A stretch of DNA of 37,186 bases from Clostridiaceae bacterium (GTDB lineage Bacteria; Bacillota; Clostridia; Saccharofermentanales; Fastidiosipilaceae): contig JAAYOA010000042.1 of the NCBI GenBank assembly GCA_012520525.1, positions 1 to 37,186 of the forward strand. The letters run 5' to 3'. Positions 1 through 37,186 of this stretch are shown here, in pieces. A program made the translations under genes and the position numbers. Within the stretch, counting starts at the first letter, position 1. Every line of letters begins with the position of its first letter. Below the pieces are notes generated by a model. That model was not told the origin of the DNA and did no database searches. It was given only the letters and a program-made list of their open reading frames with translations.

Positions 1-294
1 CATTTTAGCAACAGGAGGTAGTTTGGGTGCCCGTCGCATCAACCAGGCGGTCGTTGAATTTATCAAAATGAATCCTGATTTGCCGCAGCCATATAAAGTT
101 GCATATCATACAAATACGGTTCAATGTGCAATTTGCCTGGTTCTACAGCCTGAGCCAATTCCATCGTCTCATCTACCATGCGTTCGCCACAGGCTAAAAT
201 TACCCGAGCCGGCAAATCAGGATTCATTTTGATAAATTCAACGACCGCCTGGTTGATGCGACGGGCACCCAAACTACCTCCTGTTGCTAAAATG
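1..294. repeat. Perfect inverted repeat (fold-back) at the window edge, arms 1-85 and 210-294
   Basis: Bases 1-85 are an exact reverse complement of bases 210-294, with a 124-base spacer (86-209). The right arm is ordinary murG coding sequence, codons about 195-222 including the GGSLGARRINQ motif. The left arm therefore repeats murG sequence in the wrong orientation and cuts the gene short. An exact copy that starts at base 1 and destroys an essential gene is best read as a contig-end artefact, such as a multiple-displacement amplification chimera or an assembler fold-back, rather than a biological palindrome. Any plus-strand reading frame starting inside it, for example 23-232, is not a gene. 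Confidence 0.9.
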
Positions 295-875
295 ATAAAC
301 TCATTTTCATCCATCCCTAACTGACGCCTAGCAGTCGCTCGATCAAGATTGTAAAAAACCTCCCGTACAGGGTTGCCAGTTAAAACAACTTTATGAGCTC
401 GCTTGAAAAAACGGCGCGTCTGCTCATAACTGATACAGACGACATCTGCTCCTCGAGCCATAAAACGGTTATTTCGACCGGGATAGGCATTTTGTTCGTG
501 GATCAGATGGGGAATCCCCCGTTTCTTCGCTGCACTCAAAACAGGTCCACAGACATATCCACCTGTTCCTACAACCACGTCCGGTTTTAATTGATCCATC
601 AAAGCCAAAGACTGACCGACCCCTGTTTTATATTCGCGGTAAGCTAACCACAGGTCTTTACCCGGCCGGTGAGGAAAGCCCTTTGCCTTTATCGGGTAAA
701 ACGCAAAACCCGCCCGCGGCACAATTTTACTTTCAAGGCTATTTGCAGTGCCTAAAAAAGCGATCTCCGTCTCCGGAACTTCTAACCTCAATCTCTGGGC
801 AATAGCAATTGCCGGGTTGATATGACCACTCGTGCCACCGCCCGAAAAAATAACAGACTTTCCCTTTTTGCTCAT
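63..875 (-). CDS. murG: MurG, lipid II-forming GlcNAc transferase, 3' end lost at the window-edge fold-back
   Basis: MurG adds GlcNAc from UDP-GlcNAc to lipid I on the inner face of the membrane, giving lipid II. The N-terminal glycine loop GGGTSGHINPA (residues 12-22) and the second-domain motif GGSLGARRINQ (about residues 198-208) are both present. Genuine sequence runs to about residue 263 (the YMAAA stretch that normally leads into the nucleotide-binding lobe). The last few codons before the stop come from the inverted copy at 1-85. A full MurG is about 360 residues, so roughly 100 are missing. The ATG at 875 overlaps the ftsW stop codon (ATGA), which suggests translational coupling. The identification is firm; the truncation is probably an artefact. 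Confidence 0.93.
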   Translation of the reverse strand: MSKKGKSVIFSGGGTSGHINPAIAIAQRLRLEVPETEIAFLGTANSLESKIVPRAGFAFYPIKAKGFPHRPGKDLWLAYREYKTGVGQSLALMDQLKPDVVVGTGGYVCGPVLSAAKKRGIPHLIHEQNAYPGRNNRFMARGADVVCISYEQTRRFFKRAHKVVLTGNPVREVFYNLDRATARRQLGMDENEFIILATGGSLGARRINQAVVEFIKMNPDLPARVILACGERMVDETMELAQAVEPGKLHIEPYLYDMQLYMAAANQDSF

Positions 876-2173
876 GCCCCTTGACCTCCTGTCTGTGATT
901 CCAGCACTGCCTGTTGGACTGCCAGAGGTGGAGCTGTACCAAACTTTGAAACATTTAACAACAAACCGATGCCGATCATAAAGAATAAATTTGACGTGCC
1001 TCCGTAACTAAAAAACGGCAACGACACCCCCGTCGCTGGAATAATATATAGATTCACAGCCATACTCAAAAGGGCTTGCAAGGTAATCAATGTCGCAAAT
1101 CCATTGGCAACGATGCGTCCATACTGATTCGTCGCCCTACGAGCAATCGTCGAGCCCCGCCAAAAATATACTAAAAATAGCGATAAAACTAATAGAGCGC
1201 CGATGAAGCCTAATTCTTCACAAATGATAGCAAAAACATAATCGTTGTGAGCCTCTGGCAAATAATTATATTTTTGCACACCCATACCCAGACCTACCCC
1301 ACTCAAGCCGCCGGAACCGATGGCAATAAGGGCTTGCATAGGCTGATACGATGTGTCATTAATTTCACCCTTGAATGATTGAAAACGATTAATGATATGA
1401 GCCATGCGGCGGCTATCCTGCATTGATTCGACAATAGCCGGACCAGCGAAAAGGATGATAAGAGCGACCAATAAAATTAATGCACCAAAGATGAGAAAAA
1501 ATACTTGCCAAGAGCTGCGTTGAATACCCGCAGCAATAAATACAATCATCAATTCACAGGCAATAATCAAAGCCGCCGAAAAATGGGACTGCTGCAAAAT
1601 TAAAAAACACCATATTCCTACGGCGACAATGGGACGCCCCATATCATACCAAAAGTCTAAGAACACCTGCTTCACTGGCGTTTCTGCTTTTATTTTACCT
1701 GCGCGGCGAGCGCGATTTAACAGGGGATAGTAACACGCCGAACAAAAAACTACGCCCAGTTTTGCCACTTCTGACGGTTGGAAAGTCATGTCGAAAAATA
1801 GCGGCAACCAGCGTCTTTGATTGTTAATATTAACACCAATATGGGGAATAAGAACTAAGATCAATAACACTGTAATAAAAATATAAAGGGTTACCATCGT
1901 GTGTTTGCTAGCGAATCGGCGTAAATCCCGTCGCGTCAATAGCCAAATCGTCACACAGCCAAGCAGGGAAAAAATCAGTTGACGCCCTACGTAGTACCAA
2001 GCATTAGTTTTATCCATCTGCAAGGCCAGAGTCATGCTCGCACTAAACAACATAACTAGACCAAAACAAATCATAATGACCAAGATAATTAATATGCCCG
2101 TGTCAACGTGACCATAGGACGATAACAATGACCAAGGACTTGACTTCTGTTTTTGACGTTCTCTGTTGAACAA
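872..2173 (-). CDS. ftsW: FtsW/SpoVE-type SEDS peptidoglycan glycosyltransferase
   Basis: This is a polytopic SEDS-family membrane protein of 433 residues that polymerises lipid II at the division septum together with a class B PBP. About ten hydrophobic segments are visible. The C-terminal SEDS signature NLYIIPATGVSLPFFSYGGT is present, and so is the loop around AHNDYVFAIICEELG that carries the conserved catalytic Asp. It starts with TTG at 2173, nine bases after GGAGG. It lies 15 bases downstream of mraY and overlaps murG by four bases. The position normally taken by murD, between mraY and ftsW in many Firmicutes, is empty. In a spore former the same slot can hold spoVE; sequence alone does not separate the two. 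Confidence 0.94.
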   Translation of the reverse strand: MFNRERQKQKSSPWSLLSSYGHVDTGILIILVIMICFGLVMLFSASMTLALQMDKTNAWYYVGRQLIFSLLGCVTIWLLTRRDLRRFASKHTMVTLYIFITVLLILVLIPHIGVNINNQRRWLPLFFDMTFQPSEVAKLGVVFCSACYYPLLNRARRAGKIKAETPVKQVFLDFWYDMGRPIVAVGIWCFLILQQSHFSAALIIACELMIVFIAAGIQRSSWQVFFLIFGALILLVALIILFAGPAIVESMQDSRRMAHIINRFQSFKGEINDTSYQPMQALIAIGSGGLSGVGLGMGVQKYNYLPEAHNDYVFAIICEELGFIGALLVLSLFLVYFWRGSTIARRATNQYGRIVANGFATLITLQALLSMAVNLYIIPATGVSLPFFSYGGTSNLFFMIGIGLLLNVSKFGTAPPLAVQQAVLESQTGGQGA

Positions 2174-2188
2174 CTCCGCCGACCTCCG

Positions 2189-3220
2189 TTAATGTAAAAA
2201 TGGCAAAATAGTCAGCAATCCCAACAGACAGCCGACCAGTGACACAAGTGAAAACACACCCACAACTTTACCTTCACTCCATCCCCCCAACTCAAAGTGA
2301 TGGTGAATTGGACTCATACGAAAAATACGTTTGCCACCTGTTCGCCGAAAATAAGTAGTCTGTATAATGACAGACCCTGCTTCGGCTACATAGACAATGC
2401 CTGCCAACAAGAGCAGCCATGGTACACCTTGCAGCATGGCAGTAACAGCAATCAGGGCACCAATTGCCAGGGAGCCGGTGTCTCCCATGAACACTTTAGC
2501 CGGATGTCTATTATAGAGAAGAAAACCGATACACGCCCCCAGTAAAAATATGCCTAACACAGCCGTCTCTTGATACAACGGCTGCAATGCTTTTCCCACA
2601 GTGATGGCGGTAACTACAAGGGTGATGCCCACAGGTAAAGATACTGTGGACAGCAATCCATCCACACCGTCGGTCAAATTAACAGCATTAGAAACCGCAT
2701 ACAAATAAACAATTAAAAATATGCCATAGAAGAGTTTACCAATCCCACGAACCGGCACAATACCACCGCCAAACGGTATTAATATCACTGGTTCAAAGGG
2801 ATTTACAAACAAATACCAACACACAAAAAGGGCTGCCAATATTAGAATAGGCAGAGATTTTTGTTTAGGACTTAAACCTTCTTTGTTGACTAGAACTTTT
2901 ATGTAATCATCCATAAAGCCCACAATGGCAATGCAAACCACATATAGAATGGGCATCAGTAAACTATTTGTTTTCCAAATCAGAGCGTCAGCTATACCAC
3001 AGATCATGATAGAAGGAACAAAAAACAGACCTCCAAACGTAGGTGTGCCTTCTTTTTTTAAGTGTGACTGAGGACCATCCAGTCGTTCACTTTGACTTGC
3101 TTTGCGTCGTTTCAAATAGGGCAACAAAAACCAACCGATCACAATCGTTAGAATTGTCACGCCTAGAAGATCGCCAGCGAGCCGCTTCATCAACTGTATA
3201 GGATTCATAAATATCTCCAT
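2189..3220 (-). CDS. mraY: MraY, phospho-MurNAc-pentapeptide translocase
   Basis: MraY transfers phospho-MurNAc-pentapeptide from UDP to undecaprenyl phosphate, making lipid I in the membrane. The family landmarks appear in order: the FGGLFFVPS loop, the DDYIKVL aspartate pair, LTDGVDGL, NRHPAKVFMGDTGSLA and the SPIHHHFELGGWSE loop near the C-terminus. I place the start at the ATG at 3220 (343 residues), because GGGAG lies nine bases upstream. A TTG at 3250 would add ten residues inside the end of murF and has no clear ribosome site. The gene sits between murF and ftsW in the dcw cluster. Confidence 0.95.
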   Translation of the reverse strand: MEIFMNPIQLMKRLAGDLLGVTILTIVIGWFLLPYLKRRKASQSERLDGPQSHLKKEGTPTFGGLFFVPSIMICGIADALIWKTNSLLMPILYVVCIAIVGFMDDYIKVLVNKEGLSPKQKSLPILILAALFVCWYLFVNPFEPVILIPFGGGIVPVRGIGKLFYGIFLIVYLYAVSNAVNLTDGVDGLLSTVSLPVGITLVVTAITVGKALQPLYQETAVLGIFLLGACIGFLLYNRHPAKVFMGDTGSLAIGALIAVTAMLQGVPWLLLLAGIVYVAEAGSVIIQTTYFRRTGGKRIFRMSPIHHHFELGGWSEGKVVGVFSLVSLVGCLLGLLTILPFLH

Positions 3221-3233
3221 AGCTAAACTCCCT

Positions 3234-4856
3234 TTAATGCTCCTGCTCAATTCGATGTGCAGAAATTGGATCTACATCCTCATTTTTAGAAAAATTGTCC
3301 ACACCTGCAAAATCGGTATTTAGAAAAGATATCACATCTTCACTGATAAATTCCATACCAAAACTATGGGAGCCCTTTACGAATAATACATCACCGGGCT
3401 TTAAAATAGGTTTAATTGCCTCGCTGAGCGCATGGACATCCGTAAAGAATTGAAGAGATTCTGATTGCTTCGAGTGTTGATCGTCCTCGTTCAGTTGATT
3501 CCCTCCCTCAGCCCGAGCCGCCGCAGCTCTGTAACCAGCAGCCAACTCTGCCGTCGCATCACCTAACAAAAAAATAGCCGCCGGATGGTGGGCATAAAGT
3601 TCTGTGCCAATGCGGTAATGAATTTCAGCACTGTAATCACCGAGTTCGTTAATTCCACCAAGAGCTGCAATAAAACGTCCCCCTGTGTTTTCTGCTAAAG
3701 TTGACACTAGGTTAAATCCAGCTGACATCGATTCTTCACTGGCATTGTAACTGTCGTCGACAACTGTCACCGAGTTAGATTTAACAATGCGCTGTCTACT
3801 ACCAGTCGCTTTATAATCCATCAGCCCGGCTGCGGTATCGGCAAAATCAAGCCCTAAAATATGACCACAGAATAGACCAAATAAGGCATTGCACACGTGA
3901 TGAACTCCCGGTGTCGTCAACCTAACGCGACCTAACTTTTTCCCTTTTTGATCCCCGTCTTGGTGTAAGTAAACATCAAACGTTGTACCCACTGCAGTCT
4001 GATCCAACGCCGCCCCTCGCAACACAGTCACAGAGCAGTCGTGCAGTGAACCCACCAGTGATTGATCGATTGTATCCCCCAAACAGACCAGCCCCAAATG
4101 TAAATCATTGGACTTTTCCCAAGTGGTCAGAAAACGACAAAGTTGAGGATCATCGCCATTTAGGAGTGCCCAACCCCCAGTTTTGACAAAATTCATTAAC
4201 TTACATTTTTCTTCGGTTATACCTTCTACCGTCTTAAATTGAGCAATGTGAGTGCGACCTATCATCGTTAGCACTGCAATGTTCGGTTGAGCCACCTCCG
4301 CCAAGCGATTCATTTGATTTGGACCATCTATGCCCGCTTCCACAACCAATGCATCTGACTCTTCCGAGGTCGCTAAAATAGTCCCTGAAAGTCCGATTTC
4401 ATTATTGAGATTGGCTCTTGTATGTTCGACCTTTAACATCCTGCCTAGTGCAGCGACGATCATGTCCCTTGTACTGGTTTTTCCGACACTTCCACTCACC
4501 GCAATAACTTGTCCAGCCAGTTGATTGCGATACCAAGCTGCCAATCGCCTATACCCATTCAATGTGTCATCAACTAAAATGACAGGCACGGTCAGTTGCT
4601 GCTTTTTAACTGCTTCGGAGTATTGGCTCAATACTGCAACAGCTCCACGAGCCTCTGCCGTGGCCAAGTAGTCATGCCCGTCAAACCGCTCTCCTATAAG
4701 TGGAACAAATAGGGATCCCGGTTTGAGATCTCTCGTATCTGTAGAAATTGCATTTATTAAAATATCACGAGGACACCAGTCGGACTTTCCCTCTGGAAGA
4801 TTTATAAACGGTGCAGCCAAGACAGATCTGAGTGTTTCTAACGAATATTTTTTCAA
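3234..4856 (-). CDS. murF: MurF, UDP-MurNAc-tripeptide:D-Ala-D-Ala ligase
   Basis: MurF joins D-Ala-D-Ala to UDP-MurNAc-tripeptide using ATP in the cytoplasm. The ligase fingerprint is intact: P-loop GSVGKTST (residues 122-129), NLNNEIGLSGT, the histidine of MIGRTHIAQF, a lysine in the EEKCKL stretch, DDSYNAS and the C-terminal LFVKGSHSFGME. The start is TTG at 4856, preceded by AGGAGG and one base after the murE-like stop, so the two are probably coupled. At 540 residues it is longer than the usual 450-470, with extra sequence around residues 445-470 and a short acidic tail. It contrasts with its degenerate neighbour, because its catalytic motifs are kept. Confidence 0.94.
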   Translation of the reverse strand: MKKYSLETLRSVLAAPFINLPEGKSDWCPRDILINAISTDTRDLKPGSLFVPLIGERFDGHDYLATAEARGAVAVLSQYSEAVKKQQLTVPVILVDDTLNGYRRLAAWYRNQLAGQVIAVSGSVGKTSTRDMIVAALGRMLKVEHTRANLNNEIGLSGTILATSEESDALVVEAGIDGPNQMNRLAEVAQPNIAVLTMIGRTHIAQFKTVEGITEEKCKLMNFVKTGGWALLNGDDPQLCRFLTTWEKSNDLHLGLVCLGDTIDQSLVGSLHDCSVTVLRGAALDQTAVGTTFDVYLHQDGDQKGKKLGRVRLTTPGVHHVCNALFGLFCGHILGLDFADTAAGLMDYKATGSRQRIVKSNSVTVVDDSYNASEESMSAGFNLVSTLAENTGGRFIAALGGINELGDYSAEIHYRIGTELYAHHPAAIFLLGDATAELAAGYRAAAARAEGGNQLNEDDQHSKQSESLQFFTDVHALSEAIKPILKPGDVLFVKGSHSFGMEFISEDVISFLNTDFAGVDNFSKNEDVDPISAHRIEQEH

Positions 4857-4857
4857 C

Positions 4858-6402
4858 TTAGATCCCTCCTTCCCCGTCTTTAACAGCTGTTAACGTTTGC
4901 TTTTGTCGTTTAACCTGTTGCCCATCTAATTGCCCATCTGTCGCCGCTTGATCTCTACGCTGAGACTCCAAATTATCGATCACTTGTCGGGCCACAATTA
5001 GATCTGAAATGGTCTTGGTCTCTTGGGAAGAGACTTCGAAATTCTGTTCACCCTTGCCAATCAATAAGATCATATCACCCGGCGCCGCTATAGTAATGGC
5101 TCTGGCAATGCCCTCCGCCCGCTCTGTAAAAATTTCATATTCACAAGTCGTGTAGGCAACCCCTTTCGCCAAGTCCGATGTGATGGCAGCAGGATATTCG
5201 CCCCGGGAGCTCGTTGCTGTAAGAATAGTTAAATCTGCCAACTCGCCACAAATCTTTCCTAATGCGACTCGAGTCGTCCGACTGCGATTTCCGGCTGTTC
5301 CTAAAACCACAATCATGCGCCGCCTACAATATGGGCGTAGGGCCATTAATAGGCTTTCCAACTGGCGCGGTTGCCAGGCGACGTCGATATATACCTGTAA
5401 TTCTAAATCGTTATAAACGGGATGGGTACGTCCCTGTGCCACAAGATAAGGTAATTCCGCTGCTACAGTCGCAGGATTATGTCCCAACTGCCAAAGACAG
5501 GTGATTAAGGCTAGAGCATTATAGACATTAAAGTGTCCTGGTAGTGGTATAAATACATCAAGCGGTTCAAAGAATTTACTTTCCACTTTAAAATAAGTAC
5601 CCACCTTATCTCCTTGGCGACCGATGTGGACATTCCTAGCCCGAACATCTGCTTCACCTACAATGCCAAAAGTGATTTGCCGAGGCTGTCTTGCTTTAGC
5701 TTTAAGTAAATGAGAAGTCATGTCGTCCTGATTGATAATTAGGATAGAACAACGATCATAAAACTCTAATTCCCGATCAGTCAGGGCATGATTTGAATTG
5801 AGAACAAGACCGATTTTAAATTGGGTTTCAGTAGTTCTTTCTAGTTGAATATCTTGTTGACTGACAGGCAGAACTCCGAGCTTAACATCGGCTTCCTGCC
5901 AAGCCTTGAGTGTGCCTTGTACCTCCGGAGGTCCAGGATGATTTCTTGAACCTGCATAAATGCGGTTGCCGGTAAAGATGCGCATACCATTTAGAAAACC
6001 ACAGTTTATAGAATTACGAATACAAAAGTGGTGCAACAAATATCCCAACGTGCGTTTGCCGCTGGTCCCTGTCAGAGCAATGAGATTCATCGACTTTGAG
6101 GGATGTCCAAAAAAAGCAGCGCTAAGCGCAGCCAGAGCGCGGCGACTATCATATACACGCACCAATGCATAGACACCTGCCGGCAAATTCTCGACAGGCT
6201 TTTGCACAACAATGGCTGCTGCACCTTGTTGTACTGCCATTGGAATGTAGGCATGAGCATCTTGATTATAACCGTCTATACAGACAAACAATGATCCTGT
6301 CCGCACTTTCCGAGAGTCATAAGTTATATTGGTTATCTCGACTGACTGATCGCCGGTACAGGAGACGACCGGTAGGCCTTCTAATAAAGTTTTAAGTTTC
6401 AT
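4858..6402 (-). CDS. MurE-like Mur ligase homologue with a degenerate active site
   Basis: Position, 514-residue length and the N-terminal domain (TYDSRKVRTGSLFVCIDGY, residues 27-45) match MurE, the UDP-MurNAc-L-Ala-D-Glu:diamino-acid ligase. The catalytic fingerprints do not. The P-loop GTNGKTTT reads GTSGKRTL (112-119). The substrate-binding TT and the EVSSH-L-R motif are replaced (PVSQQDIQLER, 179-189). VDYAHTPDALE reads IDVAWQPRQLE, the GGDRD-KR loop reads TAGNRSRTTR, the DNPR specificity motif reads TSSR (397-400), and GKGHE reads GKGEQ (449-453). The fold-level motif PGHFNVYNALA (288-298) is kept. The frame is open throughout, with a good GGGAGG ribosome site, so this is not a simple pseudogene. 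It may be a pseudoenzyme with a structural or regulatory role. Family confidence is high; catalysis as MurE is doubtful. Confidence 0.85.
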   Translation of the reverse strand: MKLKTLLEGLPVVSCTGDQSVEITNITYDSRKVRTGSLFVCIDGYNQDAHAYIPMAVQQGAAAIVVQKPVENLPAGVYALVRVYDSRRALAALSAAFFGHPSKSMNLIALTGTSGKRTLGYLLHHFCIRNSINCGFLNGMRIFTGNRIYAGSRNHPGPPEVQGTLKAWQEADVKLGVLPVSQQDIQLERTTETQFKIGLVLNSNHALTDRELEFYDRCSILIINQDDMTSHLLKAKARQPRQITFGIVGEADVRARNVHIGRQGDKVGTYFKVESKFFEPLDVFIPLPGHFNVYNALALITCLWQLGHNPATVAAELPYLVAQGRTHPVYNDLELQVYIDVAWQPRQLESLLMALRPYCRRRMIVVLGTAGNRSRTTRVALGKICGELADLTILTATSSRGEYPAAITSDLAKGVAYTTCEYEIFTERAEGIARAITIAAPGDMILLIGKGEQNFEVSSQETKTISDLIVARQVIDNLESQRRDQAATDGQLDGQQVKRQKQTLTAVKDGEGGI

Positions 6403-6416
6403 TTCGACCTCCCTTC

Positions 6417-8681
6417 TCAGTACCCAAAAGTGAGTTCGATAATGGTATATTTGGAGACCATTTGACCTGCTTCGACACTTTGTTTTTTCACAAAACTGCG
6501 CGGATCGCCGCCCTCAAAATTGATATTCAATCGAGCCTGTTCCGCTAAATCAAGACATTCTCCCATCGTCAAACCTGTAAATTTTGGCACTTCTACCTGT
6601 TCTAAATCTTTTTGATTGGGATCCGTCGACAAATAGACAAAACCGCGTCCCGTCATATATTTACGCGCTTCAGGATATTGATAAACAACTTCATCCTTGC
6701 TCCAAGGACTAAAGTCCGCACCCTCGTTCACTTCTATCCAGAAGTCATTTGAAACGGCGTTAACCTGAGCATCATAGAGCGAGGTTCCTTCATATGGCTG
6801 CATAATTCTTCCCGCAAATAATTCTTGGTAATCCCTGTCGTCATAATTTGGTTTCAGTCCCATTGTCCGCAGGGCTTTTTCTGTCACTCTAGAATAGACA
6901 TATTGGGCGGGTTGCGATGTTGTAATGGGTATGGGTTCATACAAAATAATCAGCGTTGCAATTTCCGGATTATTAAATGGAGCGATACCACAAAAAGAAA
7001 CAACTACGAACTCATCCTCATCGCCGTGACTTGATGTACTCGTTTTTCCCGCCGGCTGATAACCGTGTACCTCCGCCAAGTGAGCTGTGCCTTCGGTTAC
7101 AACCCCGCGCATATATGACATGATTTTGTCAGATGTTTTCTCCGAAATCACTCGGCGAATAACTTCAGGCTGCACATCCTGAACCACATTGCCGTCGCGA
7201 TCAGTCATGTAATCGACAAGCTGAGGTCGCATTAAAATGCCACCGTTCCCTAGAGCGGCAAAAGAATTCAACAACTGAATCGGTGTCACCGTGGATTGTT
7301 CACCGAATGACCAGATGGCCAAGTCAACCGTACTGGGATCCTCGTGGATCAATCCGACGGTTTCGGCGGGTAAATCTATGCCGGTCAGTCCGCGGTGACC
7401 AAAAGCCTGAACATAGTTATAATAGGTTTCTACCCCTATGCGTTGAGCAATTTGAACCATAACCGGATTACAGGAATGCCACAACCCCTGTTCCATTGTC
7501 TCTTCTCCGTGGTTGGCGGGATAAATTGAACAACGGACAGGATATTCTTCCCAACCTTCAACTTCAATTGGCGCATCGCTGAATAGTTCTGTCTCGGAAA
7601 CTGCTTTCTCTTCCAACGCCACGGAAACAGTCAGAGCTTTATAAGTTGAACCTGGCTCATAAGGTTGTGAAACATTGCGATTTAACCAAATTTTCGATGT
7701 CAACAAATCAGTCTGATCTTCATTGTTGGCAGGATCCCAATCCTCCACTTCCTCATCGGACAGTCCCTGGGGCACGTCCATAGGATTATTTGGATCAAAT
7801 GAGCCAGTTTGCCCCATCGCTAATATGGCACCTGTCTTTATATTCATAACAATACCTGCTGCACCCTTTGTATTGTTATGGATGCGGCAGATCGACTCCA
7901 GTTCATTTTCCAAAGTTTGTTGAATTTCTGGATTTAAGTGTAAAATAATGTTGTTGCCAGGCTGCGCCTGTTGCATCATTCCTTCAGAAAAATACAACAT
8001 GGACTTGCTGTAATTGTCCACTTCACCGTATCGAAAACCCGGTGTCCCCGCTAGAACTTCATTGTAATAATTTTCCAAGCCAATAACACCTTCGATATTA
8101 CGGTTACGTCTATTCGTAAAACCGATCACTTCCGGCGCTAAGTCGGGCTGGGGATAATACCGTTTCATATCGGTATCTACAGAGACACCACCGATTTGAT
8201 ATTTTCTCAAATAGGCTCTTAATTCTTCATAGGTTTCTCGGGGCACTTCTTTCTTTAAAAAAACATATGTCTCGTCTTCTTGAGCTGCAGCTTCCGCCAC
8301 CTCTTCCCTAGGCATAGACAAGATATCTGCTATTTGGGTGACAATATCATCTTTGGTAACATCCTTAGAAATAGCCGACTCCAAATCCCGTGGAGTCAGA
8401 CCAATCGTATAGACATACGTTGTAACAGCAAGTTTAGTTCCATTAGCCGCTATAATTTCGCCACGTTCCGGATATTGAGCCATATCTTGGTAGTGCAAAG
8501 CTGCTGCCGCTCGAGCCGTTTCACCATGCTGGATCAACTGCACATTGACCAGTCGCACGACAATGATTAAAGCAAACAAAAAAATGAGTATACCGATGAC
8601 GATTGTTCCTACACGGGAATGATCCCGTCCCACCGATCCGGTAGAACGGGATGCAGATTCATTATTCCAGGGACGACGCAT
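6417..8681 (-). CDS. Class B penicillin-binding protein (PBP2B/SpoVD type) with C-terminal PASTA domain
   Basis: This is a septal or spore-cortex transpeptidase that cross-links peptidoglycan outside the membrane. It has a short cytoplasmic tail, one membrane anchor (about residues 28-50), a dimerisation domain, the transpeptidase domain and one PASTA repeat at the end (VEVPKFTGLTMGE onward). Active-site motifs are STYK with the nucleophile at Ser345, SCN at 403-405, and the third box as KTS (546-548) instead of the near-universal KTG. The ATG at 8681 shares a base with the ftsL stop; a GTG lies one codon earlier. Its place between ftsL and the murE-like gene matches pbpB/spoVD of Bacilli and Clostridia. 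Which of the two it is cannot be told here. Confidence 0.93.
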   Translation of the reverse strand: MRRPWNNESASRSTGSVGRDHSRVGTIVIGILIFLFALIIVVRLVNVQLIQHGETARAAAALHYQDMAQYPERGEIIAANGTKLAVTTYVYTIGLTPRDLESAISKDVTKDDIVTQIADILSMPREEVAEAAAQEDETYVFLKKEVPRETYEELRAYLRKYQIGGVSVDTDMKRYYPQPDLAPEVIGFTNRRNRNIEGVIGLENYYNEVLAGTPGFRYGEVDNYSKSMLYFSEGMMQQAQPGNNIILHLNPEIQQTLENELESICRIHNNTKGAAGIVMNIKTGAILAMGQTGSFDPNNPMDVPQGLSDEEVEDWDPANNEDQTDLLTSKIWLNRNVSQPYEPGSTYKALTVSVALEEKAVSETELFSDAPIEVEGWEEYPVRCSIYPANHGEETMEQGLWHSCNPVMVQIAQRIGVETYYNYVQAFGHRGLTGIDLPAETVGLIHEDPSTVDLAIWSFGEQSTVTPIQLLNSFAALGNGGILMRPQLVDYMTDRDGNVVQDVQPEVIRRVISEKTSDKIMSYMRGVVTEGTAHLAEVHGYQPAGKTSTSSHGDEDEFVVVSFCGIAPFNNPEIATLIILYEPIPITTSQPAQYVYSRVTEKALRTMGLKPNYDDRDYQELFAGRIMQPYEGTSLYDAQVNAVSNDFWIEVNEGADFSPWSKDEVVYQYPEARKYMTGRGFVYLSTDPNQKDLEQVEVPKFTGLTMGECLDLAEQARLNINFEGGDPRSFVKKQSVEAGQMVSKYTIIELTFGY

Positions 8682-9262
8682 CACTTCTCTTCACCCCCCG
8701 GAAAGATAATCAATTCATCATGCTGTGGTACTTCAACATAGCGCACTTGCTGCTCACCGGGTTCAATCAACCCCAGCTCATATGCCCTTTCACGTACTTT
8801 GACAAGATCGGTACGTTTTAGCAGTTCACTCCGCTGTTGAGTATTAGAGATTGTTAAATTCTCAATCTGATTTTCTATTTCAGCGTTGGCAAAACTTAAC
8901 TTAACAACGCGGGATTGATTAAGTAAAAGTATGCCGCACAATAACGTCACAATGAAAATTATAGCGATGGCAAAAATAAATGAACGCGTATGTCTGCGGG
9001 ACATGCGTAGCCACCACCGGCGAAAACCAGATACAGATTTATTAGGTCTTATTTTATATGGTTGTGTCGATGATTCCGTGGTCACTTGATCAGAATTATG
9101 TTGCACTATGTCTGTTGTTCTTTTAATTGTTTCTGATTTTAAAGACAAACGGGCATTCGTACGGCGATATTTGCCGTACAAAAGTAATGTGATTTGTGGA
9201 TCGACGGCTTTCCGCTGGGTCGATTTGTATTTAACAGCAAGATTTCCTTGTTCCACTTGCAT
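8681..9262 (-). CDS. ftsL: FtsL/DivIC-like septum formation protein
   Basis: This is a small bitopic divisome protein of 193 residues. It has a basic cytoplasmic region of about 100 residues, one membrane span (SFIFAIAIIFIVTLLCGILLL), and an external coiled-coil stretch (NAEIENQIENLT and onward) ending in ERAYELGLIEPGEQQVRYVEV, a typical FtsL/DivIC tail. FtsL sequences are poorly conserved, so the assignment rests on this topology together with the position between rsmH and the class B PBP. The long N-terminal cytoplasmic part is larger than in Bacillus FtsL. The ATG at 9262 has GGAG a few bases upstream. Confidence 0.82.
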   Translation of the reverse strand: MQVEQGNLAVKYKSTQRKAVDPQITLLLYGKYRRTNARLSLKSETIKRTTDIVQHNSDQVTTESSTQPYKIRPNKSVSGFRRWWLRMSRRHTRSFIFAIAIIFIVTLLCGILLLNQSRVVKLSFANAEIENQIENLTISNTQQRSELLKRTDLVKVRERAYELGLIEPGEQQVRYVEVPQHDELIIFPGGEEK

Positions 9263-9295
9263 TCATCTCCATTAATTACCGTTCTTCGCGGTTTC

Positions 9296-10270
9296 TCAGT
9301 CATTATCATTTGCACCACGCTCAAAGATGCGTAGACGGGCACTGCGAGCCCGGGGATTGGTATTAGCTTCCAACGAAGAAGCAGTGTAACCCCGCCTCGG
9401 TCCGACCCTCTGTCCTAATGGTTTTAATCCACATACACAAGGTAGCCCAGGAGGACAATCACAGGGGTTTTCCCACTTTTGGAAGCGATGCTTGACCAGC
9501 CGATCTTCCAAAGAATGAAAGCTTATGATGGCTAGCCTTCCGCCTATGTTCAACAGATCCGGCATCTGATCTAACAAAGCCGTCAAACTTGACAGTTCCC
9601 CATTGACAGCTATGCGTAGAGCTTGAAAAACTCGTCTGGCAGGATGTTGGTCTTCCCGCCGCGCCTTAGCAGGCATCGCTCGTCGGATCACTTCACTCAA
9701 ATCCCCTGTTCTTTCAAAAGGAGCGCTCTCTCGACGTCGTACAATCGCTTCGGCTATTCTACGACTATATCGTTCTTCGCCGTATTCCGAGAAAATCTGC
9801 ATCAATTCTGCGGTGCTCTTAAAGTTGACCAAATCAGCAGCTGTAACAGAGCTACTTTGATCCATCCTCATATCCAAGGGACCATCTTGATTGTATGAAA
9901 ATCCCCTCTCCCTTTTATCTAACTGGTGGGAGGATACACCGAGATCCGCTAAGACTCCGTCGACTTTAGTGATCGATTGACTCTCCAAAAGCTTACCGAT
10001 CTCACGAAAATTACCTTTTAACAAGCGATATTTGGCCGGACTATCACAGGTCTTTAACCGCTGACCACCAGCGACCAGGGCGTCATCATCCTGGTCAATC
10101 GCAAGCAAGAGCCCGTGTGGACCTAATTGTTTTAAAATGCCGACGGAATGACCGGCACCTCCCATTGTGCAATCAACGTAGGTACCATCATCTTTAATAT
10201 TTAAGCCCTGTAAAACTTCTTCAAAAAGGACTGGGATATGGGAAAAATTAGAGGATGCCTTTAACATCAT
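9296..10270 (-). CDS. rsmH: RsmH (MraW), 16S rRNA m4C1402 methyltransferase
   Basis: RsmH methylates N4 of C1402 in the decoding centre of 16S rRNA using SAM. The opening FSHIPVLFEEVL, the SAM loop DCTMGGAGHS, VLADLGVSSHQLD, FSYNQDGPLDMRMD and the late IISFHSLEDRLVKHRF motif are all family hallmarks. The reading frame begins inside the end of mraZ. ATG codons at 10270 and 10267 and a GTG at 10276 are all possible, and no strong ribosome site distinguishes them, so translation is probably coupled to mraZ. Length (about 324 residues) is normal. Confidence 0.95.
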   Translation of the reverse strand: MMLKASSNFSHIPVLFEEVLQGLNIKDDGTYVDCTMGGAGHSVGILKQLGPHGLLLAIDQDDDALVAGGQRLKTCDSPAKYRLLKGNFREIGKLLESQSITKVDGVLADLGVSSHQLDKRERGFSYNQDGPLDMRMDQSSSVTAADLVNFKSTAELMQIFSEYGEERYSRRIAEAIVRRRESAPFERTGDLSEVIRRAMPAKARREDQHPARRVFQALRIAVNGELSSLTALLDQMPDLLNIGGRLAIISFHSLEDRLVKHRFQKWENPCDCPPGLPCVCGLKPLGQRVGPRRGYTASSLEANTNPRARSARLRIFERGANDND

Positions 10271-10685
10271 AGGCACTCAAATCTAATTCATCTATGGTCG
10301 GTTCACTTGCCACTTGTTCATCGTAGAACGCCTTACCGCAGATCTGTAAACTGTCAAACATATCAATGACACAGACTTCGTCACTCGGCTTTACGTTTAT
10401 ATATGACCAGAGATCATTACTAATACTGATACGTCCTTGACTGTCCAATGTACAGCGCAAGGCTTCGCCGATGATTTCTCGACGCAAAATGCGCGCCACA
10501 GGATCAGTACCGGACAGTTGGTTGAGTTGTTCTCTAACTGATTCAAATTGGTCTGTGGTATAGAGTGTCAGATATCCTTTGTCGAGGGATTTGGTGACAT
10601 ACACAACACCGCCCAGACTTTCGCGCAGTCTAGCGGGAATAAAAATTCTGCCTTTGGCATCAGTTGTATGTACATAGCGAGCCAT
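10248..10685 (-). CDS. mraZ: MraZ, transcriptional regulator of the dcw cluster
   Basis: MraZ is an AbrB-like double-barrel DNA-binding protein, usually the first dcw gene and a regulator of its own promoter. The protein opens with MARYVHTTDAKGRIFIPARLRE, matching the first MraZ half, and the second half carries the repeated DSQGRISISNDLWSYI motif. I use the ATG at 10685 (145 residues), because GGAGGGAG lies about eight bases upstream; a GTG at 10703 would absorb the ribosome site into the protein. The last 23 bases overlap the rsmH frame. Upstream are a -10 box and three GG-containing repeats at 10-bp spacing. Confidence 0.95.
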   Translation of the reverse strand: MARYVHTTDAKGRIFIPARLRESLGGVVYVTKSLDKGYLTLYTTDQFESVREQLNQLSGTDPVARILRREIIGEALRCTLDSQGRISISNDLWSYINVKPSDEVCVIDMFDSLQICGKAFYDEQVASEPTIDELDLSAYDVKGIL

Positions 10686-10711
10686 TGGGTTATCTCCCTC
10701 CACTATTCACC

Positions 10712-10745
10712 ATTATAGTACCCTTTTACTCCATTTTGCACCACT
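10712..10745 (-). promoter_or_regulatory. mraZ promoter and candidate MraZ operator repeats
   Basis: On the minus strand a perfect TATAAT (10712-10717) lies 27 bases before the mraZ ATG; a weak -35 (TGCAAA, 10735-10740) sits 17 bases before it. Overlapping this are three repeats, AGTGG, AATGG and AAGGG, each separated by five bases and so repeated every 10 bp (10721-10745). Known MraZ operators are direct TGGGN repeats with 5-nt spacers just before mraZ, so spacing and place fit, although the exact bases are relaxed. Confidence 0.6.
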
Positions 10746-10834
10746 TCACTGTATTCTATCGAGAATATCGCTTAATTTCAATACTGCCCACCTTAAAAAT
10801 GCAATAATTCTGTAATATTTGTCATAATCACGTA

Positions 10835-10874
10835 ACAAAAAAAGCACCTGAGACCAAAATGTCACAAGTGCTTT
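10835..10874 (-). terminator. Intrinsic terminator after rodA
   Basis: Arms 10861-10874 and 10841-10854 form a 14-bp stem with one G-T pair and one mismatch around a 6-base loop. On the minus strand it is followed by a run of seven T. It lies 44 bases after the rodA stop and separates the lgt-rodA transcript from the mraZ promoter. Confidence 0.88.
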
Positions 10875-10917
10875 GAGCAACAATAATATGGAATCAGAGA
10901 TCATTCCTGTTCCGATC

Positions 10918-12051
10918 TCATGTTCGTCGTCGTCGATGACTGGAAATTGTTATTAACACTGCCAAAGAAATAAAATTAGCTACCATGGCTGATCCCCCCT
11001 GACTGACAAAAGGCAACGGTATACCCGTCACCGGAAAGAGACCCATACACATACCGATATTTTCCACCGAATGAAAAGCAAACACTGTAGAAATACCTGT
11101 CGCCATATACTGCTCCTGGGGAGACATTGCATTGGAAGCGATATAAAGCCCGCGAATTAGATAGATAAATATCAAAATAATTAGGGCTGCCGCTCCCACA
11201 AATCCCATCATTTCCGCCACTGCGGAAAAAATAAAATCTGACTCCTGAACCGGTACCGAAATAAACTCACCGGTGCGGTTACCTGTCAATCCACCTAAAG
11301 CGATTGCCTTTTTCGCCTGATCTACATTGTAGGACGCCTGGGGATCAAATCCGGGATAAAGGAAAGATAGAAAACGAATTTTTTGAAAGTCTTCAAAATA
11401 AAACAGCCAGGCAAAGGGAAAGGCAATTATGAACAGAGAAAGTATTAAAATGACATAGCGAATGCGGATACCCCAAACAAAAATCATAGCTGCCAACAAA
11501 ATCACAAGCACTAGAGCCGTTCCAAAGTCATTTTGATAACCAAGAATTAATAAGAAATGGGGGGCCGTTAACAAAAGTATTAAGCCAAACCCTTTCAAAT
11601 ACGAATAGTCTCGAATTTTAATTTTTTGTAAAATTATCGGCACAAGTATAGCTAAAGCTACTTTGCTAAATTCTGAGGGTTGAATCGAACCTATGACGGG
11701 AATCTCCAACCAACTATTAGAACCCGTCACTGCGGCAATGTCTTTATCGCCAAAGATAGGCAACAACGCCTGCAAAACAATGGCCACACCATACATGATC
11801 CAGCCGATCTTAGGCAAGAAATCCACTCCCATGCGAACAATGATAAAAAGCAATACTAAGCCGATCAGAACTGAAACAACCTGGATTATGATGTTGCGGG
11901 GATAACCGGAGGGAAAATTATTCCGGAGTACTTTATTAAGTGTAAAAAGACCTATTGTGCAAATACATAACACCGGCACAAGCAACCAGTAATCAAGCTG
12001 TCGCCAAAAACTATTATAGCCACCGGCACGTACACTACTTCGACCCATCAT
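10918..12051 (-). CDS. rodA: RodA-type SEDS peptidoglycan glycosyltransferase
   Basis: This is a polytopic SEDS protein of 377 residues that polymerises glycan strands for cell elongation. The C-terminal signature MGLFPVTGIPLPFVSQGGSA and the loop ESDFIFSAVAEMMGFVG, with the conserved Asp, are clear. It is the second SEDS protein of the window. The VSQGGSA variant and the location outside the dcw cluster point to RodA rather than FtsW. The ATG at 12051 lies inside the end of lgt (17-base overlap), preceded by GAGGT, so the two are translated together. A strong terminator follows. Confidence 0.92.
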   Translation of the reverse strand: MMGRSSVRAGGYNSFWRQLDYWLLVPVLCICTIGLFTLNKVLRNNFPSGYPRNIIIQVVSVLIGLVLLFIIVRMGVDFLPKIGWIMYGVAIVLQALLPIFGDKDIAAVTGSNSWLEIPVIGSIQPSEFSKVALAILVPIILQKIKIRDYSYLKGFGLILLLTAPHFLLILGYQNDFGTALVLVILLAAMIFVWGIRIRYVILILSLFIIAFPFAWLFYFEDFQKIRFLSFLYPGFDPQASYNVDQAKKAIALGGLTGNRTGEFISVPVQESDFIFSAVAEMMGFVGAAALIILIFIYLIRGLYIASNAMSPQEQYMATGISTVFAFHSVENIGMCMGLFPVTGIPLPFVSQGGSAMVANFISLAVLITISSHRRRRT

Positions 12052-13159
12052 AGACCTCGCTTGTGGTGCTGTTTTCTGATTTTGGCACTTCTTTTACAGC
12101 ATCCTCGGGTTCTTCCACTGCATCCTCAGACTCTTCCACAGCATCCTCGGACTCTTCCACAACTGCGTTGGTGGTATCAACCACAAAAGCGTCCGTGTCT
12201 TCTATAGCAGCGTCGGTGTCTTTCGCAACAGCATCCGTGTCTTCTACAGCATCATCCGCGTCTTCCACAGCATCTTCGGACTCTTCCGCAGCATCCTCAA
12301 TTAATTCACCTGCCGCTAGAGCCAATCTATAGCGTCTCTGGATGACCGCCAAAAAGGTCAGTCCAGCAAGCACCATAAGTGCCGACAATAACATAGATAC
12401 ACGAATTGTTGTGTTCGGAATTATTAACGGATCAGTTCGGATGCTCTCCACAAAGAATCTCACTGCTCCATATAGCACCAGATACCACGCCACTGTTTCA
12501 CCTTTAATATTAGATTGCCGACGGATACGATGAAGAATCAAGAAGATCATCATATTAGCAACGAACTCATAAAAGAATGTCGGATGAACAGGCGCTAAAG
12601 GATTGATGCCTGGCATATCAACAGTACTTAAATAGCGCATGGTTCCATTGCTTATCATTCCCCATGGTAAATCGGTATTATTACCAAATGCTTCTTGATT
12701 GAAAAAATTTCCCCATCGACCGATCGCTTGTCCCAAAGGAACATATACGACAAAAAAATCAAGAACATTACCCACTTTATACCGTCGCCATTTAGCCATA
12801 ACAATAAGCGCTATTATGCCGCCAATAACACCTCCATAAAAGGCTAAACCTCCATCTCTGGTATCAAAAATTTTCAACCAATTATCAGCGTAACGGTGCC
12901 ACTCAAAAATCACATAGTAAAGTCTCGCAAAGATAATCATAAAAGGCACAATTATGATCATTGCATCCACGGCATGATCACTCTTAAGCCCAAATTTGGG
13001 AGCTTCCTTACTGGCTAAAAAAAGACACAGAACAATGGCTATAGCAATGAGCAAGCCATACCAATAGATATCAAAACCAAACAATCTAAAGGCAACTCTG
13101 TTGACCTCAAGATCGTGGATGCCTAGCCCTGGAAAATGAACGATAAAGTCTGCATTCAT
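12035..13159 (-). CDS. lgt: Lgt, prolipoprotein diacylglyceryl transferase with acidic heptad-repeat tail
   Basis: Lgt moves diacylglycerol from phosphatidylglycerol to the lipobox cysteine of prolipoproteins in the membrane. Seven hydrophobic segments, the Lgt signature GRWGNFFNQEAFG (residues 147-159) and HPTFFYE are present. The start is the ATG at 13159, eight or nine bases after AAGGAG; a longer frame to 13204 lacks a ribosome site. The enzyme proper ends near residue 287. After it come about ten imperfect heptads of the type EDAVEES/DTDAVAK (residues 288-358) and a short polar end. That tail is unusual for Lgt and should lie in the cytoplasm. Total length is 374 residues, against about 270-290 typically. 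Confidence 0.94.
   Translation of the reverse strand: MNADFIVHFPGLGIHDLEVNRVAFRLFGFDIYWYGLLIAIAIVLCLFLASKEAPKFGLKSDHAVDAMIIIVPFMIIFARLYYVIFEWHRYADNWLKIFDTRDGGLAFYGGVIGGIIALIVMAKWRRYKVGNVLDFFVVYVPLGQAIGRWGNFFNQEAFGNNTDLPWGMISNGTMRYLSTVDMPGINPLAPVHPTFFYEFVANMMIFLILHRIRRQSNIKGETVAWYLVLYGAVRFFVESIRTDPLIIPNTTIRVSMLLSALMVLAGLTFLAVIQRRYRLALAAGELIEDAAEESEDAVEDADDAVEDTDAVAKDTDAAIEDTDAFVVDTTNAVVEESEDAVEESEDAVEEPEDAVKEVPKSENSTTSEVYDGSK
12086..12298. repeat. 21-bp imperfect tandem repeats encoding acidic heptads in the lgt tail
   Basis: About ten 21-bp units encode heptads such as EDAVEES, EDAVEDA, DAAIEDT and DAFVVDT on the minus strand, with one eight-residue unit. The DNA repeat gives a long Ser/Thr-rich frame on the plus strand (12063-12332), which is only its complement. 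Tandem repeats like these can change copy number by slippage without breaking the frame. Confidence 0.85.
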
Positions 13160-13227
13160 AGAGTAAATCTCCTTTTGAAAATGTGTGCATCCGTTCGGCG
13201 ACAAAATAGTCGCAGCTCGGCGGAGAA

Positions 13228-14559
13228 TTAATTTACAATAACTCGCGTGGCCGCTTCCGAATCCAGCATAAAATTCATGTGCTCAATCGTATCAGATAAA
13301 TCGATGCGAGTGAATGCCGATGAATAATCAAATAGATCGATATTATTTAAGCGACAAATAGCTGCATTCATACCAACCGTCATAATGTTATCCATGGAAC
13401 GGATAAAACTTCCCATGGCAACACGCTTTTTCATTTGGAACTGGTCTTCATCCAGTTTGCCACCGCGCAGCGTATCAATGATACGGTTATAGACAACTTC
13501 AGCAGCTCGATCTGGCTCCTGGCACACCCCACCGACTAAGACATATGAACAGTCATTTTCCAGATGATAGCTGTAATGAAATCTTTCGTTAACTGCACCT
13601 AGATTGTACAGTTCTTCATATAAGAAAGTTGTTTTGCCAACTATTACATCTAACAAAAGCTGTCCAGCAATCCGGCGAATCATCAAATTAGCTCCGCTAA
13701 TGTGGGACGATCCATTTACTTTGGGATCCTTAAACCCTAAAATATACGAGTCCTGCAAATGGGGCGCCACGATTGAATCGGTGAAACGTGAAGTACCGCG
13801 GGGTTCCACCGGGCTTATATATTCACCTAGTGGCTCTCGATTGTTATTAGGTACGAAATCGTTAATCAACTCCAAAAAACTTTCAACAAATGGTTCATCA
13901 AAACCACCCGCTAAAACAATCGAAAATCCTCGGGGTGTGTAAAAGTTACGATGTACTGCTGCTAAGTGATCCTTTGTAATCAAACCAATGCTGTCGAGCG
14001 TGCCGTTGACATTGTAACGACAGCTGTGATTCTTAAACATATTTTTCATCAAGCGTTCATAACCCAGATACTGGGAGTCCGATTGCAAATAATTCAATTC
14101 TGATTGTACAACTTCCCTCTGTAAATCAAGGTCGCAGTCTCCAATTGTCGGTTCGATCAAAGTAGACAACAAGAGTTTGCATGCTTCACCAAAGTGATCG
14201 GTGCCGAGAACATAAAACATTGTGTGACCATAGTCTGTGTAGGCATCAGCTTCAACCCCAAGGGCTGCAAAGCGACGGATCAATTCACCTGACTGGGTCG
14301 TTTTACCGCTAAAAAGACAGTGCTCCAAGAAGTGAGCCGTGCCAGGAGGAACTTCTATAATTTCATGGGGGTGTTTGACATCGCGAAACTGAGTGTGTAC
14401 CGAACCATAAGGCACGACAACACCGGCAAATTTACGTGAAAAACGGGGTTTAGGAATGACCGTCACCGAAAGTCCGCTGATATGTTGATATGTATGCATC
14501 AGCGAACCTGATAGACGATCTCTTTTATCACTTCTTATAAAGTTCTTTACCTTGATCAA
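13228..14559 (-). CDS. YmfH-like M16 zinc peptidase (catalytic-type subunit)
   Basis: This is an M16 metallopeptidase of the YmfH/processing-peptidase type. The inverted zinc motif HFLEH lies at residues 76-80, and the downstream acidic ligand is in REVVQSELNY (Glu at about 154). It is preceded by the fusion gene whose second half is a YmfF-like partner without HxxEH, so the two probably form the usual active/inactive M16 pair. A TTG at 14559 follows AGAGGTGATC at good spacing; a GTG at 14568 overlaps that ribosome site. The substrate is unknown; in Bacillota such pairs are poorly characterised. The neighbouring lgt gives no firm functional link. Confidence 0.88.
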   Translation of the reverse strand: MIKVKNFIRSDKRDRLSGSLMHTYQHISGLSVTVIPKPRFSRKFAGVVVPYGSVHTQFRDVKHPHEIIEVPPGTAHFLEHCLFSGKTTQSGELIRRFAALGVEADAYTDYGHTMFYVLGTDHFGEACKLLLSTLIEPTIGDCDLDLQREVVQSELNYLQSDSQYLGYERLMKNMFKNHSCRYNVNGTLDSIGLITKDHLAAVHRNFYTPRGFSIVLAGGFDEPFVESFLELINDFVPNNNREPLGEYISPVEPRGTSRFTDSIVAPHLQDSYILGFKDPKVNGSSHISGANLMIRRIAGQLLLDVIVGKTTFLYEELYNLGAVNERFHYSYHLENDCSYVLVGGVCQEPDRAAEVVYNRIIDTLRGGKLDEDQFQMKKRVAMGSFIRSMDNIMTVGMNAAICRLNNIDLFDYSSAFTRIDLSDTIEHMNFMLDSEAATRVIVN

Positions 14560-14584
14560 GCAGATCACCTCTTACCGGAAGATA

Positions 14585-16927
14585 TTAAAGTTTTGCCTTT
14601 TTATTGGGCGCAGAATTAATGATTTGTCCTTTATACAATGTATCAGCCTCTTTTTCTGGCACAAGTACATATGTTACCTGCCTTTTTAAGCGAGATGCCA
14701 ATTCATGAATTTGCTCAGGTGTAATCTGTCGAATTAACGCCAGGGCGCCATCAATATCTATGTTGCGACCCGAAGTTATTTGGTTACGCCGGAAACTGAG
14801 CATATTTTCCATCTCGTCAGAAATAGATATCAACTGATTTTTAATGATTTCAAGGGAACTTGTAAACAAACCCTCTCGGTAACTACCGGTGACTATCTTC
14901 TTCAGTTGTCGATCCACAGCTCTAAGTACTTCGTCCTCTTTCCCCGGTGTCACTATGGCATCTATGTAAAGACACGATAGGAAGGGGAAGGTACGGCAGG
15001 AAATATTATGCACTGCTTCTGGATGCAGTCGCACAATATCATTTAAAAGGGAATGGGCAGCTGCAGCCAACATATTACTCAAAACATCAATCTCGCCCAC
15101 CCGATAGGACGTGTATGGCGGCAGCCCTGAATACATTAAGCCGATTCGCGACATCTCTAAGGGTGCTTTTTCAATAACCTTAATGGGTTGACCGGGTAGG
15201 AAGGGACTCGGTTCCCGTCCCGCTAAACGCCGGATACGACCACCATTATATGACACTTCCTGCCACATATTACTTACTTTATTTTTTAAGTCTGTATCCA
15301 TTCTCCCTGCGACAAAGACTCTAATTTGAGCAGTCTTGAGCCAATTGCGCCAAATTCGAGTTAACTCTGTGGATGACAGGGAAGCGATACAATCAATCGA
15401 ACCAATCATACAGGTCCCGTGGAGTTGATCACCGCAAAGTAAGTCCCGCGTTCTCAGAGACACATAATTTTTATAATCAGATATATAAGTATTCCAGTCA
15501 CTCAAGAAATTAAGTCGTTCCCGTTCTACTATTTCCTCAACTAGAAACCCATCTTCTTCCAAAGGAGGATCTAACAACATTTGGGCAACCAAATCGACCA
15601 GGCTATGGAAGGGCTTAGAGTCGTCCATGCCACGATTGACCGTAGATGCTCTAAAAATTATCGTTTGCCAATCGCCTTCGCGGCGATTGCTGACGTCAAG
15701 CTCAGCACCAAATAACTCGTCAAGACGTTTGGTTAAGGCTGTTTTAGTCGGATACTCCCGGGTGCACGACGACAGTATGCGACCCAAAAATGCGTGGGCA
15801 GCAGAATTACAAGGATCAGCGGGAGAACTTAGACAAACGTTAATCACATTGCTGTGAAAACGATCCGATGGCAGTACCCATGTAGTAATGCCTTCTTGAT
15901 CGGCAATTTTCCACAATTGCTCATATGAATCTAACCAGGTTCGAGCAGTCTGCATATCCTTGCTCATTTGATTGGTCAGCGTTAAGAAACTATTGAAAGA
16001 ACGTTCGGGACGAAGGAAATGCAAGAAACTAACGTTAATATCTATGCCGTAAAGATTACAGTCATAGTCAAAGATCACCGTCTCCATCAAGACATCACTC
16101 TCATCTTGGTTGACAGTTGGACGGGTCCCTATGTTGGTCACCGAGTTATATGTCTTGCCCCCAATTCGCGTGCGCGTCACATATACACCGTATGGCGGGA
16201 CCAGCAAATTAGCAGGTATTCGCACATTGGCCGTTGGCATACCTACAGTGCGCCCTTGAGCATTGCCCGGCACGACGGGACCAGAAATCGAATACTCGGT
16301 GCCGAGTAGGCGGGTTACTTTCTGTAGATCCCCTTCTTTCAAAGCTTTACGTATAATCGTACTAGATACCAATTCTCCGTTACTGAACAAAGGATCAATA
16401 ACTATGACTTCGACGCCTCGCTCTTTGCCCCATTTTTCTAAAAGAGCTACATCGCCGGCAGCTTTGTGACCAAATCTAAAATCATGGCCGACGACAACTA
16501 GTCTTGCTTTTAGCTTGTCATATAATATTTTATTTAAAAAATCTTCTGGGGTCACCTGGGAAAAGGCATCGTCAAACTGTTGGATGTAAGTGCGTTCTAT
16601 ACCTAACTCAAAGAGAACTTCCAGTTTCCAACGAGTGTCTTGAATCAGACCATCAAACAATGATTCGCTGTTCTCACCTCTGAGAAATTTAGGATAGCGA
16701 TCCATTGTAAAAACTGCCGGTTCATAACCGCGCAAAGTACACATATATACTAATGTGCGCAGCAACTCCTTATGACCTATGTGAACACCGTCAAAAAAGC
16801 CGAGGGCAACCCCGCCAAAACCTTCCTGCGGACCCACACCTTTCACATCTTCGTTCAAAATATTACAAGGCAAAACATCGAATGAGTAGTCGCCTAAATG
16901 ATCAAAATCACGATTGATAGTCGTCAA
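14585..16927 (-). CDS. ribF: RibF (riboflavin kinase/FAD synthetase) fused to a YmfF-like M16 domain
   Basis: Residues 1 to about 335 are a complete bifunctional RibF, which makes FMN and FAD. Visible are the nucleotidyltransferase motif GFFDGVHIGH (43-52), GHDFRFGHKAAGD (147-159) and SSTIIRKAL (188-196), then the kinase motif GNAQGRTVGMPTANV (221-235), PYGVYV and TNIGTRPTV. From about residue 345 to the end is an M16 domain of the YmfF type (TREYPTKTALTKRLDELFGAEL, ERERLNFLSD), with no HxxEH zinc site. The two halves lie in one open frame with no start codon or ribosome site standing out at the junction near 15907. The gene begins with TTG at 16927 inside the end of truB. RibF is normally about 310 residues and separate, so this 780-residue fusion is unusual. 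Confidence 0.9.
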   Translation of the reverse strand: MTTINRDFDHLGDYSFDVLPCNILNEDVKGVGPQEGFGGVALGFFDGVHIGHKELLRTLVYMCTLRGYEPAVFTMDRYPKFLRGENSESLFDGLIQDTRWKLEVLFELGIERTYIQQFDDAFSQVTPEDFLNKILYDKLKARLVVVGHDFRFGHKAAGDVALLEKWGKERGVEVIVIDPLFSNGELVSSTIIRKALKEGDLQKVTRLLGTEYSISGPVVPGNAQGRTVGMPTANVRIPANLLVPPYGVYVTRTRIGGKTYNSVTNIGTRPTVNQDESDVLMETVIFDYDCNLYGIDINVSFLHFLRPERSFNSFLTLTNQMSKDMQTARTWLDSYEQLWKIADQEGITTWVLPSDRFHSNVINVCLSSPADPCNSAAHAFLGRILSSCTREYPTKTALTKRLDELFGAELDVSNRREGDWQTIIFRASTVNRGMDDSKPFHSLVDLVAQMLLDPPLEEDGFLVEEIVERERLNFLSDWNTYISDYKNYVSLRTRDLLCGDQLHGTCMIGSIDCIASLSSTELTRIWRNWLKTAQIRVFVAGRMDTDLKNKVSNMWQEVSYNGGRIRRLAGREPSPFLPGQPIKVIEKAPLEMSRIGLMYSGLPPYTSYRVGEIDVLSNMLAAAAHSLLNDIVRLHPEAVHNISCRTFPFLSCLYIDAIVTPGKEDEVLRAVDRQLKKIVTGSYREGLFTSSLEIIKNQLISISDEMENMLSFRRNQITSGRNIDIDGALALIRQITPEQIHELASRLKRQVTYVLVPEKEADTLYKGQIINSAPNKKAKL

Positions 16928-17933
16928 GATTGGCTAACATCCTTTCTGCTGCAACGGTGATCCCGTCTGTCGATATATCTTTACATTTCGCAACGCCCAA
17001 AAACCCATGGGTACCAACTGCGCGATACCGTCTGCCTAATTCACCCGGAACTCGCCCATGGGGCAAACGTAAAACTTGCCCCTGCAATAAGCGGCGCGAT
17101 TCATATGCGTTCAATTTTATCACAGTTAAGTCATGAATCGCACTTTCTGGAGACAACAAAGGTGAATCCATAGGTTGCTCTGACTGAGTCACCTTATCGA
17201 ACAAAAAACCCACCGGCTGTTGCTGTATCCAGTCTTCTAATTCCGATAAATCGATACTGTCTGATATATTATACGGACCACAAGCCGTACGTATTAACGA
17301 AACTGCGTAGGCACCAAACCCTAATCGCCTACCCAAGTCACTCCCTAAAGTCCGGATATATGTACCTTTGGAGCAGTGAACATCAATAGTCATACGCACC
17401 GGAGCCGGTCCAGGAACAACTTCCGCAGAAACAAAATTTGCGCTATATACTTCTATACGGCGTATCGGCCGCTCGACCGTCTCGCCGCGCCGAGCATATT
17501 CATATAGGCGCTTACCTGCAACTTTTACCGCCGAATACATCGGGGGAACTTGATCTTGTTGACCTTCCATTGTAGCCACTGCCTGACGCAGCATCGCCCA
17601 ATCGTGACTCTTTAGATAGGCGATCTCAAAGTCCTTTGGTGTTCTACCCCCGATTACTTCACCTGTTAAATCTTCAGTTTCCGTTTCTCTTCCGATGGCA
17701 TAAGTGACACGATAACGTTTGTCATAGTTTTCTGTGTAACGGACTAAGCCTGTAGCCCGTCCGATAAAGACAGGTAAAACCCCCGTGGCAAAGGGATCCA
17801 ATGTGCCACAATGCCCCACGCGACGCACACCAACAAGTTTGCGGACAACAGCGACGACATCAAACGATGTCCAGGACATCGCCTTATTTATATTTAGTAC
17901 GCCGCCCATCGAATGAGATGAAAATAATGCCAC
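16908..17933 (-). CDS. truB: TruB, tRNA pseudouridine-55 synthase
   Basis: TruB converts U55 of the tRNA T-loop to pseudouridine. GGVLNINKAMSWTSFDVV, the catalytic-Asp motif GHCGTLDPFATGVL, the YDKRYRVTYAIG strand and the KGTYIRTLGSDLG motif are all in place. The start is GTG at 17933, with GGAGG eight bases upstream; a later ATG would drop eight residues. Its last 20 bases overlap the start of the ribF fusion. The order nrnA-truB-ribF is the standard Bacillota arrangement. Confidence 0.95.
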   Translation of the reverse strand: MALFSSHSMGGVLNINKAMSWTSFDVVAVVRKLVGVRRVGHCGTLDPFATGVLPVFIGRATGLVRYTENYDKRYRVTYAIGRETETEDLTGEVIGGRTPKDFEIAYLKSHDWAMLRQAVATMEGQQDQVPPMYSAVKVAGKRLYEYARRGETVERPIRRIEVYSANFVSAEVVPGPAPVRMTIDVHCSKGTYIRTLGSDLGRRLGFGAYAVSLIRTACGPYNISDSIDLSELEDWIQQQPVGFLFDKVTQSEQPMDSPLLSPESAIHDLTVIKLNAYESRRLLQGQVLRLPHGRVPGELGRRYRAVGTHGFLGVAKCKDISTDGITVAAERMLANLDDYQS

Positions 17934-17974
17934 AATTTTGTCCTCCGTGTCGACACCGTCAGCCTAAGATTTAT

Positions 17975-19240
17975 TCAGTCAAGTCTCAACTCTTCTAATT
18001 GTTGAGTCAAATGTTCCGTTAACTGGCGGAGACCTTGTTCTAGCGACATCTCAAATAATGTAAAACCTGCGGCTGCCCGATGGCCGCCTCCCCCCATTGT
18101 TTCAGCATATTGACCGACATTAAAACGGTCACTGCTGCGCAAGCTGCATCGCAAATCACCTGTGTCTGTGACCTGCAAGAGCAACGACACATCGACACCG
18201 GCCACCTCGCGCAACATACCGACAAGACCATCGGTATCAGTTTCAACGGCACCACAGGTGTCAAAGTCATTCTGTTCAAAATAAGAGACAGCCAATTTGC
18301 CACCCGCATAATAAGTAAGGCGTTGAGCCATTAATCCAATCAGCTGCATCCTTGCCGGACTCATAGTGTCAAACAGATGAGCCGTTAGTTCCCGAATTTG
18401 AGCACCTGCTCTAAGCATTGCAGCAGCAGATTCTAGCGTGTGTGATGTTGTATTAGTATAAGAGAACCGACCTGTGTCGGTTAAAATACCTGTCAATAGG
18501 CAGGTTGCAATCTCAGGCGTAACCAAAGATTTGCCAGCAATTTTCTCTAATAGCGGCACAAAATCCACGATCATTTCACAGACTGCGCTAGCTGTCGTTC
18601 GTTTGGCGTAATATTGATCTAGCTGTCGTTCGGCAGGATGGTGGTCAATGATGAATCGTCGAGGGGCGTATTCAAACATATTTTCCCTTCTGCCCAAACG
18701 ATCCGCTCCCGGTGAGTCTAAGGCAATTCCAACGACTTGTCGCTTTAAAATAGAATTTAAATGCGACAAAGATTCAGACATAGCTTGGGATGAATCAACT
18801 TTGGTTTCCTCTGTCGAGGCAAGCTCCGATTCATTCGCCGTCGCTACAGAAATTTTCCACGTTGTCTCGGAAGTGCTAGCGTATTGTTCAGAAATTCCAT
18901 TTTGGTGATCCACCTGCACTTGGATTGACTCCGGAACAGGATAGAACAATCCCACCGCCATGTCGGATAAATACGAAAATTTTTCAGCAATAGGTTCTTC
19001 ACTCAAAATGATCACGTCAAAACCTGCTGCCTTTAAAATTAGAGCAAAACCAATACATGCGCCCAAAGCATCGCCATCGGCACGGACGTGAGGATAGATC
19101 ACTACAAGACCATCATCCAAAGCGGTCTCATAAAGACATTTTATCTGTTCTTTAAAGATAGCTTCAGTCGCAACAAGATCAGATTTAATCTGTGCCTCAA
19201 GCTCCGCCGTAGCAGCTGTTGGATTATGTAGGTCTATCAT
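17975..19240 (-). CDS. nrnA: NrnA-type DHH/DHHA1 phosphoesterase (nanoRNase/pAp phosphatase)
   Basis: This is a DHH-family phosphoesterase that, in this operon position, degrades short oligoribonucleotides and often 3'-phosphoadenosine-5'-phosphate. Motifs are HVRADGDALG (51-60), DSPGADRLG (175-183), IIDHHP (197-202), TGILTDTGRFSY and the DHHA1 glycine box GGGGHRAAAGF near the C-terminus. Residues about 103-165 are a Ser/Thr/Glu-rich insertion between the first two motifs that typical NrnA lacks, which accounts for 421 residues against about 320. The ATG at 19240 overlaps the rbfA stop (ATGA). Confidence 0.92.
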   Translation of the reverse strand: MIDLHNPTAATAELEAQIKSDLVATEAIFKEQIKCLYETALDDGLVVIYPHVRADGDALGACIGFALILKAAGFDVIILSEEPIAEKFSYLSDMAVGLFYPVPESIQVQVDHQNGISEQYASTSETTWKISVATANESELASTEETKVDSSQAMSESLSHLNSILKRQVVGIALDSPGADRLGRRENMFEYAPRRFIIDHHPAERQLDQYYAKRTTASAVCEMIVDFVPLLEKIAGKSLVTPEIATCLLTGILTDTGRFSYTNTTSHTLESAAAMLRAGAQIRELTAHLFDTMSPARMQLIGLMAQRLTYYAGGKLAVSYFEQNDFDTCGAVETDTDGLVGMLREVAGVDVSLLLQVTDTGDLRCSLRSSDRFNVGQYAETMGGGGHRAAAGFTLFEMSLEQGLRQLTEHLTQQLEELRLD

Positions 19241-19680
19241 GTGTCGGCAGCCTCCCCGTCAACTTCCTCTCTAGCCAGGTCACTCGTTGCACCATCCGCA
19301 TCGGGTTCTCCTTGTGTGTTCTTAGAAACAGGAACCCGTCCCATTACTTCATCAATCAAACGATCCATACGCATACCGTCTTCTACAGAACTGTCCAACG
19401 TAAACCGCAACTCGGGGGCGATCCGCAACCTTATTTGATCCATAATCTGACGCTTCAAAAATCCTGCCGCCTTTTGCAGTGCAGCAATACACTCTTGCTG
19501 CTGTCGATCAGAGCCCAACACACTAACATAACAGGTTGCCACCGATAAGTCGTTGGACATCTCAACCTCGGTAACTGCCGTAAAAGGCGGGATTCGCGGA
19601 TCTTTCATATCCCGTAAAATAACCTGGGATAAAACTCTCTTAATTTCGTCCCCTACTCGTAAAGCACGCTGTCGCGCCAT
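19237..19680 (-). CDS. rbfA: RbfA, 30S ribosome-binding factor
   Basis: RbfA binds the 30S subunit near the 16S 5' helix during late maturation. The sequence has the compact KH-like fold signature: RALRVGDEIKRVLSQVI, DPRIPPFTAVTEVEMSNDL and FTLDSSVEDGMRMDRLIDEV. There is an acidic tail of about 25 residues. The ATG at 19680 is preceded by GAGGT. It follows infB with a hairpin in the gap and overlaps nrnA by four bases. Confidence 0.95.
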   Translation of the reverse strand: MARQRALRVGDEIKRVLSQVILRDMKDPRIPPFTAVTEVEMSNDLSVATCYVSVLGSDRQQQECIAALQKAAGFLKRQIMDQIRLRIAPELRFTLDSSVEDGMRMDRLIDEVMGRVPVSKNTQGEPDADGATSDLAREEVDGEAADT

Positions 19681-19705
19681 TGTTTACCTCATTTCTCATA
19701 TACGA

Positions 19706-19750
19706 TAAAAAGCATCCCGATAATCGGGAGAGCCGATCAGCAGAATGCTT
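19706..19750 (-). terminator. Terminator-like hairpin between infB and rbfA
   Basis: On the minus strand an outer stem AAGCAT/ATGCTT (19745-19750 with 19710-19715) encloses a second small hairpin with arms CCCGAT/ATCGGG (19716-19728), followed by five T. It sits 34 bases after the infB stop and 26 before the rbfA ATG, so it may set the ratio of upstream to downstream message rather than stop transcription fully. The stem is interrupted. Confidence 0.6.
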
Positions 19751-19784
19751 CTTTACCATTAATTCACACTTCTATGTGCTCAAG

Positions 19785-22781
19785 TTAATCTCGTTCAATT
19801 TCTCTCATTTCAAATGCTTCGATCACATCGCCGACTTTCAAGTCGTGGAAGCGGGAGAGCGTAATACCACACTCATAACCCTGGGCAACTTCTCGGACAT
19901 CGTCTTTAAAGCGACGGAGAGACGCCACTTCATCCTCGGCGACGACGATTCCGTCGCGAACAACACGGACATGGGCAGAACGGGTCAACTTGCCGCTCAC
20001 CACATAACCGCCACCAACAGTGCCAACCGATGAAATTTTAAATACTTCTCGCAATTCAATCGTACCAATTGCGACTTCTTCATATTCAGGTTCAAGCATA
20101 CCCTTCATGGCTGCTTCAACGTCTTCGATGGCATTGTAAATAACGCTGTACAGACGGATATCTATACCAGCTTCTTTTGCTAGATCGCTGACATTGGTTG
20201 CCGGGCGTACGTTAAAGCCAATAATAATGGCATCACTGACCTCAGCCAAGCGCAAATCACTCTCTGTAACTGCACCGACGGCACCATGAATCACACGCAC
20301 ATTGACCTCATCATTGGAAAGGCGCTCCAGTGACTGTGTAACGGCTTCCACCGACCCCTGAACATCGGCCTTGACAATCAAGTTAAGATCTTTGACTTCA
20401 CCTTCTGCCATCTTGTTGTACAGAGTATCGAGAGACATGCGCGAGGACTTTTTCAACTCTTCTTCACGCTGTTTTACGCGACGTTTTTCCGCCAATTGAC
20501 GGGCCATACGTTCGTCGGCGACGGCATAAAAGAGTTCACCTGCATCAGGGACTTCGGACAAACCAATGATTTCGACAGGAACCGACGGACCGGCAGTTTT
20601 GCGCTGTTTGCCAGTGGCATCAGTCATTGCACGAATATTACCAACAATCGTTCCCGTAACAATGGTCTCACCGGCATGCAGTGTACCTCGCTGAACCAGT
20701 AAGGTGGCCACAGCACCTCTATGTTTATCAAGTTTAGCTTCGATAATCGTGCCTTTTGCTTGACGATCAGGATTAGCTTTGAGTTCAAGCACATCAGCTG
20801 TCAGCAGTACCATCTCAAGAAGTTCATCCATACCTTCGCCAGTCTTTGCAGATACGGGCACCATTATGGTGTCGCCTCCCCACTCTTCGGGAACGAGCTC
20901 ATATTGGGTCAACTCTTGTTTAACCCTCTCTACATTGGTATCGGGTTTATCAATTTTGTTAATTGCTACAATAATCTGTGTCTTCGCAGCCTTAGCATGG
21001 TTAATCGCCTCAATAGTCTGTGGCATGACACCATCGTCAGCAGCAACGACTAAAATCGCAATGTCCGTGACTAAAGCACCGCGGGCACGCATGGTCGTAA
21101 AGGCCTCGTGACCTGGGGTATCTAGGAATGTGATCTTGCGGTCATTGATGTTAACCATATAAGCACCAATGTGTTGAGTGATTCCTCCCGCCTCGCCGGA
21201 CGCAACGGAGGACTCACGATAATAGTCAAGGAGTGACGTCTTACCGTGGTCGACGTGACCCATGACGACGACAACCGGTGGTCTCGGCACAAGATCCGCT
21301 GCATCATCTTCGGAGTCATCAAAGAGAATATCCTCTTCAGTGACTTCAACTAATTTATCTGTTTCGATATTAAATTCGCCCGCAATGATCGACGCAGTTT
21401 CATAATCGATAACCTGGTTAATGGTTGCCATGACACCATTTTTCATCAACTCTTTGATGACTTCAGCGGTTGTCTTTTTGATCGCTTCAGCAAACTCTTT
21501 TACCGTAATTTGCTCTGGTAAAGAGACGTGGGTCAAGACCGCACGGGGTGTTTGAGCTTTAGATTCCTGTCGCTGACGGTTCTTGGAACGGCGATGTCGT
21601 GTATCCAAGACATCCTCAGGTCGGTTGTCGCGACGTGGGCGCTGCCGTCTATGAGTACTGCCGTCTTCATAGTCACGGCGATTATCATTATTTTTGCGAC
21701 GTCCAAAATTGCGATTATTATTGCGACCAGTGGCGAACATATCCATTTGAGGAACGTTGCTGCGTTTCCGTCTGCGTGGTTTGCTTTGGAATTTAGGTTC
21801 TTCTTCGTCTTTATCTTTATCTGGAAAGGGCTCTGCATTAGTAACTCGGCTTGCCGGTTTACTCTGGAACCGCTTATCTCTGTCTTCCTTACGTGGACGC
21901 GAACGGCGCTGCTCGCTGCGTTTTTTCTTTTCCGCCATCTTTTGAGCATGCATTTCCGCAGTTGCTGCCAGTGAACTCTTCGCCGCATCTTTGTCGGCAT
22001 TGTCAAATATATTTCCCACTTTTCCGGGACGCTTGACCTTGGGGCGATCGGCTGTCAGTGGAACTGCTGGATGGGTATTAGGTCGATAATCATCCGGTCG
22101 ATCCTGTTTCTTGGATACACGGGGTGCAGCTTTGACTGATTCTTTTGTCTGACTTTTTGCCCGCGTTGGACGGTCAACTGACGCCTTAGCGTTAGTCGTC
22201 GGACGTTGTTTAGGTGCATCTGGAGTTGATTTTTTACGATCAGCACCTGATCGTACACTTTTCTCATCGCTCGAAACAGCTTTTTCCTGTTCCTGCGCTC
22301 GTCGCCTCTGGTCAAAAATATTACCCACTTTACCCGGTCGCTTAACATCTGGATTGGTTGCAGTCAACGGTACAGATGGGTGTACATTGGGACGATAATC
22401 ATCCTGATGTGGTTGGCGCGAGGAATTTGTTGGGCTGCTCGCCTTCTTCAACGCACCTTCAAATTTGGCTTTTTCTGAAGGCACAGCAGCTTCTCCAGCA
22501 ACTTTATCTTCAGACTGTGCTGGCGCTGATTCGCTCACCTGATCTTTGCGGCCCTTGTCCGATGCATCTTTTCTGCTCGCCTTAACAACTCTGACTGTAC
22601 CGGTAATGGTCTTACCGGATACACCCTTCATTTTTACGACGGAGACGTCATCAGCCTGTTCGTGATGGAGTCCATCAGCGGTTGCTGATGCAGCGGCTGA
22701 TCCGTCCAGCGCATCCCCTTGAGGGTTGGCTTGATCCTGTTTTTTTTCTGCATTCGGTTCAGAACTTACATTTTTCGTCAT
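19785..22781 (-). CDS. infB: Translation initiation factor IF-2
   Basis: IF-2 is the GTPase that places initiator tRNA on the 30S subunit and drives subunit joining. The G domain has GHVDHGKT (about residues 508-515), [24 protein letters not shown] and SAKTGEGM. The IF2-N module ([19 protein letters not shown]) and the C-terminal domains follow the normal order. The first 400 residues are a long, charged, low-complexity region holding a duplicated module, DDYRPN-HP-VPLTA ... [12 protein letters not shown] use the ATG at 22781 (998 residues), which follows GGAGGA; an ATG at 22817 adds 12 residues and lies in a tandem duplication. It is part of the rimP-nusA-infB operon. Confidence 0.95.
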
Positions 22782-22810
22782 GTCTGAGATAATTCCTCCA
22801 CAATCTTCCC

Positions 22811-22852
22811 TAGTCATCTCTATCTAAACGTTAGTCATCTCTATCTAAACGT
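22811..22852. repeat. 21-bp perfect tandem duplication at the infB 5' end
   Basis: The 21-base unit beginning tagtcatctctatctaaacg occurs twice in direct succession (22811-22831 and 22832-22852), with a partial third echo after it. On the minus strand each copy contains an ATG. The copy nearer infB supplies the upstream in-frame start; the other runs to a stop after four codons. Confidence 0.9.
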
Positions 22853-22934
22853 TATCTAAATATTATTTTATCTATATCACGTCTCAGTTAAATCTGATTG
22901 ATATTTACTATTTTCGGTATTTAATTATTAAATC

Positions 22935-22964
22935 ATTATATGCTTTAGATGTAAAAAAGCACAA
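22935..22964 (-). promoter_or_regulatory. Candidate internal promoter before infB
   Basis: In the 187-bp AT-rich gap between ylxQ and infB, the minus strand shows TTGTGC (22959-22964) and a perfect TATAAT (22935-22940) with 18-bp spacing. In many relatives infB follows ylxQ closely, so this larger gap may let infB be expressed separately. This is inferred from consensus match only. Confidence 0.45.
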
Positions 22965-23039
22965 TTTGTAATAGTATACATCTATTTAGTAATCTTGGCT
23001 ATGTACAAACATCAGACCAAATTCCGTCATCAACTCGGT

Positions 23040-23369
23040 CTACTCTGTCTTGAGTTCATCCTTTGTCAATGCGGTTTGTACCGCTGCCGCAAAACCTGCA
23101 TCGGTCAAAGCAAGGATTGCACAGGCGCGTCTGCTAAATAATTCACCGAACCGCTGACGCGTACCAAATTGACACCATGGAACACCATATTTGCTGGCAG
23201 TCGTCTCCGCTCGACGTTTGCTGCCAGGAGCTGCATCGGTTGCCAGTATCAGCAGTGTAACCTGGCGACGCCGGATGGCGTCAAGGACCGCGTCCATACC
23301 CAAGATTAACTTTCCCGCCCTACGGCTCAAACCAAGCAACCCATACAATTTTTTATTTTCGGAGAACAT
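23040..23369 (-). CDS. ylxQ: YlxQ, L7Ae-family RNA-binding protein
   Basis: This is a small L7Ae/L30e/Gadd45-fold protein that binds kink-turn RNA; its cellular target in Bacillota is not settled. The N-terminus YGLLGLSRRAGKLILGMDAVL and the later LLILATDAAPGSKRRAE are typical. I place the start at the ATG at 23369 (109 residues), just after the rnpM stop and behind GTGAGG. A longer frame to 23393 would overlap rnpM. It lies between rnpM and infB, as in Bacillus subtilis. Confidence 0.9.
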   Translation of the reverse strand: MFSENKKLYGLLGLSRRAGKLILGMDAVLDAIRRRQVTLLILATDAAPGSKRRAETTASKYGVPWCQFGTRQRFGELFSRRACAILALTDAGFAAAVQTALTKDELKTE

Positions 23370-23376
23370 ACATGCC

Positions 23377-23763
23377 TCACTTAGATTGTCCATGTTTTTG
23401 TTTTTTCTCTGCTGCCCGTTTAATCACCCGCACGGTTCTGCCAGCAGCATCCCGACCGATTATGTCTTTGGGTGGTGCTGCGGGACTAGTCTCTCGCTCG
23501 ATCAATTTTTTCATTTCTTTTTCAAGGGCGTTAACCTCTGACTGCAAAAACCGCTGCTTGAGATGTTGTTCGATACGTCGTTCTCCAATGGCCTTATTTA
23601 GGCAGTCCTGTTTTTTGCAAATGTAGGCTCCTCGACCAGGCAATTTCCCTCGCTCATCTAGGCGAAGCCCCCCCTCAGGTCCAGCAACAACGCGGATCAG
23701 AGTCTGCTTTGGCATCATTTGACGACAGGCGATACACATCCTTTGCGGCACGTGTTTAGCCAT
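23377..23763 (-). CDS. rnpM: RnpM (YlxR), RNase P modulator
   Basis: This is a YlxR-family protein. The family was recently shown to bind and modulate RNase P and was earlier known only as an RNA-binding fold encoded next to nusA. The signature is clear: RMCIACRQMMPKQTLIRVV near the N-terminus, then GRGAYICKKQDCLNKA. The C-terminal third (KEMKKLIERE ... KKQKHGQSK) is a basic extension beyond the usual 90 residues. The ATG at 23763 follows GGAGG. It is located between nusA and ylxQ. Confidence 0.92.
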   Translation of the reverse strand: MAKHVPQRMCIACRQMMPKQTLIRVVAGPEGGLRLDERGKLPGRGAYICKKQDCLNKAIGERRIEQHLKQRFLQSEVNALEKEMKKLIERETSPAAPPKDIIGRDAAGRTVRVIKRAAEKKQKHGQSK

Positions 23764-23863
23764 GGCGTACCTCCGTTACTTTACCATAATAATTTAATTG
23801 AATACATTTTTCCTCATTAGTTTGCCAATAATATCAACTAATCTACTTTATAGACCCATTTAT

Positions 23864-25327
23864 TTAAAACTCATCCGGTATATCGGCGGTTTCATCGTCC
23901 TCGCCCTCGGATACAGTACTTTGTTTAGGCGTTTCAATTTCATCTGGAATATCAGCAATATTGGTCTCCGGCTGAATGACAGTGTCGCCCTGAGTCATTT
24001 CAGATATCGGCATTTGATTGGGTTCTTCTAAATCAGCGGTCGCTTCCGCGGCACTAAGGATTGCCGCCATTGCCGCTTGCGGATCTGTCATATCGTAATC
24101 ATTCTCATGCGAAATGAGTTCTTGCTCATCAAAGCCTTCAAAATCCCGATCTGTAGAACTGCTAACATCTCCTAGAACAGACTCCTCTGCAAAGAGATCA
24201 ATTGGCACATCTGCCTGTTCAGGGTAATGGGCGCTCAAGTCATCAGCAACTGCATTTAGCTTGTTCATAAAGACACTTTCAAGGGTCTCTTGATACTGAC
24301 TTTCACTCTTTATATCAATGCGCCACCCCGTCAATCTCGCAGCCAGTCGGACATTTTGTCCTTCCCTGCCAATCGCCAATGACAATTGATGATCCGGCAC
24401 AATGACTACAGCCATCTCTTCATCCTCGTGCACATCAACTCGAATCACCTTCGCTGGACTTAATGCATTGGATATATATTGCTCCAAAACCGGATCCCAT
24501 TCGATTATATCTATTTTTTCGTTACCTAACTCACCCATAACAGCTTGGACGCGCATTCCTCGCTGACCGACGCAGGCACCCATGGGATCTACGTCAGGAT
24601 CGCGACTCGCCACAGCAATTTTGGTGCGAGAACCGGCATCGCGAGCGATCGCAGCGATTTCCACAGTACCGTCGGCAATCTCTGGAACTTCTTGTTCAAA
24701 CAGTTTGCGCACCAAATTAGGATGACTGCGGGAAACCGCAACTACAGGATGTCCTCGGCGCTCGTCCACACGCAAGATATAAAACCGCATACGCTGATTA
24801 AAGTTATAGCGTTCACCTTTTACCTGTTCACGTTGGGGCAGTACGGCCTCGACACGACCAATATCGACATAGACTTCACGGCGATCTCGACTCTGGACAA
24901 TGCCGGTACAGAGCTCACCGATGCGGCTACTAAATTCTTCTTGGATGCGCTCTTTTTCGGCGCCTGCCAGCTTTTGCATAATCACACTCTTTGCTGTTTG
25001 GGCAGCCAAACGACCAAAGTTTTGCGGTGGTAGCTCGAATTCAAGGACATCACCTAGTTCAAAATCCGGTGACAATGTTTGAGCGTCTGACAATGTGATT
25101 TCGGTATTCGGATCTAGTACATCTTCTACAACTTCTTTGGTGTAAAAAACATGCATTTCACCCGTTTCCCGATCCACTTCGGCACGCACATCTTCGCTAT
25201 TCTTGGCATCAAATTCTCTCTTATAAGCGGAGACAAGCGCCTCCTCAATGGCGGTAAAAACAATTTCACTGTCAAGCCCACGTTCCTTTTCGAGCAGTTT
25301 AATTGACGTTATTAAATCACCATTCAT
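23864..25327 (-). CDS. nusA: NusA, transcription elongation/termination factor
   Basis: NusA binds RNA polymerase and affects pausing, termination and antitermination. The NusA-N domain (residues 1 to about 125), the S1 domain (CTGIVQSRDRREVYVDIG) and two KH domains (DPMGACVGQRGMRVQAV and DHQLSLAIGREGQNVRLAARL) are in order. After about residue 345 there is an acidic, low-complexity tail of some 140 residues, rich in Asp, Glu and Ser, which is longer than in Bacillus. The ATG at 25327 follows AAGGAG. The 163-bp gap to rimP contains a TATAAT on the minus strand (25417-25422) without a good -35, so an internal promoter is possible. Confidence 0.96.
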   Translation of the reverse strand: MNGDLITSIKLLEKERGLDSEIVFTAIEEALVSAYKREFDAKNSEDVRAEVDRETGEMHVFYTKEVVEDVLDPNTEITLSDAQTLSPDFELGDVLEFELPPQNFGRLAAQTAKSVIMQKLAGAEKERIQEEFSSRIGELCTGIVQSRDRREVYVDIGRVEAVLPQREQVKGERYNFNQRMRFYILRVDERRGHPVVAVSRSHPNLVRKLFEQEVPEIADGTVEIAAIARDAGSRTKIAVASRDPDVDPMGACVGQRGMRVQAVMGELGNEKIDIIEWDPVLEQYISNALSPAKVIRVDVHEDEEMAVVIVPDHQLSLAIGREGQNVRLAARLTGWRIDIKSESQYQETLESVFMNKLNAVADDLSAHYPEQADVPIDLFAEESVLGDVSSSTDRDFEGFDEQELISHENDYDMTDPQAAMAAILSAAEATADLEEPNQMPISEMTQGDTVIQPETNIADIPDEIETPKQSTVSEGEDDETADIPDEF

Positions 25328-25490
25328 GGTATTACTCCTTATAAATATATTTTGTCACAAGGCATTTACTCTATTTTCAATTCATTCACGTTCTGCGCTG
25401 AAACTAAAATATTCTTATTATATCCATTTCCTTAGAAGCATCTAGACCAGACCTCCCAATATATTGAAGGGTATATTTTTCTACCTACTG

Positions 25491-25961
25491 CTAAAACCTG
25501 ACTGATCGGTTAACTTTAGCCAATTCTTTTTTTGCAAAAATCAATTCGTCGCCTGCTTCCGATTCAATGGTTAGAGTACCGTCAGATGCATAGTCTTTCA
25601 GCACACCGGTAAAGCGTTTTTCACCATCACGGCTTTGGTAAAGTGACACATCTACCCACTCGCCCATGTGGCGGTGATAGTCAGCTGCTTCGGTCAAAGG
25701 TCGATCCAGCCCAGGCGAAGACACTTCCATCGTATATGGTTGGCGCACCTCGAGCTGTTCATCTACTAGAGGGTTTATTGCCTCGGTCACAGCAACACAG
25801 TCATCCATACTCACGCCACCTTTTTTATCAATTATAAACCTTAGAAACCAACGGTTCTGTTCCTTCTTATAGACGGTTTCCAACAAATCAACGTCTTGAG
25901 CCTCGATCGCTTCCCGACAAATTGCTTCCGCCTTGGCGGCAATAGGATGTTGTTTTGCCAT
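25491..25961 (-). CDS. rimP: RimP, 30S ribosome maturation factor
   Basis: RimP is needed for late 30S assembly and is usually the first gene of the nusA-infB operon. The central motif MEVSSPGLDRPLTEAADYHRHMGEWVDV and the preceding VTEAINPLVDE are diagnostic. Length (156 residues) is normal. The ATG at 25961 follows AGGAG. About 40 bases upstream is a terminator-like hairpin in the leader, suggesting control by attenuation. Confidence 0.95.
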   Translation of the reverse strand: MAKQHPIAAKAEAICREAIEAQDVDLLETVYKKEQNRWFLRFIIDKKGGVSMDDCVAVTEAINPLVDEQLEVRQPYTMEVSSPGLDRPLTEAADYHRHMGEWVDVSLYQSRDGEKRFTGVLKDYASDGTLTIESEAGDELIFAKKELAKVNRSVRF

Positions 25962-25997
25962 GTTTATTCTCCTGTTATTGCTTTAAATTAAATTTTT

Positions 25998-26037
25998 AAA
26001 AACGAAAGAGCGGGCGAGCCCACTCTTTCGACAAAGA
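25998..26037 (-). terminator. Terminator in the rimP leader (candidate attenuator)
   Basis: On the minus strand CGAAAGAG (26023-26030) pairs with CTCTTTCG (26003-26010). It encloses a T-G pair and GGG/CCC with a CTCG loop, followed by five T. No minus-strand gene lies upstream that it could end, so it sits inside the rimP leader. The 5' arm can alternatively fold back on the preceding bases (TCTTT-GTCG-AAAGA, 26024-26037), a possible competing antiterminator. Confidence 0.7.
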
Positions 26038-26069
26038 TAATTCACTTTTATCAATTAAGTACGTACTAT

Positions 26070-26097
26070 ATGGTAGCACATCGCGAGACTTTTGCAA
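26070..26097 (-). promoter_or_regulatory. Candidate rimP operon promoter
   Basis: On the minus strand TTGCAA (26092-26097) and TACCAT (26070-26075) are spaced by 16 bp. Transcription would begin near 26063 and give a leader of about 100 nt that includes the hairpin before rimP. The -10 matches four of six consensus bases, so this is tentative. Confidence 0.4.
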
Positions 26098-26211
26098 GGT
26101 TGTATCACTATTTATTTTGACCAGCGTTTAAGCTACAATAAAAATTAATTAAACAATACATGGGTACGACATAAGATCATGTAAAAACCAATAAACAAGG
26201 AGTGTCAGCTT

Positions 26212-26637
26212 ATGATTAATTTGATCATTGGTAAGAAAGGCAGCGGTAAAACTAGCCGCATGGTCGACGACCTCAACGAACATGCTGTAGACCACGCTCA
26301 AAATGTTGTCTGCATCGAGCGTGGTAGACGTTTAGACCGTTATGTTAAATATCAGATTCGTCTGATTGATGTTTCTGAATATCCCATTAGCGGTTTTGAT
26401 AATTTACTTAGTTTCATTGCCGGCATTAGCGCTAAAGATTATGATATTACCCACCTTTACATCGATAGTATTTTTAAAGTTGCTCAAGATGACAGCTATG
26501 AAAACTTGGAAAAATTCTTTGAAAACCTTAGTGAATTTTTGAAAGATCACCCCTTTATTGTGAATGTTCTCTTAAGTACAGACGAAGATTCCCTGAGTGA
26601 GAGAACAAAAGAACTTGTCACAGTGATAGAATATTGA
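26212..26637 (+). CDS. Small P-loop ATPase of unknown function
   Basis: This 141-residue protein has a Walker A motif GKKGSGKT at residues 7-14 and a Walker-B-like hydrophobic strand ending in Asp (THLYIDSIF). No signal peptide or membrane span is seen. Similar short proteins occur in Clostridia and are often labelled 'twitching motility protein PilT' or simply ATP-binding protein; nothing here supports a pilus role. The ATG follows AAGGAG at nine bases. It is transcribed away from rimP and followed by a near-perfect terminator, so it is probably a single-gene transcript. Confidence 0.85.
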   Translation: MINLIIGKKGSGKTSRMVDDLNEHAVDHAQNVVCIERGRRLDRYVKYQIRLIDVSEYPISGFDNLLSFIAGISAKDYDITHLYIDSIFKVAQDDSYENLEKFFENLSEFLKDHPFIVNVLLSTDEDSLSERTKELVTVIEY

Positions 26638-26650
26638 TAAAACAAGTAGA

Positions 26651-26697
26651 GTTAAGTGCCGGTCTGACCGGCACTTAACTTGTGTTCAGTTTTTTTA
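26651..26697 (+). terminator. Strong intrinsic terminator after the P-loop ATPase gene
   Basis: A perfect 13-bp stem (26651-26663 with 26667-26679; arms GTTAAGTGCCGGT and its complement) has a CTG loop, and a run of eight T follows at 26690-26697. It lies 14 bases after the stop codon. Confidence 0.92.
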
Positions 26698-26741
26698 TCG
26701 TAAAGGAAGGTCGTCATCACGCGACCAAAAAGAGGTTTAAA

Positions 26742-27146
26742 ATGATTAAAGAGTTTAAAGAATTTATTATGCGCGGCAACGTCATTGACATGGCAGTCGG
26801 TATTGTCATCGGTGGAGCATTTACAGCTATCGTCACCTCCCTCGTTGAAGATATCATCATGCCTCTTCTTGGGCTACTCACATCAGGTGTTGACTTCAAA
26901 AAGCTTGGTGTCGTCTTAAGTACCGGTCCCGACGGTACACCTAACGTTCTTGCCTACGGCAATCTAATTAATGCCATCGTGAGCTTCTTGCTCATCGCTC
27001 TCTGCGTTTTCTTGGTTATCAAAGGTCTCAATAAGTTGCGCAACTTGGCTATAAAAGAGAAAGAAGAAGAGGAAGAAGAGCCCGAAGAAACCGAAATAGA
27101 TCTTTTAAAGGAAATTTTGACCACTTTACAGAACGAGAAAAAATAA
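26742..27146 (+). CDS. mscL: MscL, large-conductance mechanosensitive channel
   Basis: MscL is a homopentameric membrane channel that opens under hypo-osmotic tension. The N-terminal helix FKEFIMRGNVIDMAVGIVIG, the first membrane helix through IIMPLLG, a second membrane helix (NAIVSFLLIALCVFLVIKGL) and the C-terminal bundle helix DLLKEILTTLQNEK are all recognisable. The ATG at 26742 follows GAGG; a longer frame to 26682 would run through the terminator tail and is unlikely. Length is 134 residues. An acidic run (KEEEEEEPEE) links TM2 to the bundle. Confidence 0.95.
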   Translation: MIKEFKEFIMRGNVIDMAVGIVIGGAFTAIVTSLVEDIIMPLLGLLTSGVDFKKLGVVLSTGPDGTPNVLAYGNLINAIVSFLLIALCVFLVIKGLNKLRNLAIKEKEEEEEEPEETEIDLLKEILTTLQNEKK

Positions 27147-27222
27147 TTTATTTGTATATTTTTTCAAAAATTCGACCAAATAGCGAAAAATACATTAGAA
27201 TAGTAAAGATACTACGAAAAAT

Positions 27223-27260
27223 AATCAACTCACCATTTAAATGGAGGGTTGATTGTTTTT
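27223..27260 (+). terminator. Intrinsic terminator after mscL
   Basis: AATCAAC (27223-27229) pairs with GTTGATT (27248-27254) around an inner palindrome CCATTTAAATGG, followed by GTTTTT. It lies about 75 bases after mscL and 64 before ilvN. Ending mscL is the simplest reading; acting as an ilvN leader attenuator cannot be excluded. Confidence 0.8.
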
Positions 27261-27323
27261 AGCATAAATACAGCTATATGTTAATTTATAGATCAGCTTG
27301 TATGTTTAAGAAAGAGGTGTACT

Positions 27324-27833
27324 ATGGCTCATACAATATCTGTTCTCGTGGAAAACAAAGCCGGCGTTTTGACCCGTGTCACCAATATTTTCTCGCGACG
27401 GGGTTATAACATAGACAGCGTTGCATCAGGCACAACTCACGACCCGACAGTCTCCCGTTTGACGATTATCACATCTATTGAAGAGGAAAAAGTCAAACAA
27501 GTACTCAAGTTATTATACAAAATTCCTGATGTGATCTCTGCTAAACACCTCACACCTTCAACCTATATATCGCGCCAACTTATCTTTGTTAAAGTCAGCG
27601 CAACTGCAGCCACGCGAGCGGAAATCGGTCAGATTGTGGACGTCTTCCGCGGTCACATTGTGGATATCTCCCCGATTACCTTGACCATCGAAATCAGCGG
27701 TGATGATACAAAACTTGAGGCATTTCAGCGCATGCTTGAACCCTATGGCATCTTGGAATTAGTGCGTACAGGTTTAATTGCTGTCGAACGAGGTGAACAA
27801 CAAATGCAAGTCGCTTCTATCGAAGAAAACTAA
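27324..27833 (+). CDS. ilvN: IlvN/IlvH, acetolactate synthase regulatory (small) subunit
   Basis: This is the regulatory subunit of acetohydroxyacid synthase, which gives valine feedback in branched-chain amino acid synthesis. The N-terminal ACT domain (ISVLVENKAGVLTRVTNIFSR, RGYNIDSVASG) and the C-terminal ALS-small domain (KVSATAATRAEIGQIVDVFRGHIVDIS, LEPYGILELVRTG) are complete at 169 residues. The ATG follows AGAGGT. The catalytic subunit IlvB is not adjacent, so the gene stands apart from its partner. The following DUF554 gene begins within about 20 bases and is probably co-transcribed. Confidence 0.94.
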   Translation: MAHTISVLVENKAGVLTRVTNIFSRRGYNIDSVASGTTHDPTVSRLTIITSIEEEKVKQVLKLLYKIPDVISAKHLTPSTYISRQLIFVKVSATAATRAEIGQIVDVFRGHIVDISPITLTIEISGDDTKLEAFQRMLEPYGILELVRTGLIAVERGEQQMQVASIEEN

Positions 27834-27852
27834 AAATTCATAGGTGACAACA

Positions 27853-28590
27853 GTGAGCGGTCTAGGAACCATTGTAAATATGATCGGCATAATCGTCGGC
27901 GGCGGTGTCGGCTTGGGATTGCGTAGCAAAACTAATAAAAGCATGACCGATCAAATCATGCTTATTCTAGGCATTATCATAATGTTAACAGGATTGGCTG
28001 GCATCTTGCCCGGAATTTTGGTCATTAAAGGTGGCAAGTTAGTTTCTCAGCACCTTCTACATATGATGCTGAGTTTAATAATTGGAGTGGTTATTGGCGA
28101 ATGGCTGGGCATCGAAGCGTTAATCGAACGCTTCAGCAACCGTATAGAGACGGTCGTTAAAAAACGCTGGCAAGACAGAAGTCTCTCCACCTTTGCCGAG
28201 GGCTTCTCTGGAGCAACGATCCTATTTTGCACGGGCGCGATGGCGATCTTAGGTTCCCTGCAAGATGGTCTGCTTCAAGACCCCACTCTCCTATTTGCTA
28301 AAACAATCCTCGACAGCGTTGTCGCCCTGATCTTTGCTTCATCTTTAGGTCTCGGGGTGTTATTTTCGGCGCTATCTGTCGGATTATATCAGGGTTCACT
28401 AACTGCCTTAGCTGTCGTCATCGACCCTTTGTTGACGGACCTTATGATTGAAAACTTATCTTTTGTCGGTTCAATCCTAGTCCTCTGCATCGGCGTGAAT
28501 TTTTGTTTCAAGACTAAAATTAGGATCGCAAACCTGATCCCAGCCTTGGCAGTTAGCCTGTTGTTAAGTATTTTTATACCGCAAATTTAA
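27853..28590 (+). CDS. DUF554 (YdfK/YqgA-type) membrane protein
   Basis: This 245-residue protein has about seven hydrophobic segments and the typical DUF554 opening GLGTIVNMIGIIVGGGVGLGLRSK. Other marks are IIGVVIGEWLGIE and FSGATILFCTGAMAILGSLQDGL. The function of the family is not established; transport has been proposed. I choose the GTG at 27853 because AGGTGA lies just before it; a GTG at 27844 is part of that ribosome site. It probably shares a transcript with ilvN. Confidence 0.88.
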   Translation: MSGLGTIVNMIGIIVGGGVGLGLRSKTNKSMTDQIMLILGIIIMLTGLAGILPGILVIKGGKLVSQHLLHMMLSLIIGVVIGEWLGIEALIERFSNRIETVVKKRWQDRSLSTFAEGFSGATILFCTGAMAILGSLQDGLLQDPTLLFAKTILDSVVALIFASSLGLGVLFSALSVGLYQGSLTALAVVIDPLLTDLMIENLSFVGSILVLCIGVNFCFKTKIRIANLIPALAVSLLLSIFIPQI

Positions 28591-28616
28591 CTTAAAGAAG
28601 ATGCTTTCAATATACA

Positions 28617-28708
28617 AAAAGGAACTTATTCCATGATCGCAGCAGGTTTGACGTTCTATTTGAGTATCTAACCGTATTCCCGCACAGCGCATGTAATAAA
28701 TTCCTTTT
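28617..28708. repeat. Long imperfect inverted repeat between convergent genes
   Basis: Bases 28617-28635 and 28690-28708 form 19-bp arms that match at 17 positions; one of the two exceptions is a G-U pair if transcribed on the minus strand. The 54-base interior also has partial complementarity. On the minus strand five T follow the second arm, so it could end the rrf2 message; the plus-strand tail is weaker. A mobile-element remnant or small structured RNA is possible. The rest of 28591-28775 is AT-rich with no gene seen. Confidence 0.65.
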
Positions 28709-28775
28709 GCAATAGGATAATTGACTCTTAATTTAAACTTGAACTAAAAATTTAAATTTTAAATAACAATAAAAA

Positions 28776-29228
28776 TTAAAGATCAAATTTAGTGGTTTTA
28801 TCCAGTTCAAGGGAACCATCTAGTTTGCGTTCTACTAAATCCTCCAACGTTACATTGCTAAGATAAGTTTTAATCTCCTCGTACAATCCTTTCCAAAGAG
28901 GTAAAGCAAAACACTCACCCTCTCGATCGCACGCTTCTGCCTCGGGCATAAGACAAACTACAGGGGCAAGCGGTCCTTCGACAGATTCAATAATCTCTAA
29001 AATTGTATAGTCTTTGGGATCACGGGCTAATTTATACCCGCCACCTTTCCCACGGACACTATATAAAAGATTATCCTTGACCAGCATACCCGCTATGGCC
29101 TCCATATATTTCTCGGAAATGTCCTGTCGTGAAGCAACTAAGCGGAGGGGCATGTACTCTGACTCGGTATGTACCGCCATGTCAAGCATAACCCGGACTG
29201 CATAGCGCCCTTTTGTTGAAATTTTCAT
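28776..29228 (-). CDS. Rrf2-family regulator with three cysteines (IscR-like)
   Basis: This is a winged-helix Rrf2 regulator of 150 residues. It starts MKISTKGRYAVRVMLDMA, carries the wing RGKGGGYKLAR, and has cysteines at 92, 100 and 106, matching the Fe-S-ligand region of IscR-type members (92, 98 and 104 in E. coli IscR) with wider spacing. It may therefore sense Fe-S status, redox or nitrosative stress. The ATG at 29228 follows GGAGG. A 15-bp palindrome at 29268-29282 could be its own operator. Downstream on the other strand lies an Fe-S sulfite/nitrite reductase gene, a possible target. It is not assigned to IscR or CymR. Confidence 0.9.
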   Translation of the reverse strand: MKISTKGRYAVRVMLDMAVHTESEYMPLRLVASRQDISEKYMEAIAGMLVKDNLLYSVRGKGGGYKLARDPKDYTILEIIESVEGPLAPVVCLMPEAEACDREGECFALPLWKGLYEEIKTYLSNVTLEDLVERKLDGSLELDKTTKFDL

Positions 29229-29267
29229 TATTTACCTCCACGAATCTATATAAATCTTTTAACCGTA

Positions 29268-29282
29268 CAAGTGATACACTTG
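29268..29282. promoter_or_regulatory. Palindrome upstream of the Rrf2 gene (candidate autoregulatory operator)
   Basis: CAAGTG and CACTTG are separated by ATA, a perfect 15-bp dyad 40 bases before the rrf2 ATG and about 95 bases before the divergent GIY-YIG gene. Its place between the two starts suits a site for the Rrf2 protein, but it does not match a known Rrf2 consensus that I can name. Confidence 0.35.
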
Positions 29283-29376
29283 AAACTAAGAATAAGTATA
29301 TCAAAATCATATATGCATTATAGGAATATTATATGTTAGCATTTTTTCACAAATTTTTGAAAAAAGGAGTTTATTT

Positions 29377-29670
29377 TTGTTACTAGATATTGTACCAATA
29401 AATTATAATATATTGGAGCATATACCTTCCCCTTGGTACATCTATATATTACTTTGCGCCGATGACACACTCTATACTGGTATAACCACAGATCCCAAAC
29501 GAAGATTGACTGAACACAACGCCGGTGTAGGAGCAAAATATACACAGTCTAGGCGACCAGTCACACTTGTCTATCTTGAGTCTGCTGCCGACCGCAGCAC
29601 CGCCTCACGACGTGAATGGGAAATCAAACAACTGAATCGAGCTGACAAATTGGCTTTGATACTAAATTAA
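29377..29670 (+). CDS. GIY-YIG nuclease domain protein (UPF0213/YhbQ type)
   Basis: This 97-residue protein consists mostly of one GIY-YIG domain: WYIYILLCADDTLYTGITTDPKRRLTEHNAGVGAKYT, then the late REWEIKQL segment with the catalytic-type Glu. Such stand-alone proteins are widespread; a nuclease role in DNA repair or nucleic-acid processing is assumed rather than shown for most. The start is TTG at 29377, eight bases after AAAGGAG. It has about 20 extra residues before the domain. Confidence 0.88.
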   Translation: MLLDIVPINYNILEHIPSPWYIYILLCADDTLYTGITTDPKRRLTEHNAGVGAKYTQSRRPVTLVYLESAADRSTASRREWEIKQLNRADKLALILN

Positions 29671-29731
29671 CATACATACCGAATAGTTTTAATATATTTT
29701 GCAATATTCTTTGTAGAAAAGGAGAGAAAAA

Positions 29732-30670
29732 ATGACAGAACAAGCTCAAGCCGAGTTTTCAACTCCCCCCAGCCCAGGTAAATTGAAACCTGCTGATATT
29801 AAACGAGTCAAAGCAAAAGGCTGCCTAATCGACAAACGTACCGGTCGCCACTTCAATGTCCGTGTTATCACTAGAAACGGAAAGATCACTCAGCAAGAGA
29901 TGGCTTGTATTGCTGCAGCAGCTGAAAAATTTGGTTCTGGCGAGATCACGATGACTGTGCGCCTGACGTTGGAGATACAGGGCGTCCCCTACGAGAAACT
30001 CGATGAATTAGAAGCTTACTTGAAAGATAACAATCTGGAGATCGGCGGTACCGGAGCAAAAGTACGCCCCGTTGTATCTTGTAAAGGTACAACCTGTCAA
30101 TATGGGTTAATTGATACCTTTGAACTATCGGAACAACTCCACGAGCTATTCTATGAAGGAAAAAAAGACTTCCAATTGCCCCATAAATTTAAGATTGCCG
30201 TGGGTGGCTGTCCTAACAGCTGTGCCAAGCCCAGTTTAAACGACATTGGCATCGTCGGACAACTCATACCTAGACCCCTGCCCGAAATATGTCGGCATTG
30301 TAAAGTATGTCAAGTGATCAATACCTGCCCAGTCGATGCCTGCCATGTGCCGCCGAATGATTTTACTATCGACTTAGAAAAATGCATCAATTGTGGACTC
30401 TGCATCCCTGCCTGCCCCTTTGATGCTGTAGAAGAAGCTACGCGCGGTTATAAAATTTACATCGGAGGTCGTTGGGGCAAAGCGATCAACATCGGTCGTC
30501 CTCTGGATGCTATGATCGAACGGGAAGAAGCCCTCTTTGAGATCATCGAAAATGCACTGCAATTCTACCAAGAGAATGGCAAACCTAAGGAGCGATTCGC
30601 CCTAATGATTGACCGCATTGGATTTGATGTAGTTCAGGATGCCCTATTAAAAGACGTCAGCACAACCTGA
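29732..30670 (+). CDS. Siroheme/4Fe-4S sulfite/nitrite reductase-like protein with ferredoxin domain
   Basis: The 312-residue protein has a ferredoxin-like half-domain (residues 35-105), then the siroheme-[4Fe-4S] cysteine set C117-x4-C122 and C160-x3-C164 (CKGTTC and GGCPNSCAKP). Two ferredoxin clusters follow (C187, C190, C193, C199; C218, C221, C224, C228). This is the build of small, single-subunit dissimilatory-type sulfite reductase-like proteins of anaerobes. Possible roles are reduction of sulfite or nitrite with ferredoxin electrons; the substrate cannot be fixed from sequence. The ATG follows AAAGGAGAG. It is followed by its own terminator. No siroheme synthesis or sulfite transport gene is next to it. 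Confidence 0.88.
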   Translation: MTEQAQAEFSTPPSPGKLKPADIKRVKAKGCLIDKRTGRHFNVRVITRNGKITQQEMACIAAAAEKFGSGEITMTVRLTLEIQGVPYEKLDELEAYLKDNNLEIGGTGAKVRPVVSCKGTTCQYGLIDTFELSEQLHELFYEGKKDFQLPHKFKIAVGGCPNSCAKPSLNDIGIVGQLIPRPLPEICRHCKVCQVINTCPVDACHVPPNDFTIDLEKCINCGLCIPACPFDAVEEATRGYKIYIGGRWGKAINIGRPLDAMIEREEALFEIIENALQFYQENGKPKERFALMIDRIGFDVVQDALLKDVSTT

Positions 30671-30754
30671 ATTCAGGAATAATAAAGGATCATTTCGAGA
30701 ACATCAACAGTCATCTAGCTGATCGTCACCACCTTATTACAACCTAATTAACAT

Positions 30755-30799
30755 AGCGCTGAGACATGTTCATTCACTGCACTGCCTCAGCGCTTTTTA
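30755..30799 (+). terminator. Intrinsic terminator after the sulfite/nitrite reductase-like gene
   Basis: AGCGCTGAG (30755-30763) pairs perfectly with CTCAGCGCT (30786-30794) around a 22-base loop, followed by a T-rich tail. It lies between convergent genes; on the minus strand there is no T run, so it serves the plus strand. Confidence 0.8.
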
Positions 30800-30839
30800 T
30801 AAATAAATTACAAAACTACAAAGTCGGCTATCAATTCTC

Positions 30840-33818
30840 TCAGCTGAGCACCTTAAGTCCTTGGGCATGAACAGAAAACTTGTTGTCAAAAATAGAACTT
30901 TCATTGATTAAATTCTGATTCCCAATGACAGAAAAGGCCTTCTGATTACCGAATCCTTCTTGGAGTATTTGACCAAAACGTGCCAAGTCTTCGCTCGTTG
31001 TTGCCAAAGCCTGATTCATATATGTGACAAAATATTCTTTTCCCTTGCCCGATATATACATACGCAAAGCCAATCTTCCAGTTTTTTGAGCTGTTAAAGG
31101 GGGATTAAACTTGGACATCGAACCAATAATCGCCACTTCTAAGGTCTGTTGATCTATTTCTTTGGCCAATTGCGACAAATAATTTCCAGCCTCGCCGTAG
31201 ATCGAAAGCGTGCGCTCTAAGTGAGGATCTCTATATGAATAACTGCTAATATATCCCAAATCGGATACGATCAGTCCCGCCCCGTATGCACCACCTTGGG
31301 CACGCACCTGATTATGCATATAGTCCAGTGACAACAAGGACGCAGCCACATGCATGCTGCCGTCATATTCGATCCCAGCATCGGCAAAGTCGAACGTCTG
31401 AGCCACATATTGCACTTGAGATGCTGTACCGAATCCTTCATTGCGAATACCAAGGGGAGCAACTTCTAACCTTTGTTCGTAGGATTGAATCGGCCAACTC
31501 TTTACCAATGGTTCTAACTGCTGAATAATTGTCGGTAAATCTTCTGATGCCGCTGTCAAACCAATAAACATATCGTGACGATTAATTAACCGCTCTCCCA
31601 ATTTTGCCAACCGCTTCGCCAACGTAGAGCCGACATCATCCCAGCGGTTAAGATAACTACAAAGTTGATCATAAAAAGCCAAGCCCGACAGGGCATCTGA
31701 AACCACGCCTCCCGGCAAAAGATACGCCTGGGAACGCTGCATTGCATAGACATGCCCTGCCGACGATATTTGTAACTCATAGCGGGCGCGCAGACGCACT
31801 AGTTCTTCTTTTATCCGATCCAAATCATCAAACCGAGTAGTCTCTAATATTTCCTGCAAAAGGGCAACTGACTTGGGCCATTGGTCAACCAAGGCCTTGA
31901 TGCCGACAACCATGTAAAGATGAGGGTCTTCGGTATCTAATTTATTATATTGGTTAACGCCTACACTAATGCCGCCGCTCTGCAGATAAATTTCACTCTC
32001 CAGATCCTGGTAACTGTACTTTTCCGTGGCCAAATTTGTTAATAAAGCCGTATAAAGACGAGCATCTGTCAACTCCGTCAGAGAAAGGCTATTCAAACCA
32101 AAGCAAATCTCCGCATATACCGTCCCACCAGTAAACATCGGTACAGTGATCACAGGCCGTCCTGCTAATTGAGTCCCTACACTGTCAAACTTTAAGATAT
32201 CTCGATCTACATCAGAGAGGGATAGTTTAGGAATAGTCGCCAGATCTTCTTTTGAATCTGGTGTCTGCTGCCACTCTTTAAAAACCTTCTGTTGAGCAAT
32301 TAAGTCCGCAAATTCTTCATCCGTCAAAGTGCGACGGTGAGCCTCTAACCGCTCCATCAAAGCAGTTTCCTTTTTTTCATTTAACCCAATTTCGGGATAA
32401 CAATCCACAACCAAGCGGTGAGGGTTGTCTATGAAATATTTGCGTAGGGCTTTTTCATAAGCATCTCCAACCAACTCCTCGCGCAGTTGATGAATAGGTT
32501 CGTTAAACCGCAGTGCAGCCAAGGGATCTTGGTCGTATAACCAAGTTTCCAGCGACTGGATAAAATAACGTACACCTCGAGTTGTAGCGCCCTCGCACTC
32601 CCTGAGAGAGAACTCCAAACGATTCAGTGCAGCTTCAAGCTGTTTGCGATCGACACCTTCCTTGGCAATTTGAGTCAGCTCACCCACAACGATTTCGTCA
32701 AAAGCAGCCACCCCAGCGGCACTTGCATTGATCATGCCGACACCAAAAAATGATTGATAAAGAGACTCGGCAAATGAAACGACATCTTCAGCCAACCCCT
32801 CCTTTAAAATGCGCTCGCGAATTCGACTGGCTGCATTTTCAAACAAAACATCGCAGAGCAATTCCAGCCTCATTTGTTCCAACATTGGCAAATTAGGCTC
32901 TACGCACACCGACCAAGATGCGTAATGTTTACCGGTCGGATCATCTCCGCTTGGCAGGCTATAGGCAGCTGTCCGCTTCTGAGGTTTTACAAACGGCGCT
33001 TGGACTTTCAATTCAGATTCGACTTCTAAGGCCTCAAAATTACTTAGATATTCGGCATCTATATAGGAGAGACGATCTGCTAAATCAACGTCTCCATAAA
33101 TAAACAGATAGCTGTTTGAAGGATGATAATAGTGGCGATGAAAAGCGAGAAACGCCTCTTCTGTTAAATCAGGGATTACCGCCGGATGACCACCGGACTC
33201 GAAGCCATAAGCTGTATCAGGATACAGTCCTGCCATCGTCTCTGCCAATAAAACCGAACTGGGATCAGAATAGACGCCTTTCATCTCATTATAGACAACG
33301 CCCGAAAGAGTCAAACGTGATTCGTCCTGATCCATTTCCTGTTCAGACGGATTGATCGGTACTACTTCATAGTGCCAACCTTCCTGTTGAAATATCTTTG
33401 GTTCATCATATATGGCAGGATAAAAAACGGCATCTAAATAGAGATCCATCAGATTATAGAAGTCTTTGGTGTTGCGCGATGCGACGGGATAAATCGTTTT
33501 ATCCGGGAAAGTCATCGCGTTAAGAAATGTCTGCAGCGATCCTTTCAACATATCCATAAACGGTTCTTTGGTCTTATAGCGCCGAGAACCTGACAGTACA
33601 CAGTGTTCCACGATATGAGCTGCTCCTGTCGAATCTAAGGGTGGTGTGCGAAAGCCAATCCCAAATACTTTATTGTCATCATCATTAATTAAAGCTAAGA
33701 GACGAGCACCATTCTTCTCATGGCGAAAGAGCAGCGCTTCACTGTCGGTCTCCGCTACGGTCTCCCGTCGTTCCAGTCTAAAACCATGATAAATTTCATT
33801 TACAGTCCAATTTTGCAT
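30840..33818 (-). CDS. M16C presequence-protease-like zinc metallopeptidase
   Basis: This is a 992-residue peptidase of the PreP/Cym1/HypA type: two M16 halves linked into one chamber that degrades peptides. The inverted zinc motif HIVEH is at residues 68-72, and the family stretch SGSRRYKTKEPFMDMLKGS, FLNAMTFPDKTIYPVASRN follows it. The FQQEGWHYE segment and GVVYNEMKGVYSDP are also characteristic. No signal peptide is seen, so it should be cytosolic. The ATG at 33818 follows AAGGAG; a TTG at 33839 would overlap that site. This is the third M16 protein in the window and is unrelated in operon to the other two. Confidence 0.93.
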   Translation of the reverse strand: MQNWTVNEIYHGFRLERRETVAETDSEALLFRHEKNGARLLALINDDDNKVFGIGFRTPPLDSTGAAHIVEHCVLSGSRRYKTKEPFMDMLKGSLQTFLNAMTFPDKTIYPVASRNTKDFYNLMDLYLDAVFYPAIYDEPKIFQQEGWHYEVVPINPSEQEMDQDESRLTLSGVVYNEMKGVYSDPSSVLLAETMAGLYPDTAYGFESGGHPAVIPDLTEEAFLAFHRHYYHPSNSYLFIYGDVDLADRLSYIDAEYLSNFEALEVESELKVQAPFVKPQKRTAAYSLPSGDDPTGKHYASWSVCVEPNLPMLEQMRLELLCDVLFENAASRIRERILKEGLAEDVVSFAESLYQSFFGVGMINASAAGVAAFDEIVVGELTQIAKEGVDRKQLEAALNRLEFSLRECEGATTRGVRYFIQSLETWLYDQDPLAALRFNEPIHQLREELVGDAYEKALRKYFIDNPHRLVVDCYPEIGLNEKKETALMERLEAHRRTLTDEEFADLIAQQKVFKEWQQTPDSKEDLATIPKLSLSDVDRDILKFDSVGTQLAGRPVITVPMFTGGTVYAEICFGLNSLSLTELTDARLYTALLTNLATEKYSYQDLESEIYLQSGGISVGVNQYNKLDTEDPHLYMVVGIKALVDQWPKSVALLQEILETTRFDDLDRIKEELVRLRARYELQISSAGHVYAMQRSQAYLLPGGVVSDALSGLAFYDQLCSYLNRWDDVGSTLAKRLAKLGERLINRHDMFIGLTAASEDLPTIIQQLEPLVKSWPIQSYEQRLEVAPLGIRNEGFGTASQVQYVAQTFDFADAGIEYDGSMHVAASLLSLDYMHNQVRAQGGAYGAGLIVSDLGYISSYSYRDPHLERTLSIYGEAGNYLSQLAKEIDQQTLEVAIIGSMSKFNPPLTAQKTGRLALRMYISGKGKEYFVTYMNQALATTSEDLARFGQILQEGFGNQKAFSVIGNQNLINESSIFDNKFSVHAQGLKVLS

Positions 33819-34215
33819 AAGTATCTCCTTGTATATCAATAGAGAAGTGTAAACTCCTCAGAGCATTTCTGTTGATTTAACCGCCCATAGACATAGTGCC
33901 CAAATATCTTCATCGCCAACTATAACATCTATTGGCAACAACATTCCTATGCACTACCTCTACTGGCAACACCACATACCCGCCATTTTATCATGTATTC
34001 ATCGATCAATAGAACCTACAAACTACCTTTGTTAATCCCCCTCTTCTCGTTTCTATTTCCACAGGAGCAACTTAAGCGGTACAAAGAGGTCATTCTAATT
34101 TTATAAAAGCAGCCTCTGGTAGATTTCAGCGAGTTAATGATTATTTGCTTAATTTGTGTCTTTATGTTTGCTTACTCATTTATGTAGCAGGTGTGTTCTC
34201 CGTTTAACCGATCTG
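33819..34215. other. Non-coding gap between the M16C peptidase and the translesion polymerase genes
   Basis: I see no gene here. It should hold the M16C promoter and the end of the polymerase transcript. Near its right end TGTAGCAG (34184-34191) and CTGCTACA (34213-34220) form an inverted repeat overlapping the polymerase stop codon, but without a T run. Two similar short segments, tctattggcaaca and tctactggcaaca, lie near 33930-33970. Neither has a clear function. Confidence 0.5.
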
Positions 34216-35454
34216 CTACAGCCGACCAGTCGGCAAAGTGACCACTTCCGATCGTATCCTGGGCATCTTTGTATTCAAAGTCTGACCGGCATAACAGACA
34301 GTGTGTTTACCATAACGGCAGTTTAATTCATAAATCGCCCGATCTAAACGTTCAAAATGATCGTGACGTCTATACTCCTGCAGATAAGACTGTTGACGCG
34401 GCACCCGGGCGGATATCAAGGCAATTGCTCTAATAGTCAAGGCGCGAACTTGTTGACAGTACCAGCTAAAATTAGCACGAAACAACTCCATCGCGACGTG
34501 ACATAGACGCCGACTGGATTGCGTCGGAAATGGCAACGGAGATTGATGCTGACGGGTGTACAAGTCGTTCGTTTTTATTGTGACTTGAATCCCCCTGGCG
34601 CACAATTCATATTCAAAAAGTCGCCGCGATACTTCCTGCGCTAATTCCTGCATAATACCTTGAACTTCTCGCTCGTTATGCAAGTCAGCTCTACAGGTGA
34701 CGCCGTTACCGACGCTCTTGATCGGCAACGCCTCGCCAACTTCTAATACCGGAGCATAATCTCTGCCGTTAGCAAAATGCCAGAGATAAATGCCATTAAT
34801 ACCGAGTAAATTGCGCAAAAATTCTGGGTCACAGGCGGCTAATTGTCCAAGGGTATATATATTAAAACGCTGTAACCGTCGCCGGGTGGCCCGACCGATC
34901 CCAATCATCATGTCAACCGGCAGCGGCCAAACAATCTCACGAAATTCATCTGGCGCAATCACCGTCGTAGCGTCCGGCTTCTTCAGGTCACTGCCGAGCT
35001 TAGCAAACACCTTATTAAAACTCACACCAACCGATGCCGTCAGATTTAAATCCTGCTTGACATGCCGTCGCAGTCGATCGGCTATATCAATGCCGTCACC
35101 TAACAGATGGGTACTGCCCGTCACATCCAACCAACACTCATCCAGACCGAAAGATTCCACCTGACTCGTATACTGGTTATAGATCTCACGACTGCGACGG
35201 GAATAGTAAATATATTTCTCATAATTAGGTGGCACGATTAAAATATCCGGACACTTTTGTCTCGCCTCCCATAGAGCCTCGCCAGTCTTGACGCCACATT
35301 TCTTAGCCTCTTCCGATTTTGCTAAAACAATACCGTGACGATCTTCTTGGGAGCCACCTACTGCAAGGGGTCTGCCGCGCCATTCTGGATGATCAATCAA
35401 CTCTACCGATGCATAGAAACTGTTCATATCAATATGGAGAATCGTCCTTTTCAT
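34216..35454 (-). CDS. Y-family translesion DNA polymerase (DinB/Pol IV-like)
   Basis: This error-prone polymerase copies damaged DNA. The palm motif HIDMNSFYASVE (residues 7-18, catalytic Asp9), ESFGLDECWLDVT (Asp105, Glu106) and SVGVSFNKVFAKLGSDLKKPD are intact. They are followed by the helix-hairpin-helix region around IGIGRATRRRLQRFN and the little-finger domain, 412 residues in all. The ESFGLDECWLDVT form is the variant seen in many clostridial Y-family enzymes rather than the classic YSIDEAFLDVT, so I leave the symbol blank. The ATG at 35454 follows GGGGAAGG. It is divergent from the XRE-ImmA pair and shares their control region, suggesting regulation by that repressor. Confidence 0.93.
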   Translation of the reverse strand: MKRTILHIDMNSFYASVELIDHPEWRGRPLAVGGSQEDRHGIVLAKSEEAKKCGVKTGEALWEARQKCPDILIVPPNYEKYIYYSRRSREIYNQYTSQVESFGLDECWLDVTGSTHLLGDGIDIADRLRRHVKQDLNLTASVGVSFNKVFAKLGSDLKKPDATTVIAPDEFREIVWPLPVDMMIGIGRATRRRLQRFNIYTLGQLAACDPEFLRNLLGINGIYLWHFANGRDYAPVLEVGEALPIKSVGNGVTCRADLHNEREVQGIMQELAQEVSRRLFEYELCARGIQVTIKTNDLYTRQHQSPLPFPTQSSRRLCHVAMELFRANFSWYCQQVRALTIRAIALISARVPRQQSYLQEYRRHDHFERLDRAIYELNCRYGKHTVCYAGQTLNTKMPRIRSEVVTLPTGRL

Positions 35455-35500
35455 AATCTGTCCTTCCCCTGTCTTTCAACTGAACTGTGTCACCTCTGAC

Positions 35501-35529
35501 TTGACAATAACTTGCACTTTTTGTACCAT
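35501..35529 (+). promoter_or_regulatory. Promoter of the XRE-ImmA pair
   Basis: A consensus -35 TTGACA (35501-35506) and TACCAT (35524-35529) are spaced by 17 bp. The first GTGCA-type dyad (arms 35512-35518 and 35531-35537) covers the spacer and the -10, as expected for a repressor blocking its own promoter. On the opposite strand a weaker TACAAA -10 for the polymerase falls in the same place. Confidence 0.6.
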
Positions 35530-35610
35530 TAGTGCAACAGTTTCGCACCTTCTCTACGTGGTGCAATGATAGTGCATTATTTATGCACTGTCAACTGTGA
35601 ATTGGTGCAA
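35512..35610. promoter_or_regulatory. Cluster of GTGCA-type dyads: candidate XRE operators
   Basis: At least six GTGCA/TGCAC half-sites fall in 100 bp. Dyad 1: TTGCACT (35512-35518) and AGTGCAA (35531-35537). Dyad 2: GCACC (35545-35549) and GGTGC (35560-35564). Dyad 3: AGTGCAT (35571-35577) and ATGCACT (35583-35589), with the symmetry reaching 9 of 10 bases over 35568-35592. A lone GGTGCAA ends at 35610. Dyad centres are about 25-30 bp apart. The cluster lies between the divergent starts; binding by the XRE protein is inferred. Confidence 0.65.
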
Positions 35611-35691
35611 GACAGATTTTTCATTGAAAATCTAATGGATCAGCAGGAAAGTTTTAACTATAGTCCCATCCGACCCAGACAGGAGATAAAC

Positions 35692-36117
35692 ATGACATTA
35701 GGGGATAAATTAAGAAAAGCGCGTGAAGAGCGCGGCGTATCTCAGGCCGTTGCGGCCGCAGGCGTCGGCGTTTCCCTGCGCACATATAAGAGCTATGAAT
35801 TAAACGAATCTACACCACAAAATCGACAAATTATGGAACGTCTCGCCGACTACTACGGTCTTAATATCAATTATCTTTTGACCGTAGGCGATGATTTTGT
35901 TTTTTCTGCAGAGGAGAAATATGGCTCGAAAGGTCGTCGCGAAGCCCGAGAACTGATCGACCAAGTGATCGGTCTCTTCGCTGGAGGAGAGATGAGTGAA
36001 ATAGATCGAGATGAGGCAATGCAGGCGATCCAACAGGCGTACTGGGACGCCAAGAAAGAAAATACAAAGTACACCCCAAAGCGTTATCGAGATGACAGCG
36101 ATAAAAAAGAAAAATAA
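35692..36117 (+). CDS. XRE-family HTH repressor paired with ImmA/IrrE
   Basis: This 141-residue protein has an N-terminal Cro/CI-type helix-turn-helix (residues about 4-62, GVSQAVAAAGVGVSLRTYKSYE). A helical C-terminal part follows (RREARELIDQVIGLFAGGEMSEIDRDEAMQAI ...) with a basic, Lys-rich end. I start at the ATG at 35692 because AGGAG lies six bases upstream; an ATG at 35566 in the same frame would run through the operator region. The metallopeptidase follows after nine bases. XRE-ImmA pairs are known in ICEBs1 (ImmR-ImmA) and, as DdrO-IrrE, in Deinococcus, where the peptidase cleaves the repressor. The same relation is inferred here. Confidence 0.9.
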   Translation: MTLGDKLRKAREERGVSQAVAAAGVGVSLRTYKSYELNESTPQNRQIMERLADYYGLNINYLLTVGDDFVFSAEEKYGSKGRREARELIDQVIGLFAGGEMSEIDRDEAMQAIQQAYWDAKKENTKYTPKRYRDDSDKKEK

Positions 36118-36126
36118 GCGGATTCT

Positions 36127-36648
36127 ATGTTACCTAATGAATTCATAAAAAAGAAAGCTGCTCAGCTAGTGCGTATTCACGAAACGAATGACCCTCAGCA
36201 ATTATGTCATAAAATGGGCATTACGATCTATTACCGCCCCTTTGACACCTTGCTGGGTATGTATGCCGTTATTAAACGCAAGCGCTGCATTTTTGTAAAA
36301 GATGATTTAGATGAACACCAAGAGCGCCTTGTCATTGCCCACGAAATCGGACACGATCAGTTGCACAAAGCACTGCTCCGCGAACAAAAAATATGGCAGG
36401 AGTTTACATTGTTGGACATCACCACCCAAGCCGAGAGGGAAGCCAACCTCTTTGCCGCCCATCTCCTGCTAGATGATGACGACGTGATCTCAATGCTGCG
36501 AGACGGCTACACCGATGAACAGATCGCCCGTCTATCTAAGGTCGATTTAAATTTAGTTTTGCTCAAATTATTATCTATGGAAGATCGCTTGGGAACCACA
36601 TTAAACCTGCGCCATCAACCACCTAGCGATTTTATAGCTGAGATATGA
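36127..36648 (+). CDS. ImmA/IrrE-type zinc metallopeptidase (COG2856)
   Basis: The 173-residue protein contains HEIGH at residues 72-76 (zinc ligands His72 and His76, catalytic Glu73). The third ligand region is EREANLFAAHLLL (Glu103 or Glu105), as in ImmA and IrrE. Members cleave XRE-type repressors after DNA damage or other triggers. It lacks the extra C-terminal sensor domain of Deinococcus IrrE, so the trigger must come from elsewhere. It is coupled to the XRE gene, with a nine-base gap and only a weak ribosome site. There are no phage or conjugation genes nearby, which argues for a chromosomal rather than element-encoded switch. Confidence 0.93.
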   Translation: MLPNEFIKKKAAQLVRIHETNDPQQLCHKMGITIYYRPFDTLLGMYAVIKRKRCIFVKDDLDEHQERLVIAHEIGHDQLHKALLREQKIWQEFTLLDITTQAEREANLFAAHLLLDDDDVISMLRDGYTDEQIARLSKVDLNLVLLKLLSMEDRLGTTLNLRHQPPSDFIAEI

Positions 36649-36668
36649 GAGGTATGACGGGAATCAAG

Positions 36669-37186
36669 TCATAGATTGGAATGCGATTCAGATATGGTCT
36701 CATCAAAATTAATTCTTTTACGTTGTGGCAGATACTGCATAGCAATGCGTGTCTCCGGATCTACATCAAAACAATACAAAATTAGTATAAATAACCACTC
36801 TGCCGGTTTCATAACCAGATAGACCAGATCAGCCAGCCACGGCCTGCGAATATGCCGGGCAATGGGATAGCCCCACGCATCATAAAAAGCTCTGATCCGA
36901 CGGTGAAAACGAGGCAAACGTTCTGCTAATAAATCTTCAAAGGCATTAGCTGTGGCTAATTGACGATTGACGATGACGCGGTGACCGTGTCGCTCACCAT
37001 AGCGAATAGGCTTCACTAAGAAAGGATGTCCCCCTGCTGCGACAGTACAGAGATAATGTTCATCAAAATAGACATTCGGCGGCGGGATTCTTTGGGACAA
37101 ACGCCAATCGGCAGTATCGGTGAACATCTTAACGGCCGCATCTGGTCCTTGACCAAATAACAGCAATAGGATTAGTAGTAAACCGC
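36669..37186 (-). CDS. DUF6688-like membrane-associated protein, 5' end beyond the window
   Basis: The visible 172 or so residues begin in a hydrophobic stretch that runs off the window, so the gene is partial. FGQGPDAAVKMFTDTADWRLSQRIPPP, HYLCTVAAGGHPFLVKPIRYGERHGH and VIVNRQLATANAFEDLLAERLPRFHR resemble conserved blocks of the DUF6688 family as I recall it. A second hydrophobic segment lies near residue 120 (AEWLFILILYCF). The function of the family is unknown. It converges on the ImmA/IrrE gene with a 20-base gap, and nothing ties it to that switch except proximity. Confidence 0.75.
   Translation of the reverse strand, partial: GLLLILLLLFGQGPDAAVKMFTDTADWRLSQRIPPPNVYFDEHYLCTVAAGGHPFLVKPIRYGERHGHRVIVNRQLATANAFEDLLAERLPRFHRRIRAFYDAWGYPIARHIRRPWLADLVYLVMKPAEWLFILILYCFDVDPETRIAMQYLPQRKRINFDETISESHSNL

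Follow-up and report, generated by a model that had tools for sequence, protein, structure and literature searches.

Genes of the locus and their products

The window, which is the whole stretch of 37,186 nucleotides of contig JAAYOA010000042.1 (Clostridiaceae bacterium) that was analyzed, contains an XRE gene followed directly by the gene of a short M78 peptidase, with a Y-family polymerase gene that is divergent from both. All three genes are intact.

34216 to 35454, minus strand: Y-family translesion polymerase, 412 aa, YqjH/YqjW-like (Pfam IMS/IMS_C and NCBIfam DNA polymerase IV models)
35692 to 36117, plus strand: XRE repressor, 141 aa, ImmR/SinR-like (Pfam HTH families, alignment and model)
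36127 to 36648, plus strand: ImmA/IrrE-family (M78) metallopeptidase, 173 aa, with a peptidase and a short helical domain (Pfam M78 and model)

The trio of XRE, ImmA/IrrE and divergent polymerase genes that was reported in the preliminary description of this DNA is real, and all three proteins have Pfam matches. The start of the XRE gene was corrected from that of the listed open reading frame, at 35566, to the ATG at 35692, where the conserved protein begins in the relatives and which has an AGGAG ribosome site just upstream. The control region is therefore 35455-35691, and it includes the stretch 35566-35691 of the listed frame. The module is neighbored by the genes of an M16C (PreP-like) peptidase and of a DUF6688 protein. 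The remaining genes of the window look house-keeping, being related to the cell wall, translation and division.

The peptidase matches Pfam Peptidase_M78 (E 1.1e-15) and the profile of CapP (E 7e-14). The HEIGH motif (H72-E73-I-G-H76) and the downstream glutamate (E103) are indeed retained, and H72, E73, H76 and E103 are invariant in the sequences of 28 relatives. The model of the protein has a pLDDT of 90.9, and its best fold matches are PprI/IrrE (8sln and 3dti, TM 0.65-0.66), followed by CapP (7t5t). Neither Pfam nor the model reveals a C-terminal GAF-like domain in the 173 residues of the peptidase. In PprI this domain comprises residues 177-277, and the protein without it neither binds ssDNA nor is activated by it (PMC10904395). 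For this reason, the sensing route of PprI is not simply transferable to the present peptidase, and the likewise short ImmA offers a better parallel. From the two parallels drawn initially, that with ImmA of ICEBs1 is thus the closer one, while Deinococcus IrrE does not stand as the best parallel.

The XRE protein matches Pfam HTH_3/HTH_19/HTH_31, and its HTH is close to that of ICEBs1 ImmR and of phage repressors, the DNA-binding domain of ImmR ranking among its best matches of known structure (E 1.4e-14). Only this part aligns well with DdrO, the near full-length matches having an rmsd above 10 A. No S24 domain was found in the repressor, and a Foldseek search with its C-terminal part gave no confident match. 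In the model, the C-terminus is formed by two helices (68-95 and 103-123) with a loop between them, and both alignment and model place in this loop the near-invariant LFAGG of residues 95-99. In ICEBs1, the site at which ImmA cleaves ImmR is F95-M96, within the linker that joins two predicted C-terminal helices (PMC8960796). Given that the LFAGG loop is placed like this linker, by analogy we predict an ImmA-type cut of the XRE protein at F96-A97.

The polymerase matches Pfam IMS, IMS_C and IMS_HHH (E 1.8e-45), and its catalytic motifs DMNSFYASVE and DECWLD are intact. It carries a degenerate beta-clamp motif, QQSYL, at residues 354-358, and a RecA-N-terminus-like (RecA-NT) motif, RLDRAIYELNCRYGKHTV, at residues 369-386, which coincides with a weak match to DUF4113 (residues 368-396, E 0.026). 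The RecA-NT motif of Y-family polymerases has been described previously (PMC6511836). Both motifs are found in most polymerases of the module. With these two motifs, the enzyme probably acts at stalled forks together with RecA and the clamp, and RecA may be needed for its activity. YqjW/UvrX polymerases usually have YolD as a partner. No YolD match over the cut-off was obtained in the window genome or in 12 other genomes tested, and YolD does adjoin one plasmid-borne trio.

Facing promoters and candidate operators

The control region contains two sigma-A promoters and three candidate operators:

35501 to 35529, plus strand: promoter toward XRE/ImmA, TTGACA-17-TACCAT
35566 to 35594, minus strand: promoter toward the polymerase, TTGACA-17-TATCAT
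35572 to 35588, no strand: main candidate operator Oy, GTGCATTATTTATGCAC, a palindrome that takes up the entire 17-bp spacer of the polymerase promoter
35532 to 35548, no strand: second candidate operator, GTGCAACAGTTTCGCAC, covering the region of the start site of the XRE promoter
35561 to 35577, no strand: third candidate operator, GTGCAATGATAGTGCAT, which overlaps Oy and covers the -10 box of the polymerase promoter, recognized by eye

The promoters point toward one another, such that both -10 boxes lie on the inner side, and their outer edges are 94 bp apart. Among divergent trios, 31 of the 36 distinct intergenic regions have the same layout, versus 0.06 expected from dinucleotide shuffles. 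Across these 31 regions the outer edges are 78-98 bp apart, a range that was chosen after viewing the data, and the excess over the shuffles is far beyond the freedom that this choice gives. Together with the candidate operators lying over both promoters, this agrees with the control region being shared by the polymerase and the repressor, as previously proposed.

Across the 31 loci, the spacers of the polymerase promoters are more palindromic than expected by chance (p = 6e-4). For the XRE-promoter spacer and for the centre, palindromes were not significant (p 0.92 and 0.20, respectively), and for this reason the palindrome is claimed only for the polymerase-promoter spacer. This spacer is also repeated within its own region, with a mean of 11.7 out of 15 positions matching versus 8.95 when the spacers were shuffled (Fisher p 1.8e-17 over the 31 loci, 20 of which have p <= 0.05 individually). 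For the window locus alone the repetition is weaker than in many relatives and not significant (p 0.26): its best match to Oy is GTGCAACAGTTTCGCAC, with 10/15, which is weaker than the counterparts in other loci. The third candidate operator, GTGCAATGATAGTGCAT, has the located GTGCAA and AGTGCA half-sites as its basis beside inspection by eye. An earlier test, based on repeated 6-mers in a fixed 260-nt region, had a mixed outcome, and the spacer test was used instead.

The sequence of the spacer and operator differs between lineages (CACAAACCGTTTGTG, ACGCAATTAACTTGCGT and GAAGTT types), a diversity that would be expected if every repressor had evolved a site of its own. The Oy pattern GTGCA-N7-TGCAC occurs a single time in the 2.3-Mb assembly, and therefore the switch looks local to the module, with no regulon. 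Taken as a whole, the conservation strongly suggests that the XRE protein acts in repression and the peptidase in anti-repression.

Recurrence, mobility and relation to LexA

An M78 search of 58 relatives, with inspection of the loci, revealed the divergent order of polymerase, XRE and peptidase genes also in other genera. The survey was widened with an XRE profile over 291 genomes of the class and with a genome scan using a five-sequence XRE alignment, the gene families in the loci being called with purpose-built HMMs. In the three surveys the XRE gene adjoins a peptidase gene in 49/50, 66/67 and 9/9 loci, and a Y-family polymerase gene lies at up to about 3 kb in 22, 40 and 8 of them. Given that a genome of about 2.5 Mb has one or two Y-family genes, this closeness is not due to chance. 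In the broad surveys, roughly one in two XRE/ImmA pairs lacks a nearby polymerase, and the pair as such is therefore not tied specifically to lesion bypass.

Full-length trios were found at 58 distinct loci, mostly with a divergent polymerase, which is of the core type in 49 of them. The three-gene order, for which a check had been recommended, thus recurs in Clostridia as anticipated. Within the family and order of the window genome the polymerase is divergent in 7/9 XRE/ImmA loci. Two distant polymerase subfamilies share the same XRE/ImmA pair, the core one being mostly divergent and the other mostly downstream. Among the core loci, the distances of the XRE, ImmA and Y-family proteins correlate (r 0.43-0.65, permutation p 0.001), with a contribution from the shared ancestry of the hosts.

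These data bear on whether the XRE/peptidase pair could be toxin-antitoxin-like, with the polymerase as an unrelated neighbor, given that COG2856/Xre pairs have been listed as putative toxin-antitoxin modules (PMC2701414). The linkage to a divergent polymerase is recurrent in dozens of loci, as are operator-like repeats common to both promoters, and for these reasons the toxin-antitoxin pair is disfavored and considered extremely unlikely.

No integrase, transfer or phage genes were seen in the 37-kb window, so the earlier remark that no mobile-element genes flank the module stands for this copy. The suggestion of a resident chromosomal SOS-like circuit is not supported in the form in which it was made. 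None of the genes flanking the window module is common to the trio loci of its family, and polymerase-free XRE/ImmA pairs adjoin genes of conjugative elements, encoding a CD1115-type VirD4 coupling protein and sigma-70-like proteins. Two complete phage genomes, PV036429 and PV036445, carry the trio itself, as do plasmids from Ruminococcus albus, Campylobacter and Monoglobus. Given these sister pairs in conjugative elements and these trios on phages and plasmids, a description of the module as an ImmR/ImmA cassette in control of a mutagenic polymerase is preferable to that of a resident SOS circuit. In the simplest scenario, such a cassette of mobile elements gained control of translesion polymerases, spread and settled repeatedly, the window copy being one of the settled copies.

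The pairs beside conjugation genes, the trios on two phages and in three plasmid hosts, and the lack of a common flanking gene also favor a stronger version, in which XRE/ImmA would be the immunity switch of an element, the polymerase a passenger aiding the replication of the element DNA or its survival of damage, and the window copy a domesticated or stranded remnant. Plasmid-borne umuDC-type genes are a parallel for such a passenger. The absence of integrase, transfer and phage genes from the window, the intactness of its three genes and the presence of the same promoter layout in chromosomal copies speak against it. We hold this version to be a substantial possibility that falls somewhat short of an even chance; it addresses where the module came from more than how it works, and it does not conflict with the main explanation proposed below.

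The window genome encodes LexA, and a perfect LexA box, CGAACGATTGTTCG, is found at its recA. Even so, no CGAAC-N4-GTTCG box is present in 35441-35700 at up to 3 mismatches, which confirms the preliminary observation that there is no LexA-like box between the genes. A perfect box occurs in only 1 of 39 module regions, that of locus L004 in the relative G007 (CGAACAGTTGTTCG), and some genomes without a LexA match, for example G006, G008 and G013, also carry the trio. That the polymerase belongs to the LexA regulon, with XRE/ImmA merely tuning its expression, has in its favor the LexA of the host and the box of G007, and we consider it very unlikely given the lack of a box in the window, its rarity among the module regions and the trios in genomes with no LexA match. 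By the sequence evidence, the circuit of the module stands outside the LexA regulon of the host.

A LexA match is absent from about 19 of the 42 genomes that have the pair versus 73 of 291 overall, and from only about 8 of 22 genomes with the polymerase trio; relatedness was uncontrolled in these hand counts, and no association of the module with LexA loss is claimed. In G008, a genome without matches to LexA or S24, the recA promoter contains GAACTTTAGTTC, a recurrence of the module palindrome GAACTTAAGTTC, and the genome has only three exact sites of this palindrome. The sharing of this box by recA and the module is not significant in a generic 12-mer test (p 0.30), and the recA promoters of 13 other genomes have nothing notable in common with their modules, so the box of G008 is a lead only. 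We regard as improbable the broad proposal that the family is a stand-alone mutagenesis switch, spreading horizontally among Clostridia and their phages and plasmids, that took over SOS duty where LexA was lost.

Proposed switch and comparison with known systems

The module is probably a self-contained switch of the ImmR/ImmA kind, in which the XRE protein represses both genes, cleavage by the peptidase releases them, and a burst of polymerase follows. The sequence of events that we infer is the following. In growing cells, the ImmR-like XRE protein would bind a lineage-specific palindrome repeated over both facing promoters, shutting off its own operon as well as the polymerase. The ImmA-like metallopeptidase would be activated by a signal, most likely DNA damage, and would cut the XRE protein in the LFAGG loop between the C-terminal helices, at the predicted F96-A97 position. 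The dimer of the cut XRE protein would then fall apart and both promoters would fire, leading to a burst of mutagenic polymerase, while freshly made repressor and peptidase would reset the switch.

The proposal of damage as the signal draws on the precedents of IrrE, CapP and ImmA and on the nature of the cargo. A different signal (cell-cell, metal/redox or an antirepressor) acting on an otherwise real switch, with the polymerase serving stress-induced mutation and not damage tolerance, would fit the fact that ICEBs1 ImmA also answers the cell-cell system RapI/PhrI (PMC10233336), the zinc/redox control reported for IrrE (PMC7907104), and the lack in the present peptidase of the GAF-like, ssDNA-binding part of PprI. 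Nonetheless, the characterized IrrE/DdrO, CapP/CapH and ImmA/ImmR systems all respond to DNA damage, and the controlled gene codes for a lesion-bypass enzyme with a RecA-NT motif, which makes another signal unlikely.

A dedicated switch of this kind, released by a protease and common to gut Clostridia and their phages and plasmids, would mean that stress-induced mutation in these bacteria is inducible without SOS and transferable between hosts, and that a blockade of SOS would leave mutation in such bacteria unblocked. Mutagenic polymerases are usually regarded as LexA-controlled. The module is also a compact two-protein test case for DNA-damage sensing by short ImmA peptidases that lack the GAF-like domain of IrrE.

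The closest known kind of system is ImmR/ImmA, as found in ICEBs1 of Bacillus subtilis and in TnSmu1; IrrE/DdrO and CapP/CapH work alike. In common with ICEBs1 and TnSmu1, the module has an XRE repressor adjoining a short M78 peptidase, two opposed promoters with several repressor sites (candidate sites in the module), a repressor with a helix-loop-helix C-terminus and a cut site in the loop (predicted in the module), and sister pairs in conjugative elements. It differs in that it controls a Y-family polymerase instead of the transfer genes of an element, and in that the window copy has no surrounding element genes.

With Deinococcus IrrE(PprI)/DdrO, the module shares the peptidase fold (TM 0.66), the HEXXH motif with its downstream glutamate, the XRE repressor and the proposed LexA-independent release of DNA-repair genes. 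In the module, however, the peptidase has no GAF-like domain, the repressor and peptidase genes are adjacent, and the operator is found at one locus of the genome, whereas the IrrE/DdrO regulon has about twenty genes. The translesion cassette of Deinococcus has been placed under LexA and not under DdrO (review PMC8072749).

CapP/CapH of CBASS also combines an M78 peptidase with an XRE repressor and answers DNA damage, but it guards an anti-phage operon, CapP is longer and the cargo is unrelated.

A dedicated repressor beside a lesion-bypass polymerase, often on a mobile element, is also known for umuC genes next to LexA-like repressors of the HdiR and plasmid mucAB/rumAB types. These repressors cleave themselves with RecA via a serine/lysine S24 domain, whereas the module has a separate metallopeptidase and a repressor with no S24 domain.

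The Y-family polymerase operons with YolD or ImuB-C (PMC6511836) contain related polymerase groups with the RecA-NT motif, and differ in that YolD is absent from the window genome and that XRE/ImmA control is not mentioned in the text of that paper; XRE regulators are likewise unmentioned in the main text of another survey of bacterial Y-family polymerases. No paper on the linkage of a Y-family polymerase to XRE/ImmA was found in searches of a library of open-access papers.

LexA and the control of the polymerase module

No match to the LexA DNA-binding domain was found in five of the relatives' genomes (G002, G006, G008, G009, and G013), nor in about 73 of the 291 genomes of the class Clostridia; some of these LexA-negative genomes are incomplete. 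The loss of LexA thus seems to be frequent in Clostridia. The trio at locus L004 (genome G007) carries a perfect LexA box, CGAACAGTTGTTCG, within its intergenic control region, which suggests that some of the modules may be doubly controlled.

In G008, which has neither a LexA nor an S24 match, a palindrome of the polymerase module is also present in the promoter of recA, and a generic test of this sharing was not significant:

L091 / G008:C1:919394 and L005:3253-3264, GAACTT(T/A)AGTTC, recA promoter and polymerase module

Broken modules and a replaced polymerase

The polymerase is split into at least two frames at loci L009 (G018), L045 (G171), and L048 (G203), and in the last of these the peptidase is likewise split into at least two frames, so that some modules appear to be decaying. 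At L142, L143, L147, L149, and their relatives, the place of the polymerase, divergent from the XRE gene and opposite the XRE/ImmA pair, is taken by a family of proteins of about 190 residues, helical-looking (sequence MRTTKTMKSISLMYDGMHLNEE...) and with no clear Pfam match. Conjugation genes adjoin some of these loci.

Other genes in the window

An unusual fusion joins RibF to a half resembling an M16 peptidase, and an assembly error is a possible explanation for it:

14585-16927 (-), fusion ORF of 780 residues
Residues 40-332 of this ORF, RibF part (FAD synthetase and riboflavin kinase)
13228-14568, second M16 gene, immediately following the fusion ORF

The prolipoprotein diacylglyceryl transferase Lgt (12035-13204, minus strand) continues past its Pfam domain into a long tail, acidic and repetitive, of some 90 residues.
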